From Leptolyngbya sp. SIO1E4 (GTDB lineage: Bacteria > Cyanobacteriota > Cyanobacteriia > Phormidesmidales > Phormidesmidaceae): a DNA stretch of 64,000 nt. The stretch is from positions 310,001-374,000 of the forward strand of contig JAAHFU020000003.1 in NCBI GenBank assembly GCA_010672825.2, in the 5' to 3' direction. Both the position numbers and the translations under genes were made by a program. Positions 1 through 64,000 of this stretch are shown here, one piece after another (the first letter of the stretch is position 1; every line of letters starts with the position of its first letter). The notes beneath the pieces were generated by a model that saw only the letters and a program-made list of their open reading frames with translations, did not search any database and was not told the DNA's origin.

Positions 1-890
1 AGCCAACCGTTTCAATTCAGGTTAAGCAGCTAACGAAAGCAGTTGGCTTACCCTTGTTTGAGCAGATCGGCAAGCGGCTTTATCTGACTCAAGCCGGACA
101 GCAACTCTTAGAGACTTGTCAGCGTGTCTTTGAAGGGTTAGAGCAGTTCGAGATGGCCGTTGCCGATCTAAAAGGCATGAAGCAGGGGCAGCTCAAGCTA
201 GCAGTCATCACGACCGCCAAATATTTTGTGCCCAGGCTGTTGGGGCCATTTTGCCAGCGGTTTCCCGGCATCGATATTTCGCTGAAGGTCACTAACCACC
301 AACATATTCAAGAGCGCATGGTCAACAACGATGATGATTTGTACATCATCAGTCAGACCCCTGAGCAGCCCGATTTAAAAATTCATCCTTTTCTAGAAAA
401 TCCGCTGGTCGTGATTGCCCCTAAAAATCATCCTCTGGTGGGCAAAACGAATATTCCTATTGAGGCGCTTAATGGGGAGCCGTTCATTATGCGTGAGCCT
501 GGATCAGGGACACGCCAAGCGGTTCAAAGTTTATTAGACGAGCATGGGGTAGAAGTCAAAGTTCGCCTAGAGCTCGGGAGTAACGAAGCGATTAAGCAGG
601 CGATCGCAGGGGGCTTAGGCATTTCTGTGTTGTCTGTACATACCATCATTTCAGAGGGCACCTCTGGGGAGTTTGCCATCTTAGATGTCGAGCACTTCCC
701 GATCGAGCGCCATTGGTATGTGGCCAACTTAGCGGGCAAGCAGCTCTCTGTTGTGGCTGAAACATTTCTGCAGTATTTGCTTGAAGAGAGCAACAAAATG
801 GCAGAAAAGCTTCTCCCCGGCATCCGCCAAGCAACGCCAAAGCTGGATAACGGCAAGGAACCTGTCTTATCTCAGACGACTCCCCACTAG
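1..890 (+). CDS. cmpR: LysR-family regulator, CmpR-like (5' end outside window)
   Basis: LysR-type transcription activator of the CmpR/CcmR group, which in cyanobacteria responds to carbon limitation or high light and controls bicarbonate transport genes. The frame is open from base 3 to the stop at 888-890, so the gene starts upstream and lacks roughly the first 30 residues. What is visible is the second half of the winged HTH (TVSIQVKQLTKAVGLPLFE, then QIGKRLYLTQAG), a linker helix, and a full substrate-binding domain with the motif TAKYFVPRLLGPFCQRFPGI. The TTG at 54 is only an internal leucine codon, not a start. The wording matches CmpR proteins from memory more closely than RbcR; target genes are not in this window, so the exact role is inferred. 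A hairpin terminator follows at 913-957. Confidence 0.8.
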   Translation, partial: PTVSIQVKQLTKAVGLPLFEQIGKRLYLTQAGQQLLETCQRVFEGLEQFEMAVADLKGMKQGQLKLAVITTAKYFVPRLLGPFCQRFPGIDISLKVTNHQHIQERMVNNDDDLYIISQTPEQPDLKIHPFLENPLVVIAPKNHPLVGKTNIPIEALNGEPFIMREPGSGTRQAVQSLLDEHGVEVKVRLELGSNEAIKQAIAGGLGISVLSVHTIISEGTSGEFAILDVEHFPIERHWYVANLAGKQLSVVAETFLQYLLEESNKMAEKLLPGIRQATPKLDNGKEPVLSQTTPH

Positions 891-912
891 GATTCTGCAA
901 CATCACAATCAT

Positions 913-957
913 CAAATAGCAGGAAGGTAAAGCTGTGCCTCCCTGCTATTTGTTTAT
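913..957 (+). terminator. Rho-independent-type terminator after the cmpR-like gene
   Basis: Perfect 11-bp inverted repeat CAAATAGCAGG (913-923) and CCTGCTATTTG (942-952), 18-nt loop, followed by a T-rich stretch, 22 bases after the stop codon of the LysR gene. Confidence 0.6.
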
Positions 958-1055
958 CTATAGCGGTGTGCATTCGGATCAAGCACACCCTAGACCCCAA
1001 ACCCTAGACCCTGCCTTCACCAAAACGTACTGGATTGACCTGAATAGGGCTATAG
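958..1055 (+). repeat. Dispersed repeat family A, copy 1
   Basis: About 98 bp, begins CTATAGCGGT and ends GGGCTATAGC, with the diagnostic core ACACCCTAGACCCCAAACCC followed by a second CTAGACCCTGCCTTCACC block. Eight more copies occur in the window, in both orientations, all intergenic. The TATAGC/GCTATA termini form a short inverted repeat, as in a MITE. No coding potential. Confidence 0.75.
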
Positions 1056-1084
1056 CGGCAGCTGATGAAGGAGAATAGTGCTGC

Positions 1085-1118
1085 AGAAAAAGCCCTGGGC
1101 AGTTTTTCCCAGGGCTTT
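1085..1118 (-). terminator. Strong hairpin terminator reading leftward
   Basis: Perfect 11-bp stem AAAGCCCTGGG (1089-1099) / CCCAGGGCTTT (1108-1118) with an 8-nt loop. Read on the minus strand it is followed by TTTTTC, giving a classic Rho-independent terminator about 90 bases after the stop of the small minus-strand gene at 1211-1372. On the plus strand there is no good T run. Confidence 0.7.
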
Positions 1119-1210
1119 GTAGGTAGGTTTGCGTTGAACGGGATCGCCTATGGATTTAGCGGGAAGCCCCTACACCCCATTGAATTTGGCAAGGGGGACG
1201 GGCCATTCCC

Positions 1211-1372
1211 TTACCCAATCAATGGGAAGCTGATGGCATCTTTATCGAGGTTTTCCCGACGTAACTCGTCGAAATCAACGGCATCATGGGCACTCAACCC
1301 ACTCTCCCCCCAATCGCAGCAAAGATTTGGCTGCCAGAGGGTGAACTCCTTTGTGCCTTCAGGGTGGAGCAT
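1211..1372 (-). CDS. Small acidic protein of 53 aa, unrecognised
   Basis: Short reading frame on the minus strand from ATG (1372-1370) to TAA (1213-1211). The protein starts [20 protein letters not shown] and continues with [20 protein letters not shown], ending in SFPLIG. It is soluble-looking and acidic, with a Cys-Cys pair and two Trp, no membrane segment and no signal peptide. Support for it being real: normal-looking codon use, a purine-rich GGACAGG a few bases before the ATG, and a strong minus-strand terminator about 90 bp downstream (1085-1118). It is divergent from accC (155 bp between starts), so the two could share a promoter region. I do not recognise a family and assign no function. 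Confidence 0.55.
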
Positions 1373-1527
1373 ACCGACCTGTCCAGAAACCAGGCTACAT
1401 GGTAGGATCAGCTACCGTCATACGGTTTGATGTAGACCATCAAGACAAGGACGGCCCCCGTATGGAGCTGTCTTGTCAAACAAGCCGTCAAACCGATGTT
1501 TATGCTGCTAAGGGCACTGCAAGTCTA

Positions 1528-2874
1528 ATGCGCTTTTCCAAAGTCTTGATCGCAAACCGTGGGGAAATTGCGCTCCGTATTCTCCGAACCTGTGAGGAGA
1601 TGGGGATTGCCACCGTTGCGGTTCATTCCACTGTGGATCGCCATGCGCTGCATGTCCAATTGGCTGATGAGGCGGTCTGTATCGGTGAGGCCCCCAGCAG
1701 CAAAAGTTATCTCAACATCCCTAATATTATTGCGGCAGCCCTGACACGGGGGGCAGAGGCCGTTCACCCAGGCTATGGTTTCCTGGCAGAAAATGCGCGC
1801 TTTGCAGAAATTTGTGCTGATCACAATCTTGTTTTCATTGGGCCCACCCCTGAAGCGATGCTCTCCATGGGAGACAAGTCCACTGCCAAAGCCACGATGC
1901 AGCGGGTGGGTGTGCCGACGATTCCTGGCAGCGCAGGGCTACTGACCGATGAAAACGAGGCCAAGGCGATCGCCCAGCACATTGGCTACCCTGTCATTAT
2001 TAAGGCCACAGCCGGGGGGGGCGGGCGAGGCATGCGCCTGGTGCGTGACCCCAACGAGCTAACCAAGCTGTTTTTATCAGCCCAAGGGGAGGCAGAAGCT
2101 GCCTTCGGAAATCCTGGCCTGTACTTAGAAAAATTTATTGAAAAGCCCCGTCACGTTGAATTTCAGATTCTTGCAGACAGCCATGGCAACGTCCTTCACT
2201 TAGGCGAGCGAGACTGTTCAATTCAGCGTCGCCATCAGAAGCTGTTAGAAGAAGCCCCCAGCCCAGCTCTGAATCCTGATCTGCGGCGCAAAATGGGTGA
2301 GGCAGCGGTGAACGCAGCTAAGTCTATCAACTACGTGGGGGCCGGAACGGTTGAGTTTCTGGTCGATGGTCACGGAGATTTCTACTTTATGGAAATGAAC
2401 ACGCGTATCCAGGTAGAACATCCCGTGACCGAGATGATCACCGGGCTAGATCTAATCGCAGAACAAATTCGGATTGCTCGGGGCGATCGCTTATCCCTCA
2501 CCCAAGATCAGATCAAGCTGCAGGGGCACGCCATTGAATGTCGCATTAATGCAGAAGATCCAAGCCATAACTTTCGTCCCGCCCCAGGTCGCATTAATGG
2601 CTATTTACCTCCGGGCGGCCCCGGTGTCCGCATCGATTCCCACGTCTACACAGACTACGAAATTCCCCCCTACTATGACTCCCTGGTGGGTAAGCTGATC
2701 GTGTGGGGGCCTGACCGTCCAACCGCCATCCAGCGGATGAAACGGGCACTAAGAGAGTGCGCCATCACCGGGCTGCCCACAACGATTTCCTTTCATCAGA
2801 TGGTGCTCGAAAACCCTCAATTTCTATCCGGGGAAATCTACACTAATTTCGTCAATCAGCTACTGAACCTGTAG
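1528..2874 (+). CDS. accC: Acetyl-CoA carboxylase, biotin carboxylase subunit
   Basis: ATP-dependent carboxylation of the biotin on the carrier protein AccB, first half-reaction of acetyl-CoA carboxylase and the entry to fatty acid synthesis; cytoplasmic. The protein has 448 aa, the usual length. It starts [18 protein letters not shown], the family N-terminus; the reading frame stays open upstream to 1351 but those residues are not family-like, so the ATG at 1528 is chosen. ATP-grasp features are present: glycine-rich [14 protein letters not shown] near residue 160 and [10 protein letters not shown] near 288-297. A HIP1 octamer lies inside the gene. It stands alone here; accB, accA and accD are elsewhere. 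The last 23 bases overlap the convergent hydrolase gene. Confidence 0.97.
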
Positions 2875-3769
2875 TTCCCCTAAGAAAGGCCCTCAATAAG
2901 CCCACGACAACAGCAGGTTGCTCGACATGGGGTAAAACGCCCACATCTGGGACAACATGGACAGCCTGAATGGCATCAGGATTAAGTGCCGCCAGCCGTT
3001 TTGTTTTGCCCGGGCGGTTAAACCGAGACGCCTCGCCAACAACTATCGTCGTCGGAATCGTGAGTTGACCGATGTAGCGGCTCAGGTCAAAACAAACCTC
3101 GCCCCGCAGCGAAGCCAGAGCAGAATATTCAGCATGGGGCTGCTGGGTACCCCTGAGATAGGCTTGCACAATTTCAGGGGTGATGCGCGCTGGTTTGGCA
3201 AACAAAAAGTTGGAGAGAAATTGGGTCACTGCGATTTCATTGGCCGCACCAAGCTGATAAATGAGGCGATCAATGCCAGGGGTGCTTGCTAATACCGCCG
3301 GGAGACTGAAAGGATACCCCACCCCAAAATCATCGTTGCCCGAGGGGGAAACTAAAAACAGGGCTTTAAACAAATCAGGACAATGAATGGCAAGGCGAAC
3401 CACAACCCCCGCCGTCAAAGACGTGGCCGCCACGATAGCCGGTGGCGTCACCACCGTTTGAATGAGATGGGTAATCATCCCCCAATAATCTTCGGTCCGA
3501 TAGCTGCGAGCTGGGTGAGCTGACTGCCCCCAGCCCACCAAATCGGGTGCCACAATGCGGTAGTCTGCAGCCAGCGCCCCATACACCTTCGACCACTCAT
3601 AGGCAGAAGAGCCGCCCCCCAAACTATGCAGACAAACCAGCGTTCCCTGATCAGGGCTGCTTGCAGGCGTATTCCAGGGAGCTTCTGCCGTCTGGGTGTA
3701 GTAAGCCATCACCCCTAACGGGGTCTCTGTCACCCGTTGCTCAAAGCCAGGCGGTTGAAATTTCAGCAT
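2852..3769 (-). CDS. Alpha/beta-fold hydrolase
   Basis: Alpha/beta hydrolase of 305 aa, no signal peptide, presumably cytoplasmic. The oxyanion-hole motif HSLGGG is at 48-53. The nucleophile elbow is at 114-121 with Ser117, but it reads AATSLTAG, so the usual first Gly of GxSxG is replaced. The C-terminal LPHVEQP supplies the catalytic His near 281. The family is common in cyanobacteria, often next to pigment or quinone genes, but the substrate cannot be read from sequence. Its 3' end overlaps accC by 23 bp in convergent orientation; trmFO lies immediately upstream on the same strand (27 bp gap), so the two are probably co-transcribed. Confidence 0.8.
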
Positions 3770-3796
3770 AGAGAGCGCCGCGACGTGTCCTCTTTG

Positions 3797-5206
3797 TTAG
3801 GGTACTGTGCAAGCAAGCGCCTGTGGGGTCGTGGGGGAAGATGAAAAAGCGCCTGTTTGAAGGGAAATTTTAGTCTGCGCTGCCCAGGTAGTGAGATCTG
3901 CAAGGGCACGATCGCGATAGCGACCATATCGTTCTCGCTTGTTGCGAACCCCCTCAGGCAGTGCGGGCAAAATACCGAAGTTAGGAGGCATGGGCTGAAA
4001 ATGTTTGGGTTCAGCGGAGCTAATGAAGTCAAACAAAGCGCCCATCATCGTGGTAACTGGCAAAGTAACAGGTGCTTGACCCAGGGCCAATCTGGCAGCG
4101 TTGGTGCCAGCTAGCCAGCCCCCTGCAGATGCGGCTGTGTAGCTCTCAGTACCCACCAGTTGCCCGGCTGCTAGCAGCGTCGGGCGTTTATGAAATTGCA
4201 GGGTCGTTCCCAACAGCTCTGGAGAGTTGATGAAGGTATTGCGATGCATGACCCCCATGCGAACAAACTCTGCGGTCTCTAGCCCCGGGATTAACCGGAA
4301 CACACGCGTCTGTTCGCCCCACCGTAAATTTGTCTGGAAGCCGACCATGTTCCAAAGCTGGCCAGCACTGTCTTCCTGGCGCAGTTGCACAACGGCGTAG
4401 GGCTTTTTGGCCTTATTAGCCGGGTCTTTGAAGTCTCCTAAGCGGGCATCAAAGAGACCAACGGGTTTTAAGGGGCCGTAGCGCATGGTGTCTTCTCCCC
4501 GCCGGGCCATTTCCTCAATCGGCAAGCAGGCTTCAAAAAACTTCGCGGTTTCGCGTTCAAAATCCTTGAGTTCAGCCTGTTCTGCAGTGCTCAGCTGTTG
4601 CCAAAAGTGCAGGTACTGCGCCCGATTCATGGGGCAGTTAAGGTAAGCGGCTTCGCCGCGATCGTAGCGAGAGGCCATAAAGGCAACTTCCCGGTTGATG
4701 CTCTCTCCCAAGATAATCGGGCTAGCTGCGTCAAAGAAGCTCATATAAGCCTGGCCAGTGAAGCGCTGCAGGGCTTCAGACATAGTATCACTCGTGAGGG
4801 GGCCAGTGGTGAGTACGGCAATACCTGTTTCAGGAATGCGAGTAACCTCATCACGCCGCAGCTCAATCAGAGGGTGACCGGCAAGGGTTTCTGTCAGATC
4901 ACGGCTAAAAATAGCCCGATCTACTGCTAACGCGCCCCCTGCAGGGACCCGATGCTGATCGGCCTTACCGATCACGACAGATCCCAGTCGTCGCAGTTCT
5001 TCATGGAGCAGCCCAGAGGCGCGATCGCTAGACTGAGCCCCAAAAGAGTTACTACACACCAACTCTGCCAACTGCTCTGAATGGTGAGCTGGAGACTGTT
5101 TAACGGGGCGCATTTCGTGCAGAACGACCGGCACCCCAGCCTGAGCAATTTGCCAGGTGGCTTCTGTACCAGCCAGTCCACCGCCTATGACATGAATCGG
5201 TTCCAT
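3797..5206 (-). CDS. trmFO: Folate/FAD-dependent tRNA (uracil-54-C5)-methyltransferase
   Basis: Makes ribothymidine at position 54 of tRNA using methylenetetrahydrofolate as carbon donor and reduced FAD as reductant. The 469-aa protein opens with [16 protein letters not shown], a GxGxxG-type FAD site (7-14). Both cysteines described as important in this family are present: Cys51 in ELVCSNSF and Cys227 in ACLPIEEM. Length and block order match the family throughout. Followed 27 bp later by the hydrolase gene on the same strand. Confidence 0.96.
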
Positions 5207-5302
5207 GGTGAGCGCATGTTGGGTTGTATTCAGTTTTTCTAGGATAGCGGAGGAGATGAAACCCTCCCATCAACAAAAAGAAACTCAGGCCCAGGAAACC
5301 CG

Positions 5303-7264
5303 CTAGAAAGATGCCCCTGCAACGGTGCGGTTGCGCCCCTGTTTCTTGGCCTCATAGAGAGCCTCATCCGCTTTTTTGAGTAAATCGAATTGGGTATACG
5401 GTGGCTTAGGCACACACGTAACCACCCCTAAACTCAGGGTCACCACTGTATCGACCTCTGAATCTTCGTTCGGAAGCGCGAGCCCCAAAACAGCTTGGCG
5501 CAGGAACTCCGCCACATGAAAAGCTCCCTCAGCGCCTGTACTCGGTAGAACAATCACAAACTCTTCACCGCCGTAGCGAGCTAAGAGATCGCCAGACCGC
5601 TTGACTTCTCGACCCATCGCAGCCGCCACTTTTTTCAAACACTCATCACCAGCCGGGTGGCCGTAGCGATCGTTGTAACGCTTAAAGCAGTCAATATCGC
5701 AGAGAATGAGAGAGAGAAAAGACTGAGACCGTCGCATCCGTCGCCATTCCATCTCGATGTGCTTATCAAAATGACGTCGATTGGCGATTTGGGTGAGCCC
5801 ATCAACCCGATTCATCTCTGTTAACTGCTGGTTGAGGGTGTTAAGGGCCTGCTCCGCCTTGATGCGGTCTTCAATTTCTCGCTGAAGCTGTTGATTTTTT
5901 AGCTGGAGTTCTTGGGTGCGAGCCACCACTTTGGCTTCTAGCGACTCATACATCAACGCACGTTCAATGGCAACACCTGCATGAATATTGAACGCCAGCA
6001 TAAAAAACTCATCATCGTCATTAAAGCTCGCTTGGAAGCAATCTTGAACGTTTTCCCCTGCTGCATTATGCACAACGGATGTTTTGGATACGCCAGGGCG
6101 ATACTTATTAACGATTTGGGTGACCGCAATCAGGGTTCCCCCCGTGTCAAAAATGGGCATGCATAGCAAACTGTAAGTCCGATACCCGCTACGCTGGTCG
6201 ATGGCCCGAGCTGTTTTAGACTCTGGATGTTGGTAAAGGTCGCAAGGAATATTGAGAATCACACCGGTTTCAGCCACTTTGCCCACATAGCCTTCCCCAA
6301 CCGGAAGCCGAATTTCCTCTAGGGTGCCATCTGCAGAGGGAAGCTCAGCCCATAGATCACGGCGTTCTTGATCCACCAGCCAAATGGTGCTGCGGTCTGC
6401 AGTGAGGAGATTTTGCACCTCTTTCGTCACCCATTTCAGGGTACTTGCAAGCGTCGGCCCACTGTGATTCAGGGCTTGAGTTGCCTTGACCAGAATCGTC
6501 GCTGCTTTTTGCCGCCGAGCAGCCAGATAAAACGCCCGTGAACTTTCTAAGATCAGCCGAAACACATCGGAGAATTCAAAGAACGTGACTGCATCTACCG
6601 TGCTAAAACCTTCGGGATCAATCCGATCAGCCAAGGGCATCTCTGCTGGGGCATCGGGACGGCATTTGTTGATCACCTCAAGAACGGCCAGCAGATCTCC
6701 CTGGCTGTCTAGCACAGGCAAGGCCAGTAAGGTGTAGGTACGGTAGCCGGTCTGCTCTTCTAGCTTTTTAGCCGCCGTCGATCGCGGATCATCGTAAAAG
6801 TCGAAGGGCACGTTGACCGTTTTTTGAGTTCGGGCAACTTCCCCAGCAATCCCTTGGTTCCAAGGCAAGCGAATTTCAACGTTAGAGTTAGGCCCTTCAC
6901 CGGTGGCTACCGTTGACCACAACTCTTGTCGCCCCTTATCCGCCAGAAAAATCGTGGTGCGATCAGCATTCAACATATCGCCAACTTTAAAAGCACAAGC
7001 CTGCAGCATGTCTAGCAAAATGGCATCGAATGTTTGCCCCTCCAACATTGCCAGGGTTTGATTGACCACCAGAAGCTGCCGCTTCACCTGGCGAATCACC
7101 TGTTGGCAAGTATCTCGATTTAAAGGAGCTATCAGCTCAGAAAAAGAGTTGCCAGCGCAATTAATTTGCTCTAATAGCGGCGAATTGGCGTTAGAAATCA
7201 CCTCAAAGTCCAGCTCCGAGGCCAGTTGCGACCAATCAATGAAGTACCCTGAGGCGCTCACCAT
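5303..7264 (-). CDS. Diguanylate cyclase with two GAF sensor domains
   Basis: Predicted to make cyclic di-GMP from two GTP. Order: N-terminal segment, GAF-1 (about 60-230), GAF-2 (about 270-450), a coiled-coil signalling helix, then GGDEF. The active-site loop is GGEEF at 565-569. The inhibitory I-site RxxD is intact (RSGD exactly five residues before GGEEF), so product inhibition is expected. No EAL or HD-GYP domain. Start: the frame is open up to 7423, but the ATG at 7264 has AGGAG about 10 bases ahead and begins MVSASGYFIDWS, so it is preferred; 653 aa. No transmembrane segment, so sensing is cytoplasmic; ligands of the GAF domains are unknown. A 42-bp perfect palindrome lies upstream. Confidence 0.9.
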   Translation of the reverse strand: MVSASGYFIDWSQLASELDFEVISNANSPLLEQINCAGNSFSELIAPLNRDTCQQVIRQVKRQLLVVNQTLAMLEGQTFDAILLDMLQACAFKVGDMLNADRTTIFLADKGRQELWSTVATGEGPNSNVEIRLPWNQGIAGEVARTQKTVNVPFDFYDDPRSTAAKKLEEQTGYRTYTLLALPVLDSQGDLLAVLEVINKCRPDAPAEMPLADRIDPEGFSTVDAVTFFEFSDVFRLILESSRAFYLAARRQKAATILVKATQALNHSGPTLASTLKWVTKEVQNLLTADRSTIWLVDQERRDLWAELPSADGTLEEIRLPVGEGYVGKVAETGVILNIPCDLYQHPESKTARAIDQRSGYRTYSLLCMPIFDTGGTLIAVTQIVNKYRPGVSKTSVVHNAAGENVQDCFQASFNDDDEFFMLAFNIHAGVAIERALMYESLEAKVVARTQELQLKNQQLQREIEDRIKAEQALNTLNQQLTEMNRVDGLTQIANRRHFDKHIEMEWRRMRRSQSFLSLILCDIDCFKRYNDRYGHPAGDECLKKVAAAMGREVKRSGDLLARYGGEEFVIVLPSTGAEGAFHVAEFLRQAVLGLALPNEDSEVDTVVTLSLGVVTCVPKPPYTQFDLLKKADEALYEAKKQGRNRTVAGASF

Positions 7265-7394
7265 TTTTCTGTTGCTCCTGTTAAGGACATTCAAACGTGT
7301 TGTGCATAAGCAGGTGCCGCTTTGGGCATTGCCCAATAGAGAAGCCCATGAGTGGCACCTGTGATCTTGAAATTCATGAAAGATCTTGCTGACC

Positions 7395-7436
7395 TCTGCC
7401 AACGGGTTTGCCCTGCAGGGCAAACCCGTTGGCAGA
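7395..7436. repeat. Perfect 42-bp palindrome without a spacer
   Basis: The two 21-base arms, meeting at CCCTGCAGGG, are exact reverse complements (outer ends TCTGCCAACG and CGTTGGCAGA). It lies in the 329-bp divergent gap between the diguanylate cyclase and the SDR gene, 131 bp upstream of the cyclase start. It could form a long hairpin in RNA from either strand or a cruciform in DNA. The rest of the gap holds nothing else obvious apart from AGGAA six bases ahead of the SDR start. Confidence 0.85.
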
Positions 7437-7593
7437 TAGGGGACAATGTCGTTAGCTCTTTACAATTGATGGTGAAATATCAAGTTTCGATGAAGGGGCT
7501 TGTTCTAAAGACTACCCAGTGAGAATTGAGAGATATCAGCGGATACTACGGGTTCCGAGTATATTATTTGACCTCTAGAATCTAGGAATTTTC

Positions 7594-8289
7594 ATGCAGG
7601 ATCACCATGTATTAATCACCGGAGGTACCGGTGGGCTGGGGCGCGGGGTCACGACGGTGGCTTTAGCTCAGGGGGCAAAATTGACCCTTACTTACGTACA
7701 CCCCCAAGAAGTTGATCGCTTGCGGGCAACGCTCCCTGCCTCTGATTTACAGAGAATTCAGTTTGTGGCGGCAGACCTCAGCGACGAAGCTGCTGTGATT
7801 TCGCTGATTGATAGCCACGCGCGGCTAGACGCCACGATTCACCTGGTCGGAGGCTTCTCAATGGGGCCAACGCCTGACTTCAGCTACGCCAATTGGCGGC
7901 GGGAAATCGAGCTGAATCTCAACACCACATTTCTGGTTTGCAAACATAGCCTGCGCAAAATGCTGACCCAAGATTATGGCCGCATTGTCACCATTGGCTC
8001 ACGGGGGGCCGTACAACCAGCGGGGCAACTGGCAGCTTACTGTGCCGCCAAAGCAGGGGTGGTGGCGCTCACTAAAGCGATCGCCGATGAGGCTAAAGGC
8101 ACCGGAGTTACGGCAAATGTGGTGCTGCCAAGCGTGATCGACACCCCGGCAAACCGTGATGCAATGGGGGACGACGGCGCATCCCAGTGGGTTCAGCCAG
8201 AGGCGTTAGGAAACGTCATTTGCTTTTTGGCCTCAGAAGCTGCCAAAGATATTCGAGGCGCTGCCATTCCGGTCTATGGCAATGCCTAA
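7594..8289 (+). CDS. Short-chain dehydrogenase/reductase
   Basis: Classical SDR of 231 aa. Nucleotide-binding TGGTGGLG at 9-16, Asn110 in ELNLN, Ser136 in IGSRG, and YxxxK as Tyr149/Lys153 complete the catalytic set. It resembles FabG-like reductases but the substrate cannot be told. The start has AGGAA six bases before the ATG. The next gene, a CPBP protease, overlaps its 3' end by 14 bp, so translation is probably coupled. Confidence 0.88.
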   Translation: MQDHHVLITGGTGGLGRGVTTVALAQGAKLTLTYVHPQEVDRLRATLPASDLQRIQFVAADLSDEAAVISLIDSHARLDATIHLVGGFSMGPTPDFSYANWRREIELNLNTTFLVCKHSLRKMLTQDYGRIVTIGSRGAVQPAGQLAAYCAAKAGVVALTKAIADEAKGTGVTANVVLPSVIDTPANRDAMGDDGASQWVQPEALGNVICFLASEAAKDIRGAAIPVYGNA

Positions 8290-9160
8290 ACCCCCGCCCT
8301 TTGAACGCCCCAAATTTCGTCAACTGCTGACGATTCTAGGGTTGCTATGGCTAGGGGCGTTGGGGGTTGTCCGCCTTAGCCAGGGGCTGGGCTGGCTGCC
8401 CCTTAACTTCAGTGAGCCGATTGCCATCCTGATTCTTTACCTGCTGCTGTTTGGAGGCAGCAGTTTGTGGGTGGTTTGGCAATATCGCCGACACCGCATT
8501 AATCTGCGATCGCTGATTGGACCCTGGCCTTCCCGACGGCAATGGCGAACCGTTCTGAGTCTCTGGGTAACCCTGTTCATCTTTTCCATGGGATCGTTTC
8601 AGGTGTCTTACACCCTGATCTCTTGGGTCTGGCCTGAACCAGTCGAAGCTGTTTTACAGCAGTCTCTTTTCCTGAGCGCCGCAGAAACGAGCGTGCCCTG
8701 GCTTTACAACACGCTGCTGCTCGGGATTCTGGTCATAGGTGCGCCGGTGTTAGAAGAATTTCTCTTTCGGGGGTTCTTGCTGCATCGCTGGGGTACCCGT
8801 TGGCCCCTGGCAGTTGCGGTCATGCTGTCGTCAGGGTTGTTTGGTCTGCTCCATAGCAATGTGATTGGCTTATCCGCATTTGGGCTGGTCATGGCGCTGT
8901 TATATTTGCGCAGTCGTAGTCTGGGGTTAGTGGTCGGGATCCATAGTTTGAATAACGCGATCGCAGCAGGCCTCGAAATTTTGACCCGCTTATTGGGAGG
9001 AGGGCTCACCCCTTCCCTAGACACCTTCCGCGCCAACCTGTGGTTAGGGGTGATGTTTTTATTCGTGTCTACGCCGTTTTTAGTGAGGTTTGTGCGGCAA
9101 AATTGGCGGATTACTCAAGCGCCGTTGCCTTACTTCGCCCACCACAATCGCACTCCATAA
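8276..9160 (+). CDS. CPBP-family intramembrane metalloprotease
   Basis: CAAX-protease/bacteriocin-processing-like (CPBP, Abi) membrane glutamyl endopeptidase family, 294 aa with about seven to eight hydrophobic segments. The catalytic signature is EEFLFRG with Glu160, Glu161 and Arg165; a second-motif His is at 193 (FGLLHSN). Family members cut membrane-embedded or prenylated substrates or act in bacteriocin self-immunity; the substrate here is unknown. Two ATGs, at 8276 and 8282, are both possible. It overlaps the SDR gene. Confidence 0.87.
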   Translation: MAMPKPPPFERPKFRQLLTILGLLWLGALGVVRLSQGLGWLPLNFSEPIAILILYLLLFGGSSLWVVWQYRRHRINLRSLIGPWPSRRQWRTVLSLWVTLFIFSMGSFQVSYTLISWVWPEPVEAVLQQSLFLSAAETSVPWLYNTLLLGILVIGAPVLEEFLFRGFLLHRWGTRWPLAVAVMLSSGLFGLLHSNVIGLSAFGLVMALLYLRSRSLGLVVGIHSLNNAIAAGLEILTRLLGGGLTPSLDTFRANLWLGVMFLFVSTPFLVRFVRQNWRITQAPLPYFAHHNRTP

Positions 9161-9249
9161 TCGTAGAATGCAGGGTCAAAGCGGGCAGTCCAGGGATATT
9201 CTTGGGAGGCTGCGGTAGGCTTCACACAGCAAGGGAGGAAGACCACACG

Positions 9250-11274
9250 ATGATAATGGGAGGCATGGGAAGCCCAAATCACCTGTTGGGGGGGCGTTAT
9301 CGCATCCTGCGTGAGTTAGGACGCGGGGGGTTTGGCTACACCTATTTAGCAGAAGATATCAACCGTTTTAATGAGTTGTGTGTCTTAAAAGAGTTCTTCC
9401 CACAGGTAGATGACAACACTGCCTTGCAAAAAGCCAAGCAGTTATTTGAACGAGAAGCTGGGGTGCTCTATCAGCTCAATCATCCCCAAATTCCCAAGTT
9501 TCGCGAACTGTTGCGAGTGCAAACGGGCAATCGCGGTCGGCTGTTCCTCATTCAAGACTATGTGGAAGGCCCGACCTATCAAGAACTCTTAGAAACCCGC
9601 CTGAAATCAGGCAACCGCTTCTCAGAACCCGAAGTGACTCAACTGCTGCAAAGGGTGCTCCCCGTGCTGGAATATTTGCACAGCATCGGGGTCATTCACC
9701 GAGACATTGCACCCGACAACCTGATTTTGCGCAATGCAGACGGGCTGCCTGTCTTAATCGACTTTGGGGGCGTGAAAAAACTGGCCACGGTGGTGCAGCA
9801 ACAGGTGGGGGCAAGTGCCGTGCCGACTCGCTTAGGCAAAGTGGGGTACGCCCCAGAAGAGCAGCTAGAAACCGGGCAAGTCACCCCAAGTGCAGACTTC
9901 TATGCTTTAGCCGTGACGGCATTAGTTCTCCTCACGGGGGAATCTCCACAGGTACTGTACGACAGTTACAGCAAGCGCTGGTATTGGCAAGAGTATGTCA
10001 CCCTCAGCCCGCGTTTAACGAAGGTGCTAGAGCGGATGCTGGCCCCGAGATCGCGCGATCGCTATGGTTCGGCTGCAGCGGTCATGAACGCGCTTTTAAC
10101 CCCTGATACCTATGCCGTCCCCACGGCTGCCCCGTCGGGTGGCGGCTTTGAGCCCACCATCGCAGTGGCCCCCGGTGCAGGCACGATCCCACCGAGCACC
10201 ATCGCCAGACCGCCCACCCCCACCCCTCAAAAACCCAAACATCGAGCCAACAATCGTAGCGGCTGCTTACAGGCATTTTTAGGGCTCGTATTGCTCTTAG
10301 GAACGGTCGGGCTTGTTTGGTGGATTGCCAGCCGCTGGGATCCGACGGGGTCAGTCAACCCCGAATCGGTCGGTTCAGACAATTCAGAAGCAGTGACGCC
10401 CTCTCCCAATCCGACGTTCTCCCGAGAAGAGCAGGCCCGGAAAAACTCCCTGCGGCAACGACGAGAGTCCCTCCAGGTCGATAACCGTTTCCTGGTGCGC
10501 GTAACCGATCAGCTATTTTATGGCCAGTTTCCAGAAAGACAGGGGCGTCCATTGACCGATCGCCCTGAAGACGAAGCTGTGCGATCAGAGTGGGACAGCA
10601 TTGCGAATGAAGTCTTAGACGTTTTAGAAACTCATCTCAGCACCCAAGCTCGTCAGCGTCTTGGCAGTTATGCTGCTGAAAATCGAGATCAGTGGCGGCA
10701 GCAGGTGAATCAGCGTTTTGTTAGCAGTCGGGCTTTGTATGATTTAACCGATGCTAAGTTTGCCTACTTATATCCTCAAAATGCTGCTCAAGACTTTATT
10801 GAGCAGCCCATCGGCCAGATTTGGCATGGCATCGCCGATGATCGGGCCAGAGCCATTTTGGCCCAGGAACGGGTGGAGGAAATTCAGTTTGAGCAGGGAC
10901 GCTTTAGCCAGTCGCTCCGCGATCGCCTGGAACCGGGTGAAGGGCGCGTTTATGTCATTAATCTCAATGCAGGACAGCTGATGAGATTGAACCTGCAGGC
11001 CCCCCCACAGGGGGCACGATTGTCAGTGTATGTCCCCGACCCATCCGAAGAGGTTCCTTACCTGTTAGAAGATTCCACAGAACGTACCTGGTCTGGGCAA
11101 TTACCTCAATCGGGGTACTACGAAATTGTGGTGGTTTCCACTCAAACAGCCGCACTCGATTATGCCTTAGACATTGGGGCTGATAATGTCAGCTCATCGC
11201 CCACCGCATCACCCAGCCCATCGCCTACAGCACCTCCTACCGAACCCGAGGAATTACCCCGCGATAGAAACTGA
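9250..11274 (+). CDS. Membrane-anchored Ser/Thr protein kinase
   Basis: Hanks-type kinase of 674 aa. Gly loop GRGGFG (24-29), ATP-binding Lys47, catalytic HRDIAPDN (140-147) and DFGG (161-164) are visible; the usual Lys after HRD is replaced by Ala, as seen with small residues in several cyanobacterial kinases. A Pro-rich linker (about 270-310) leads to one transmembrane helix (about 320-340), then a roughly 330-residue outer domain. Its last part (RLSVYVPDPSEE to the LDYALDI strand) looks like a pre-peptidase C-terminal beta domain. Start: the frame runs open from 9040 inside the protease gene, but ATG 9250 is preceded by AGGGAGGA and gives the correct N-terminus. The tail ends in a Ser/Pro-rich stretch. 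Confidence 0.92.
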   Translation: MIMGGMGSPNHLLGGRYRILRELGRGGFGYTYLAEDINRFNELCVLKEFFPQVDDNTALQKAKQLFEREAGVLYQLNHPQIPKFRELLRVQTGNRGRLFLIQDYVEGPTYQELLETRLKSGNRFSEPEVTQLLQRVLPVLEYLHSIGVIHRDIAPDNLILRNADGLPVLIDFGGVKKLATVVQQQVGASAVPTRLGKVGYAPEEQLETGQVTPSADFYALAVTALVLLTGESPQVLYDSYSKRWYWQEYVTLSPRLTKVLERMLAPRSRDRYGSAAAVMNALLTPDTYAVPTAAPSGGGFEPTIAVAPGAGTIPPSTIARPPTPTPQKPKHRANNRSGCLQAFLGLVLLLGTVGLVWWIASRWDPTGSVNPESVGSDNSEAVTPSPNPTFSREEQARKNSLRQRRESLQVDNRFLVRVTDQLFYGQFPERQGRPLTDRPEDEAVRSEWDSIANEVLDVLETHLSTQARQRLGSYAAENRDQWRQQVNQRFVSSRALYDLTDAKFAYLYPQNAAQDFIEQPIGQIWHGIADDRARAILAQERVEEIQFEQGRFSQSLRDRLEPGEGRVYVINLNAGQLMRLNLQAPPQGARLSVYVPDPSEEVPYLLEDSTERTWSGQLPQSGYYEIVVVSTQTAALDYALDIGADNVSSSPTASPSPSPTAPPTEPEELPRDRN

Positions 11275-11279
11275 TGGGT

Positions 11280-11350
11280 AGCTGAATTGAGTGCAGAACG
11301 CTGCAGTTCTGGTGTCTACGTTCCCCTCTCCCTCTAGGCTCAATTCAGCT
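11280..11350. terminator. Nested inverted repeats between convergent kinase and cysH genes
   Basis: Outer arms AGCTGAATTGAG (11280-11291) and CTCAATTCAGCT (11339-11350) are a perfect 12-bp inverted repeat; inside is a second hairpin CAGAAC (11294-11299) / GTTCTG (11306-11311). The right arm touches the cysH stop codon. Position between two convergent stops suggests a bidirectional terminator, though there is no clean T run. Confidence 0.5.
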
Positions 11351-12081
11351 TACAGATGAATCCCACATTCTGTCTTGGCACTGCCGCGCCAGCGACCTGC
11401 TCGCTCATGTTCACCCGCCCCAACAGGGGTGGTTAGCGGTTCATCGCCAATGCTGGTATACCCCTGATCGTGGAGAGGGTTATAGATAACCTTATGTTTG
11501 TAAACGTAGTTCCAGACATCCTTGCGAGTCCAGTTCGCGACCGGATTAATCTTGAGTTTGCCGTCAGAATCCGTCTCAAGGATGGGCATATACTGTCGAG
11601 AAGCCGATTGATCGCGGCGACGACCCGTAATCCAAGCCTTGACCTGCAGGTCTACCAGTGCCCTTTGGAGGGGTTCTACCTTGGTCAGATAGTGGAACCG
11701 ATTAACGTCGGTATGCCACAGCTCTTCCCCGTAGCGGGCGGCAAACTCTTCTCGGCTGTTGATGCCCTGTGCCCGATAGATATGTAAATCCAGACCATAT
11801 CGCATCGTAGCTCGGTCAACGGTTTCTAGCGTTTCTGGAAAATGGTGAAGTGTATCTAGAAACAACACCGGAACAGGGGGATTCGGTTTCAGCTCCCGGT
11901 AAAGCATATCAACGGTTACCAGCATACTAAACGCGCTGGTTTGCGCTAGCCCGGTAGGAAAGGTCGAGATCGCCCAACATAGGATCTCTTGGGGAGTGGC
12001 TGTCTCAAACTCGCGGTTAAGGCTCTCTAGATCCAAATCAGCCACAGAGGATAAAGCGGGAGCTGTCATGCACTGAACCAT
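11350..12081 (-). CDS. cysH: Phosphoadenylyl-sulfate reductase
   Basis: Reduces PAPS to sulfite with thioredoxin in assimilatory sulfate reduction; cytoplasmic. 243 aa, with the substrate loop ITGRRRDQSASR and the C-terminal catalytic Cys239 in TECGIHL. The two Cys-Cys/CxxC pairs that hold a [4Fe-4S] cluster in APS reductases are absent, so this is the PAPS type. The frame continues to a GTG at 12117, but ATG 12081 has AGGTAA about eight bases ahead; an ATG at 12069 is also possible. It stands alone, convergent with the kinase gene. The same window holds other sulfur-related genes at 28-35 kb. Confidence 0.95.
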   Translation of the reverse strand: MVQCMTAPALSSVADLDLESLNREFETATPQEILCWAISTFPTGLAQTSAFSMLVTVDMLYRELKPNPPVPVLFLDTLHHFPETLETVDRATMRYGLDLHIYRAQGINSREEFAARYGEELWHTDVNRFHYLTKVEPLQRALVDLQVKAWITGRRRDQSASRQYMPILETDSDGKLKINPVANWTRKDVWNYVYKHKVIYNPLHDQGYTSIGDEPLTTPVGAGEHERAGRWRGSAKTECGIHL

Positions 12082-12389
12082 AATGACGTTACCTGGATAG
12101 TGTTTCCACAGTGCCACATTCAGTTATACACCTATATGCACCATTGAATCACACATAATCCGGTCGGGATTTCGGGGATTCCCCTCTATCTTGGGTTGGA
12201 AATCCTCACTCAAAAGCTGGAAAACCGCTTGGGTACTGATACAGATGAGTTAGAGAGGCGGTTTGGTTTCTGGGCAAATCCGTCAGTCACAAGGTGGATG
12301 AGTGGAAGGGTAGATGAGTGGATGAGGAAATTGTTGGCGGCTTCCCGTAGGGTAGGAGTGGAGAGTCAATAAGTAAAGGGGACTAAGGA

Positions 12390-12674
12390 ATGAAATTAGT
12401 GTTGTACAGTAAGCCAGGATGTCACCTTTGTGAAGGGCTGCAGGAAAAATTAGAGGCGCTAGCCCATTTAGATTTCACTTTAGAAATCAGAGACATTACA
12501 ACGCGACCAGACTGGTTTGCTGCCTACCAATATGAAATCCCGGTGCTTTGTCGGGTGATTACAACAGCGTCAGCCCCCCATGAAGAGGCCTTGCCGCGAC
12601 TTTCCCCTCGGGCACCCCTGGCCAAGGTGGAGCAAATGTTACAGACATACTTGAACCTAGATACGGCAAAATAA
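12390..12674 (+). CDS. Glutaredoxin-like (DUF836) thiol protein
   Basis: 94-aa thioredoxin-fold protein of the glutaredoxin/DUF836 group. The redox motif CHLC is at 11-14, right after the first strand (MKLVLYSKPGC), and the cis-Pro region reads YEIPVL. No signal peptide. It lies 32 bp upstream of murE on the same strand and is likely co-transcribed with it. Physiological partner unknown. Confidence 0.85.
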   Translation: MKLVLYSKPGCHLCEGLQEKLEALAHLDFTLEIRDITTRPDWFAAYQYEIPVLCRVITTASAPHEEALPRLSPRAPLAKVEQMLQTYLNLDTAK

Positions 12675-12706
12675 TCGCAATCTGAACTTTGTGAGAGGTT
12701 GCTGAC

Positions 12707-14221
12707 ATGGATTTGCAGGGACTTTTAGCGCAGCTGCCCCAGACCTGGCTAGCGTCAACGGCGCTGTCGACCGATCACCCCGCTTGGTCGCAACCTGTAA
12801 AGCGGTTATGTACGAATTCTCAGGCCTGCCAACCAGGAGATCTGTTTATTGGTATGCCAGGAACCCGAGTAGATGGGGGAGAGTTTTGGCCAGGGGCGAT
12901 CGCAGCGGGAGCTGTTGCTGCCTTCGTTTCTCCAGAGGCTTTCAAGAATCGCCCGCCCGCTATTCATAACCCAGAGGCGTTGGTAATTCCATTGCCGGAT
13001 ATGGCGATCGCCTGCGCAGAAATTGCCGCCGTCTTTTACGATGCCCCGGCCAAAGCGATGCAGCTGGTGGGGGTCACAGGCACCAATGGTAAAACTACGA
13101 CGACTCACCTCATCGAGGCATTACTCAATCAGGCGGGGCAGCCCACGGCTCTGTTGGGCACCCTCTACACCCGCTGGCCGGGGTATCAGGTCACGGCAAC
13201 TCACACCACTCCTTTTCCGGTGGATCTACAGGCAGATTTAGCGGCCGCCAGAAGCGCGGGCTGTCGCTCTGTGGTGATGGAGGTCAGTTCCCATGCCCTG
13301 GCGCAAAAGCGAGTTTGGGCATGCCCCTTTGAAGTCGCGGTATTTACCAACCTGACCCAGGATCACCTCGACTATCACCGGACGATGGAGGCATATTTTG
13401 CGGCTAAGGCCCTGCTCTTTAGTGATCGTTACTTAGCAGGCCGAGCCATCATCAATCAGGACGATCCCTATGGCCAACGACTCCTCGCCACCCTCGGGGC
13501 TGAACAGGCGTGGGGCTATAGTGTTCAGGATGCAACGGCCCATCTCTACACGAGCGATTGGGTCTATGGAGTCAGTGGCGTCCAGGGGCAGTTACACACT
13601 CCCTTGGGAACAACCCCTTTCTCCTTACCGCTGGTGGGGCAGTTTAACCTGTCAAATATGCTGGCGGCGATAGGCGCCGCTTTGCAGGCAGGGGTCACGC
13701 TAGATGCCGTAGCCGCCTGCTTACCCCAGTTTGGCGGAGTACCCGGGCGCATGGAGCGGGTGGTGGCGAACCCGGATCTAGACATCAGCGTCATTGTAGA
13801 CTACGCTCACACCCCCGATAGTCTGCAGAATGCCCTGACGGCGGCTCGTCCTTTTGTTCCGGGTCGGTTGATTTGTGTCTTTGGCTGTGGCGGCGATCGC
13901 GATCGCACTAAGCGGCCTCAAATGGGACGCATTGCTTACGATCTGGCTGATTTAGCCGTTGTCACTTCCGATAACCCCCGGACAGAAGATCCTCACCAGA
14001 TTTTGGATGACATTTTGGCGGGGATTCCGGCCTCTTTGCCCGCTGAGCAAGTTATCTGCGATCGGGCCGACGCGATCCAGTCCGCGATTGCCCAGGCTCA
14101 ACCCGGTGACTGCGTGCTGATCGCAGGCAAGGGCCATGAAGATTACCAAATTTTAGGAACTGAGAAAATCCACTTTGATGATCGGGAACAGGCCCGCCTG
14201 GCACTGGCTCAAAGAAGTTAG
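12707..14221 (+). CDS. murE: UDP-MurNAc-tripeptide synthetase (meso-DAP adding)
   Basis: Adds meso-diaminopimelate to UDP-MurNAc-L-Ala-D-Glu in peptidoglycan precursor synthesis; cytoplasmic. 504 aa with the Mur-ligase P-loop GTNGKT at 125-130 and the DAP-specificity motif DNPR at 422-425, which points to diaminopimelate rather than lysine. GAGAGG lies ahead of the ATG. Preceded by the glutaredoxin-like gene, followed by repeat A copy 2. Confidence 0.97.
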   Translation: MDLQGLLAQLPQTWLASTALSTDHPAWSQPVKRLCTNSQACQPGDLFIGMPGTRVDGGEFWPGAIAAGAVAAFVSPEAFKNRPPAIHNPEALVIPLPDMAIACAEIAAVFYDAPAKAMQLVGVTGTNGKTTTTHLIEALLNQAGQPTALLGTLYTRWPGYQVTATHTTPFPVDLQADLAAARSAGCRSVVMEVSSHALAQKRVWACPFEVAVFTNLTQDHLDYHRTMEAYFAAKALLFSDRYLAGRAIINQDDPYGQRLLATLGAEQAWGYSVQDATAHLYTSDWVYGVSGVQGQLHTPLGTTPFSLPLVGQFNLSNMLAAIGAALQAGVTLDAVAACLPQFGGVPGRMERVVANPDLDISVIVDYAHTPDSLQNALTAARPFVPGRLICVFGCGGDRDRTKRPQMGRIAYDLADLAVVTSDNPRTEDPHQILDDILAGIPASLPAEQVICDRADAIQSAIAQAQPGDCVLIAGKGHEDYQILGTEKIHFDDREQARLALAQRS

Positions 14222-14288
14222 TTCCTGAAACGCAGTTTTCATCCAAGCTACCCTGAGCGAACCATGACGATTTATCGCCCATGAGATT

Positions 14289-14382
14289 TATAGTCTTGTT
14301 CAGTTGAATCCAGCCCGCCTGAGGCAAGACAGGGTCTAGGGTTTGGGGTCTAGGATGTCCTTTATCCGCATGCAAACCGCGA
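14289..14382 (-). repeat. Dispersed repeat family A, copy 2
   Basis: Reverse-orientation copy: starts TATAGTCTTGTTCAGTTGAA, core GGGTCTAGGGTTTGGGGTC, ends near GCAAACCGCGA. It fills much of the 356-bp gap between murE and the exbB-like gene. The 3' terminus is more diverged than in other copies. Confidence 0.7.
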
Positions 14383-14577
14383 TGTACGCAGCAGCTCATT
14401 CAGACCCCTTCGCAATGGCCCCGGGCTTGAAATCAGCTCGATTCTTACATAAACTACACGCGCCTCACTAAAATTGGAATGCCTTGCTTTAAGGAGCAGC
14501 GATCGCCAACAGGTGCACAACTCTCTTCCCCGAATTTCTCAGTTAGCATCCGCAAAGATGACCCCAGGAGGTACCTT

Positions 14578-15264
14578 TTGAACATCACTGAGCTGTTTGC
14601 CCGTGGCGGAATTGCCATGTGGCCTCTCCTGTTTCTATCCATTCTGGCGTTTGGCACCATCATTGACCGCATCTGGTTTTGGTCCCGCATTCTAACCAAA
14701 GAACGAGAAGTTTCGGGTCGAGTGCTCGAAGCTGCCCGTCGAGAATGGTCAGCTGCAACCGAGATTTCTCAACGGGCCAATCGATTACCGATGGGACGAT
14801 TTCTGTATTCTGCCCTGTCCTTAGAAACGCCTGACCCAGAAGTATTTCGGCTAGCGCTAGAGACCGCTGCTGAGGAAGAACTGACAGTGATGCGGCGGGG
14901 AGAAAAGGTATTGGAGGCTGTGATTGCCCTATCACCGATGTTGGGGCTGCTTGGGACAGTCTTAGGACTGATTAACTCATTGGGATCGATTCAGCTCTCA
15001 GACTTAGCCAGCGACAGTACCTCAGGGACGGTACTGGGGATTGGTGAAGCCTTAATTAGCACCGCCGGAGGATTGGTGATTGCGATTGTGAGTCTCGCGT
15101 TTTATCGCTTGTTCCAAGGGTTTGTCTTCGGACAGGCTAAGGTATTCCGGCAGTCTGGCAGTGAGCTAGAACTGCTCTATCGCCAAGCCTGGTCAGCCCG
15201 CCAACGCCGTCGTCAACCGCCCGCTAAGCCTGCTGCTAAAGTCCAGAGTTCCCATGAAAGTTGA
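14578..15264 (+). CDS. exbB: MotA/TolQ/ExbB-family proton channel protein
   Basis: Inner-membrane proton channel subunit that pairs with ExbD (next gene) to energise outer-membrane processes through a TonB- or TolA-like partner. 228 aa with three hydrophobic segments: near the N-terminus ([20 protein letters not shown]), and two later ones around [14 protein letters not shown] and [17 protein letters not shown]. The start is set by the ribosome site: AGGAGG at 14566-14571 lies six bases before a TTG at 14578, giving [11 protein letters not shown]. The ATG at 14479 in the same frame would add 33 unlikely residues. The gene overlaps exbD by 11 bp. Confidence 0.88.
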
Positions 15265-15877
15265 TCTCTTAGAAACGCCTTCGGAAGACGTCAGAATTGA
15301 AATCATTCCCCTCATTGACGTCATCTTCTGTATTTTGACCTTTTTCATCCTGGCGGCTGTTGGGTTAACTCGCCAGCAAGCCATTGATTTAGATTTACCC
15401 AGTGCTACGACAGGGAACCCGCTCCCGCCGCAGGGATTAGGGTCTAACGCAGTTCGGCGAGAGCGGCTCTATGTCAGCGTCGATGCGATCGGTCAGGTCT
15501 ATTTAGATCAGCAGCCCATTACCTTAGATTTGCTCTCCGACATTTTGCTACAGCACCAGCAGGTTTCCCCAGAAGGATTGATCGTGTTGTATGCCGCTCG
15601 GGATGCCCGCTATGAAGATGTAATCCAGGTACTCGATTTGTTGCGATCCGTTGGTGGCGATCGCGTAGCCCTCGCCACGCTCCCTGGAGAAGCCCTAGAT
15701 CCTCAAGGGACGCCGCAAGAGGGTGAGCTGTTTGACCTGTCTCCTTTCCCCTCCGGCAATGACCCGAGCCTCAATGATCCAAACCTGGAGTTACCGGATA
15801 ACTCAAACGGATTTGAAGGGCTTCCCGCTGATCCGCTCGAAGGTTTAGAGGGAGAAGAATCGGAGGGAACCGAATAA
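15254..15877 (+). CDS. exbD: ExbD/TolR-family biopolymer transport protein with acidic tail
   Basis: Partner of the ExbB-like channel; one N-terminal transmembrane helix carrying the conserved proton-relay Asp ([16 protein letters not shown]), then a periplasmic domain. 207 aa, longer than the usual 130-150: the last 50-60 residues are an Asp/Glu/Asn/Pro-rich low-complexity tail (for example [16 protein letters not shown]) not seen in classical ExbD. Overlaps exbB by 11 bp, so coupled translation is likely. No tonB is adjacent. The link to a given outer-membrane receptor is unknown. Confidence 0.87.
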
Positions 15878-15976
15878 CCCGAAGGATCTGAAGCGACAGG
15901 AGCTGGGCTTTTGAAACCCCAGCCCCAAAACATTTCGGTCATACGGCACGAATGCCGCTCCCTGTCGTTGCCCTCA

Positions 15977-16010
15977 TGCTGACCCTTGTCTTATCAGGCA
16001 AGGGTCAGCA
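15977..16010. terminator. Strong hairpin between convergent exbD and hypothetical gene
   Basis: Perfect 12-bp stem TGCTGACCCTTG (15977-15988) / CAAGGGTCAGCA (15999-16010) with a 10-nt loop. It lies between two convergent stop codons; no T run on either side, so its role as a bidirectional transcription boundary is inferred. Confidence 0.5.
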
Positions 16011-16030
16011 ACAACAGCTTGCTTTCAGAG

Positions 16031-16615
16031 TTATTGAGGGAATCTTTGACCATGGATTAACACCACCTCAACCTCTAGATCGTTATAGTCATCCAGCGTG
16101 TTGAGATCCTCAAAGCTAATTTCGTACAAGTCACCATTGTTATAGGCAGTTTTTTGGGCTCTCACCGCCTTGGCGTTATCCCAACGCACATTACTATTCG
16201 GGCGATTGTCTCCATCAAAATAGTAGGTGTGGAAGTCGCTTTCAAAGCCTAGAAAGTACCAACCAGACGGGCCATTACTTTCAAATTCGTGGATTAGCTC
16301 GGAGCTAGGGGGTAGCTCGTCAGACGGACGGGGTTGAGCCTGTTCTTTATAAACCCGAAGCCGCTGTTGAAAAAGAGCGTCGCCGCCTAAAACCCGAAAC
16401 CACACTTCGTGACGTTGATTTTGTGCTGAGTTCCAGATTGAAAATGCCGTCGCCGTGGGTCGCTCAATATCAAAAGAAGTGATCCTATCTGCTAACGACG
16501 GTGGGCGATCGCCCACCTGAGCATAAAGGGGACGTGGTTGTGCTAAATTCACCACCAAAAGCATAGACATCAGGCCTAAACATAACGCCACCCATGACCT
16601 TGATAGAGCGCCCAT
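16031..16615 (-). CDS. Exported protein of unknown function
   Basis: 194-aa protein with a clear Sec signal peptide: positive start (MGALSRSW), hydrophobic core (ALCLGLMSMLLVV) and a likely cut after LYAQ. The mature part is Trp/Tyr/Asp-rich and beta-like (HEVWFRVLGGD, SGWYFLGFESDFHTYYFDG) with no recognised motif. The start is decided by AGGAGG seven bases before the ATG at 16615; the frame remains open to 16654 but that would place the ribosome site inside the gene. Probably periplasmic or outer surface. I do not know the function. Confidence 0.7.
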   Translation of the reverse strand: MGALSRSWVALCLGLMSMLLVVNLAQPRPLYAQVGDRPPSLADRITSFDIERPTATAFSIWNSAQNQRHEVWFRVLGGDALFQQRLRVYKEQAQPRPSDELPPSSELIHEFESNGPSGWYFLGFESDFHTYYFDGDNRPNSNVRWDNAKAVRAQKTAYNNGDLYEISFEDLNTLDDYNDLEVEVVLIHGQRFPQ

Positions 16616-16980
16616 CAGCAACCTCCTAACACATGAATTTCCAGGAATAACCATAACCTGCCTTTAAGGGGATGAGACGATAAAGTTGGAAATATCGTTT
16701 CTTTCTCTAGAGAAATCCTCGGTTAGGCATTTCTAACTAGCCGTACATTCTAAAGACCTCGCCAGGCCAAACAGTCGGTTATTTCTCTAAAGTATCCGTC
16801 TTAACTGCACCCTAAAGTAACAGGGTTTCAGACGTCTACTGACACCCCTGTCCTGATCCCAATATATATAGTACTTGTCACCCCAGTTAGGCAGACCTCA
16901 ACCCCTAACTCCTCGCCCTCAACTCAACGAAGACGCATCGTTCTTGAGTAAAAGAGCCGATATTGAGCCCGATAGCAGTT
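16616..16980. other. Intergenic stretch, no gene seen
   Basis: 365 bp between two minus-strand genes. It must hold the promoter of the exported protein gene; the AT-rich AATATATATAG near 16860 is the only conspicuous feature. No small frame with a ribosome site was found. Confidence 0.4.
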
Positions 16981-17844
16981 CTAAAAAATAGCCATGTCCC
17001 GCTCTTTCATGATTCTTTCTACATCCCCTCTTCGGTAAAGGGGACGATTTTTTCGTTTGGATAAACGACTTTCAATGCCACATTCATCCAGTAGTTTTTG
17101 GGCCATTTTTTGAGGGCAGTTCAAAATAGCCGCAGCATCTTGTAACTGAATCCACTGACGACCAAACCGCTCAATTAGCAACTCCTCGGGTTCTGATTGA
17201 ATTTGTCGTAATAATCGTTCGGCCAATAACCAGCAGGCCCGTGTATCGGCTCCAGCTCGATGGGAAGGCCCGACATCAAAGCCAAAATGCTCTACTAGAT
17301 TCGGCAGACTGCGCGAAGGGAGATCAGCCAGCAATAACCGAGACAACAATACAGTGCATAATCGTTGCTCAACTGGGCGTGTAAATGAATGATCGAGATG
17401 GCGATATTCTGCCTGCAAAAAGCTGTAGTCAAACGCTAGGTTGTGGGCCGTTAATACCCCAATCTCCAGATGATCTAAACAACCAGGCCAGACATCTTCT
17501 GGAAAAAGCCCCTGCGATACCATCGCTTGAGTAATGCCTGTGACGCGGGTAATCATCGGGGGAACTCGGACACCCGGATTGATAAGATGAGTCTCTTGAT
17601 GATGAAGACCGTCTGCCAAACTGGCCTGCAGAATGGAGACTTCAATTACCCGCGCTCCCCGATAGGGCAGTGAGCCTGTCGTTTCAACATCTACGACCGT
17701 AAGGAGAGACTGACTAACGTTGCGGTAATAAGCCAGCAACTCAGTTGAGAGAAGGGCCGACTGCCCTTTGCGTTGGATCGGTTTTGCCATACAGCCCTGA
17801 GATCGCCCCTTCTCCACCATACACGCTTGATCTCGCCATCGCAT
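16981..17844 (-). CDS. DEDDh 3'-5' exonuclease (DNA polymerase III epsilon-like)
   Basis: Exonuclease domain with the full DEDDh set: Asp52 and Glu54 in VDVETTG, Asp139 in NLAFDY, His195 and Asp200 in HRAGAD. 287 aa. After the nuclease fold (about 45-215) is a small C-terminal domain (QLQDAAAILNCPQKM... RRGDVERIMKERDM) that resembles a winged-helix or MerR-like DNA-binding unit, so it may be a stand-alone DNA processing enzyme rather than the replicative proofreading subunit. Start uncertain: ATGs at 17844, 17820 and 17790 are all in frame; the nuclease domain starts after all of them. Confidence 0.85.
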   Translation of the reverse strand: MRWRDQACMVEKGRSQGCMAKPIQRKGQSALLSTELLAYYRNVSQSLLTVVDVETTGSLPYRGARVIEVSILQASLADGLHHQETHLINPGVRVPPMITRVTGITQAMVSQGLFPEDVWPGCLDHLEIGVLTAHNLAFDYSFLQAEYRHLDHSFTRPVEQRLCTVLLSRLLLADLPSRSLPNLVEHFGFDVGPSHRAGADTRACWLLAERLLRQIQSEPEELLIERFGRQWIQLQDAAAILNCPQKMAQKLLDECGIESRLSKRKNRPLYRRGDVERIMKERDMAIF

Positions 17845-18020
17845 CTGCCCCCCGCCGAGCCCGCTAAAGGGCCGTGCCAGGCAATTTCTTTCCGGGGAAC
17901 AAGGAGTGTATAACGGGTTACGTCACCGTTGCACAGAATACTTTTGCAATGACCAAACCCACCTAGAATGCGCCACAAGGAAAATCTAAATTTTTTGTTC
18001 CCTTCTTTGCTCCCAAACCT

Positions 18021-19316
18021 ATGACGATCACAACAGATCCCGCTGTCGCGAATCAGGGCAATACAGCAGAGGATTACCCCCTGAGTCCAGTTCCTGAAAC
18101 TGCTCGCAAGTCCCTTATATCTTTGGCCCCCATCCTGATTGGCTTTACCCTCTACTCTGGCACCTTGTTTGCCGGAGGGTTAGTGGGGCCGTCTTTTCAA
18201 TTCTGGCCTAACCTGGTGGGTCTGATCGTCGTTGGCAACCTGGTTTTGGGCCTCTACGCAGCGATACTCGGGTTTATTGCCGCTAAAACGGGGTTGACAA
18301 CGGTGTTAATGGCTCGATTTAGCTTCGGCAACGTAGGATCCCGATGGGTTGATTTCATTCTTGGGTTTACCCAGGTGGGGTGGTATGCCTGGGGCTCTGC
18401 CTTGATGGCGCAATTGCTTAACAGTCTGGCGGGGGTGCCCGAGTCCTGGAACTGGCTGATTATTTTGTTCTTTACCTATGCTTTTTGCTCAACGGCCTAT
18501 TTTGGCTATAAGGCGATGGATTGGCTGAGCCGAGTGGCAGTACCTGCCATGGTGGTGTTGATGGGGCTAAGTTTATCGGTAGCGGCAGGAGATATCGGTG
18601 GGTTTTCAGGGTTGCAGGCCCAAGCAATTGCCGATCCCTTACCGTTAAATGCAGCAATTACTATCATCGTGGGCACCTTCGTTTCGGGTGGCACCCAGGC
18701 AACGAACTGGAGCCGTTTTGCGAAGTCTGGCAAGGTAGGCTTCATTGCAACGCTGATTGCATTTTTCCTGGGAAATGGATTTCTGATTTTTAGTGGGGCG
18801 TTTTGTGCCAAGGTTTACGGCGAACCCGACATTGTTAAGGTCATGGCTCAGCAAGGCCTCGTGGTGTGGGGGCTGATCCTGTTTTTCCTCAACATGTGGA
18901 CGACCCAAGACAATACTATTTACGCATTTTCCATTGCTGGCTCCAACATGTTTCGCACCAGCAAGCGCACTCTATTTGTTCTTGGCGGGGCAACCTTTGC
19001 GCTGGTGCTAGCTTGGGGCGGGATTTATGAGATGTTGGTCAGCTACCTGATTTTGTTAGGTACGTTTATTCCTCCCATTGGCGGCATTATCATGGCAGAC
19101 TACTGGCTTAATCGAGGCGGGCAGTTTCCGTCTTTAGAGGAGCCTCAACCGGCTATAAACTGGGCAGGTATTATTGCGTATGTGGCGGCATCTGCGATCG
19201 CCTACTTCACAAATCAATCAGGTTGGGGCATTGTGCCCATCAATGGGATTATTTCAGCCTTGGTCATTTACACTGTGCTGGCTAAAGTGATGCCGACCGC
19301 TCACTCAGCCTCGTAA
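18021..19316 (+). CDS. codB: NCS1-family permease, cytosine permease-like
   Basis: Nucleobase:cation symporter-1 family, 431 aa with about twelve hydrophobic segments in the inner membrane. Blocks such as LAPILIGFTLYSGTLFAGG, KTGLTTVLMARFSFG and GTQATNWSRFAKS match CodB-type cytosine or related nucleobase transporters. No codA-like deaminase is next to it, so the substrate (cytosine, other pyrimidine, or hydantoin-like) is inferred. A hairpin follows at 19340-19361. Confidence 0.85.
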   Translation: MTITTDPAVANQGNTAEDYPLSPVPETARKSLISLAPILIGFTLYSGTLFAGGLVGPSFQFWPNLVGLIVVGNLVLGLYAAILGFIAAKTGLTTVLMARFSFGNVGSRWVDFILGFTQVGWYAWGSALMAQLLNSLAGVPESWNWLIILFFTYAFCSTAYFGYKAMDWLSRVAVPAMVVLMGLSLSVAAGDIGGFSGLQAQAIADPLPLNAAITIIVGTFVSGGTQATNWSRFAKSGKVGFIATLIAFFLGNGFLIFSGAFCAKVYGEPDIVKVMAQQGLVVWGLILFFLNMWTTQDNTIYAFSIAGSNMFRTSKRTLFVLGGATFALVLAWGGIYEMLVSYLILLGTFIPPIGGIIMADYWLNRGGQFPSLEEPQPAINWAGIIAYVAASAIAYFTNQSGWGIVPINGIISALVIYTVLAKVMPTAHSAS

Positions 19317-19339
19317 AGTTCATTCAGGCGACCCTGTCA

Positions 19340-19361
19340 GGGACAGCAAGTTTGCTGTCCC
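19340..19361 (+). terminator. Hairpin after the NCS1 permease gene
   Basis: GGGACAGCAA (19340-19349) and TTGCTGTCCC (19352-19361) are perfect complements, 24 bp after the permease stop. No T run follows, so termination is plausible but not certain. Confidence 0.5.
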
Positions 19362-19502
19362 GATACCTATCGCAAAAGTCAGAAGGCGATTGAAACACTC
19401 GATTAGAGAGCAGTTGAGTTATTAGCCTGTCTTAACAAAAATGCGTACTAATGTACCGGATTTCCAAACCAGTGCGTTTGATCAGAGGCGATATGACTGC
19501 CT

Positions 19503-20522
19503 TCAGCTATCTGTAGACATCACCGTCGCTGAAACCTGGTGAAAGCAGTTAGACCATTGCTGCCTTAGCTTTTGCTGCCACAGATAGTATGGACTTACCA
19601 AGCTACAGCAGTAGATCGTCAGCTCACTGGCGGCAACGGTATCCGTCCAGAACTTACTGCCATGCTTCACCACGTGAAACATGATTTTGCGAATGTCGTT
19701 GAGACCGTAAACCCAGAACATGGCAGGGCGTTTCCAACCAGGTACACTCAGCATTCGCGTGCGGTGACGGCTCAACCCAATGCCCCGCATTAAGCTAATC
19801 AGATATTGCCGAGTCAGGCGATGTTGCGGAATTTTATGGTCTAGCTGCATGGCTGGGTTATACCAAACCTCCCAACCAGCACGCTGAATATGCAGCACTG
19901 CTTCAAGATCTTCGCCTGTTAGCATGCGCCCCCCAGCCCGACCACTCAGAACAGGGTTATCAGGAACATTCTGTACCCAAGCATCCCGCCGAACCACCAT
20001 ACCGGCCCCAGGAGGAAGTACTTTCTTTTCAGGAGCATAAATAAGAGGCGTATAACCTCTATCGGTGATGGCTAAGAACGGCGCAATTCGCTCAAAGTTA
20101 TCTGGAGTGTCGCATTCAAACAGACCTCGAATGCGGCTGCCAAAGACGCCTACACGCGGATGTCGCCGAGCAAATTGACAAGCCTCATGTACCCACACCA
20201 TGGAGAGTAGGTTGTCATCATCCACAAAACCAATCCAAGGGCTCCGAGCCATACTCACGGCTTTTTGCCGCGCATACCCCGCTCCTTGCTTAGGTTCAAA
20301 AGCGTAATGCAAGCGGCCAGGATAAGGCCAGTCTTTTTGGTATCGCTGGATAATGTCAGCGGTACCATCGTTGCTGTTATTATCGACAACAATGACTTCC
20401 CACTGAATATTCTCGGTTTTGAGTTGCCAACGCAGACATTCCAACACATCGGGAATGCGGCTAGCGCCGTTATAAGTACAGATGGCAACAGTAAACTCTA
20501 GCTGAGCATTTTCCGGTAGCAT
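19503..20522 (-). CDS. hpsE: Family 2 glycosyltransferase, HpsE-like
   Basis: GT-A fold glycosyltransferase resembling HpsE of the hormogonium polysaccharide locus, which acts on secreted polysaccharide for gliding in filamentous cyanobacteria. Family blocks visible: TVAICTYNGASRIPDVLE at the start, VIVVDNNSNDGT, the metal-binding FVDDDN, VLPPGAGMVVRR and GGRMLTGEDLE. About 339 aa; no clear membrane anchor. Start: frame is open to 20582, but the ATG at 20522 (MLPENAQLEFTVAICTYN) has AAGGGTG ahead and fits the family N-terminus. Other hps genes are not in the window, so the assignment rests on protein resemblance only. Confidence 0.78.
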   Translation of the reverse strand: MLPENAQLEFTVAICTYNGASRIPDVLECLRWQLKTENIQWEVIVVDNNSNDGTADIIQRYQKDWPYPGRLHYAFEPKQGAGYARQKAVSMARSPWIGFVDDDNLLSMVWVHEACQFARRHPRVGVFGSRIRGLFECDTPDNFERIAPFLAITDRGYTPLIYAPEKKVLPPGAGMVVRRDAWVQNVPDNPVLSGRAGGRMLTGEDLEAVLHIQRAGWEVWYNPAMQLDHKIPQHRLTRQYLISLMRGIGLSRHRTRMLSVPGWKRPAMFWVYGLNDIRKIMFHVVKHGSKFWTDTVAASELTIYCCSLVSPYYLWQQKLRQQWSNCFHQVSATVMSTDS

Positions 20523-20795
20523 TGAGCACCCTTGCGCTAGAAATTGCTTATCTACAGCGATACCCTGATGGAGGGTAAACATGTTAACTTCTTCTTCTCA
20601 GTGGATCATCACTTGCCGATTACATAGAGCCCATGTAACTGACACTGCCCTAAGGTTACCCGGATCCAGTAAAAAATTAGTTGTTCATCGCTTGATAGAC
20701 GCACCTAATATTCCTTAGTTAGCTTGCTCTCGAGTCATTCAAGCTTGGGGGGCTCTCTGGGTCAATTGAAACATCATTATCGAGGGGGCACAAGG

Positions 20796-22811
20796 TTATT
20801 CTGCTACAGAAGACCGTTTTCCCAATAGGCGATCGCGCAGCTGCTTGATGCGATCGCGATATTTACCCGCCTCTTCGAACTCCAATTTTTTCGCCGCTTC
20901 CTTCATTTGCTTTTCGAGTTGGCTAATTAGTTCGGGTATATCCTCTAAAGCCAGCTCATCCTTGTGCTCGTATGCCTCTTCAAGTTCCTGCACATTGAGA
21001 CGACGAGAAACCTCCAAGAATGACAAAATAGCGTTGCTTTTTTTCCGAATAATCGATTGGGGCACAATCCCGTGGTCTTCGTTGTACTGCTGTTGGATAT
21101 GGCGGCGGCGTTCGGTCTCTTCAATCGCCCTAGCCATGCTGTCGGTGAGGTTATCGGCGTAGAGAATGGCTTGCCCTTGCACATGACGAGCCGCCCGGCC
21201 AATGGTCTGGATCAGAGATCGCTCCGCCCGTAAGAATCCTTCTTTATCAGCATCCAAAATCGCAACGAGGGATACTTCCGGTAAGTCTAGCCCTTCCCGT
21301 AGCAGGTTGACCCCTACCAGGACATCAAAGCTACCATCGCGGAGGTCTTGAATGAGTTCAATCCGTTCGATGGAGTGAATTTCGGAGTGTAGATAGCGCA
21401 CCCGGACACCCTGCTCGTCAAAATATTCGGTCAGGTCTTCGGCCATTCGTTTCGTTAGGGTGGTCACCAACACTCGCTCATTGCGGAGGGCACGTTCCTT
21501 AATCTCCCCAAGCAGGTCATCCACCTGGCCTTCTGTGGGACGCACAAAGATTTCGGGATCTAGCACCCCAGTCGGTCGAATGATTTGCTCAACCACTTGC
21601 CCTTCAGAGACATCTAATTCCCAATTGCCGGGGGTGGCTGACACAAATACGCACTGATTGGCCTTTTCCCAGAACTCTTCAGCCTTGAGGGGACGGTTAT
21701 CTGCTGCGCTAGGGAGGCGAAATCCATGTTCAATCAGGGTGACTTTGCGGGAGCGATCGCCGTTGTACATGCCGTGAATCTGGGGGATGGTGACGTGGGA
21801 TTCGTCAATCACCAATAGCCAATCTTTGGGGAAATAGTCGATCAAACACTCTGGGGGTGACCCGGCAGGGCGTCCGGCCAGATGTCGGGCATAGTTTTCC
21901 ACGCCGTTGCAATAGCCCACTTCCCGCAGCATTTCCAGGTCATAGCGGGTGCGCTGCTCTAGCCGCTGCGCCTCTAGCAGTTTGCCTTCTTTTTCTAGCA
22001 CTTCCAGGCGATCGCGCAGTTCATCTTGAATGGCCTGACAGGCTTCTTCCAGCTTCTCGTCTGGGGTCACAAAGTGCTTGGCGGGGTAGACATTGACGGC
22101 TTCCAGGCTTTGCAGGGTAGCGCCTGTTACCGGATCCACATAGCGAATGGCGTCGATTTCGTCTCCGAAGAATTCTACCCGAATGATGCGGTCTTCATAG
22201 GCGGGGCCAATTTCTAAAACGTCCCCCTTCACCCGGAAACGTCCTCGCCCCAGATCCAGGTCATTGCGGCTGTATTGAACCGTCGCCAGATCGCGCAGCA
22301 CCTGCCGCTGATTCACTTCCATGCCCACCTGGAGGGGAATTGACGCCTTCAGATATTCCGAGGGAATCCCCAAGCCGTAGATGCAGCTAATGGAGGCCAC
22401 CACAATGACATCTCGCCGTTCAAAGAGCGATCTCGTTGCCGAGTGCCGCAGCATGTCGATCTCTTCATTGATGGCGGCGGTTTTGGCGATGTAGGTATCG
22501 GTAACAGGGATGTAGGCTTCTGGCTGATAGTAGTCGTAATAGCTGATGAAGTACTCCACAGCGTTATCGGGGAAGAACTCCCGCAGTTCGTTGCAAAGCT
22601 GGGCAGCCAGGGTCTTGTTGTGGGCCAGGAGTAGGGTCGGCTTGCCAATTTGATCAATGACGCGGGCCATGGTGTGGGTTTTGCCCGTGCCGGTAGCCCC
22701 TAACAACGTCTGATAGCGGTGATTCTGTTGCAGAGACTTAGCCAGCCGCGCGATCGCCTCGGGCTGATCTCCTTTAGGCTCAAACGGAGCTTTGATGTTG
22801 AAGTCGCCCAT
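20796..22811 (-). CDS. uvrB: Excinuclease ABC subunit B
   Basis: Damage-verification helicase-like subunit of nucleotide excision repair. 671 aa, standard length. Walker A GATGTGKT at 38-45, the damage-probing beta-hairpin [10 protein letters not shown] near 92-101, the DEAH-like IDESH, and helicase motifs VSATPG and QTIGRAARH; the C-terminal UVR domain ([21 protein letters not shown]) that contacts UvrC is complete. Stands alone. Confidence 0.98.
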
Positions 22812-23207
22812 CCCTCTACCCTACGCCAGATAAATTCATTTGTTCTATCATGACGGATTTTTGGGGGTATGGGGGTGTCTCAGACGACGAAATTATGGAA
22901 TGGATTGAGGTGCTGTCACCCAAGGAGAGTCTGAGTATGACTCCAACTAAGAGGAAGGCACATAGCACCAATGGCAGGCATTTAGGCTGACCGCCAGATC
23001 GTAAAACCTGTACGGTTGAGATTTATGGCCCGAATCAGCCTGTGCAGAAGCGGGAGCCGCCAAATCCACTATCCGGGAGAAGCGGTGCTGCCAGGTTTCC
23101 AGGCACAGCTGGCTTGTATTGGGTCAGGGGTACGTTACAGATAAGCAAACGCACCCCTTAACCCCTGATCAAATTCAGTTTGAATTCGGTTTGTTATTCG
23201 TCGCGGA
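22812..23207. other. Intergenic stretch, no convincing gene
   Basis: 396 bp between two minus-strand genes. Contains a 46-codon plus-strand frame (ATG 22850 to TGA 22990) without a ribosome site. The downstream end is AT-rich (ATTCAGTTTGAATTCGG near 23175). Nothing else is supportable. Confidence 0.35.
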
Positions 23208-24947
23208 TTAGCCGGCCAACCGTCGTCTCTGTTTCAGGAATTTGGCTCCCCAGAAAACACCGCCTGCACTGAGCAGCCCCACCCCCAGGTTCGGCTCTGG
23301 AATGGCTGTATACTCAAACACTTCACCATCAAGGGCTGGCGTTAAGTCCGGAGACTTGCGCAGTTTCGTCGCCTTCTCAAAAGAATAGGCTAACCCTAAC
23401 AGAGTCGATTCTTGGTAAGGGCGACCGGTGAACGATAAGGTCACCGGTAAATCCTGAGAGCCAAATCCGGCAGGCACCGTAATGTCTGGCAACCCGGTAG
23501 AGCTGGCGAACAACGCTTGGCGGGCGGGGGGATTACCCGGCGGATTAACAAAGGTCGGATCGTCAACGCCAATGGCCGGACGGGCGAAGGTATCAACCGT
23601 CGGAAACAGGAACGAGTCTAGGTCGAAAGAATCGAGCGTATCCAGTAAGGTATCCCGCAGAAAAGGAGCAAGCACTTCAGCAACTTCGGCGTAATCAGCC
23701 GCTTCGGATTCCCCTTGCGCGACAGCAAACTCCAATGTGCCTGTAATGATAGAGGGCGTTTCAGACTCCGCAATCTCAGGAGACTCTAAAATCTCAATCA
23801 GCTCCTCCAGGGTCTTGGGATACGCTGGCCCGAGGGTAGCCAGATATTCCTCCAAGTAGATTTCCTGCTCAACGGCGATCGCGGTGCCGTATACGCCACT
23901 TAAGGTTTCCAGAAAGTCGTCTTCAAAGGAAACTTCAACAATTTCGGCACCCAATTCCTCCATGACACTGAGGGCATCTTCTACCAACCCGGTCACCTCT
24001 GGATCAACCCCGTTTTCTTCACCCAAGTAATTGGTCACTAATCCTAAGCGAGCCCCCTTGAGCGCGTCAGGGTCTAAAAACTGGGTGTAGTCGTCATAGA
24101 ACTTATCGAGTTCAACGGGAGGCGCTTCAATGGGGGTCTGAATACCTGGATTATTGGGGTCAAATTCTGCCATGACACCTAACGCAATCGCGGCGTCTTC
24201 TACTGAACGCGTCATTGGCCCAATCATGTCTCTGGACAACACGAAGGGGGCAATGCCATCTAAACTCAACAAGCCTCGGGTAGGTCGCACACAGACGAGC
24301 CCTTGAAAAGAGCAGGGGGTCCGAATCGAGCCACCGGTGTCGCTGCCCGTGCCGAAGGTGGCAAAGTTGGCGGCGATCGCGGCTCCGGTACCGCCACTCG
24401 ACCCCCCTGACTGGCGCTTCAAGTTATAGGGATTGAAGGTCTGGCCACCGAGAGAACTGTAGCCAGACCCCGAGATGGCAAATTCATCCATCTCAGTTTT
24501 GCCAAAAATAATGGCTCCGGCATCGCGCAGCAAATCAACCACAAACGCATCATCTGGGGGAATTGAGCCAACTAATGCATCAGAACCTGCTGTGGTCGGC
24601 ATATCAAAGGTGTCGTGGTTGTCTTTGAAAAGAATGGGTATGCCGTGCAGCAGGCTCCGCGGACCGCTGGTTTGCCGCTCTAGATCAAGGGCTTTGGCGA
24701 TGTTTAAAGCATCGGGATTGGTTGTAATGACCGAGTTGATAGCTGGGCCTGCATCATCATAGGTGTCGATGCGGTTGAGATACAGATTCACTAATTGCTC
24801 GGATGTTAAGGCACCGGCATCGAAGGCTTTGTTGATGTCGCTAATAGTGGCGTCTTGTAACCGAAAGGTCGCCGCGACAGCAGATTCTGCCGTCACAGCC
24901 AGCAGCGAAGCGATCGCCGCTGCTGCACTTCCTACAGTTCTGAGCAT
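23208..24947 (-). CDS. Exported amidase-signature enzyme with PEP-CTERM tail
   Basis: Amidase-signature hydrolase with the complete Ser-Ser-Lys triad: Lys108 (ILFKDN), Ser183 (GGSSGG) and Ser207 (GSDTGGS). 579 aa. The N-terminus is a Sec signal peptide (MLRTVGSAAAAIASLLAV, cut near AVAA) and the C-terminus is a PEP-CTERM sorting tag: IPEPNLGVG, hydrophobic stretch, then basic KQRRRLAG. It is therefore expected on the outer surface or in the exopolysaccharide matrix via an exosortase. Amide or peptide substrate unknown. Surface-sorted amidases of this type are unusual, since most of the family are cytoplasmic. Confidence 0.9.
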   Translation of the reverse strand: MLRTVGSAAAAIASLLAVTAESAVAATFRLQDATISDINKAFDAGALTSEQLVNLYLNRIDTYDDAGPAINSVITTNPDALNIAKALDLERQTSGPRSLLHGIPILFKDNHDTFDMPTTAGSDALVGSIPPDDAFVVDLLRDAGAIIFGKTEMDEFAISGSGYSSLGGQTFNPYNLKRQSGGSSGGTGAAIAANFATFGTGSDTGGSIRTPCSFQGLVCVRPTRGLLSLDGIAPFVLSRDMIGPMTRSVEDAAIALGVMAEFDPNNPGIQTPIEAPPVELDKFYDDYTQFLDPDALKGARLGLVTNYLGEENGVDPEVTGLVEDALSVMEELGAEIVEVSFEDDFLETLSGVYGTAIAVEQEIYLEEYLATLGPAYPKTLEELIEILESPEIAESETPSIITGTLEFAVAQGESEAADYAEVAEVLAPFLRDTLLDTLDSFDLDSFLFPTVDTFARPAIGVDDPTFVNPPGNPPARQALFASSTGLPDITVPAGFGSQDLPVTLSFTGRPYQESTLLGLAYSFEKATKLRKSPDLTPALDGEVFEYTAIPEPNLGVGLLSAGGVFWGAKFLKQRRRLAG

Positions 24948-25556
24948 TGTGATTTAAGATACTAGGGAACAGTTACTCACCAAGAAACCGGGAGCTAAAA
25001 TAGTTAGCCCCTATCGCTTCCAGTTCGAGCTGAATGAAAGCGTTGCAGTAGCCTCAGGCTCTCAGTGATCTCCGTGAAAAACCGTTCAGTCTGAACACTC
25101 CTTCATCTGGCAGATTTTTGGAGTTGTTGTGTAATGGCATCAAGCCCAAGTATCTATTTCACCCTGCAAGAAAGGTCAAGCCATTCTGACCAATCGTGAT
25201 AGGTCGCGTTGGCAGCAAGAATCGAGCCTTGTTCAGTGCAGGTCAGGACGGCTTGACAAAGTCAGGGACTGGTTTTTGGGGTCTAGGGTGCCCTGGATCG
25301 GAACGCACGCTGCTAGGGTTCTGTAAACGCACTTACGGGCAGCTGCATTGGTGTCGTCACCTCAATGTCGTCACCCCAATGTCGTCGCCCCAATATGGAT
25401 TATGAACGCCTATCTGCTTCTTCCGAAGCCTTCATTCATATCACAATGATTTGACTCATGCTACGCAGATTGGCCTAACAATCTTGACCGCTCTGTATTT
25501 CTAAATATCCTCTCACTTCGTTCTACCCAACCTGAAAATTTTAGCTGAATAAAGCA
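24948..25556. other. Intergenic stretch with a decayed repeat A copy
   Basis: 609 bp between the amidase start and the small membrane protein stop. A diverged family-A repeat occupies about 25222-25316. The remainder has no frame with a ribosome site; it includes three tandem near-copies of the 10-mer GTCGTCACCC/GTCGTCGCCC near 25352-25390. Confidence 0.4.
25222..25316 (-). repeat. Dispersed repeat family A, copy 3 (decayed)
   Basis: Recognisable by GAGCCTTGTTCAGTG at one side and TTTGGGGTCTAGGGTG in the middle; other positions have many differences and the terminal TATAGC is lost (reads CGAGCC). Confidence 0.55.
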
Positions 25557-25757
25557 CTAGAATTCGGCAGCTTGTTTCGATAAGAAGATCAGGAAAAAAC
25601 TGAACATCAAAAGAGCTTCAAATCCGAGTAGGGTTAACCCATGAGTAAGTTTAACAATCAAGCACTCAATGAACGTGCTACTCATTAAAATACCAGCTTC
25701 AGAACTCAAACATTCCAAAGTTTCTAGCAAAAGTAGCCAAACCCTCAGAATTGGCAT
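25557..25757 (-). CDS. Small hydrophobic protein, last gene of the protoglobin operon
   Basis: 66-aa protein, MPILRVWLLLLETLECL... with hydrophobic stretches at about 4-17 and 30-58, so probably one or two membrane helices. It is real rather than a shadow: AGGAG lies seven bases before the ATG, and it sits 111 bp after the Roadblock/LC7 gene on the same strand. No family recognised. By position it may be a membrane anchor or partner for the Roadblock or protoglobin product (inference). Confidence 0.6.
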   Translation of the reverse strand: MPILRVWLLLLETLECLSSEAGILMSSTFIECLIVKLTHGLTLLGFEALLMFSFFLIFLSKQAAEF

Positions 25758-25868
25758 GATTATCTCCTAGAGATGAAAGCACATAATTTCCACCAACCAT
25801 TCCAAGGGTGAGTTTGCTTGAGAATGGCAGCAGAGAAGCGAATGGTTGTCTTCTCTACCGCAATTTTC

Positions 25869-26240
25869 TCAGAGCAAAATGGCTTTGAATTCGGAGACAG
25901 CTCGTTTAATTTCTAACATGAGGATTCCTTGTTTAGCAGTTTGACTTGCCAAAACTAGGAAAACTGCATCTTCGCCACAGTTGGTAAGAATGCCGTAGCC
26001 TGTATCGCCTTCTACATGAATACGGTCAATTCCCCCTCTAGCTAACTCACTCCCAATTCGTTCGCCTAAAGAGAGCATGGCTGCAGACATCGCAGAGACT
26101 CTTTCCTCGTCCATTCCACCTGGGAGGCTTGCTGCCAGGGGCAGGCCATCAGGGGTAACCAGTGCTGCGCCTTGTACATCATTAGTGCCAGCAACGAAGT
26201 TTGCCAAGACTGCAGTCATCTTTTCCAAATTGATAGCCAT
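25869..26240 (-). CDS. Roadblock/LC7-domain protein
   Basis: 123-aa single-domain Roadblock/LC7 protein (MglB-like fold). Typical blocks: LANFVAGTNDVQGAALVTPDGLPLAASL, then ERIGSELARGGIDRIHVEGDTGYGILTNCG and a final strand/helix. In bacteria such proteins form dimers that act on small Ras-like GTPases (as MglB on MglA) or serve as scaffolds. No MglA-like GTPase is adjacent. ATG 26240 has AAAGG upstream; two extra codons to 26246 are less likely. It sits between the protoglobin gene (57 bp upstream) and a small hydrophobic protein gene. Confidence 0.85.
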   Translation of the reverse strand: MAINLEKMTAVLANFVAGTNDVQGAALVTPDGLPLAASLPGGMDEERVSAMSAAMLSLGERIGSELARGGIDRIHVEGDTGYGILTNCGEDAVFLVLASQTAKQGILMLEIKRAVSEFKAILL

Positions 26241-26297
26241 AATCAAAACCTTTCAAATCTAGTAGATGGGTGCTATTCAAGAAGGGAACCGAGACGC

Positions 26298-26852
26298 TTA
26301 CATACTTGCTGCCCCAGTCGAAATCATCCGTTGAAAGAGTTTCTCGGTCCAGCCGGTTTCCCTAAGCACCGCTGCTGTTGAGACTTCGAGATATGCTTGT
26401 TCGATAAATGCTAAGTCAATCATGCAAATACGTGATAAGGCTGCTTGTAGTTCATCAGACTTACCTTCAGCACGCAATTGCTTCCCAACTTCATTGACAA
26501 CAGTGGCCATTGCTGGGACAACGTGTTGTGGCCCAATGCCAACCTTGACATGGATAAGGCCAATGCGCCAACGTCGTTCTGCATAGGCAGATCCCCAGTC
26601 ATCCATGCCTGTAAACATTTCATGAAACCAATCCACGAAGGTTTCACGTAGGCGATGGGTACGCCCTTCAGATTCACCCAGAATTGCACTCATCCCTTGA
26701 TCACTGCCAAGATAGGCATAAAAAGCGTCTGCCATCTGTGGTGCAATCCCCAAACCCCAATCTGCGTTGGCCTTTAAGACTGCCTGGTCATCCGCAGTGA
26801 ATTGAGTACGTGTAGCCATGCAAGTCATAAATTCATGAGGGTTGAGTGCCAT
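26298..26852 (-). CDS. Protoglobin-domain heme protein (stand-alone)
   Basis: 184-aa globin-sensor-type domain without an output module. The region WGLGIAPQMADAFYAYLG through DWGSAYAERRWRIGLIHVKVGI matches the protoglobin/globin-coupled-sensor family, with the likely proximal heme ligand His101 (GLIHVKV). It would bind O2, CO or NO. The frame is open to 27008, but the ATG at 26852 with GAGG upstream gives MALNPHEFMTCMATRTQF and is preferred. First gene of an apparent operon with Roadblock/LC7 and a small membrane protein. Sensor function is inferred. Confidence 0.82.
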   Translation of the reverse strand: MALNPHEFMTCMATRTQFTADDQAVLKANADWGLGIAPQMADAFYAYLGSDQGMSAILGESEGRTHRLRETFVDWFHEMFTGMDDWGSAYAERRWRIGLIHVKVGIGPQHVVPAMATVVNEVGKQLRAEGKSDELQAALSRICMIDLAFIEQAYLEVSTAAVLRETGWTEKLFQRMISTGAASM

Positions 26853-27559
26853 CCTATTGTCCTCGCTGATAGAGACATCAATTTTTCTTGACCTCTCCTT
26901 GATATCAAGCACACTCAAAAGAAAAGAACCGCGATAACACTTAAATAAATTTCGCGTGAAAACCGGTGAAATCAGCCTCGTACGTTTTTCCAATCGCAGT
27001 AAAAACACTTACTAGAGTGACTCGTTTTCATGAAATTAATCCCCATGGATTCCGTAACAAGGGAGGTGTCTATGAAAAATAATTGCTGGTATGGCTAAGG
27101 TTCATTTATCTTTTGAATTGCTTTAGAAATCCTTACTTTAACGGATAGAAGGCTCTGCGCTTTCTTGCATGGATGCAATTCCATTGGGATTTATCGGGAA
27201 ATATTCCTATGTTGCAAGCTATACCACATTGAATGATTGTTTGATTTTTCTTGGCAAGATCAATTTCTCAGTATTTTCCTAGTAATTTGAGGAGATCTTC
27301 AATCTGTAGTGCTTCTATAGTTCCTTATGGCCTAAAGATTGATATTCTCAATTCACGCCAGCCTCTACTAGGCTCTGCCCTCAGCTTTTTCATATAGAAA
27401 AAATTGACGATCGCGGATTGAAACAAGCTATCTACAATAGAGACCCGATAACAGTCAAAGGATTACCCGGTTACCTGGATAATTGAGGTTAGCTAATCTA
27501 AATGAGACCGCAACATGAGCGTCTAGACACAGAGCATAAAGCTCTGGAGGACTTATGCC
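26853..27559. other. Long AT-rich divergent intergenic region
   Basis: 707 bp between the protoglobin operon and the PD-(D/E)XK gene. No frame with a ribosome site. It must carry promoters both ways; the length suggests a long leader or a regulated promoter for the heme-protein operon. A short symmetric TTTCGCGTGAAA occurs near 26950. No family A-C repeat is present. Confidence 0.4.
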
Positions 27560-28174
27560 ATGCCTAGAGCATCCATCATTCAACCCGATCAGTCCTACAC
27601 CTTTGCCGACTACTTCAAACTCAACTTTGCCCCTCAAGACATCCTCGCCTATTTCAATGCTTCTCTCCAACGGCGCTCATTAACCCTGCCCCACTATGCT
27701 GGCCCCCTAGATCGCCTTGCCGATCTCAAAACTCGCATCGAAGAAAGCCTGCCTCGCCTGAGTCTCACCAGTGAGATGGCTCGACGAGAATTCCTCATTG
27801 CCCCAGTTTTAATGGATGTGCTGCACTATACCCAGGCCACCCTTAATGTCGAATATCCCGTGGCTGTGAGTAACCAACTTAAAGGTTCCTTAGACTACCT
27901 GCTCCAAAATCATCAAACCTTTCTGGTGATTGAAGCTAAAAACGAAGATCTGGAACGTGGGTTTGTACAGCTTGCGATTGAGCTCATTGCTCTAGATCAA
28001 TGGATAGAGTCAGATCAGCCTATTTTGCTAGGGGCCATCTCAACCGGCAATATCTGGCAGTTTGGTCAGTTCGATCGCCAGTCTCGCAAAGTGACTCAAG
28101 CTCTTGATCTGTACCGGGTGCCGGCTGATCTAGAAGACCTTTTGCGGATTTTAATTAGAGCGCTCGAACCCTAA
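27560..28174 (+). CDS. PD-(D/E)XK-fold nuclease-like protein
   Basis: 204-aa protein with the PD-(D/E)XK core: Asp112 in KGSLDYLL and Glu125-x-Lys127 in LVIEAKN, spaced as in restriction-endonuclease-fold enzymes. Cyanobacteria carry many such small stand-alone proteins, sometimes annotated as type I restriction R-subunit-like N-termini. No methylase or specificity subunit is adjacent, so a restriction role is not supported. GGAGGA lies 11 bases before the ATG. Confidence 0.65.
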   Translation: MPRASIIQPDQSYTFADYFKLNFAPQDILAYFNASLQRRSLTLPHYAGPLDRLADLKTRIEESLPRLSLTSEMARREFLIAPVLMDVLHYTQATLNVEYPVAVSNQLKGSLDYLLQNHQTFLVIEAKNEDLERGFVQLAIELIALDQWIESDQPILLGAISTGNIWQFGQFDRQSRKVTQALDLYRVPADLEDLLRILIRALEP

Positions 28175-28207
28175 TTTTGATTGCGTTGATGAATCGTGTG
28201 ATTAAGG

Positions 28208-29263
28208 TTAACGATAAAGCAGATGAATCATGGTGAGGCTTACCAAGGCCAGAAATAGCCAGGATAAGCCAGCCAGATAAATCGGTTTCATTCCCAATCG
28301 TGTTAGCCGCGCCAAATTAGTTTCTAAGCCCAGGGCAGCCAGCGACATGCAGAGGAGGAACTGGTTGCTGGTGAGGACGATCGCTCGGATTCCTTCAGGC
28401 ACAACATTGAAGCTGTTGATGATCACCAACCCACAAAAAAAGAGCACAAACCAGGGAATCGGGATGGGGCGAGGACGTTGCCCGGCACCTTCAGGGCTGT
28501 TTTGGTAACTCAAGCTGACCATGATTGGAATCACGAGCAGTACCCGCGCCAGCTTCGTGATAGTCGCCAACTCTCCACTGACGGCTCCGTTTTGAAAGGC
28601 AGTTGCAATCACCTGGGCCACTTCGTGAATCGACGCCCCACACCAGATGCCAAAGGTTTCAGGACTTAACTCAGCTGCAGCCCCCAGCAGGGGATAAATC
28701 AGCATGGCCAGGGTGCCAAACCCGGTGATGGTAGCAACGGCGTAGGTCATATCTTCTTCAGAACTGTCGACCACGGCATTGGTGGCGACCACAGCCGCAG
28801 CCCCACAAATAGAGGTGCCTGCGGCAATCAGGTGAGTTAGCTTGCGGTTGATGTGCAACCAGCGGCCCAGCCAGCAGGTGAGGTAAAAGGTGCTGACGGT
28901 ACTGGAGACCACAATGATGAGCCCCATCGGCCCCACCGCCAGCACTTGGGCCATGCTGAGCCGCAGCCCCAGCAGAATCACGGCTAACCGCAAAACCCGC
29001 TTCATGGCGAACTGGACACCAGGGCGACAAGGCTGCGGCAGCCCCACTGTATGGCGCCAGCCAATACCCAGCAAAACAGCAATAAGCAAAGGATTCAGCA
29101 CCGTTATTCCCAAGGCACGACCCAAGGCAATGGCCGCGATCGCGATCGCACTCGTCAGCACCAAGCCAGGAAGCAGAGAGCCCCCCTGGGTGACCCATTT
29201 AGCCCATTGGCTACCCCCTGCTGGAGCAGCCGGGGACGTCTGTGGCTTTGACGATACCTTCAT
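28208..29263 (-). CDS. YeiH-family putative sulfate/anion exporter
   Basis: 351-aa inner-membrane protein with about ten hydrophobic segments, of the YeiH/UPF0324 family, members of which are annotated as putative sulfate exporters. Characteristic blocks: LLIAVLLGIGWRHTVG, LIAAGTSICGAAAVVATNAVV and WCGASIHEVAQVIA. It lies 19 bp after the TauE-like gene on the same strand, and downstream of Mrp, HEAT and the AprAB-like pair, a context that fits removal of sulfate or sulfite. Actual substrate not proven for this protein. Confidence 0.83.
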   Translation of the reverse strand: MKVSSKPQTSPAAPAGGSQWAKWVTQGGSLLPGLVLTSAIAIAAIALGRALGITVLNPLLIAVLLGIGWRHTVGLPQPCRPGVQFAMKRVLRLAVILLGLRLSMAQVLAVGPMGLIIVVSSTVSTFYLTCWLGRWLHINRKLTHLIAAGTSICGAAAVVATNAVVDSSEEDMTYAVATITGFGTLAMLIYPLLGAAAELSPETFGIWCGASIHEVAQVIATAFQNGAVSGELATITKLARVLLVIPIMVSLSYQNSPEGAGQRPRPIPIPWFVLFFCGLVIINSFNVVPEGIRAIVLTSNQFLLCMSLAALGLETNLARLTRLGMKPIYLAGLSWLFLALVSLTMIHLLYR

Positions 29264-29282
29264 GCTCTGAATCCTTGATACA

Positions 29283-30005
29283 TCAGGCTACCAGGGCCAG
29301 CACGGCCACCCCCAGCAGCAAACCCAACACAACGCGACGAAAGTGCGTGTCATCCACCCGCTTAAAGCAAAAGCGCCCCAGCAGTAGCCCGACGATAAAG
29401 GCGGGAACCAATCCGACGAACAACTGCCAAACAGCCCCCGTCAAAATGCCGCTGGCCCAGTACGACATCAGGGCAATGACCTGAGTCAGGGCGAAAAACA
29501 CAATGAAGTTGGCACGGTTGGCGGCAGCCGAGTTGTCTCCTGACATTTCGTACAGCACGACGGGGGGGCCGCCGATGCTGGCTAACCCGGTGAGAAAACC
29601 ACTTAAGGCGCCGACTGCAGAGGTGAGGGCCAGGTGGGGGTGTGTGTAGCGCCCTTTGCCGACCATCAAAATCAGCACAAATCCTAAAATCAGCCCACCG
29701 ATGATGCGGCGCATAAGCATGGGATCCAGCAGCGCTAGGAAATTGGCCCCTACCGGCACCATCACCGCTGCGCTCACCGTCAGGGGCAGCACTTCTTTCC
29801 ACTTCGTTTTGCGGCTCGCTTCTGGGACAAGACCCGCACCAGCGGTCATTTCTAAGAGGATGGTGGTGGCGATCGCCTGCTGAGGATAGAAGAGTAAGCT
29901 CAGCGCCGGGGCCAGAATCATGGCTGAGCCAAATCCAGAAAACCCTCGGGTAAAGCCTGCGATCGCCACCAACGGTAGACTCAGCAACCACGTCTTGATG
30001 CCCAT
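29283..30005 (-). CDS. TauE/SafE-family anion (sulfite/sulfonate) exporter
   Basis: 240-aa protein with seven to eight hydrophobic helices, of the TauE/SafE family, known from sulfite or sulfoacetate export in bacteria degrading organosulfonates. Blocks: AIAGFTRGFSGFGSAMILAP, GFLTGLASIGGPPVVLYEMS. It is 19 bp upstream of the YeiH-like gene: two different anion exporters in tandem. Repeat A copy 4 lies between it and the Mrp gene. Confidence 0.85.
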   Translation of the reverse strand: MGIKTWLLSLPLVAIAGFTRGFSGFGSAMILAPALSLLFYPQQAIATTILLEMTAGAGLVPEASRKTKWKEVLPLTVSAAVMVPVGANFLALLDPMLMRRIIGGLILGFVLILMVGKGRYTHPHLALTSAVGALSGFLTGLASIGGPPVVLYEMSGDNSAAANRANFIVFFALTQVIALMSYWASGILTGAVWQLFVGLVPAFIVGLLLGRFCFKRVDDTHFRRVVLGLLLGVAVLALVA

Positions 30006-30123
30006 GCGCTTGCCCTATAAATGACTGCATTAGAAAAGGATCCCCCCTTGAAGGAACGTCCCGATATCACGGGGTCAGCCAGGAGCAAAGTGTGAAAGGG
30101 GATCCAGAAAGACTGTGAGTACT

Positions 30124-30232
30124 TATAGCCTTGTTCAATTGCATCCAGTACATCTGAGGTAAGACGGGGTCTAGGGGTTGGGGTTTAGGGGTTGGGGTCT
30201 AGGGGTGTGCTTTATCTAAAGGCACATCGATA
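30124..30232 (-). repeat. Dispersed repeat family A, copy 4 (internally duplicated)
   Basis: Starts TATAGCCTTGTTCAATTG; the core block GGGTCTAGGGGTTGGGG is present twice in tandem (around 30168-30205), unlike other copies. It occupies part of the 323-bp gap between the Mrp and TauE-like genes, which holds no other feature I can support. Confidence 0.7.
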
Positions 30233-30328
30233 GGGGGGGTGCGATCGCGTTTTCCTGACTCCTTGGCGGGCACCCCATACCCCTGATGCTTGCCTATCGC
30301 GATCGCCTGGGTTGGGCTTGGTTAAGCG

Positions 30329-31441
30329 CTAGACAATAGACTCTAAAACTGATGCTTGCGGTGTGTTGCTAGTCCCGAAGGTTGCCTTCAGCCCTAGCGC
30401 AATCTGCTCAAACACCTGGCTCAGAGGCGCATCAGGGACTTTCAGGGGCAGCGGCTCCCCAGCATCGCCCTGTTCACAAATGCGGGGGTCGATGGGAACC
30501 TGGCCCCAAAGGGGCACTGAGAGTTCTGTGGCAATCTGGGCGCCGCCGCCGGAGCCAAAGATGGGGGTGGGCTCGCCGCAGTGACCACACAGCAGATAGC
30601 TCATGTTTTCCACCAGGCCCAAAACAGGGATACCGACCTGACGGAACATGTGAACGCTGCGACGCACATCTGATACTGCCACCTGCTGGGGTGTTGTCAC
30701 CATAATTACCCCGCAGATGGGGCTTTCCTGGACGATGGTGATTTGAGCGTCTCCGGTTCCTGGGGGCAAGTCGATGAGCAGGTAGTCTAACTGGCCCCAG
30801 TCCACCTCGTGGATGAACTGGGTCAAAATCTTGTGCATCACTGGTCCCCGCCAGGCCAAGGGATGATCATGCTCGGCCAGCAGGCCCACAGACATGAGCT
30901 TGATACCATGGGCCTCTAGGGGAACAAACCGTTGCCCGTCAGGGGTTTCGATGACCTGCACGGGAGACTGTCCCAACCCCAGCATCTGCGGCACATTGGG
31001 GCCATAGATATCGGCATCTAACAGGCCCACCCTAGCCCCGGTTCGCGTCAAAGCAGCGGCCAGGTTAACGGCAGTGGTGGATTTGCCCACCCCCCCTTTA
31101 CCACTGGAGATGGCCAGGGTTGTACGAACCCCGGGAATCGTGCAGAGCTGAACGTAGGCTTTTTTGCACCAAGGCAGTTGAGCCAAGGTCTGCTGCACCA
31201 GGGCCTGCAGCTCCAGTTGATGACAGCCCACATAAAGCTGCAGATAGACATAGTCCTCCACAATACGCAGGTTGCGCACCATGCCCAAGCTGACCAGGTC
31301 ATTGTGCAGGCTGGGTTCTTGCAACCCTTTAAGCTGTTGAATCACCGCCGCCTTGCGGATCTGCGCTTCAGGGCTAGGTGGTGGGGATGGCTGGGGGGCA
31401 GCCTCGTCGGCCCGATGAAAGGGGGAAGAATGGCTAGGCAT
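30329..31441 (-). CDS. mrp: Mrp/ApbC-family Fe-S cluster carrier ATPase
   Basis: 370-aa MinD-superfamily ATPase that carries [4Fe-4S] clusters to apo-proteins. Deviant Walker A KGGVGKST at 115-122, an N-terminal DUF59/MIP18-like domain (about 28-105) and the cluster-bridging CxxC in LLCGHCGEP near 281-284. A Pro-rich N-terminal 25 residues is extra. It overlaps the HEAT-repeat gene by 8 bp and follows the AprB-like ferredoxin and AprA-like flavoprotein, so it may serve their Fe-S needs (inference). Confidence 0.93.
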   Translation of the reverse strand: MPSHSSPFHRADEAAPQPSPPPSPEAQIRKAAVIQQLKGLQEPSLHNDLVSLGMVRNLRIVEDYVYLQLYVGCHQLELQALVQQTLAQLPWCKKAYVQLCTIPGVRTTLAISSGKGGVGKSTTAVNLAAALTRTGARVGLLDADIYGPNVPQMLGLGQSPVQVIETPDGQRFVPLEAHGIKLMSVGLLAEHDHPLAWRGPVMHKILTQFIHEVDWGQLDYLLIDLPPGTGDAQITIVQESPICGVIMVTTPQQVAVSDVRRSVHMFRQVGIPVLGLVENMSYLLCGHCGEPTPIFGSGGGAQIATELSVPLWGQVPIDPRICEQGDAGEPLPLKVPDAPLSQVFEQIALGLKATFGTSNTPQASVLESIV

Positions 31442-32411
31442 GGGAGGTTTCTGGCAAAGACTTCTGAATTTTGTCGATCGCCCGCTGGGAGAAAATCCGT
31501 ACGTCCATATCGGGGTCGTTTAGGGTTTGCTGAAGTGCTGGCAGGGCATCGGCTTCCGCTAGGTTCCCCAAGGCAGTGGCGGCATCCCGGCGAACGTCGG
31601 AATATTCATCGGCCAGGGCTTTGATCAGCACCGGCAAGGCTCTTACATCAGCGGTTTTCTGCAGGGCGCGGGCCGTGAATTTTCGCACCTGCCACTCGGC
31701 GTCTGCCATGGCCTCAACCAAGGCAGCGATCGCGGCTGGATTGGCCAACAAGTCCAGCGATTGAGCGGCATTGCGTCGCACCTGCCAGTCGTCATCACTT
31801 GTGAGCAACTGGCAGAGGAGCGGCACTATCCCCTCATCGCTGAGGTGCCCCAGGGTCAAGGCAGTAGCTCGACGAACCGAAGCCACCGGATCGCTGGCCA
31901 AAGCCAGGGCTGGTTCACAGCGCACCACCTGATTCAGATAGCGCAGGGTGGTGATCGCCGCCTCCCTTAGTTCAGGGCTCTCTGATTCAAAAAAGGGTAA
32001 GACGAAGGGGAGCGCCTGGGCGTCGTGAATCTTGCGCAGCAGCACCAGCACATTCAGCTGAGTATGGGCATTGCCCACCTGCAGCACATCCAGCAGCGGC
32101 ATCAGGTCATTTGTGGACACCAGCTCCTTCAGCGCCGACAGCGCCTCATCCCGCACCGCTTCATGGGGGGAACTGAGACAGTCAATCAGCGGCGGAATCG
32201 CGATCGGATTGGCAAATTCCCACAGGGTCGTGATGGCAATTTCCTGCACTGTTGGGTTTTCATCATTGAGGGCAGCCATCAGCGGCTCAAGGGTGTCTTC
32301 ATCGCCCAGGTGTTGCAGGGTTTTGACCGCCACCAAACGCTCCTCTAGCTGGGGCGATCGCAGCATTTCAACCCATTGAGCAACGTCTGGATCAAGATCG
32401 GCAGTGGACAT
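31434..32411 (-). CDS. HEAT-repeat (PBS lyase-like) protein
   Basis: 325 aa made almost entirely of about nine to ten HEAT repeats of roughly 31 residues, each with an Ala/Leu-rich helix pair (for example VRRDAATALGNLAEADALPAL, VRRATALTLGHLSDEGIVPLL). Such alpha solenoids in cyanobacteria act as bilin lyases or as scaffolds. No phycobiliprotein gene is near; its position between the AprB-like ferredoxin and Mrp, with an 8-bp overlap to mrp, suggests a scaffold for that redox enzyme instead. Confidence 0.85.
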   Translation of the reverse strand: MSTADLDPDVAQWVEMLRSPQLEERLVAVKTLQHLGDEDTLEPLMAALNDENPTVQEIAITTLWEFANPIAIPPLIDCLSSPHEAVRDEALSALKELVSTNDLMPLLDVLQVGNAHTQLNVLVLLRKIHDAQALPFVLPFFESESPELREAAITTLRYLNQVVRCEPALALASDPVASVRRATALTLGHLSDEGIVPLLCQLLTSDDDWQVRRNAAQSLDLLANPAAIAALVEAMADAEWQVRKFTARALQKTADVRALPVLIKALADEYSDVRRDAATALGNLAEADALPALQQTLNDPDMDVRIFSQRAIDKIQKSLPETSHA

Positions 32412-32449
32412 GGGGTTCTCTCAAATTGAATAGGGTGTCTGGGTTAGAG

Positions 32450-32562
32450 GTAGGAGATGGGGAGTGAGGGAGTGGGGGAGGTGAAAGGTGAAGGGTAAAG
32501 GGTGAGAGCTTAAGTTCTGCCTTCTGCCTTCTGCCTTCTGACCTCTGCCTTCCGCCTTCTTA
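32450..32562. repeat. Heptanucleotide (STRR-like) tandem repeat tract
   Basis: Between the HEAT gene and the ferredoxin stop: a purine tract built of GGTGAAA/GGTGAAG/GGTAAAG/GGTGAGA 7-mers, then a pyrimidine tract of CTGCCTT heptamers (TTCTGCCTTCTGCCTTCTGC at the start). Short tandem heptamers are known from filamentous cyanobacteria. The pyrimidine tract reaches the ferredoxin stop codon. Confidence 0.65.
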
Positions 32563-32787
32563 TCTCAGAAGAAACGGAATCTGCACGGTAATCGCATTCG
32601 TGGGGCATTCTTTTTCGCAGGGCAGACAGAACCAGCACTCGTCGTATTTCATGTAGGCTTTGCCGGTGTCGGGGTTCTTCACCAGCACGTCTAAGGGGCA
32701 GACTTCAATACAGGCGACACATTTTTCTAGGCATTTTGATTCATCGACAATGACAGGGACGTCAACACGTTGGGTGGTTAAGGCCAT
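32560..32787 (-). CDS. 2[4Fe-4S] ferredoxin, AprB-like
   Basis: 75-aa ferredoxin with two clusters: Cys19, 23, 26, 30 (KCLEKCVACIEVCP) and Cys51, 54, 57, 61 (CWFCLPCEKECP). The first C-x3-C-x2-C-x3-C spacing and the whole arrangement resemble the beta subunit of adenylylsulfate reductase, shortened: it lacks the long AprB tail that wraps the alpha subunit. ATG 32787 with AAGGA seven bases before is chosen; the frame is open to 33027 but that part is repeat C sequence. Partner of the AprA-like flavoprotein upstream, separated by a 249-bp gap containing repeat C. Confidence 0.88.
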   Translation of the reverse strand: MALTTQRVDVPVIVDESKCLEKCVACIEVCPLDVLVKNPDTGKAYMKYDECWFCLPCEKECPTNAITVQIPFLLR

Positions 32788-32819
32788 CGGATTTCCTTCA
32801 GAATGAATGGTCAAGTGAG

Positions 32820-32926
32820 CTATTGCACCTGAAGTGCTGGTTAGGACAGTCGGATTTCCTGGAATCCTTATGCAGCAAGGTTCTAGTTTTTGCCTTCTGC
32901 CTTCTGCTTTCTGCCTTTTGCTATAT
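32820..32926 (-). repeat. Dispersed repeat family C, copy 1
   Basis: About 107 bp. One end CTATTGCACCTG, middle GGATTTCCTGGAATCCTTAT, then a TGCCTTCTGCCTTCTGC heptamer tract, ending TTTTGCTATATA. A second copy in the opposite orientation lies at 58779-58885. It fills the gap between the AprA- and AprB-like genes. Confidence 0.7.
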
Positions 32927-33036
32927 AGGGGAGGCTGAACCTTACGACTCTGGGGGGACTCAACGTTAGCCGGTGGGGACAGGGAACGGGCGTAGGAAAT
33001 AGGGGTGAGAAGCGTTTTCACACACACGAAGCAGGT

Positions 33037-34740
33037 TTAGCGCACGGCCACGTCATACACTTCTTGTTCCAGGTTCACGTCCACGATGTAGGGTTCAACG
33101 GGGCGCTTAAAGAGGGTCATCTCGCCGCGATCGCTTTTCTTGAGATTGACGTGGCAGAACCATTCGTCGCTGTTCTTTTCGGGATAGTCGAGGCGGTAAT
33201 GGTAGAGCCCCCAGCGACTTTCTTTGCGGTAGAGGGAGGCGCGGGCAGCCATCTCAGCACAGTCTCGAATAAAGTGGACTTCCATACAGCGCATCAGTTC
33301 GTGGGGATCGCTGGCGCCCATAAGATTCAAGGTCTCTTGGTAGGCAATGAATTTTTCCAGGCCAATGTCCATTTTGTGGGGCGACTTGGGCGGCTGCAGA
33401 TAGTCGTTGACTAAGCGCCGCAGCTTATATTCCACTTGTGTGTGAGGAACACCGCCAGGCTGATTTAGCGGCTGGTAAATGCGGGCTTTTTCTGCAGCCA
33501 GAAAATCAGCATCGGGCTCTATATGTTCCAAATCACGCCCGTACTCCATGGCGTTCTCTCCCGCGATGCGGCCATAGACAAAGGCGCCAATCATGTAGTT
33601 GTGGGGCACGCTGGCCATATCGCCAGCGGCATAGAGGCCGGGGATGGTGGTTTCGGCCCGTTCATTGACCCACACCCCAGAAGCACTGTGACCGCTACAC
33701 AGGCCAATTTCGGAAATGTTCATCTCTACGCCGTCGGTGCGGTAGTTTTCTCCCCGCCCTTCGTGGAAGCGCCCCCGGCTGGGGCGTTCGTTGGCCCACA
33801 GGATCGACTCAATTTCGGAGATGGTGTCGTCGTCGAGGTGGTACATCTTGAGATGCACTGGCCCCTTGCCGGAGTTCAGCTCTTTCCAGACCTCCAGCAT
33901 CATCTGACCGCTCCAGTAGTCGCAGCTGATGAAGCGGTGGCCCTCAGCATTGGCGGTGTAAGCCCCAAAGGGACTGGCGACGTAGGCACAGGCAGGGCCG
34001 TTGTAGTCCTTAATCAGAGGGTTAATCTGAAAACACTCAATATTGGTGAGTTCGGCTCCGGCGTGGTAAGCCATGGAGTAGCCATCGCCAGCATTGGTGG
34101 GGTTCTCGTAGGTGCCGTAGAGATACCCCGAGGCGGGGAGCCCCAAGCGACCGCAGGCTCCAGTGCAGAGCACCACCGCTTTGGCCTGAATCACCACAAA
34201 GTCACCACTGCGCACGTCAAAGCCGACGGCCCCCGTCACCCGACCGTCCTGCACGATGACGCGGGTGGCCATCACCCGATTGGTGACGTTCACCTTATGC
34301 CGCTTTACCTGACGCGCCAGGATTTTCTTGAGGTCTTTTCCCTCTGGCATGGGCAGCACGTATTTACCGACGCGATGCACTTGTTTGAGGTCATAGTTGC
34401 CTTCGTGATCTTTCTGGAATTTGACCCCCCAGCTTTCCAATTCCTGAATCACCTCAAAACCCAGGCGCCCGGTTTCGTACACGGCTTTCTGGTTCAAAAT
34501 GCCATCGTTGGCGATGGTAATCTCGCGGGTGTATTGCTCGGGTGTAGAGTTACCGGGAATCACCGCAGTGTTGACCCCGTCCATGCCCATGGCGATCGCC
34601 CCGCTTCTGCGAATATTCGCCTTCTCCAGAATTAGGACATCACTGTCGGGGCTGGCCTGCTTAGCCTTAATGGCTGCCATGGTTCCGGCAGTCCCCCCCC
34701 CTACTACCAGAAAATCAGTCTTTAAGTACTGAGTGTTCAC
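33037..34740 (-). CDS. AprA-like fumarate-reductase-family flavoprotein
   Basis: 567-aa FAD enzyme of the fumarate reductase/succinate dehydrogenase/adenylylsulfate reductase alpha group. FAD site GGGTAG at 14-19, then NIRRSGAIAMG typical of AprA-like proteins, GHSASGVWV and GLYAAGDMASVPHNYMIGAF near the C-terminal FAD contact. No heme or Tat signal, so cytoplasmic. With the AprB-like ferredoxin it forms a two-subunit redox enzyme. Cyanobacteria do not use APS reductase for sulfate respiration, so the reaction is unknown; neighbours (sulfite/sulfate exporters, Mrp, and a regulator carrying a sulfonate/nitrate-type binding domain) suggest a sulfur compound. Divergent from that regulator. Confidence 0.85.
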   Translation of the reverse strand: MNTQYLKTDFLVVGGGTAGTMAAIKAKQASPDSDVLILEKANIRRSGAIAMGMDGVNTAVIPGNSTPEQYTREITIANDGILNQKAVYETGRLGFEVIQELESWGVKFQKDHEGNYDLKQVHRVGKYVLPMPEGKDLKKILARQVKRHKVNVTNRVMATRVIVQDGRVTGAVGFDVRSGDFVVIQAKAVVLCTGACGRLGLPASGYLYGTYENPTNAGDGYSMAYHAGAELTNIECFQINPLIKDYNGPACAYVASPFGAYTANAEGHRFISCDYWSGQMMLEVWKELNSGKGPVHLKMYHLDDDTISEIESILWANERPSRGRFHEGRGENYRTDGVEMNISEIGLCSGHSASGVWVNERAETTIPGLYAAGDMASVPHNYMIGAFVYGRIAGENAMEYGRDLEHIEPDADFLAAEKARIYQPLNQPGGVPHTQVEYKLRRLVNDYLQPPKSPHKMDIGLEKFIAYQETLNLMGASDPHELMRCMEVHFIRDCAEMAARASLYRKESRWGLYHYRLDYPEKNSDEWFCHVNLKKSDRGEMTLFKRPVEPYIVDVNLEQEVYDVAVR

Positions 34741-35185
34741 TTAATCACGTCCTCGACTTAACGGCGTGAGATCCAAAGTGTGAATACAGCAACCCCTTCC
34801 CTAACCAAGTGCAAAAAACCTATCTGAGGGAATTGCAAAAGCTTAGCCAGAAGTCAGGTCTGGAAATTATCAGCAGCAGTCACTCATTTTGGATGCCTTG
34901 AAAAGCATCCTAGGGGAGTTAACTCAAGCCCATCAATAGGGTTTGTAATATTGAATACGGTTTTTCAATTGAAGGCATCTATACACTCATAAATAATCTT
35001 CATGGAACCATCATTGTTGGTCGGCATGGTGCCGAGTTGAGGTGAGTTTCCAGAAAGTTTGAATGATTCGCCGGTTGAAATGCAGGGATTCGAAGGAATG
35101 AGCGCCAATCCTTTTCCAGGTGTTTTTTGAGCACCTGCAGAGTCCGTTTAAGATAAGTTATTCAAGTTCTCTCCCCCCAAAAAGC
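34741..35185. promoter_or_regulatory. Divergent control region of AprA-like gene and LysR fusion
   Basis: 445-bp AT-rich gap between two divergent starts; LysR regulators usually bind here. It includes the palindrome at 34950-34969. No gene inside; the region 34980-35060 has no other clear element. Confidence 0.5.
34950..34969. promoter_or_regulatory. Candidate LysR operator (ATTGAA-N8-TTCAAT)
   Basis: Perfect 6-bp inverted repeat ATTGAA / TTCAAT with an 8-base spacer, i.e. a T-N11-A-type dyad, about 210 bp upstream of the AprA-like start and 217 bp upstream of the regulator start. Confidence 0.4.
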
Positions 35186-37240
35186 GTGGAAATCTATCAG
35201 CTTAAGGTGTTTTTAGAAGTCGCTCGATGTCTCAGCTTCACGGAAGCTGCCGATACGCTGAGTCTGACGCAGCCAGCGGTGAGTGCCAAGATCAAGTCTT
35301 TAGAATCTGAGTTAGGGACGCCACTGTTTAAGCGGTTGGGGCGACGCATTGAGCTGACCCAAGCGGGAGAATATCTGCTAGAAGAAGGCCCTCAGCTGGT
35401 AGATCTCGAAGGGCAGTTATTGTCAGAAATTGAATCGATTAAGCAGGGTAAATTCAACACTTTAAAAATTGGTGGCACAGTCGATATTATCCATGGCTGG
35501 CTGCCAAGTCGGCTGTATGACTATCGCCGTGTTTTTCCAGACGTACAAACTCAATGTGTCTGTTTTGACTCGGTTGAAAAGCTCTATCGGGCCATTAAAC
35601 AGGGCGAGGTCGATCTGGGTATTTCGGGGCTGAGCTTTTCTAAATTTGATGAGATTTCAGAAACCGTTATCGACACGATTCATTACTCACTGGTGGTCTC
35701 CCACAGCCACAGCTTGGTTCAGCACCCCTGGTTAAGTCTTAAAGAGTTAGCAAAACAGTCGTGGGTACTCTTGCCCCAGGGGTTTCCGAGTCGCATCATT
35801 TTGCAAGAGCGGATGCATGAACTGGGGTTGAATCTGGCCAATTTTGCCCATGTTGAAACCGTTGATGTGCCCAGTTTGATTCCGACCTATCTGCTGCGGG
35901 GGCATCATGTCAGCTTTGCTTCTGACTTTGAATTTCAGGTAGAACGGCAGGCAGGGCTGATTCGTGAGGTGCCGCTGGAGGAATTTGCCCTGGGGACGCC
36001 GCTGTTTTTGCTCATGTCAAAACGCCTCAGCCGAGCCCTGGACACCTATGCTCAGAAACCGTTCCAGGGTAGACAGACCCTAGAGCCAATTCAGCAATTC
36101 ATCAGGATGCTGCAAACCCATTGCCAGGCTGCCAGTGACTCGTGCTTATCCCGCTGTGCCCTGGCCCCCTCCCGAGTCCACGGTGCCTCAACGCCCGCCA
36201 ACGAAAATCCTCTGGTGCCGAGGTTTCAGGCACCTAACTTTTTGATCCGGTCTGGCAAAAATAGCCCTTCGGCAACGTTTAAGCTGACCATTGGCACCCA
36301 GAATCAGACGATTCAAACCGTGACTGCGGGGCTGATCATTCAGCGTTTGAAACTGTTGGAGCATTTTTTACCCCGCGAGGGTCGCTACAGCAACACCCAG
36401 TACCAGATTCAGTGGGCAGATTATAGTTCTGGCGCGCCGATTGTGGCAGGGCTCAGGGCTCAGGCGATCGACATTGGCGTGCTGGGCGATTATCCTTTGC
36501 TGCTGAGTGCGGTGCCGATCAAAGACAGCTCTCCCGCAGCAGGAACCCGACTGATTAGCTTTGTGGCGAGTAATCCAGACGGTACGGGCAATGACATTGT
36601 GGTGCCTCATCATTCTCGTTTGAACAGCGTCGAAGACTTGGCTGGACGCATCATTGCCGTGCCGTTTGGATCGGCAGCCCACGGCATGGTGATGCGATCG
36701 CTCCACCATCGACAGCTTTTGCACGAGGTCACCCTGACCTCTGTTGATAATTTAAATGTCCGGCGATTGGCGAAGAATTCACCCCAGGTGGATGGCTATG
36801 CCTACTTTGCCCCCCTCCATGAGATTGCCAAGCATAAGGGACAGTTTCGTCGCCTCCTGCAGGGCAGTCTCGACGGGTTACCTACCTTCCACGGCGTCGT
36901 GATCCGCGATGATTTTGCGGAAGAATTTCCAGAAATTGCGATCGCTTATTTAAAGGCGTTGCTGGCGGCACAGTCGTGGTATGCAACGCAGCCTTTGGCC
37001 ACAACCCTCGTCAGTCGCTGGGTCAATATGGATGCTGCGATTGTGGCGAAGACGCTTTGGGCGAGTGAGCGTTGTGATACTGAAGTGGTGTATCGACCTG
37101 AAACCCAGCTCCGCGCCGACTGGCTGCAGGTTCACATTGGGCAACTGAGCCAAATTGATGGACAAGAGCACCTGGGTCAGATCAATTTAGATCGCTGGAT
37201 GCAGCCTGAGTTTTTAGAACAGGCGATCGCGTCTATTTAA
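35186..37240 (+). CDS. LysR regulator fused to an SsuA/TauA-like binding-protein domain
   Basis: 684-aa fusion. Residues 1 to about 90 are a LysR winged HTH (YQLKVFLEVARCLSFTEA, QPAVSAKIKSLESELG), about 90-300 its normal effector domain, then a linker with several Cys, and from about 365 to the end a second periplasmic-binding-protein fold without signal peptide. That domain starts FKLTIGTQNQTIQTV and carries IDIGVLGDYP, PFGSAAHGM and GLPTFHGVVIRDDFAEEFPE, which match the ABC binding lipoprotein at 57088-58602 block by block. So it probably senses in the cytoplasm the compound that the transporter imports. The GTG at 35186 starts VEIYQLKVF as in relatives; a GTG at 35120 would add 22 residues. 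Divergent from the AprA-like gene. Confidence 0.88.
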   Translation: MEIYQLKVFLEVARCLSFTEAADTLSLTQPAVSAKIKSLESELGTPLFKRLGRRIELTQAGEYLLEEGPQLVDLEGQLLSEIESIKQGKFNTLKIGGTVDIIHGWLPSRLYDYRRVFPDVQTQCVCFDSVEKLYRAIKQGEVDLGISGLSFSKFDEISETVIDTIHYSLVVSHSHSLVQHPWLSLKELAKQSWVLLPQGFPSRIILQERMHELGLNLANFAHVETVDVPSLIPTYLLRGHHVSFASDFEFQVERQAGLIREVPLEEFALGTPLFLLMSKRLSRALDTYAQKPFQGRQTLEPIQQFIRMLQTHCQAASDSCLSRCALAPSRVHGASTPANENPLVPRFQAPNFLIRSGKNSPSATFKLTIGTQNQTIQTVTAGLIIQRLKLLEHFLPREGRYSNTQYQIQWADYSSGAPIVAGLRAQAIDIGVLGDYPLLLSAVPIKDSSPAAGTRLISFVASNPDGTGNDIVVPHHSRLNSVEDLAGRIIAVPFGSAAHGMVMRSLHHRQLLHEVTLTSVDNLNVRRLAKNSPQVDGYAYFAPLHEIAKHKGQFRRLLQGSLDGLPTFHGVVIRDDFAEEFPEIAIAYLKALLAAQSWYATQPLATTLVSRWVNMDAAIVAKTLWASERCDTEVVYRPETQLRADWLQVHIGQLSQIDGQEHLGQINLDRWMQPEFLEQAIASI

Positions 37241-37863
37241 GACACTTTATTCAAGAGAGGGTTTCTCGCAGCGTTTGGTAACGCTGCCAGTCAAGGGAGT
37301 GAAACAGCAATCGTTTTTCACCAATGGGCTGGGGAACAGGCTGCGGGACTATCGGGGCGACGCTGACCATAGCGGCACTTTAAAATAAACGAGCTAATGA
37401 TCCTAGTCTAAATGTGAAAGACGGGGCCATGCTTCCGATGAAGCAAGGGGGGGAGTTGATTCTAGAGGGTGCGATCGCGCATCTGCATAACATGCCTCAA
37501 AAAAATGCGATCAAATTCCATCGCAATCTAGTCGCAGCCAGTGTTTTAGTGGGATGTATGAGTCATCATGTTATACAGACCGCAATCTGCGTAATCAGTA
37601 GTTAGACAGGTGAGGCGAGCCAATATTTCATCATGATTTCTTACATGACTGAGCTAGAAAATTTATGTTCTTACGCCAAACTCTCAGAGTAGGTTCGAAA
37701 CTGATTCTTTTTTGCTTATCATTTTGTGTTCTAAGATCCATGTCGGATGAAACCAACGGTAACTTCTCGTTTGTATCTTCAGGCCTAAAATTATAGCCGT
37801 TACAATGTCTTACCTAAAAGGACATTATTTCTGACGACTCCTGGCCTCCTAATAGTTGAGCTA
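37241..37863. other. Intergenic region with terminator-like hairpin
   Basis: 623 bp. A perfect hairpin GCAGCGTT (37268-37275) / AACGCTGC (37280-37287), 28 bp after the LysR-fusion stop, may terminate that gene. The rest becomes AT-rich toward the ankyrin gene; a 63-codon frame at 37414 has no family resemblance and is not accepted. Confidence 0.45.
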
Positions 37864-38649
37864 ATGGTTAAATTAATGTCTATTAAAATAATATTTCCAA
37901 AGGAGATAAACTTTTCAGAAGAGACGCAGCAAAATAACATTTATCAGGCTGCTAGACATGGGAATCTCCAAGCAATTAGACAATTCCTTGAACAATATGA
38001 GGATGTCAACCAGCAAAATAGCTTAGGTAATACGCCACTGTTTTACTCCATACACACTTCTCAGGAAGCAGCAGCACTGTTACTGATTGAAATGGGAGCT
38101 GACGTTAATGTGCAAAATAATCGAGGTGACTCCCCCTTACATGAGGCTGTATTTTATGATCACGAGAATATGACACGTTTGCTTATAGAACAAGGTGCAA
38201 ATCTCGAAAGAAAGGATTGTATGCACCTTACTCCTTTGGGTGTTGCGGTTGAGAAAGGTTATGAGAATATTGCTAAATTGCTTATTGATGCAGATGCCAA
38301 TGTGAATGTGAGGATGGGTTCTTCTGATACCAGTGATACCCTGCTGCATAGGGCTGTTTCAAAAACAAGTAGAAAGAGGAACGTAAAGATAGTAGAGCTA
38401 TTACTATCTAGTGGCGCTGATGTTCATGCTAGATCAGGGTTGTTCGGTTACACTCCTCTCTATTACGCGAAAGATTACTCTGATTTTGATCTGCCGTGGT
38501 TGGCTAATTCTGGTCTCTCTTGGTTGTTTACTTTACGCAAAGATGAGATTGTGGAACTTCTTACACAATACGGCGCATCTTCCTCCGAGAGGATGTATGG
38601 ATGGGCTAAGCCAATGCATATCATCTCGGATATTCTTCGTGCTGTTTAA
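37864..38649 (+). CDS. Ankyrin-repeat protein
   Basis: 261 aa with about five to six ankyrin repeats between residues 25 and 245 (for example GNTPLFYSIHTSQEAAALL, GDSPLHEAVFYDHENMTRLL, TPLGVAVEKGYENIAKLL, each ending in GADVNV-like loops). No signal peptide or membrane segment; likely a protein-binding module. Codon use is markedly more AT-rich than the core genes, which with the attC-like site 92 bp downstream suggests acquired DNA. Target unknown. ATG at 37864 or 37879 possible. Confidence 0.85.
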   Translation: MVKLMSIKIIFPKEINFSEETQQNNIYQAARHGNLQAIRQFLEQYEDVNQQNSLGNTPLFYSIHTSQEAAALLLIEMGADVNVQNNRGDSPLHEAVFYDHENMTRLLIEQGANLERKDCMHLTPLGVAVEKGYENIAKLLIDADANVNVRMGSSDTSDTLLHRAVSKTSRKRNVKIVELLLSSGADVHARSGLFGYTPLYYAKDYSDFDLPWLANSGLSWLFTLRKDEIVELLTQYGASSSERMYGWAKPMHIISDILRAV

Positions 38650-38740
38650 GTGGCGGGACTTGATTAATAGTAAATCGTTTAGATGCGAAACCCAGCATTG
38701 AAAAGTATTTGTGGTTATAGCTTTTGATCAAGAGATTGCA

Positions 38741-38829
38741 GTCTAACAACGCCCATGCACACCGACCTCCGAAAGTAGATCGGTATGGTGCAGAGGTTAT
38801 CTACAGCGGATGATGGGCAACCGTTAGGT
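38741..38829 (+). other. attC-like recombination site, candidate 1
   Basis: 89 bp with the architecture of an integron attC: 5' GTCTAAC (RYYYAAC-like), 3' GTTAGGT (GTTRRRY), and imperfect complementarity throughout. CTAACAACGCCCAT pairs with ATGGGCAACCGTTAG, and GCACACCGACCT pairs with AGATCGGTATGGTGC in the centre. It lies between the ankyrin and GFA genes, as expected for the end of a gene cassette. No integrase seen here. Confidence 0.5.
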
Positions 38830-38871
38830 TTTCTATAAAAGAGTGGTGGGAGGCGCATAGGGGAAATCGAT

Positions 38872-39273
38872 ATGACAGTCAAAGGTGGATGTTTATGTGG
38901 CAAGGTTCGTTACAAAATCTCTGGTTCACTCGTTGATGCAGATCACTGCCACTGTTCTATGTGTAGGCGTCAGCATGGTGCAGCGTTTTCTACTTACGCG
39001 GGATTCAATCCAGGTGATTTCAATTGGATTTCAGGCGAAAAGTTAGTAAAAGTCTATGAAACACTATCAGGTGCTGGATGGTGCTTTTGTAGTGAATGTG
39101 GTTCGACCTTGGGAGGAACCGATAAAGGGGAAATTACTACCATAACGCTTGGCACGGTTGAGGGAGATCCCGGTATAAAACCAGGGGCACATATTTTCGT
39201 CGGTTCCAAGGCTCAATGGCATGATATAAATGACGATCTTCCACAGTACGAAGAGCGAGCTTCGGAAACTTAG
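38872..39273 (+). CDS. GFA-family zinc-fold protein
   Basis: 133-aa member of the GFA (glutathione-dependent formaldehyde-activating enzyme-like, CENP-V) family. Zinc-binding cysteines appear in GGCLCGKVRY near the start, CHCSMCRRQHG and CFCSECGSTLG. Many members are uncharacterised, so a role in formaldehyde handling should not be assumed. The gene is alone between two attC-like sites, the layout of an integron cassette; codon use is AT-richer than the core genome. Confidence 0.85.
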   Translation: MTVKGGCLCGKVRYKISGSLVDADHCHCSMCRRQHGAAFSTYAGFNPGDFNWISGEKLVKVYETLSGAGWCFCSECGSTLGGTDKGEITTITLGTVEGDPGIKPGAHIFVGSKAQWHDINDDLPQYEERASET

Positions 39274-39696
39274 AAAATACCGCGAAAACCCACTGAAATT
39301 TGTAAAACGAGCTGTGAAAATCGCATTGTATTAAAGTACTGTAACGTTTCGGGTATTTGAAGCTGCTATTTTTCATGTTATCGGAGCTAACGTTCAGCGC
39401 ACGGCTCGTTTAACACGCCGAGCAAACGTGTTCTGGGACTGCCGTTTTAGCAGGTTAGAGCGACTTGGAAGTACGGTGTTCGCAACCCTAACAAAAGCAT
39501 GAACCGGACGTTTGACAAAGCCATCGGTCATGCTTGTCGTCAGCTTGCAAAAGAAAATCGTTAAAATTAACTCAGTCAGCCCAACTCGATAAATATCAAG
39601 GCTTCTATTGTTGACCAGCATTTAGCATTCATCATCGATGCTATTCGGCAATAGGCTGATGAAGGACAAAGATAACCATTCAATACCTTTGATAAT
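39274..39696. other. Intergenic region after the GFA gene
   Basis: 423 bp containing the weak attC-like site at 39385-39460. A 75-codon minus-strand frame (39394-39621) overlaps that site and has no recognised family; not accepted. No other element. Confidence 0.35.
39385..39460 (+). other. attC-like recombination site, candidate 2 (weaker)
   Basis: Starts AGCTAAC, ends GTTAGAG, 76 bp. Inner parts are partly complementary (CTAAC...ACGGC against GCCGT...GTTAG), with a central hairpin GCTCG/CGAGC. It follows the GFA gene by 111 bp. Weaker pairing than candidate 1, so tentative. Confidence 0.3.
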
Positions 39697-40608
39697 ATGT
39701 CACTCATCACAGGCGAACTCGTTAAATATAAAGTTCTGCCCCTATGGACAGAAACAACTCTGCCAGAGACATTTCAAACCAAACATAACCTCAAGCAAGG
39801 CACCTGGGCTAAAATTGTCGTCCAAACCGGCAGCCTACAATATGACGCATTAAACGAAGCAGGAGATATCCTATCTACAAAAATAATTACGCCACAACAC
39901 ACCGACTTTTTTGTCTCACCGGGTGCTTGGCATAAAGTAACCTCGCTAGACTCATTGTCCTGTTTCATCGAATTTTATTGTCGTCCCGAAGACTACTACC
40001 CAAAGAAATATCATTTTGCTGCCCCCCATCGTGACGTTCAAACCTTAATCTCAGGCCTTTTGTCAGATCATAAAAGGCTGAATGTTTTAGACCTAGGCTG
40101 TGGAAAAGGCCGAAATGCGACTTATTTACATGCTCAAGGTCACCGGATGACAGCGTTGGATAAAAACACTCACTCTATTCATCATCTGCAAGCGGTGATC
40201 CAACAAGAAAATGCCGAGGATACGTTTCAAGCTCATGTATATGATATCGAAACAGCAGATCTCACACTTGCCTGGAATAGCCGCTACGATCTAATTATCT
40301 CCACCGTTGTGTTTCAGTTTTTAAGGGCGGATAGTCTGCCCCAAGTCATTGAGAACATGCAGGCTCAAACCAAACCCCACGGCTATCATTTCATCATTGC
40401 CCCCGTGTCCTCGCCAGAGCTGCCTTGTCCGATAGACTTTCCATCTACCTTTGCGTCCCAAGCGCTGCGTGATTATTACGCCCACTGGCAGATCTGTAAA
40501 TATGACGAACAGCCAGGGACGTTTCATCGCAAAGACAGCAGCGGTAAGCCGATTGAAGCAATGTTTGCGACTCTTCTGGCGCAGAAAAATGCGGCGCTTC
40601 CAGCTTAA
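39697..40608 (+). CDS. tehB: TehB-like SAM methyltransferase with cupin-type N-domain
   Basis: 303 aa in two parts, as in the long form of TehB: a DUF1971 beta-sandwich (about 1-105, GELVKYKVLPLWTETTLPE) and a class I SAM methyltransferase (motif I LDLGCGKGRN at 131-140). The E. coli and Haemophilus proteins methylate tellurite and selenium oxyanions. No tehA is adjacent. Physiological substrate here is unknown. Slightly AT-rich codon use at the 5' half. Confidence 0.85.
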   Translation: MSLITGELVKYKVLPLWTETTLPETFQTKHNLKQGTWAKIVVQTGSLQYDALNEAGDILSTKIITPQHTDFFVSPGAWHKVTSLDSLSCFIEFYCRPEDYYPKKYHFAAPHRDVQTLISGLLSDHKRLNVLDLGCGKGRNATYLHAQGHRMTALDKNTHSIHHLQAVIQQENAEDTFQAHVYDIETADLTLAWNSRYDLIISTVVFQFLRADSLPQVIENMQAQTKPHGYHFIIAPVSSPELPCPIDFPSTFASQALRDYYAHWQICKYDEQPGTFHRKDSSGKPIEAMFATLLAQKNAALPA

Positions 40609-40729
40609 TGATGCAGTTAACGACAAACACCAGTGCTGAAAGCACCGCATCCAAAATCGTGAATCCAAAATCGAAAATCAGTATCATGGGACGCGTAAGT
40701 CCTCCGTAACCTTTGGGCCGCTTGAGCTG

Positions 40730-43700
40730 ATGTCTGACCTGGACCTGATTCGCCAACTCGGAGATCGCTTGGGTCGCCCTCTGGAAGAAATCTCTGAAGA
40801 CCGGTTTACCCAGCATGGTCAGGCGAGGTACAGATGGGGTAGCACAAACCGCATTACCCGAGATGCCTATTCCCTCGCGGCAGACGGGACTGTTAATGGG
40901 TTATTTCTGCAGCCGGTGACCAGTGAGATACTGTTTGACTTTCCCTTCCGTCAGTTCAGCCAGATCAGGCATTTATCTCTGAACTGGGTCAATCTACCCA
41001 ATATTTCATTTTTAAGTGACCTCAAAGAGCTAACATCGCTTGATTTAAGGAATAATAGTATCAGCGATATTTCATTTTTAAGTGACCTCAAAGAGCTGAC
41101 ATCGCTTGATTTAAGGAATAATAGCATCAGCGATATTTCATTTTTAAGTGACCTCAAAGGGCTGACATCGCTTGATTTAAGTTTCAATAGCATCCGTGAT
41201 TTTTCATTTTTAAGTGACCTCAAAGGGCTGACATCGCTTGATTTAAGGAATAATAGTATCAGCGATATTTCATTTTTAAGTGACCTCAAAGAGCTGATAT
41301 CGCTTGATTTAAGGTCCAATAGCATCCGTGATTTTTCATTTTTAAGTGACCTCAAAGGGCTGACATCGCTTGATTTAAGGTCCAATAGCATCAGCGATTT
41401 TTCATTTTTAAGTGACCTCAAAGAGCTGATATCGCTTGATTTAAGGTCCAATAGCATCAGCGATTTTTCATTTTTAAGTGACCTCAAAGGGCTGACATCG
41501 CTTTATTTAAGGAATAATAGCATCAGCGATATTTCATTTTTAAGTGACCTCAAAGGGCTGTCATCGCTTTATTTAAGTTCCAATAGCATCAGCGATATTT
41601 CATTTTTAAGTGACCTCAAAGAGCTGTCATCCCTTGATTTAAGTTATAATAGCATCAGCGATATTTCATTTTTAAGTGACCTCAAAGGGCTGTCATCGCT
41701 TTATTTAAGTTCCAATAGCATCAGCGATTTTTCATTTTTAAGTGACCTCAAAGGGCTGTCATCCCTTGATTTAAGAAATAATAGCGTCAGCAATATTTCA
41801 TCTTTAAGTGACCTCAAAGGGCTGTCATCCCTTGATTTAAGGAATAATAGCATCAGCGATATTTCATTTTTAAGTGACCTCAAAGGGCTGTCATCGCTTG
41901 ATTTAAGTTTCAATAGCATCAGCGATATTTCATTTTTAAGTGACCTCAAAGGGCTGTCATCCCTTGATTTAAGGAACAATCGCATCAGCACAATCCCTCA
42001 GCAGTTGGCTGCAGGGCGGCTGGCAGTCAAAATAGATAAGCAATTTGCTTCCAACTGCATTAATCTCTACAACAACCCGATCGAAGACCCCCCTCTGGAA
42101 ATCGTTCGCCAGGGCAATGCCGCCATCCTCAACTACTACGCCCAACTTACCGCCCAGGGTCAAGATCACCTCTACGAAGCCAAAATGCTCATCGTCGGGG
42201 AAGGGGAAGCGGGCAAAACCACCCTGGCCCATAAAATCCCTGAGCCCAACTGTCCCCTACCCCACGTGGATGACAGAACTCGGGGCATCCGCATTCAACC
42301 CCATACCTTTCCCTGCCGAGAGCGGGATCGATCCGAAGGGGCGGAAGCGCGCGACTTTCACCTCAATATCTGGGACTTTGGTGGCCAGGAAATCTACCAT
42401 GCTACCCATCGGTTCTTTCTCTCCAAGCGGTCTCTCTACGTCCTCGTTGCTGACAACCGCAAAGACGACACCGACTTTAACTACTGGCTCAACATCATCG
42501 AACGTTTTGCCGATAACAGCCCCCTAATCATCGTGCTCAACGAAAAAGGGGACGTTCAGCGCAGCCTCAATCGGGCCGATCTGCTCAGCCGCTACCCCGA
42601 CAGCATTAAAGAAATCGTCTCCGTCAACTTCAAAACCCAGGAAGAACCAGACCCCACCAAAGCCCAGCAGCGCCTCAAAGCCATTAACACCCTAATTAGC
42701 CATATTGAGCACTGTGCCCAAACCCTGCCCCACATTGGTGAACCTGTGCCTGCTCGCTGGGTGGATGTGCGCCACACCATCGAAACCGACAGTCGCGACT
42801 ACATCTATCGCGAACAGTTTGACGACATTTGTCAGGCCCAGGAGATTACTGCCAGCCAGGACATCGACACCCTGCTCAGCTACTTTCATGATTTGGGCAT
42901 CCTCCTGCACTTTGCCGAAAATCCCCTCCTGCGCAACCGCGTCATCCTCAACCCAGCTTGGGCCACTAACGCCGTCTATCGCATCTTTGATGACGATCGC
43001 ATCAAAGCCAAAGCCGGTCGCTTCAGCCGTCAAGACTGCGCTGAGATTTGGGGCGAATCGCACTACCGCCACATGCATGATGTCTTAATCGAGCTGATGA
43101 AAAACTTTCGGCTGGTGTATGAGATCGACACCACCGGCGAACTGGTCGCCCCCCAACTGCTGCCCCAAAATACCCCCACCTACGACTGGGACGAGACCCG
43201 CAATAGCCACATGCAGCTGCGCTACGATGCCTTCATGCCCAAGGGCATCTTCTGGCAATTTGCCGTCACGATGTATCGCTACATCCATAACCACGATTGG
43301 GTTTGGCGCAATGGCATGGTCATCCGCCGCGGCAACACCTGGGCTGAAGTCAAAGAAGACCTGAACCTACGCCGCATTTCCCTCCGTTTCTCTGGCCCCA
43401 GCATTGCTGAATTTCGAGCCGTCATCGTCGATGAGCTGGACAATATCAGCCAGTCTTACCACCAACTGCACTACGACAAGATGATTCCTTGCCAGTGCAG
43501 TGAATGCAAAGACAGCAACCAACCTCATTTCTTTAACTATGCCGTGCTAAAAAAGCGGCAAGAATCGGGAAAAAAGCCCACGATCGAATGTCAATGCAGC
43601 GAAGAAGACGTTTCCCTCAGTTTGCTTCTGGAAGGCTTCGAAGTTCAAACAATTCTCAAACGCCTGCCTGACAAACAAGAAGGAGACCCTGCTCCACCCA

Positions 43701-44251
43701 ATTTCCCTCAATCGGATCCACAGCCACCCCCCAAGTCCCCCCCTAAACCCAGCATGCAAACGATTAAAATCTTTCTGGCTTCCTCTTCAGAATTGAAAGC
43801 CGATAGAGAGCAATTCGAGATCTTCATTAACCGCAAGAACAAAGAATATGTGAAACAGGATATTTTTTTGGAGCTGGTGCTTTGGGAAGATTTCCTCAAT
43901 GCCATGTCCAAGACGCGATCGCAAGATGAGTACAATAAAGCGATTCAGAGCTGTGATGTTTTCGTCAGCCTCTTTCACACCAAAGTTGGTCAGTATACCG
44001 AAGAAGAATTTCTCACTGCTTTAGAAATTTTTAAAGATAGTGATAGACCACTAATCTATACCTATTTCAAAGATGCAGCCATCAACATGAGCAGCATTAC
44101 GCCAGAAATTATGACCCTGCTCAACTTTAAACAGAAACTCTCTGATATGGGGCATTTTTATCAAAACTATGCTGATATCAACGATCTCAAACATCAATTT
44201 GGTGAGCAGCTGGTCAAGGTCTTGCCGCAATTAACGGAGGTTGAACTTTAA
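40730..44251 (+). CDS. LRR-ROCO (Roc-COR) GTPase with TIR-like/DUF4062-type tail
   Basis: 1173-aa multidomain protein. Residues 92-421 are 15 leucine-rich repeats of exactly 22 residues (consensus ISFLSDLKGLSSLDLRNN). Roc GTPase follows: P-loop GEGEAGKTT (490-498), switch DFGGQE (549-554), and NEKGD as the base-specificity motif (NKxD-type variant). The COR region continues to about 900, then a Cys-rich patch (CQCSEC... CQCS, near 925-965) that may bind zinc. After a Pro-rich linker, residues 1009-1173 (IKIFLASSSELKADREQFE, CDVFVSLFHTKVGQYTEEE) look like a TIR-like/DUF4062 domain. Such domain sets resemble signalling or immune-type effectors. Alone; 5' flank has no shared operon. Confidence 0.9.
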   Translation: MSDLDLIRQLGDRLGRPLEEISEDRFTQHGQARYRWGSTNRITRDAYSLAADGTVNGLFLQPVTSEILFDFPFRQFSQIRHLSLNWVNLPNISFLSDLKELTSLDLRNNSISDISFLSDLKELTSLDLRNNSISDISFLSDLKGLTSLDLSFNSIRDFSFLSDLKGLTSLDLRNNSISDISFLSDLKELISLDLRSNSIRDFSFLSDLKGLTSLDLRSNSISDFSFLSDLKELISLDLRSNSISDFSFLSDLKGLTSLYLRNNSISDISFLSDLKGLSSLYLSSNSISDISFLSDLKELSSLDLSYNSISDISFLSDLKGLSSLYLSSNSISDFSFLSDLKGLSSLDLRNNSVSNISSLSDLKGLSSLDLRNNSISDISFLSDLKGLSSLDLSFNSISDISFLSDLKGLSSLDLRNNRISTIPQQLAAGRLAVKIDKQFASNCINLYNNPIEDPPLEIVRQGNAAILNYYAQLTAQGQDHLYEAKMLIVGEGEAGKTTLAHKIPEPNCPLPHVDDRTRGIRIQPHTFPCRERDRSEGAEARDFHLNIWDFGGQEIYHATHRFFLSKRSLYVLVADNRKDDTDFNYWLNIIERFADNSPLIIVLNEKGDVQRSLNRADLLSRYPDSIKEIVSVNFKTQEEPDPTKAQQRLKAINTLISHIEHCAQTLPHIGEPVPARWVDVRHTIETDSRDYIYREQFDDICQAQEITASQDIDTLLSYFHDLGILLHFAENPLLRNRVILNPAWATNAVYRIFDDDRIKAKAGRFSRQDCAEIWGESHYRHMHDVLIELMKNFRLVYEIDTTGELVAPQLLPQNTPTYDWDETRNSHMQLRYDAFMPKGIFWQFAVTMYRYIHNHDWVWRNGMVIRRGNTWAEVKEDLNLRRISLRFSGPSIAEFRAVIVDELDNISQSYHQLHYDKMIPCQCSECKDSNQPHFFNYAVLKKRQESGKKPTIECQCSEEDVSLSLLLEGFEVQTILKRLPDKQEGDPAPPNFPQSDPQPPPKSPPKPSMQTIKIFLASSSELKADREQFEIFINRKNKEYVKQDIFLELVLWEDFLNAMSKTRSQDEYNKAIQSCDVFVSLFHTKVGQYTEEEFLTALEIFKDSDRPLIYTYFKDAAINMSSITPEIMTLLNFKQKLSDMGHFYQNYADINDLKHQFGEQLVKVLPQLTEVEL
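41003..41992 (+). repeat. Coding minisatellite: 15 tandem 66-bp LRR units
   Basis: Fifteen in-frame 66-base units, starting with ATTTCATTTTTAAGTGACCT, differing at only a few positions; adjacent units share most variants (blocks ending ATTTAAGGAATAATAGC versus ATTTAAGTTCCAATAGC). Third positions are conserved too, so the array expanded recently or is being homogenised. It is AT-rich compared with the following GTPase part. Confidence 0.95.
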
Positions 44252-44426
44252 TAGATTCCAATGCGATCGCGATCAAGCGTGTTGCTGCAGTGTAAACCCA
44301 CCCTTTCGGCAATTTCTTATCGTCTGCGATCGCGGCCTAATACCCATTCGACAAAATTAAACTACGCTTCAAATCGTTTAAGGATCCTCCCAATCTATAT
44401 CAACTTCCATAGAGAGTTGGGATTAC

Positions 44427-44520
44427 AGCAGCGTGCATTTAGATCAAGTACACCCTAGACCCCAAACCCTAGACCCTACCTTCACCAAAACGTACTGGAT
44501 TGAACTGAATAGGGCTATAT
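44427..44520 (+). repeat. Dispersed repeat family A, copy 5
   Basis: Core ACACCCTAGACCCCAAACCC, right end AATAGGGCTATAT that runs directly into repeat B copy 1. The left end (GCAGCGTGCATTTAG) has lost TATAGC. Sits in the 503-bp gap after the ROCO gene, which has no gene. Confidence 0.75.
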
Positions 44521-44607
44521 AGCGACCCGCATTTGTGTTAGAACACGCCAGATAACTCAACTGCCCTCTGATCAAGCTTTTCATTCATCCTTCTACCTTT
44601 TGCTATA
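44518..44607 (+). repeat. Dispersed repeat family B, copy 1
   Basis: About 90 bp: TATAGCGACCCGCATTTGTG at the left, then CTCAACTGCCCTCTGATC, ending CCTTTTGCTATA. Terminal TATAGC/GCTATA inverted repeat as in family A. Second full copy at 55743-55846, fragment at 58998-59034. Confidence 0.75.
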
Positions 44608-44754
44608 GCCCGCCTCTGTCGCTGCAGGGAGAAAATAAAATTCAATAAGATATGTTTGCCTGTTGGCAAGAAACGGTTGAATTGTGTGGCCTAACCCGTA
44701 GATACTGTGTTTATCAAAAATTCTTAGATAGCACTTATTTGAGCAGCGTATCCC

Positions 44755-46335
44755 ATGCCACGCAGTCCCCTTTTTCACCCATTCAATCGATTACTCCGCC
44801 AGGCTCACCAAAAAAATCTCCTGAATGCAGCGGGCTCTCAAAGAGTAATATCCGCCTGGACTCGAAGACGATTTATCCGCAGGGCGGCACTGGCGTTCGG
44901 TGGGGTTGTTGCCTCCCAAGCTGTTGCTCGGCTGGGAGTTGCGCAAAGTTCAACCTCGCCCACCGTTGCGATTATTGGGGGCGGCCTGGCTGGGTTGAAC
45001 GCTGCTTATCAGCTCCAGAAGGCAGGCATACAAGCCACGGTATATGAAGCGCGTGGCCGTTTGGGAGGCCGCATGTATACCCAAACTGACGTTTTGCAGG
45101 CCGGGCAGTATCTTGATTTTGGCGGCAGTTTCATCAACAGCGGCCATGAAGATCTGCTGTCGTTAGTAGAAGAACTGGGCCTGGAGTTAATTGATCTGGC
45201 GCAGACTATCGAAGCATCCCCCTTCCCAGCGACAGGCTTCTACTTCGGGCAGGCATCACGAACAGAAGCTGAGATTGCCGAAAGTTTGCGACCCTTAGCC
45301 CAACAAATTGCCGCAGATGCCAATCTTCTGGATGAAGACTTTGAGCAATACGCCCCCCTGCTCGACCAGCTTTCCGTTGCTGACTATCTGAACCAACATC
45401 AGGACAAAATCCCCGAGCCCCTGATTCGCGCGTTGATCAACAGCGTCATCCAGTCAGAATATGGGGTGGAGAGTTCACAGTCTTCTGCGCTGCAGCTGAT
45501 TTTTGCCTTACCTGCCACTGAAGGCGATACGGTCAACGTGCTCAGTAACGTCGATGAAGCCTACACCGTTGACGGGGGCAGCGGGCAAGTCATTGATCGA
45601 CTCAGCCAAAAATTATCCGGCCAAATTCAGCTCCGCAAATGCCTGACCAAAGTGGAGGCTGAGCAATCGGGCTTCCAACTCACCTTTGCCGATGGCGATG
45701 GGGTTGCCGCAGACTACGTCATTTTGACGGTGCCGCCTGCTGTCCTGCGAAACATCGATTTGGCGGTTGAGCTGCCTTCGGACTTCAAGCGGTTTATTCA
45801 AGCAGTTGACTTGGGTAAAAATGACAAACTTTTTGCCCAGTTTGATGAGAAAGTTTGGCGGCAAGCGGATGGATTTGTCGATCAGGTTTGGTGTGATGGC
45901 CCCTTTGCCGTGGGCTGGGAAGCCACCACGCCCATGCCCCATAGAACAGAGGGTACGTTGGTGTTCTTTTACGGGGGTGAGCAATCGGAGGCTTTGCAGA
46001 CAGAATCAACGCGATCGCAAGGAGAAAAAGCGCTCGAAGTCCTGGAAGCGTTCATCCCCGAAAGTCGAAGCGCAGCTACCCAACAGTTTGTGCGCACCCA
46101 CTGGTTTGGAGAACCCTACACCCAAGGCGCTTATGCCAACTTTAAGCCCGGCCAACTATCAGAATTCGCCCAGTTCTTGTATTACGAAGCCGATGACCCT
46201 GAAGAGCGTCAGGACGTAGCCTTCGGAGGGTTAGTGTTTGCTGGTGAGTTGTTTAGCGACGAATACTATGGCTATATGAATGGCGCTGCCCAAACTGGCC
46301 GACTTGCGGCTGATGTCATCTTGAGGCAGCTTTAG
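44755..46335 (+). CDS. Tat-exported flavin amine oxidase
   Basis: 526-aa FAD amine oxidase family protein. Residues 37-60 are a twin-arginine signal (RRRFIRR then AALAFGGVVASQAVA), so it is folded before export to the periplasm. FAD site IIGGGLAGLNAAY (73-85) with the usual ARGRLGGRMYT second motif, and a C-terminal FAD contact GELFSDEYYGYMNGA. Substrate could be a monoamine, polyamine or amino acid; not determinable. The first 30 residues before the Tat motif are long, and a later start is possible. Followed by repeat A copy 6. Confidence 0.87.
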   Translation: MPRSPLFHPFNRLLRQAHQKNLLNAAGSQRVISAWTRRRFIRRAALAFGGVVASQAVARLGVAQSSTSPTVAIIGGGLAGLNAAYQLQKAGIQATVYEARGRLGGRMYTQTDVLQAGQYLDFGGSFINSGHEDLLSLVEELGLELIDLAQTIEASPFPATGFYFGQASRTEAEIAESLRPLAQQIAADANLLDEDFEQYAPLLDQLSVADYLNQHQDKIPEPLIRALINSVIQSEYGVESSQSSALQLIFALPATEGDTVNVLSNVDEAYTVDGGSGQVIDRLSQKLSGQIQLRKCLTKVEAEQSGFQLTFADGDGVAADYVILTVPPAVLRNIDLAVELPSDFKRFIQAVDLGKNDKLFAQFDEKVWRQADGFVDQVWCDGPFAVGWEATTPMPHRTEGTLVFFYGGEQSEALQTESTRSQGEKALEVLEAFIPESRSAATQQFVRTHWFGEPYTQGAYANFKPGQLSEFAQFLYYEADDPEERQDVAFGGLVFAGELFSDEYYGYMNGAAQTGRLAADVILRQL

Positions 46336-46340
46336 GCTGC

Positions 46341-46436
46341 CATAGCGGTATGCAGGCTAATCAAGCACACCCTAGACCCCAAACCCTAGACCCTGTCTTG
46401 ACCCGGATGTACTGGACTCAACTGAACAAGGCTATA
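46341..46436 (+). repeat. Dispersed repeat family A, copy 6
   Basis: Begins CATAGCGGTATGCAGGC, core CACACCCTAGACCCCAAACC, ends AACAAGGCTATA. Lies between two convergent genes (amine oxidase and TRAP binding protein). Confidence 0.8.
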
Positions 46437-46456
46437 AATACAGCTAGCCATACACA

Positions 46457-47584
46457 CTAGCCATATACAAAAGATAGTGCACGGGCATTGAGATAACTTT
46501 GCTCACTCACTTGGCTCCAATCCATCAAAATTTGACGAGCAGACAAAAAAGAATCAATGGTGCGCTGCATCATCTCATCCCCCCTCGATCGCATCTCAGC
46601 AATGACTTCACCCGAGGCATTTCCTAAGGCTGTCAGTACGTCAGGGGGCAGTTGGCGCACCTGTACCTGGTGTTGATTTACGAGCGTATTGAGTGCGCTG
46701 GCATTCCCCATGTTGGCTTCAGCCAAGCCCTGCTCGTATTCAGCTTGGGCTGCGATCGCAATAATTTGCTGTAGATCAGTCGGGAGAGCTTCATACTGGG
46801 CTCGATTGACGACCAACTCTACCAGCCCAGAGGGTTGATTATAGGAAGGAAAATAATAGTAAGGCGCTCCCAGTTCATGGAGACCGAATTGGAGATCCAC
46901 CAACGGGCCAACCAGTTCAAACCCATCTAGCTCATCTGCTTGCAAAGCTTGACGAATCTCATCTAACCCCAAGGTTGTGGCCGTAACGCCGAGCCTGGCC
47001 ATCACATCGACCGCAACCCCAGTTGTGCGAAATCGCAGACCCTGTAAATCACTTAAGCGATTAATTTCATTCTGGAACCAACCAAATGACTGGGCCCCCA
47101 GAGACCCTGCGGGAAAGGCTTTAACCCCAAAGGGCGCATAGGCTTCATCCCAAAGCTCTTGCCCCCCTAAGTAGTGAATCCAGGCGCTCATTTCATTTTG
47201 AGTGAGGCCGTAAGGCACGACAGTAAACACTTCCAAAACAGGAGATTGGGTTCGCCAATCGTAGGCAAGACTGCGACACATCTCCACAGTGCCCTCGCTG
47301 ATCGCATTGAGAGTTTCTGGGAAGGGCACTAATTCGTCGGGAGGGAATACCTCAATGATTAATCGCCCTGCACTCATAGCAGCAATCCGATCCGCCAGCC
47401 GTTGTGCTGCTGCCAGCTGATCCGGAAAAGCCTCGTTCCATCGGGAAACCATTCGCCAGCGAAACTCGGTTGGCTGCGCATTGGCCACTTGTGGAATATA
47501 GGACTTGCCGACCGTGATGGCTGTTGTAGTCGCAATCACTCCGATTAAAACGTTACGACGGTTTATCGATGGCTGAGAACTCAT
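46457..47584 (-). CDS. TRAP-type transporter substrate-binding protein (DctP family), orphan
   Basis: 375-aa DctP-family periplasmic binding protein for carboxylate-like anions. N-terminal Tat-like signal NRRNVLIGVIATTTAI with cut near ANAQ; family blocks PFPETLNAISEGTVEMC and LQGLRFRTTGVAVDVMARLG with the conserved Arg for carboxylate binding. ATG 47584 with GAGGAGAAAGG upstream is chosen; the frame is open to 47725. No DctQ or DctM membrane subunits are in the window, so either they are elsewhere or the protein has another role. Divergent from a broken LysR regulator. Confidence 0.88.
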   Translation of the reverse strand: MSSQPSINRRNVLIGVIATTTAITVGKSYIPQVANAQPTEFRWRMVSRWNEAFPDQLAAAQRLADRIAAMSAGRLIIEVFPPDELVPFPETLNAISEGTVEMCRSLAYDWRTQSPVLEVFTVVPYGLTQNEMSAWIHYLGGQELWDEAYAPFGVKAFPAGSLGAQSFGWFQNEINRLSDLQGLRFRTTGVAVDVMARLGVTATTLGLDEIRQALQADELDGFELVGPLVDLQFGLHELGAPYYYFPSYNQPSGLVELVVNRAQYEALPTDLQQIIAIAAQAEYEQGLAEANMGNASALNTLVNQHQVQVRQLPPDVLTALGNASGEVIAEMRSRGDEMMQRTIDSFLSARQILMDWSQVSEQSYLNARALSFVYG

Positions 47585-47798
47585 AACCTTTCTCCTCACA
47601 CTAAAATTTGGATTGCAAAATTGGGAAGACAAGTCATCCCTTGTCTCGGCAGGTGGCATAGATATTCGCCAATCGTGGAGATAATTTGACGGATTAGGCG
47701 GGCGTGCTGCGATCGCTTCTCTCACCGTAAGCGCAGTGACTCATGCTGTCCAATGCTTGTTTTGTCTACAATTAATGCCTTTGAAGTATTAATTGATG

Positions 47799-48661
47799 AT
47801 GGAACTTCGTGACCTTCGCTACTTCGTCGCAGTCGCCGAGGATCTGCACTTTAGCCGAGCGGCTGAACGGCTACACATGACACAACCCGCCCTTAGTCGC
47901 CAGATTCGGGCCTTGGAAACTGAGCTAACAGTGCAGCTCTTCCACCGCACCAAGCGCAGCGTCAAACTAACGGTTGCGGGGCAGGCATTCTTAGAAGACG
48001 CCCGGCGGATTCTTCGCGATGTGGAGCAGGCCGTATTGACGACTCGAAGAACCGCTCGGGGGGAAACGGGGCAGCTGGGGCTGAGCTTTACGACATCGGC
48101 CTTAAGGAGCGTGGTACCAGAAGTTGTACGGGAATTTCGGAACCGGTATCCCGATGTTCAGCTCGCGATGACGGAACAATGCACTCAAGAACAGGTTGAG
48201 GCTTTTCGGGCTCATCGGCTCGATGTGGGGTTCCTGTACCCCCCTGTGGATGAAACGCTGCTAGCAATCACCCCATTGCAAACAGAGACTTGGGTCGACT
48301 CACGTTAAGTGACTTAGCAACAGAGTCGTTTATCCTGCACCCTCGTCAGGCCGGTCCCTATTTCTATGATCAGATTATTCATCTCTGTCAACAAGCAGGG
48401 TTTTATCCCAACGTGGTTCAAGAAGTGTCTGCCTGTCAGACCCGAGTGGGGCTAGTCGCGGTTGGCATGGGGATTACGTTCGTGCCAGAGGCTCTAAGGG
48501 AGCTAGAAGATACCGCCGTTGTCTATCGAAAATTGCAGGGAGAATCGCCTACTCTAAAGCTAGCGATCGCTTATCGCCACGATCACGTCTCTCCGGTGAT
48601 TCAGCATTTCTTCGAGATAGTGGATGAGATGGTTAAAAAGCCCAAAGCGCTTATAGCATAG
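47799..48661 (+). pseudogene. LysR-family regulator broken by frameshift/deletion
   Basis: Two overlapping frames make one LysR protein: 47799-48308 (MELRDLRYFVAVAEDLHFSR to ITPLQTETWV, then four junk residues and a stop) and 48290-48661 (LTLSDLATESFILHPRQAG to the end). Between them the segment that normally reads like ALPxxHPLA is missing, so around 12-15 residues were deleted together with the frame change. The DNA-binding domain is intact, the effector domain is split. It is divergent from the orphan TRAP binding protein (214-bp gap) and probably once regulated it. A sequencing error alone would not explain the missing segment. Confidence 0.8.
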
Positions 48662-48732
48662 ACGCAAAGCTTAGGATCAAAGATGTATCTGTGAACAAGA
48701 TTATTTGAGACAGCACTCCCCCATAAGTTGGC

Positions 48733-49308
48733 ATGACAACCACACCCTTTTTGGCCTATCTCTTGATTGCTGGCTACTTCATAGTGGAGCGATCGTTGAG
48801 AAAAGGTAAGCAGGCACTCAATCTAAAGCCAGGAAAAGCTGATGCTGGCAGTTCTCAAGTGCTGTGGATCAGTGGCATGATTAGTCTTTCGCTGATTGTT
48901 TTTGCACCTATCTTAAACACCTACCAAATCGGATACTGGAATAATGCAAGTGTGGGTTGGCTAGGATTGGTATTGATGCTTGGTGGGCTAGTTATACGAT
49001 ATTGGGCTGCCAAGACGCTCGGTGAGTTTTATACAAGGACATTACAGATTATCGAGGGGCAGCAAATTGTCAACCAAGCTCCGTACAACATTATTCGTCA
49101 TCCTGGATATCTTGGAACATTATTGATGGAGATCGGTGCGGGATTAGCTGTTACAAATTGGGGTGTATTGCTAGCTACTATAGTTATGGGAATTACGTCA
49201 CGAGCTTACCGAATTAGTATAGAAGAGAAAATGCTGGAAGCTAGTTTCGGTGAAGAATATCAGATATATTCAGACCATACTTGGAAGCTCCTCCCGTTTC
49301 TGTATTAA
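48733..49308 (+). CDS. ICMT/PEMT-like membrane methyltransferase
   Basis: 191-aa isoprenylcysteine carboxyl methyltransferase-family protein with four to five hydrophobic segments. The SAM-binding signature RHPGYLG is present, followed by EEKMLEASFGEEYQIY near the C-terminus. Bacteria have no classical prenylated CaaX proteins, so the substrate is likely a lipid, quinone-like or small molecule; unknown. It starts 71 bp after the LysR pseudogene. Confidence 0.85.
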   Translation: MTTTPFLAYLLIAGYFIVERSLRKGKQALNLKPGKADAGSSQVLWISGMISLSLIVFAPILNTYQIGYWNNASVGWLGLVLMLGGLVIRYWAAKTLGEFYTRTLQIIEGQQIVNQAPYNIIRHPGYLGTLLMEIGAGLAVTNWGVLLATIVMGITSRAYRISIEEKMLEASFGEEYQIYSDHTWKLLPFLY

Positions 49309-49757
49309 TTGCCTAGCCAGCAGTATAAAAACGCTTAGAAGCGTGGATTGGGAAGTTTAGTGTTCAAGCTATTTGGGCTGGTGAGGTTAAGTAGCGGGTT
49401 AAATCCAGGGTTTACGCCGGTACAAAATTCTTTTCTCGATCCCAGTGATTTATGTAACGCGATCTTCTTTCTAAAAGTAACCAAGCATTTCTTTTTGATA
49501 CCACTTGTTACAAAGCTGTTGACGCCCGTTGAAGGCAATCAAGGCACTATCCAAATCTAAAAGAATTTGCATTAAAACAACGGCATATCGGGCCCGTGAA
49601 AGATACTTCCTAAACGACAGGTGTACCCCCTTCATGTGTTGAGTGAAGGATGCCTCCATATCTTCATGCGTCATTTTGCCCCAAGAATGCAGCGGGTTTA
49701 CCGTGGGTCATGCACGGGGCGGGGTGGCCAGAGCTGTGGTTTCTTAGGGCCTATTTC
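49309..49757. other. Intergenic region, no accepted gene
   Basis: 449 bp with a small hairpin ACGCTT/AAGCGT at 49331-49344 just after the ICMT-like stop. Minus-strand frames at 49335-49538 and 49471-49674 lack ribosome sites and families. Could be a gene remnant; no evidence to name it. Confidence 0.35.
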
Positions 49758-50648
49758 ATGAAATTGAAGCAATTTATCCTTTTAGGACTGCCGGGTGTCG
49801 GTGTTAGAGAACACGCGATCGCGCTGGCTGAGCATTGGCGTATTCCCCATGTTTCCATGGGTCAGCTGTTGCGTGAGGCAATCAGCCAAGCCTCTGCGAT
49901 TGGCCTTGAGGCCCGTGCATACGCGGAAGCAGAAAAACGGGTTCCCGATGCATTAGTGATGAAGCTGCTGCGGCAGCGGTTTGAGCAACCCGACACCATG
50001 TTAAAGGGATGGGTTTTAGACGAGTTTCCGCGGACCCTGGCACAGGCGCAGGCGTTAGACGAATGGGGGGCAACGGTTGGTCTACCTGCGCCGACGGTTG
50101 TGTATTTGAAAGCGATGAAGGGGCTTTTGCTGGATCGGCTATGGGCTAAGAGAGCCCCAGACGAATCTATGGCAGCCATTCGCCAGCGTTTAGCACTCCA
50201 TCAAGAAGAGACCGCCCCTTTAGTTGATTATTATCGGCAGCGATCGCAGCTCACAACAGTCAACGCCAGCCTTCCTTTTGCTGAAGTCGCCCGTGAGTTG
50301 GCTCAGCTGGGCTGTGAGGAAACGGGTGCAGCCCACTTGATTAAAGATGAAGCAGAACTCGATTCCCTTTTAGCCGATAAGTCGCTGCTGGTAGTAGATT
50401 GCATGGCTTCTTGGTGTGGCCCTTGCAAGCTAGTAACGCCGTTGATCGATCAGCTGGCTAATGCCTATGGCGATCGCGCCAAGGTGATGAAGATGGACTT
50501 CGATACCAACAAGCAGATACCCAAACGATTTGGCCTGAAAGGAATGCCGGCAGTCATGTTTTTTAAGGATGGTGAGCTGCTGGAGACGTTAACCGGGGTC
50601 AAACCTTACCAGGCATACAGCGCTGCGGTCACCCGCTTTTTGGAATAA
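49758..50648 (+). CDS. Adenylate-kinase-like domain fused to thioredoxin
   Basis: 296-aa fusion. Residues 1-190 have the adenylate kinase layout (PGxG loop, VSMGQLLREAI, GWVLDEFPRTLAQAQALDEW, LWAKRAPDES as a shortened lid), but the P-loop reads GLPGVGVREH where GxPGxGKGT is expected, so the phosphate-binding Lys is replaced by Val, with an Arg next to it. Residues about 195-296 are a thioredoxin with active site WCGPC (219-223) and cis-Pro GMPAVMFF. Activity as a kinase is doubtful; the thioredoxin half should be functional. ATG 49758 gives MKLKQFILLGLPG; the frame is open upstream to 49650. Confidence 0.87.
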   Translation: MKLKQFILLGLPGVGVREHAIALAEHWRIPHVSMGQLLREAISQASAIGLEARAYAEAEKRVPDALVMKLLRQRFEQPDTMLKGWVLDEFPRTLAQAQALDEWGATVGLPAPTVVYLKAMKGLLLDRLWAKRAPDESMAAIRQRLALHQEETAPLVDYYRQRSQLTTVNASLPFAEVARELAQLGCEETGAAHLIKDEAELDSLLADKSLLVVDCMASWCGPCKLVTPLIDQLANAYGDRAKVMKMDFDTNKQIPKRFGLKGMPAVMFFKDGELLETLTGVKPYQAYSAAVTRFLE

Positions 50649-50738
50649 CGCTAGATTAAGTCACTCCGCCAATCTCCATATTCGTACGTTGCAAGAACAA
50701 GGCTGATTTGAGGCTCGAGATCGCCCGATCAGCACATT

Positions 50739-50834
50739 TATAGCCTTGTTCAGTTGAGTCCAGTACATCCGGGTCAAGACAGGGTCTAGGGTTTGGGGTC
50801 TAGGGTGTGCTTGATTAGCCTGCATACCGCTATA
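50739..50834 (-). repeat. Dispersed repeat family A, copy 7
   Basis: Starts TATAGCCTTGTTCAGTTGAG, core GGGTCTAGGGTTTGGGGTC, ends CATACCGCTATA; both TATAGC/GCTATA-type ends are intact. It is close to a mirror copy of copy 6. The 50835-51069 remainder holds nothing I can name. Confidence 0.8.
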
Positions 50835-51069
50835 TTAGCTGGATGGATATACCCATTGCCTAAGTCAGCGATCGCAGTTGATATTGCTGGTTTGCGACTT
50901 TTCCTGACTTTCGACTCTAGTCAGGCACAAATCATGTCAACACCAATCATGTCTACATAGAGTCCAAGATAAGTTCTATGAATTAAGTGTGCTGCTCCGC
51001 AAAAGTACCGGATAAACTTTCAGGGGTTATAGATCTTATATCCAACAGATCTGATGGTTGAATGTGTTG

Positions 51070-51318
51070 CTAGAGTCCTTTCAACTTATCCAGATCTAAG
51101 GTTTCCACTTCAACCAAAGGTGTTTCCCTGGGAAGCGTGCCATTATTCAATGAGGGCAAAATAGACTGTTTCAGCGATTGTCCAAACAGTACTAAAGATC
51201 GCCTCCAATCCTTATAACGACAGGGATCCCAGCGCTTTTTGAAAGATTTAGATAATTTAGCGGGATAAGGGTTTGATCCTTCGGAAGGGTAGTGCGTTCC
51301 CACTTGACTTATCCCCAT
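51070..51318 (-). CDS. Small hypothetical protein, uncertain
   Basis: 82-aa frame starting MGISQVGTHYPSEGSNPYPA and ending VETLDLDKLKGL. Basic middle part (KSFKKRWDPCRYKDWRRSL), no membrane segment. No clear ribosome site and no recognised family. Included because the amino-acid make-up is protein-like and the region is otherwise empty, but it may be a remnant. Confidence 0.3.
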   Translation of the reverse strand: MGISQVGTHYPSEGSNPYPAKLSKSFKKRWDPCRYKDWRRSLVLFGQSLKQSILPSLNNGTLPRETPLVEVETLDLDKLKGL

Positions 51319-51575
51319 TGAATTTCTTTGGATTTATTCCTGGCCCTTTAAGGTCAATTGAGATCAATAGTTTGGCCATTTTTTCGGGCAAACGTTGAAA
51401 CGCTTGATTTCTCGTTGGCTAGACTCCCGGAAAAAGGAGCTGAGGCCTTCATTATTTCGCTGCCTATGAAAAACTGTCCAGAGTATGGTGGGGCGAAATA
51501 AAGGCTTAGGCTTGCCCTGCAAATTCATACGATTGGATCCGAACCGAGCAAAGTTTATTCGCGCGTGGAGAAGTC

Positions 51576-52430
51576 GTGAAAATGACCGTTGAGAACTACA
51601 CCCAAAATTCCGACCCGAGCCAAGGCTACTATCCTAAACCCGGCTGGGAATGGCAAAAACCCGAGCCGAAAACCTATCTTGTCAAGCATGATTTAGCGCA
51701 ATATGCCCGTGTTTGGATACTTAATCTTGTTGAGTTGGTTCACTGGATTCTACTTATCCCGTCATTTATTTTATCCTTCATCATTTTTCAGCATACGGAG
51801 ATTCTCACAGCCAGGCTTGGCACAGATTTGCAAGTATATTTGCTCTCAATTGCACCGGTAATTCAAGCTTTTGCTGGTTTGGTTGCGGTTGTCATGCACG
51901 AATATGAAGGCTGGCAAGTTGTATACTTCAAAAACCCCCTTGACTCTGATTTCAAAATTGAAGATTTCAACAACGAATGGTTACGTGAAGTGGCCTACAA
52001 AATGCTGTTTTTTCTTCAAGTAGTTGGGTTACTCGCGTTTTCTTTGGGCGTATTTGGGTTTAGCAAGTTTTTTATCACTTTAGCCATTATTAGCCTCGTT
52101 CTTGGGTTTATTGGGCCTCAAAATCCTAAAGCCACCTTCTACTTCAATGAGCAACCTGTATTCCCAATCGCGATATCGCTAGTTGTCGTATTTATTGTCA
52201 ATGCGATCGTGAATTTCGTCGCATATTTTCATCTCTTTAGTCCAGCCTTAGAAGCTGCAAACTTGCCGATTATTCTGGCAGGCTTAGCTCCACTCCTGTT
52301 CATGTTAGGCGGGGTCATTGAAGGCGTGCTAGCTGAATCCACATTTAATCAGTGGATACATTTTGGGGCGGTCATCTTCCTTAACCTTGGTTTGCTGGCA
52401 CAAATATACTTCTTTGGGTTGCTCTGGTAA
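51576..52430 (+). CDS. Multi-pass membrane protein, unknown
   Basis: 284 aa with a soluble N-terminal 40 residues (Pro/Trp-rich PKPGWEWQKPEPKTY) and about seven hydrophobic segments. No motif recognised. Conserved-looking MHEYEGWQVVYFKNP loop. First gene of a same-strand group with the HXXEE protein (120 bp later) and the 620-aa hydrolase-like membrane protein. ATGs at 51576 (TG start region) and 51582 (MTVENY) are both possible. Confidence 0.7.
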   Translation: MKMTVENYTQNSDPSQGYYPKPGWEWQKPEPKTYLVKHDLAQYARVWILNLVELVHWILLIPSFILSFIIFQHTEILTARLGTDLQVYLLSIAPVIQAFAGLVAVVMHEYEGWQVVYFKNPLDSDFKIEDFNNEWLREVAYKMLFFLQVVGLLAFSLGVFGFSKFFITLAIISLVLGFIGPQNPKATFYFNEQPVFPIAISLVVVFIVNAIVNFVAYFHLFSPALEAANLPIILAGLAPLLFMLGGVIEGVLAESTFNQWIHFGAVIFLNLGLLAQIYFFGLLW

Positions 52431-52550
52431 CGTTTTCGAGCACGCTCAATATCAAGATTTTGCTCAGGGAAATTTGCCAGTTCTATTCTGTCTCTGAGCT
52501 TAATCTCCCTTTGCTTTAGTTGCGGCCATTTAACAGAAGGAAAGTTCCCC

Positions 52551-52988
52551 ATGCTGAGCAATCAGTTTGCAAAAGTTGCCCTGAGTTATTGGATTTTGGG
52601 AATCGCTCAGGTCGCCCATAGTACAGAAGAGACCTTGGCCAAACTCTATCTTGAACTCAACCTGATGATTGAGGCGCTGCATCAACATTTTCCTTGGTTT
52701 CCGCTGGTTGAAATCAGTGCAGATGTGTTTGCAACGCTCAACTACGTCATGATTGCCTTGATGTTAGCTTCAGTCCCTGCAGCTGAGAAAGGGAATCGAA
52801 CAGGCTTCATTCTTATGTGGAGTTGGGCAATTATTGAGTTGCTGAATGGGATGTTTCACATTGGTACCTGGGTCGTTCTGCGCACCTATTTTCCTGGTGG
52901 AATCTCAGGCCCATTATTATTTGTCTTGAGCATTCTCTTTATTCAGAAACTTCAAGCTGCTTCAAATCAAACTATACAAGAAGTTTAG
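52551..52988 (+). CDS. HXXEE-domain membrane protein
   Basis: 145-aa integral membrane protein with four hydrophobic helices. It carries the three polar motifs of the HXXEE family: AHSTEET (His-x-x-Glu-Glu) near residue 22-28, NGMFHIG and YFPGGISG. The family is predicted to be enzymatic because the polar residues sit in the membrane, but its reaction is unknown. AGAAGGAAAG lies ahead of the ATG. The next gene starts 19 bp downstream, so the two are co-transcribed. Confidence 0.72.
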   Translation: MLSNQFAKVALSYWILGIAQVAHSTEETLAKLYLELNLMIEALHQHFPWFPLVEISADVFATLNYVMIALMLASVPAAEKGNRTGFILMWSWAIIELLNGMFHIGTWVVLRTYFPGGISGPLLFVLSILFIQKLQAASNQTIQEV

Positions 52989-53007
52989 GAGATCCCCCCT
53001 TGAAATT

Positions 53008-54870
53008 ATGGCTTCTAAAAACTTTTTCTCAGATCTTGCTTGGTTAGGCAAAAGCTTAACCATCCTTGTGTCCTTGATTTTGAGTGCGCTTGCGATCGCA
53101 GCCATTTATATCCACAGTGTGATGGGAAACCCTGTCCCACTCCTGCTTTGGGTTTTGCTAGCTTCAACAGGTCTATTCCTGCTATTTGTAGTGGGCATTC
53201 AACTGGCTTATGCCAATCATTGGGCTGGAGAGCCGATCGTTCTCAAGCCAATTCACACACAAGGCACTGTCGCTGGGCTTATTTTTATTCAAGGAGAAGG
53301 TATTCCAATTGATCGATACCGCTTAGTTGCACAGGCTATTCAAACGGCTGCCTCTGATTTAGTCCTTTGGGTGGGCATTCCACCATTCATTGGCGACTCT
53401 CCTATTCCACGGGAAACAGGATTAGTCATTAATAGTGCGCTCCGTCAGATGAAGCAGGAAGGCATGCCCTCAACGGATACCCTTTTCTTCATTGCCCATT
53501 CTGTTGGTGGCATTGCCATTAGCAAATATCTCAATCGTTTTCCTGAGTTAGCTAAAGGGCAAATTTTAATGGGATCCTTTCTAGATAAGTCATATCTTTC
53601 CAGCTTGGACGATAAAGGCAGAACGATTATTAACTATCCTGTGTCCACATTAACGATCGGCGGAACTTTAGATGGGCTTGCTCGGATTACTCGCATTGCA
53701 GCAGCATTCTGGTATCAACAGATTAATTCATCTCAACCCACTGATATCGAGAATTTTCCTGTGGTCGCCATTGACGGTGCCAGCCATATGCAATTTGCAT
53801 CCGGCAAGGCAACTCCTTTTGTCGCCGACTTCGACCTTAAGCCCAGCATTGAAGAGGATGAAGTTCATAAGCAAATTGGCCACTTAGTGTACAACTTTAT
53901 GTGTGCTAAATTGCCAGATATTCAGTCTGAAAGCAACCCAAAATTTTTGCAGGACAAGCAGCAACAGACGCAACAGGAACTGCAGCCAATTCTCGATTCT
54001 CTCTTGATGGAAGGATACAATGGCTTTAAGCCTGCTTGTTATAATCGTGATATAGATAATACTCGAACGGATCCTAAATGTACGCCCTATTCGCCGTGGA
54101 TTCAAAATCGTGCAAATGAGATTATGGCAGCGGGTGATTTATGCCCTGTAAAATTCACTTTGGATGTTAAGGATAGCTTTCATCGCTCCTATTCAATAAA
54201 CCCTGTTCATCTTCCCCAAATCCGGAACGCTTGTGATGGGAAAGAACCTTGTAAATTGGAAGTCAGTAGTGTTACTCAGGCGCTCTATAACTGGTTAGAG
54301 TTTTTTGATACAGGCTTTTTTCCGATTTCAGCATTCTCTTTACGAACAAAACTCAATTCTCGACAAAAGTTTTGGAAATATGCGGGCGTTCCGAACCCAA
54401 GTTTCGAGGAAACAGATGGCACCTCATTAGGAGCTGAAATCAACCGGCATGTTTATCAATGGGCGCTGGAGAATGCCGGGGAGAGTGCCCGTAACTACTT
54501 TAAACAGGTCGGCACACCCATTGAGATGGGGGCAGATGTTCTCCCAATTATTTCAGCAGGCCCACTGTGGATCTGGAACTATCCTAAATACAGCTACGAT
54601 GACAACACACTTTATGTCGTCAAATCAACCGTGATGAAAACCCCCATTAATTATCCGATTGCGTCTGCTAGAGGGTTTCATTATTGTCAGCTTCTTTCGC
54701 CTGCTGCAGCGATGGAATGGATCTATGTTGATGGCTTGAGACTTCAAGCATCTATTTCTGGCAATACGGTTGTTTATGGGCCTCTGGGAGGCATCGTTAA
54801 AGCCCTCAGGTTCATTTTACGGGGAGTCCTTCGCCAAACGAGAACGAAAGGTTTATTGAAACGCGTGTGA
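53008..54870 (+). CDS. Membrane-anchored alpha/beta-hydrolase-like protein with unknown tail
   Basis: 620 aa. Two N-terminal membrane helices (about 15-65), then a hydrolase-like domain with the nucleophile elbow AHSVGG (about residue 170), a likely acid in GGTLDG and His in GASHMQF. After about residue 310 comes a separate C-terminal domain with Cys-rich segments (KPACYNRD, NACDGKEPCKLEV) and no family I recognise; it resembles extracellular or vacuolar-type folds. The gene is 19 bp after the HXXEE gene. Could be a lipase or esterase working on membrane lipid in concert with it (inference). Confidence 0.65.
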   Translation: MASKNFFSDLAWLGKSLTILVSLILSALAIAAIYIHSVMGNPVPLLLWVLLASTGLFLLFVVGIQLAYANHWAGEPIVLKPIHTQGTVAGLIFIQGEGIPIDRYRLVAQAIQTAASDLVLWVGIPPFIGDSPIPRETGLVINSALRQMKQEGMPSTDTLFFIAHSVGGIAISKYLNRFPELAKGQILMGSFLDKSYLSSLDDKGRTIINYPVSTLTIGGTLDGLARITRIAAAFWYQQINSSQPTDIENFPVVAIDGASHMQFASGKATPFVADFDLKPSIEEDEVHKQIGHLVYNFMCAKLPDIQSESNPKFLQDKQQQTQQELQPILDSLLMEGYNGFKPACYNRDIDNTRTDPKCTPYSPWIQNRANEIMAAGDLCPVKFTLDVKDSFHRSYSINPVHLPQIRNACDGKEPCKLEVSSVTQALYNWLEFFDTGFFPISAFSLRTKLNSRQKFWKYAGVPNPSFEETDGTSLGAEINRHVYQWALENAGESARNYFKQVGTPIEMGADVLPIISAGPLWIWNYPKYSYDDNTLYVVKSTVMKTPINYPIASARGFHYCQLLSPAAAMEWIYVDGLRLQASISGNTVVYGPLGGIVKALRFILRGVLRQTRTKGLLKRV

Positions 54871-54899
54871 GCGCGTGTGTGAAAGATGCACCGATGTCA

Positions 54900-55721
54900 T
54901 CATGAATAACTCTCCTCCATGCTTTTCAAGGTCTCTTCTCGGATACATTCAAAAACCTGACGGTGCAGGTCAACAAATTCTGGTGAGAGGGTGTCGTCTA
55001 AGTGGCGAGGGCGCTTGAGTCGAATGGGGAGTTCGGTTTTGATGTGGCCAGGGTGAACCCCCATAATGCAGAGGCGATCGCCCAAAAAAATTGCCTCTTC
55101 AATGTCGTGGGTCACAAAGATCACTGTGGTTTTCAGGTCATCCCAAATATCCAGCAGCAGCTCCTGCATCATGTGTCGAGTTTGGGCATCCAACGCCGCA
55201 AAGGGCTCGTCCATCAGCAATACCGAGGGCGAATTAACCAGCGCTCGCACAATGCTGGCTCGCTGCTGCATGCCCCCCGATAGCTGGTGAGGGTAGCTGT
55301 TACGGTGTTTGTAAAGCCCAACCCGGTTGAGATAATCATTCACCCGCTCGGTGCGATCGGCCTTCGGCATACCGCGAATTTTCAGACCTAGCTCAACATT
55401 TTGAAAAGTCGTTTTCCAGGGCAGCAATGAATATTGTTGAAAGACGAAGCCCCGATCGGCACCTGGGCGAGTGATCGGGGCTTGATCGACGAGAACATAG
55501 CCTGCGGTGGGCTTCAAAAAACCGGCAATCACATTCAGCAGGGTCGATTTGCCACAGCCCGACGGCCCTAACAAACAGACAAATTCACCCGGCTGAATCC
55601 CTAACTGAATTGAATCCAGGACACAATTTTCATGTCCCCGACGACGAAAGCTGACAGATAATCCCTCCATCTGCACCCAGCCTTTTACCGCCTGCTGTTT
55701 TTCCAACTGCTGCGTTAGCAT
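54900..55721 (-). CDS. ABC transporter ATPase, nitrate/sulfonate/taurine type
   Basis: 273-aa ATPase of the SsuB/TauB/NrtD family. Walker A GPSGCGKST (52-60), Q-loop FQQYSLLPW, signature LSGGMQQR, Walker B VLLMDEPFAALD and switch VTHDIEEA. ATG 55721 with AAGGGAAA ahead is chosen over the frame's 55757 start. Drives the permease (55938-56792) and lipoprotein (57088-58602). Repeat B copy 2 sits between it and the permease gene. Confidence 0.93.
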   Translation of the reverse strand: MLTQQLEKQQAVKGWVQMEGLSVSFRRRGHENCVLDSIQLGIQPGEFVCLLGPSGCGKSTLLNVIAGFLKPTAGYVLVDQAPITRPGADRGFVFQQYSLLPWKTTFQNVELGLKIRGMPKADRTERVNDYLNRVGLYKHRNSYPHQLSGGMQQRASIVRALVNSPSVLLMDEPFAALDAQTRHMMQELLLDIWDDLKTTVIFVTHDIEEAIFLGDRLCIMGVHPGHIKTELPIRLKRPRHLDDTLSPEFVDLHRQVFECIREETLKSMEESYS

Positions 55722-55742
55722 AATTTCCCTTGATTCCTTCGG

Positions 55743-55846
55743 TATAGCAACCCGCATTTGTGTTAGACCACGACAGATAACTCAACTGCCCTCTGATCAA
55801 GCTTTTCATTCATCCTTCTGCCCTCATCCTTCTGCCTTTTGCTATA
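55743..55846 (+). repeat. Dispersed repeat family B, copy 2
   Basis: Starts TATAGCAACCCGCATTTGTG, middle CTCAACTGCCCTCTGATC, ends CTTTTGCTATA; longer than copy 1 by an extra CCTCATCCTTCTG heptamer-like unit. Located in the operon between ATPase and permease genes. Confidence 0.8.
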
Positions 55847-55937
55847 AATTTGCCCCCCTCCTGACCCCTTGATTTTTGGTAAGAAGAAATGGGGGTTTAG
55901 CCGGTCTTTAAAGCACGCCTAAAAAACACGACCAGCC

Positions 55938-56792
55938 CTAGACGCTGCCCTGTTTTTTGATGACGCGCCAGGGCATCAGAGCGCTCGTCGCCCGATTCAC
56001 CGCCCAGGAGCTGAGAGCCCCCATCAGGCCGATGAGCAACATGCCCATCACAATGGGTGGATAGACTGAGGTCACGTAAGATTCCCAGGTGATGTAACCC
56101 ACACCGTAGCGTCCGGCCAAAATCTCCGCAGTTACCAGACAGAACCAGGCATTCCCCATCCCAATCGTGAGACCGCTGGCAATGCTGGGTAAGGAGCCCG
56201 GTACCACAATATCTTTGAAAATGTGCCACGACTTTGCGCCTAGACATTGGCCAACCCGAATCAGCACCGTATCACTGAGGACACTTTCAACCCCACGAAT
56301 GGTGCTAACCAGGACTGGAAAAAAGGCTCCAATAAAGGTGATGTACACCATGCCACTCTCGGCATTGGGAAACATCAAAATTGCCAGTGGAATCCAGGCA
56401 ACCGCAGGAATCGGTCGGAGCAATTCTAGCGGGGGCAAGAGCAGATCTTCGATCACTTCAAACCAGCCAATCAGAACGCCCAAAACAATGCCTAAAACTG
56501 AAGCAATGGCATATCCCAGCAATACCCGCATGATACTAGAGCGAAAATGCACCCACGGATCGCTGGTCAAAAAGTCTACCGTTGCCTTCAGCACTTCCCA
56601 GGGGGAGGGCACCAGCTGAAAGTTGATAAAGAAATCAAAGTTAATGATGCACAGGAGTTGCCACCCTCCGAAAAAAACCACCAGTGCCAGCAGTCGCCAA
56701 GCCAGGCGATTATTGACAAATACGGCTTTCAAAGCCCCACTGATTTGGCTTAACCCGCTGGTTCGGGAGGCTTTTGAAACGGTAACTGCCAT
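55938..56792 (-). CDS. ABC transporter permease, SsuC/TauC/NrtB type
   Basis: 284-aa inner-membrane permease with five to six helices of the BPD_transp_1 group. The EAA-like cytoplasmic loop is IRVGQCLGAKSWHIFKDIV. ATG 56792 with GAGAGG ahead is chosen; upstream residues to 56969 are not family-like and lie in spacer. Works with the ATPase and the binding lipoprotein on either side. Import substrate presumably a small oxyanion or organosulfur compound. Confidence 0.92.
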   Translation of the reverse strand: MAVTVSKASRTSGLSQISGALKAVFVNNRLAWRLLALVVFFGGWQLLCIINFDFFINFQLVPSPWEVLKATVDFLTSDPWVHFRSSIMRVLLGYAIASVLGIVLGVLIGWFEVIEDLLLPPLELLRPIPAVAWIPLAILMFPNAESGMVYITFIGAFFPVLVSTIRGVESVLSDTVLIRVGQCLGAKSWHIFKDIVVPGSLPSIASGLTIGMGNAWFCLVTAEILAGRYGVGYITWESYVTSVYPPIVMGMLLIGLMGALSSWAVNRATSALMPWRVIKKQGSV

Positions 56793-56927
56793 TTGAGACC
56801 TCTCAACAACATCAACATCTTCGTTGGCAGTCACATTAAGCCGAGGTGCGTTTAACTTCTGTGTCCTAAGGTGATTTCTGATCCTATACTCACCTCGCGG
56901 TATGACTACCCACCAATCAAAATCACC

Positions 56928-57024
56928 TGTAGCGGTTTGCACTGGGATAACGCACACCCTAGACCCCATACCCTAGACTCTGCCTTGCCCCAGAGGTACT
57001 GGACTCAACGGAACAAGGCTATAG
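56928..57024 (+). repeat. Dispersed repeat family A, copy 8
   Basis: Starts TGTAGCGGTTTGCACTGGG, core CACACCCTAGACCCCATACC, ends CAAGGCTATAG. Located in the gap between the permease and binding-protein genes. Confidence 0.8.
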
Positions 57025-57087
57025 AAAATATCCAGGCTTTCAACAATTCAGAAAGGCTGAAGTCAGCGCCATTCATCTCAAGGGCGA

Positions 57088-58602
57088 TTAGAGCGCACCG
57101 ACTAGGGCAGGCCGTCGCTCTGCATAGAGATCTTGTAGCCCTTTGAAAGCTGTCATCTGACCGCCTGTTTCTGCGGCATAGGCTTCAGCATCAGACTCTA
57201 GCAAGAACGCTGATACCTCCTCGCCATTGCTCACGAAGTAAGAATTCTCGGCAAACAGTTTCCAGCCATTGTTGCGATCGTGGACAAACATGACATCTGC
57301 AGCCTGCCCGTCTGCCTGCAGGGTTGCCAATGCCTGCAACATGTTGGGAATAGAGGCAAAGTTAGTGACGGTTTCCTCCCCCTGCACCCAGAACTGAGCG
57401 GCCAGTTTAGGATCAGCGATCGCCTCCCCTGTGAGGGCATCGTCTCCAGTAATCTGATAAGCCTCAGCAGTGGCAATGACCTCGTCATAGTCAAGGCCCA
57501 TCTCATCCATTGCCGTTTGCAAATAGCCTTCATCAATCCAGTTGACGACCTCTTCAGGAGCCACTGGATTTTCGATTTTGCCCAGGCTTGTCAGGGTAGC
57601 AATACTGTTCTTTAAGGCCTCAACCTGCACCTCACGAACGGTGGGATCAAGCGGCTGTAGCCCAGACGGGCCTAAAAACATATAGACCACTTCTTTTTCA
57701 ATGCCAGACCACTCTTCAATCTGGGCAGAGATGCCTTCCGGATCGTCCATAAATGTTTGGTTAGCCTCTAGCACCGCTTTTAGGTAGGCCACCACAATTT
57801 CGGGATGTTCTTCCGCAAAGTCCGATCTCACAGTGATGCCATGGAGCGTTGGGACACCCGTTTGGGCACCGTCAAATATCTTTTTGGCAAACCCACGGAA
57901 AGGAAATAATTCCCCAAAGGGTACAAAGTCAGCGTGGGCATCAATCTGTCCGGTTCGCAGACTAGACCCGCCGACTTCGGGTGCCTGGCTGATCAGGTTT
58001 ACATCCGTTTCTGGATTAATGCCTGCATCACTAAGTGCCTTGAGTAACATGCCGTGAGCAGCAGAACCAAAGGGAACCGAAACCGTCCCCCCTTCCAAAT
58101 CTGCTAGGGATGTCGCATCGCTATCTTTGGGCACCACAACTGCGTTGCCAGCCCCGTTAGGGCTATAGGCCAATGTCCCAATAAAGATAGAATCAGCATC
58201 CTGGGCTTCTTGCTGAAATTTAATCAAATTGATCACGGCTGGAAAGTCACCCATCAGACCAATATCGATCTGATCGGACAGCATTTTGTTAGTAATGGGC
58301 GGGCCAGAGGTATAGCTAGACCATTGAATATCGTACTCAACCCCTTCATATTTTCCATCCGTTGGCAGGTGCTTTTCTAATAGCCCTAATTCCCTCACGG
58401 TAGCTCCACCAACCGCCGTATTAATGACCTGATCTTGGGTCCCAATCGCAATCCGAATCACGGTTCCAGAACCGCTAGGGCTACTGGCTTCTTCGCCAGC
58501 GGGGCCAGCAGTTCCGGCTGAACAAGCCCCTAAGAAAAGGACAGAGGTTACTAAAAAACCCGATACAATCTCTCGGTTATGCCAACCCAACAAATGCTTC
58601 AT
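57088..58602 (-). CDS. ABC binding lipoprotein (SsuA/NrtA type) with NosL-like C-terminal domain
   Basis: 504 aa. Lipobox LFLGACSAG near residue 27 marks a lipoprotein. Residues about 45-370 are an SsuA/TauA/NrtA-type binding fold: IGTQDQVINTAVGG, IDIGLMGDFP, NGAGNAVVVP, PFGSAAHGM, GVPTLHGITVRSDFAEEHPE. These same blocks occur in the C-terminal domain of the LysR fusion at 35186-37240. The last about 100 residues (MFVHDRNNGWKLFAENSYFV, AYAAETGGQMTAF) resemble NosL, a copper-handling lipoprotein of nitrous oxide reductase assembly, which is unusual on a binding protein; the copper-ligand Cys of NosL is not evident. Substrate unknown. Operon: this gene, permease, ATPase. Confidence 0.9.
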   Translation of the reverse strand: MKHLLGWHNREIVSGFLVTSVLFLGACSAGTAGPAGEEASSPSGSGTVIRIAIGTQDQVINTAVGGATVRELGLLEKHLPTDGKYEGVEYDIQWSSYTSGPPITNKMLSDQIDIGLMGDFPAVINLIKFQQEAQDADSIFIGTLAYSPNGAGNAVVVPKDSDATSLADLEGGTVSVPFGSAAHGMLLKALSDAGINPETDVNLISQAPEVGGSSLRTGQIDAHADFVPFGELFPFRGFAKKIFDGAQTGVPTLHGITVRSDFAEEHPEIVVAYLKAVLEANQTFMDDPEGISAQIEEWSGIEKEVVYMFLGPSGLQPLDPTVREVQVEALKNSIATLTSLGKIENPVAPEEVVNWIDEGYLQTAMDEMGLDYDEVIATAEAYQITGDDALTGEAIADPKLAAQFWVQGEETVTNFASIPNMLQALATLQADGQAADVMFVHDRNNGWKLFAENSYFVSNGEEVSAFLLESDAEAYAAETGGQMTAFKGLQDLYAERRPALVGAL

Positions 58603-58778
58603 GATTTGTCCACCTCAACGCTTGTGAGACTTATTTAATCCATCAAGTCAAGGGAGAGACTGTAAATGTAGATACATCCCGAGTTAATCAGATTTTCCAC
58701 CCATAAAAGTCTTGACTAGGTTCATATAAATTGCTTATAAATCTGACATTAGGAGAACGAAATCACACAGAATTAGCT

Positions 58779-58885
58779 TTATAGCAAAAGGCAGAAGGCA
58801 GAAAGCAGAAGGCAGAAATCAAACCCTTGCTCATAATGATTCCAGGAAATCTGATTGTCCTAACTAGCACGCCAGGTGCAATATT
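58779..58885 (+). repeat. Dispersed repeat family C, copy 2
   Basis: Inverted relative to copy 1: starts TTATAGCAAAAGGCAGAAGG, middle ATTCCAGGAAATCTGATTGT, ends GGTGCAATATT. Lies upstream of the binding-protein gene. The 602-bp gap 58603-59204 also holds the B fragment and A copy 9 and no gene. Confidence 0.7.
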
Positions 58886-58997
58886 TAGAGCTAAAAACCC
58901 AGCGAGCTTTCTTAAATACTTCACAGGGTTTCCATCCCCTTTTTCCTTGCTGGATGATCCACAGTTGGAAAATTCTTTTGTCTTAGAACTCATTTGC

Positions 58998-59034
58998 TAG
59001 AGCAATACGCATTTGCGTTAAGACAGTCCAGATA
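58998..59034 (+). repeat. Dispersed repeat family B, truncated copy 3
   Basis: GAGCAATACGCATTTGCGTT then CAGTCCAGATA corresponds to the first third of family B; at CAGATA it is joined directly to the start of repeat A copy 9 (TATAGCC). Confidence 0.5.
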
Positions 59035-59126
59035 TAGCCTTGTTCAGTTGAGTCCAGTACATCTGGGTTAAGAGAGGGTCTAGGGTTTGGGGTCTAGGGT
59101 GTGCTTGATCAGCACCCCTCAGCATA
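59033..59126 (-). repeat. Dispersed repeat family A, copy 9
   Basis: Starts TATAGCCTTGTTCAGTTGAG, core GGGTCTAGGGTTTGGGGTC, continues GTGTGCTTGATCAGCACC. Nearly identical to copy 7 in its first 80 bases. Confidence 0.8.
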
Positions 59127-59204
59127 AAAATTCAGGGTGTTATCTCCGCAGCAATGTCCCTTTTCAGATATTTTCAGGGCCATTCAACAAAATCGACCGA
59201 TGCT

Positions 59205-61349
59205 TCAATCTGAATGTGTGGCAGCAACCTGAAGTACCTGAATCAGCCAGGCTGCCATGCGATCGCTAGCCTCAGGCGTATCCCAAGATGTCTCGCCCAC
59301 TAGACACGGGAATACGGTCAGAGATGCCAGTTCGTGGGCGGCTTGGGTTGCGGCCATGGTTAGCGTAATGAGTGGCAAAGTATCCAGATCAGGCGATTGG
59401 CTAAGAGTTTGAAGATAGGTGGCAGGATCTGCAATCGTAGGATCAAGCACCGCCACGTCAGGATGCCAAACCCGTCGCAAAATCCCTGCCTGTTCTAGAT
59501 CATCCACTTCCAGAACACGGCAGCCAAAATCATGGAAAATTGATGGCAGCCTCAGGGCTTCAGCCTGTTTCTGGTCAGGACGATCCGTCTCTGGGGCCGT
59601 TGTTTTTAGATAAAGGATCGTCAGACGATTGGGCGCTGGGACCGAAGATGGCGGCTGCAGCAAGACGCTGCCTAAGCTGTTGGCAGGCCACAGAAGCTCC
59701 CGATCGGCTGGCAGCTCGCCCAGCAAAGCAGACCATTGGGGCGGAACCAGCGCAATGATTAAGCTCTGTGGGGGTTTCAGGTTGGCCTGAAGAGACCTGA
59801 GGTCACTGACGCTCTGGGGACCCTCAATGAGCACCAAAATCGCTGCGAGCGCCACATGGGATGCAATTTCTACCGCATCTTTGATCTGTTGGGTAATGAG
59901 CGATCGATAGTTGAGCTGCGTGGCTTGCTGTTGAATCGTTTTGACATAGTCCCCCGTTGCCGGTGCGACCAAAAGCAGTAACCGACTGTTTTGGGGAGAC
60001 ATCAGAGCCGGCGTTGTCGGCAATAGTAAGGTGGGGCAAACACCGTAGTGGGTATGGGCGATCAAAACCAATTCCCCTCCATGGAGCTGGGCCAGCTTGC
60101 GCGCAAGCAGCCACTCAAGCACATGCCCCATCTCGGTTGAGATGGCTGTCAGGGCAGCAGGTGCGGTAGAAAAAGGCAGCGTCGAGGTCGTTTGTGAGAG
60201 TTGATCTAACCGGAGATCTTCGTCGAGCCCTGGCAGAACAAAAGCAACCCAGTGATCCCAAACTTCCAGGGTGAGGGGAAATTCGGTCACTTCATCCGAG
60301 CTGGTTGACTGAATCACCAGCGCACTCTGCATCAAGCACGTCAGTATCTGCTGCAAGCGGGGCGAATCGGCCACCAGGGTCACTGACGTGTCATCACTGC
60401 GAAGCAGCTGGGGCATAGTCGGGACTTTAGCCTCTTCCCAGCCAACTCTCAAGGCAGCCTGACGGTACGCCTCCCGCCAGATGGTGGGTAACTCAATGCG
60501 ATTGGGAATTAATCTCAAAGAACCGCTGTCAATCCGTCCTAGGTCGATGAGTGTGTTAACCCAGGCTGCTAACCGACGGCAATGTTGCTGAATGAGACTG
60601 ACATATCGGACTTGGCGGGCACTTAACTCACCCAGGCGCCCTGTCCCCAGCAAGCTCGAAAGCCCTAACAAAGAGGTTAAGGGGGTTTTCAGCTCATGTC
60701 CGAGATAGGTCAGTAACGCAGTATTGTTTTGGGAAAGCTGTCGCTGAGTAGCGGCATCGCTCTCGGTCTCTGAGGCAGGGGCGTCTGCCGGAGGTGAGGC
60801 AACCTCTGGGTGCAGCTCAGCCCTCGATAATTGCTGAATGAAGGCAGCGGCAAGCAAGTTGGTTTTATCGAGCAAGCCTAAATATCGCTGCTGCTGATCG
60901 ACAACAACCCAATCGGTCTCTGGGGCCGCAGCGATCATCCGTGCTGCCGTCTCTGGCAGTTGTGTTACAGGAATAAGCGCGATCGCCCTCAGAGAATACT
61001 CAGCCAGAGCCAGACTGGCCGCCTCTTCCGGAAAAGACGATGCCACCTCGGCCCCCCCCCCATCCTGCGCCGCCTCGTGAACGGATGCAGTCGGAGATTT
61101 CCACGTTTCCGCCAAACTGAGCAGGTGCTGCAGCGGGACAACCCTCACCGGAACAGCGTGGTCATCCACTAAAACAAGACGATCGACACCCCCTGCCAGA
61201 CAATCCTCTAACCACTGGGTAGGGTCATTGGACAATAGACTCTTAGGCACCGAATGAATAAATTGAGAAAGCGGTGGCATTTCCATGCCGAGTATCGCCT
61301 GAGACGACGCTATCTTGTAGCCAGACAGATCCCACGCACTGAAGCCCAT
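59205..61349 (-). CDS. Degenerate hybrid histidine kinase next to kaiABC
   Basis: 714 aa. N-terminal part looks CBS-like (about 20-180: WLEDCLAGGVDRLVLVDDHA, DWVVVDQQQRYLGLLDKTNL). A dimerisation/His-phosphotransfer domain has the intact H-box LGHELKTPLT with His218. The following ATPase domain is degraded: the N-box helix reads LTCLMQSALV, without the Asn that binds Mg, and the DxGxG loop is replaced (VLPGLDEDL). Two receiver-like regions close the protein, the second with a VLDPT that could be a phospho-Asp site. It may act as a phosphotransfer or docking protein rather than a kinase. Divergent from kaiA with 264 bp between, which suggests a link with the clock (inference). No membrane segment. 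Confidence 0.75.
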   Translation of the reverse strand: MGFSAWDLSGYKIASSQAILGMEMPPLSQFIHSVPKSLLSNDPTQWLEDCLAGGVDRLVLVDDHAVPVRVVPLQHLLSLAETWKSPTASVHEAAQDGGGAEVASSFPEEAASLALAEYSLRAIALIPVTQLPETAARMIAAAPETDWVVVDQQQRYLGLLDKTNLLAAAFIQQLSRAELHPEVASPPADAPASETESDAATQRQLSQNNTALLTYLGHELKTPLTSLLGLSSLLGTGRLGELSARQVRYVSLIQQHCRRLAAWVNTLIDLGRIDSGSLRLIPNRIELPTIWREAYRQAALRVGWEEAKVPTMPQLLRSDDTSVTLVADSPRLQQILTCLMQSALVIQSTSSDEVTEFPLTLEVWDHWVAFVLPGLDEDLRLDQLSQTTSTLPFSTAPAALTAISTEMGHVLEWLLARKLAQLHGGELVLIAHTHYGVCPTLLLPTTPALMSPQNSRLLLLVAPATGDYVKTIQQQATQLNYRSLITQQIKDAVEIASHVALAAILVLIEGPQSVSDLRSLQANLKPPQSLIIALVPPQWSALLGELPADRELLWPANSLGSVLLQPPSSVPAPNRLTILYLKTTAPETDRPDQKQAEALRLPSIFHDFGCRVLEVDDLEQAGILRRVWHPDVAVLDPTIADPATYLQTLSQSPDLDTLPLITLTMAATQAAHELASLTVFPCLVGETSWDTPEASDRMAAWLIQVLQVAATHSD

Positions 61350-61613
61350 CTACCTACACCTTATCTATACAACCTTAGCGGCTTTTCCAAGCACCGTTTA
61401 CAGTACAGAAGGATGGGTGAGCGAGTGGCGTCACCCCCCTGGGAGTCAGTCTTCCAAATTGATTGAGCACATGCTTGCATTCGAAACCCCTTGCAGTACG
61501 ATTAAACGTAAGAAAAACTTAATTTTTGTAAGTTATCTGTCATCTCCCATCTGGCTAATGAGACCGAGTCCAAAAATCTGAACGCGTGAATAGCGGATGA
61601 GTGGTGACGATCC

Positions 61614-62501
61614 TTGAGTGAGTCTGAGACATTGCATTCACAGTTGCTGATTGGTAGTTTCATCGAGTCTCCTGACTTGGCAAGCGCTTTGGAGACGCAC
61701 CTAGAGGTGCAAAACTACCAGATTCATCGAGGTAAATCCCAAGAATCCTTCTTGCAGTGGGTTGGGCAAAACCGTCACCGGGTTGATTGCCTTGTACTCG
61801 AACCGGTTGCTAGTTTGTCAGCATTGCTGGAGAGCCTTCAGCTCCGGGATATTTTGCTGCCTGCTGTCGTCGTTGAAACCGGTCAACGCTCAGAGCAAGC
61901 GGAGGCGCTGGCCGTTAGCTGCGATACCGCCGGCATTTATCACACGGCAGTCGCGTGTCTGCCTGCAGCAGATGTGTCCCAGGTAGAGCGTTACATTCAT
62001 CAAGCCATCAGCCAATTCCTGAAGTTGCCTTACAATCATTCCCCAGATGCTGCCGAAGTTCCCTCCCTGGAAGACACTCGGCACTTTCTGTTAAGCCTGC
62101 AACAGCAACGGCTCTCGGAGAAGCTACGGGAGCGTTTAGGATATCTAGGGATTTATTACAAACGAAATCCAGATAACTTTATTCGGAATCTTCCCCCCCA
62201 TGAACGGGCTCAAGTATTTGAAAAGCTTCGGACGGATTATCGCGCCATCATCCTGGGTTATTTTGCCAAAGACAGCGCCATCAACCCCAAGATTGATGAA
62301 TTTGTCAATACCGCCTTCTTTTTAGACATGTCTGTGTCACAAATCGTTGAGGTGCACATGGAGCTGATGGACAACTTCTCAAAGCAACTTAAATTAGAAG
62401 GCCGCAGTGAAGAAATTTTGCTGGACTATCGCCTCACGCTAATCGATGTCATTGCCCACTTGTGTGAAATGTATCGCCGCTCAATTCCTCGTGATATTTA
62501 G
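61614..62501 (+). CDS. kaiA: Circadian clock protein KaiA
   Basis: Stimulates KaiC autophosphorylation by binding its C-terminal tail. 295 aa: N-terminal pseudo-receiver domain (about 1-135) followed by the four-helix C-terminal dimer/KaiC-binding domain (YLGIYYKRNPDNFIRN, AFFLDMSVSQIVEVHMELMD, LIDVIAHLCEMYRR). Start is TTG at 61614; an in-frame TGA just upstream (61605) excludes earlier starts. Length and both domains are typical of the long KaiA form. 82 bp before kaiB. Confidence 0.96.
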   Translation: MSESETLHSQLLIGSFIESPDLASALETHLEVQNYQIHRGKSQESFLQWVGQNRHRVDCLVLEPVASLSALLESLQLRDILLPAVVVETGQRSEQAEALAVSCDTAGIYHTAVACLPAADVSQVERYIHQAISQFLKLPYNHSPDAAEVPSLEDTRHFLLSLQQQRLSEKLRERLGYLGIYYKRNPDNFIRNLPPHERAQVFEKLRTDYRAIILGYFAKDSAINPKIDEFVNTAFFLDMSVSQIVEVHMELMDNFSKQLKLEGRSEEILLDYRLTLIDVIAHLCEMYRRSIPRDI

Positions 62502-62583
62502 TCGTGACTTACATTCCTACCCAACGGCCTGCGGTAAGCTACAACATTGTTGTCTCCCGACGTCTCCCTGTGATGAGTAAGCC

Positions 62584-62898
62584 ATGAGTGCCCTGAAGAA
62601 AACCTACATTTTAAAGCTCTATGTTGCAGGCAACACGCCAAATTCAGTGCGTGCTCTGAAAACCCTCAACCAAATCTTGGAACAGGAGTTTCAAGGCGTT
62701 TACGCACTCAAGGTGATTGATGTGCTCAAAAATCCCCAGCTTGCGGAGGAAGACAAAATTCTGGCAACGCCAACTTTAGCTAAAATTTTGCCGCCACCTG
62801 TGCGTAAAATTATTGGGGATTTGTCTGATCGGGAGCGCGTGTTGATTGGCTTAGATTTGCTCTATGAAGAACTCCGAGAGGATGAACTCTACAGCTAA
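62584..62898 (+). CDS. kaiB: Circadian clock protein KaiB
   Basis: 104-aa thioredoxin-like fold-switching protein that binds phosphorylated KaiC and sequesters KaiA. The sequence [20 protein letters not shown] and [20 protein letters not shown] is the family core. 140 bp before kaiC, same strand. Kai order A-B-C as usual. Confidence 0.98.
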
Positions 62899-63038
62899 CT
62901 TACCTGAGGAGCAAAAAACCACCCAAAGAATGCTGCAATAGGGATTATCGATTGGGACGCGATCGCGCTACCCTGGAAGGCTGAACTCGGTGACTCACGC
63001 TGCCCCAGCCTTTTTAATAAAACCGTCGTCAAACTTTT

Positions 63039-64000
63039 ATGAATCAACCCTCCCAAAACGATTCTTACTCCATCCCCCGCGCCCATGGTATTGCCAAAAT
63101 CCGCACCCTCATTGAAGGGTTCGACGATATCAGCCATGGGGGGTTACCCGTGGGGCGCACAACCCTCGTGAGTGGCACCTCAGGCACGGGTAAAACCCTG
63201 ATGGCGGTTCAGTTTCTCTATCTGGGGATGCTTCATTTTGAGGAGCCGGGGGTGTTTGTCACATTTGAGGAATCTCCGGCAGATATTGTTAAAAATGCTC
63301 TGAGTTTCGGCTGGGATTTACAGAAGTTTATCGATGAAGGCAAGCTATTTATATTAGACGCTTCCCCGGATCCAGAAGGGCAAGATGTCGTCGGGAATTT
63401 TGATCTGTCAGCCTTAATTGAGCGGATTCAATACGCAATTCGCAAATACAAGGCTCAACGAGTTTCCATTGACTCGGTGACGGCCGTCTTCCAGCAATAT
63501 GATGCAGCGTCTGTCGTACGGCGAGAAATTTTCCGACTGGCTGCTCGCCTCAAGCAGATGGGGGTCACAACCATCATGACCACAGAGCGGGTCGATGAGT
63601 ACGGTCCGGTTGCCCGCTATGGGGTAGAAGAATTCGTTTCAGACAACGTTGTCATTGTCAGAAATGTCCTCGAAGGAGAACGCCGTCGCCGCACGGTTGA
63701 AATTCTAAAATTGCGAGGGACGACTCATATGAAGGGGGAATACCCTTTCACCATTGTCGACGAAGGCATTAATATCTTCCCCTTGGGTGCGATGCGCTTA
63801 ACGCAGCGATCGTCTAGCGTGCGCGTTTCTTCTGGCGTTAAAACTTTGGATGAGATGTGTGGGGGTGGGTTCTTCCGAGATTCCATCATCCTGGCGACAG
63901 GCGCAACTGGAACCGGCAAAACCCTCCTGGTTAGCAAGTTTCTAGAAAACGGTTGTGCCAACGGCGAACGGGCCATCTTATTTGCCTATGAAGAATCGCG
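63039..64000 (+). CDS. kaiC: Circadian clock ATPase/kinase KaiC (3' end outside window)
   Basis: Double-domain RecA-like ATPase, core oscillator. Visible are 320 codons from ATG 63039 to the window edge: the whole CI domain (Walker A GTSGTGKT at 46-53, catalytic Glu77-Glu78 in TFEES) and the start of CII (Walker A GATGTGKT, Lys294). Residue numbers agree with the Synechococcus elongatus protein. The phosphorylation sites (Ser431/Thr432) and KaiA-binding tail are beyond the window. The open frame runs off the end, which is why the gene shows no stop here. Confidence 0.97.
   Translation, partial: MNQPSQNDSYSIPRAHGIAKIRTLIEGFDDISHGGLPVGRTTLVSGTSGTGKTLMAVQFLYLGMLHFEEPGVFVTFEESPADIVKNALSFGWDLQKFIDEGKLFILDASPDPEGQDVVGNFDLSALIERIQYAIRKYKAQRVSIDSVTAVFQQYDAASVVRREIFRLAARLKQMGVTTIMTTERVDEYGPVARYGVEEFVSDNVVIVRNVLEGERRRRTVEILKLRGTTHMKGEYPFTIVDEGINIFPLGAMRLTQRSSSVRVSSGVKTLDEMCGGGFFRDSIILATGATGTGKTLLVSKFLENGCANGERAILFAYEES

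Follow-up and report, generated by a model that had tools for sequence, protein, structure and literature searches.

A protoglobin-Roadblock gene pair in Leptolyngbya sp. SIO1E4 that looks like part of a cyanobacterial operon with an MglA-family GTPase, split here over two loci

To which partner does a sensor globin pass its signal when it is encoded next to a regulator of small GTPases and no GTPase gene lies nearby? The question is raised by a short locus of Leptolyngbya sp. SIO1E4, in which a protoglobin gene is followed by genes of a Roadblock/LC7 protein and of a 66-aa hydrophobic protein (Table 1). The whole stretch of DNA analysed here, hereafter the window, is 64 kb long and corresponds to C3:310001-374000 of an 8.2-Mb genome in 12 contigs.

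Table 1. Positions of the features discussed, in the window, on contig C2 of the same genome and in related loci
Feature	Position	Strand	Basis or remark
Protoglobin (single-domain sensor globin), 184 aa, gene 1	26298..26852	(-)	ATG 26852; PF11563 69.1 bits
Roadblock/LC7 protein (MglB-like), 123 aa, gene 2	25869..26240	(-)	ATG 26240; PF03259 58.1 bits
Hydrophobic 66-aa protein, probably homologous to the small protein after DUF4388 in relatives	25557..25757	(-)	profile search
111-bp junction, place of the GTPase and DUF4388 genes in relatives	25758..25868	(-)	gene order in relatives
Ribosome-site-like stretch ahead of the globin ATG, GAGGACAATAGG	26853..26864	(-)	sequence
MglA-family GTPase with GTPGQ, sole genome copy of the subfamily	G000:C2:197759-198277		
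DUF4388 protein, sole genome match to the DUF4388 of L002	C2:198359-199147		PF14332, above cut-off (90.1 bits), in the C2 protein of this genome
V4R-fold partner, sole genome copy	C2:196779-197237		
Hemerythrin genes ending globin-Roadblock-GTPase-DUF4388 operons	L011:9766-10194; L132:5544-5954; L133:5194-5619		
Kinase/regulator pair directly upstream of a V4R-Roadblock-GTPase-DUF4388-globin operon	L031:280-2226; likewise L037, L052, L067, L070, L074		

The three minus-strand ORFs of the gene set described in the first-pass annotation were all recovered, with gaps of 57 bp between globin and Roadblock genes and 111 bp between the Roadblock gene and the 66-aa ORF. A purine-rich, ribosome-site-like stretch precedes each of the three start codons and is strongest (AGGAG) at the 66-aa ORF, as that annotation had said of this ORF. 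Its description of a stand-alone globin domain beside a protein with GTPase-regulator fold was borne out as well: the globin lies above the PF11563 cut-off of 25 bits and has no further Pfam match at E 0.1, and the Roadblock protein is above the PF03259 cut-off of 23 bits. Promoter- and terminator-like sites at the trio were about as frequent as in shuffled sequences and gave no sign for a single transcript. Pfam searches of the trio and its two flanking genes revealed no kinase. The window also encodes an amidase (PF01425; 23208-24947, minus strand) with a signal-like N-terminal stretch and a C-terminal tail that we liken to the PEP-CTERM motif; a 204-aa ORF divergent from the globin gene (27560-28174, plus strand) has a weak match to the nuclease-like HSDR_N_2 family (18 bits, below cut-off).

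Among solved structures, the nearest relative of the window globin is 8h17, i.e. Tlr1989 of T. elongatus (E 8.7e-80); next come the globin of a globin-coupled histidine kinase, 2w31 (chain named 'globin') and HemAT. The 194-aa globin of genome G118 is identical to 8h17 and orthologous to that of the window, with 120/184 identical residues. Residues Y45, H101 and H110 are invariant in 83/83 aligned globins, the window's included, and H66 is kept in 80 of the 83. Y45 and H101 align with positions 70 and 123 of HemAT, which we take to be its distal Tyr and proximal His with their roles in ligand binding. As judged from sequence, the window globin would bind haem and a gas, the latter probably being O2.

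The Roadblock protein carries the sequence PDGL and thus the Asp-Gly pair of the partner of MglA/MglB Groups 2-5; 87 of the 88 Roadblocks in its cluster, itself included, share the DGL motif. Its closest solved chain is 7f8m, and 3leq, the structure of CvnB5, is related to it in sequence (E 1.6e-7). In the tree it falls into a supported clade (98/92) with the Roadblocks of G013, L002 and L003. The amino-acid divergence of both proteins is low: in comparison with L002, dN amounts to 0.122 for the globin (146/183 identical) and 0.108 for the Roadblock (102/123). The same proteins of L002 and L003 share 146/176 and 102/120 residues, respectively, which places the window globin about as far from L002 as that of L003. 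In the window-L002 comparisons of both genes dS was above 3 or not computable, and dN alone was used since YN00 dN/dS estimation failed for five of six pairs and NG86 dS exceeded 2 or was not computable.

Gene neighbourhoods were then compared around the best 80 of 148 globin loci, every one of them in a record with a cyanobacterial name, the best matches coming from Halomicronema, Oscillatoria and Leptolyngbya records; since these 80 were taken by similarity, the context is biased towards close relatives. Clustering of ORFs around the globin revealed recurrent same-strand genes for Roadblock, a Ras-like GTPase, DUF4388, which we take to be the PATAN domain, and a V4R-fold protein. Linkage was counted by tblastn within 3 kb around the globin, an ORF-overlap filter having masked the Roadblock of L003. 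On the same strand and at no more than 3 kb, Roadblock was found in 74/80 loci, GTPase in 70, DUF4388 in 52 and the V4R-fold protein in 34; none of the four was seen on the opposite strand in any of the 80 loci. Near the lineage of the window the usual order is globin-Roadblock-GTPase-DUF4388, in many cases followed by a small protein. The pentapeptide GTPGQ is present in 83/83 clustered GTPases.

Ten of the 80 loci did not have both Roadblock and GTPase within 3 kb. Neither gene accompanies the globin in five (L004, L024, L030, L047 and L053); in L036, L039 and L063 the globin is close to a contig end; in L040 the GTPase lies slightly beyond 3 kb from the globin copy used; and L061 has a Roadblock with no GTPase beside it. 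The GTPase is encoded in the genomes of eight of nine of these loci (L040 left out). It should be added that the solo globins of L024, L030, L047 and L053, near 6001-6552, are second copies in genomes that carry the GTPase elsewhere, and that G081, G094, G102, G104 and G181 have two globins each, not all of them at an operon.

The joint conservation of the trio, which the first-pass annotation had proposed as a check, therefore holds for the pair of globin and Roadblock (74/80 loci) but not for the small protein beyond part of the group; a small protein follows 18 of 60 DUF4388 genes examined. A closed three-gene system was rejected, as relatives have GTPase and DUF4388 genes between Roadblock and small protein. 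The trio rather resembles what is left of a larger cyanobacterial operon of globin, Roadblock, MglA-family GTPase, DUF4388 (PATAN) and small protein, which often includes the V4R-fold protein and sometimes a hemerythrin.

The weakest part of the locus is the 66-aa ORF, which is likely, though not certainly, homologous to the small protein after DUF4388 in relatives, as far as sequence comparison can tell. It has no Pfam or NCBIfam match, and tblastn with it returned nothing convincing (best E 0.44, in L002). Some relatives encode a hydrophobic protein of 64-75 aa right behind DUF4388, its start being no more than 3 nt away from the DUF4388 stop codon in several of them. A profile of these relatives that excluded the ORF ranked it first of 389 window ORFs, with E 0.019 (13 seeds) or 0.0021 (16 seeds). 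Composition-matched shuffles reached its score in 13/9999 and 3/10000 cases, respectively, and the best shuffle outscored the ORF under all three profiles tried. Pairwise, 17/5000 shuffles scored as high against L119 and 1/5000 against L002. The match of 16 of the 18 small-protein members to the profile holds by construction, since these were its seeds. Positions L8, L11, S19 and G22 are invariant in 16 small-protein sequences, and the window ORF has the same N-terminal pattern. A chance ORF was considered and dropped in view of the positional homologues and the profile match. The AF2 model predicts an all-helical protein with modest confidence (mean pLDDT 79.5, pTM 0.34), and conservation is poor, with dN of 0.51 against L002 over the first 25 codons.

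Where, then, is the GTPase of this genome? Genes for GTPase (tblastn), DUF4388 and V4R-fold partner were not found in the 64-kb window, and in this scope the statement of the first-pass annotation that no MglA-like GTPase is present stands; for the genome it does not, as one copy is located on contig C2. The order there is V4R-fold partner, Roadblock, GTPase and DUF4388. The genome thus holds two Roadblocks (C2 and window) and a single protoglobin, that of the window. The clade mates of the window Roadblock (G013, L002 and L003) all keep a GTPase gene beside it, and the loss of the GTPase in cis is therefore derived. A short-word blastn search of the 111-bp junction against L002, L003 and L119 for a remnant of GTPase or DUF4388 gave matches no better than chance (the best over 11 bases, at E 0.22); an assembly error at the junction is possible. 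In G025, a second split separates the globin (C123) from Roadblock-GTPase-DUF4388 (C132), each lying more than 10 kb from contig ends.

Co-occurrence was assessed in two genome samples picked regardless of gene context; these overlap in part with one another and with the genomes of the 80 loci. Among 39 nearer genomes, the own one included, the globin is present in 11, the GTPase subfamily in 16 and the Roadblock in 18; each of the 11 genomes with the globin also encodes the other two. The GTPase occurs without the globin in five of the 39, four of them with a Roadblock, and the GTPase core can thus run without this globin. Across 194 genomes of the phylum the counts are 18, 20 and 20, respectively, and again all 18 globin genomes, spanning 12 genera, carry GTPase and Roadblock (globin-GTPase association, Fisher p 2e-23 with kinship ignored); absence of the GTPase in this sample means absence of this subfamily at E <= 1e-20. 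For 17 of these 18 globin genomes, globin and GTPase lie on one strand at most 1.7 kb apart, the exception being the genome studied here. The same threshold applied to the globin count missed the diverged protoglobin of G085, a genome with the GTPase; it was found by reading the locus, where it occupies the same slot (47/175 residues identical to the window's). In G120, which has the GTPase and no globin at the operon, the V4R-fold protein stands beside Roadblock, GTPase and DUF4388. At L134:2466-3017, the protoglobin beside Roadblock, DUF4388 and GTPase is 27% identical to that of the window.

The V4R-fold protein is conserved, 150-167 aa long and bears no Pfam name above cut-off in the members scanned (L086:6741-7244 is the own-genome C2 copy); the Pfam V4R family matches it weakly in 7/30 members (best E 0.0017), and no convincing sequence match was found in the PDB. 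The model of the L081 homologue (pLDDT 84) matched the folds of MopR/PoxR (E 4e-6) and Bet3 (E 9e-6), with Z scores of 17.0 for MopR (16-17 for MopR/PoxR), 13.6 for cellulose-synthase subunit D, 13.1 for Bet3 and about 8.5-8.8 for H-NOX. By this model the partner appears closer to V4R sensor domains (MopR/PoxR) than to TRAPPC3/Bet3 or cellulose-synthase subunit D. The DUF4388 proteins of L002 and C2 have a weak C-terminal winged-helix match, below cut-off.

Hemerythrin-like genes occur in 9/80 loci, on the strand of the operon, in eight downstream of DUF4388 and in one (L002) before the globin, and tblastn placed hemerythrins beside the operon in G118, G205, G038 and G011 as well. All three hemerythrin-like proteins run through Pfam contain PF01814; tblastn of relatives' loci and the window found none in the window. 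Hemerythrins bind O2 and have a fold unrelated to that of globins. That a second, unrelated protein of O2-binding type belongs to the operon makes O2 the more likely signal. In 6/81 loci, each from a Nostocales-type record, the operon is preceded on its own strand by a histidine kinase and a gene of a response-regulator cluster; the one kinase tested, that of L031, has HisKA_3. Another kinase cluster was noted near the globin in five loci. In view of the kinase/regulator pair, some lineages probably have inputs other than the globin, which need not be the main one.

The globin being encoded beside a Ras-like GTPase and its regulator in many cyanobacteria suggests that oxygen sets the switch. 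On balance, we lean towards the view that the globin provides an oxygen-responsive input to a Roadblock-regulated small GTPase, from one operon in most relatives and in trans in this genome. Signalling by protein contact through the Roadblock, as previously suggested, is still the best idea, but the switch it appeared to lack exists, on C2. We infer the formation of a complex, its contacts, the direction of the signal and the output of the module as follows. Ligation of the gas at the haem would change the conformation of the globin, which may contact the Roadblock (MglB-like) dimer or the GTPase and so alter the action of the Roadblock on the MglA-family GTPase. The GTP-bound GTPase would then pass the signal on through the DUF4388/PATAN protein, with the small hydrophobic protein perhaps serving to anchor the complex at the membrane. 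Here, GTPase and PATAN genes would have been lost between Roadblock and small protein, the two halves meeting in trans, with the window pair of globin and Roadblock presumably acting on the C2 GTPase. The Roadblock of C2 may instead be the true partner of the C2 GTPase, which would leave the window pair partnerless. A more specific version we put forward tentatively, as a possibility in which we have less confidence: an oxygen-gated Ras-like switch, in which the haem globin, joined in some lineages by a diiron hemerythrin, would control a Roadblock assembly (with the V4R/TRAPPC3-fold protein where present) that sets the nucleotide state of the MglA-type GTPase, and which would be working here after its split over two loci.

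Alternatively, the globin could be a scavenger of O2 or NO, or an enzyme, that shares a regulon with a GTPase system of motility or polarity and makes no contact with it. Redox activities have been reported for protoglobins, according to the parts of PMC4020757 available to us, and the five solo globins agree with such a role. The complete co-occurrence in two samples, the tight same-strand linkage with the Roadblock and the diverged protoglobin in the same slot, however, are more in line with a functional partner than with a general detoxifier, and we regard this explanation as rather unlikely. Decay is quite improbable in our view: the trio would then be a non-functional remnant and the C2 module would work alone, as might be suspected from the loss of cis GTPase and PATAN genes in a clade otherwise having both, and from the poor conservation of the small protein, yet neither globin nor Roadblock is disrupted, dN is low for both and their divergence is like that between intact relatives, and G025 likewise keeps a split-off globin. 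A self-contained trio, in which globin and Roadblock act directly on the small membrane protein or on something else and need no GTPase, would agree with the lack of a GTPase in the window, but is very improbable, as the globin was never found without the GTPase subfamily in either genome sample and exactly one copy of that subfamily is kept in this genome.

An oxygen-responsive input to a Roadblock-regulated GTPase would extend systems already described. GTPGQ is the G3 motif of MglA Groups 2-5, of which Group 5 is reported in Cyanobacteria, and a PATAN protein sometimes adjoins the Roadblock-GTPase genes, as given in the accessible parts of PMC4316618 (Wuichet and Sogaard-Andersen 2014). The GTPGQ GTPase, the Asp-Gly Roadblock and the occasional PATAN neighbour are thus shared with MglA/MglB Groups 2-5; this genome holds a GTPGQ GTPase, although no GTPase gene stands beside the window Roadblock. 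Unlike in those groups, the operon includes a haem sensor and, in some loci, the V4R-fold protein and hemerythrin, and it is split in this genome. The word 'globin' is absent from the main text of PMC4316618. As for the globin itself, a 194-aa protoglobin of T. elongatus was listed in a 2006 survey (PMC1457004) and a 'single sensor hemoglobin' of this organism was studied in 2023 (Mathur 2023), presumably the same protein as Tlr1989; so far as these sources were accessible, they name a globin or protoglobin and no operon, whereas in G118 the same protein heads an operon of Roadblock, GTPase, DUF4388 and hemerythrin. The conservons of Streptomyces (CvnA-D) likewise combine Roadblock, MglA-family GTPase and sensor in an operon; their sensor is the histidine kinase CvnA, in contrast to the globin found here, and the window trio is without a kinase. 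Asgard TRAPP/Ragulator-like sets resemble the module in having GTPase, Roadblock and a TRAPPC3/V4R fold in one genome (PMC10933270, accessible parts). According to the same parts of that paper, GTPase genes of MK-D1 are generally not in operons with Roadblock- or TRAPPC3-fold partners, whereas the cyanobacterial GTPase, Roadblock and V4R-fold genes often share one. The component families are therefore already known, and the adjacency of Roadblock, GTPase and PATAN genes is in print, in the accessible parts of PMC4316618. A link between globin and GTPase was not found in the literature searched, with few subscription papers within reach, and no precedent was found there for the stable membership of globin, hemerythrin and V4R-fold protein in the operon.

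None of the sources found establishes what single-domain sensor globins do in the cell. With a sensor globin of solved structure at the head of the operon, such a globin would gain a specific partner and become a candidate for feeding an oxygen signal into a Ras-like switch. The splits in this genome and in G025 constitute a natural test of whether the parts work in trans, and the V4R/TRAPPC3-fold member offers a simple bacterial setting for Roadblock and V4R/TRAPP-type folds around a GTPase. If true, the reading would add a pathway from gas to small GTPase, and a bacterial operon uniting GTPase, Roadblock and V4R/TRAPPC3-fold subunits.
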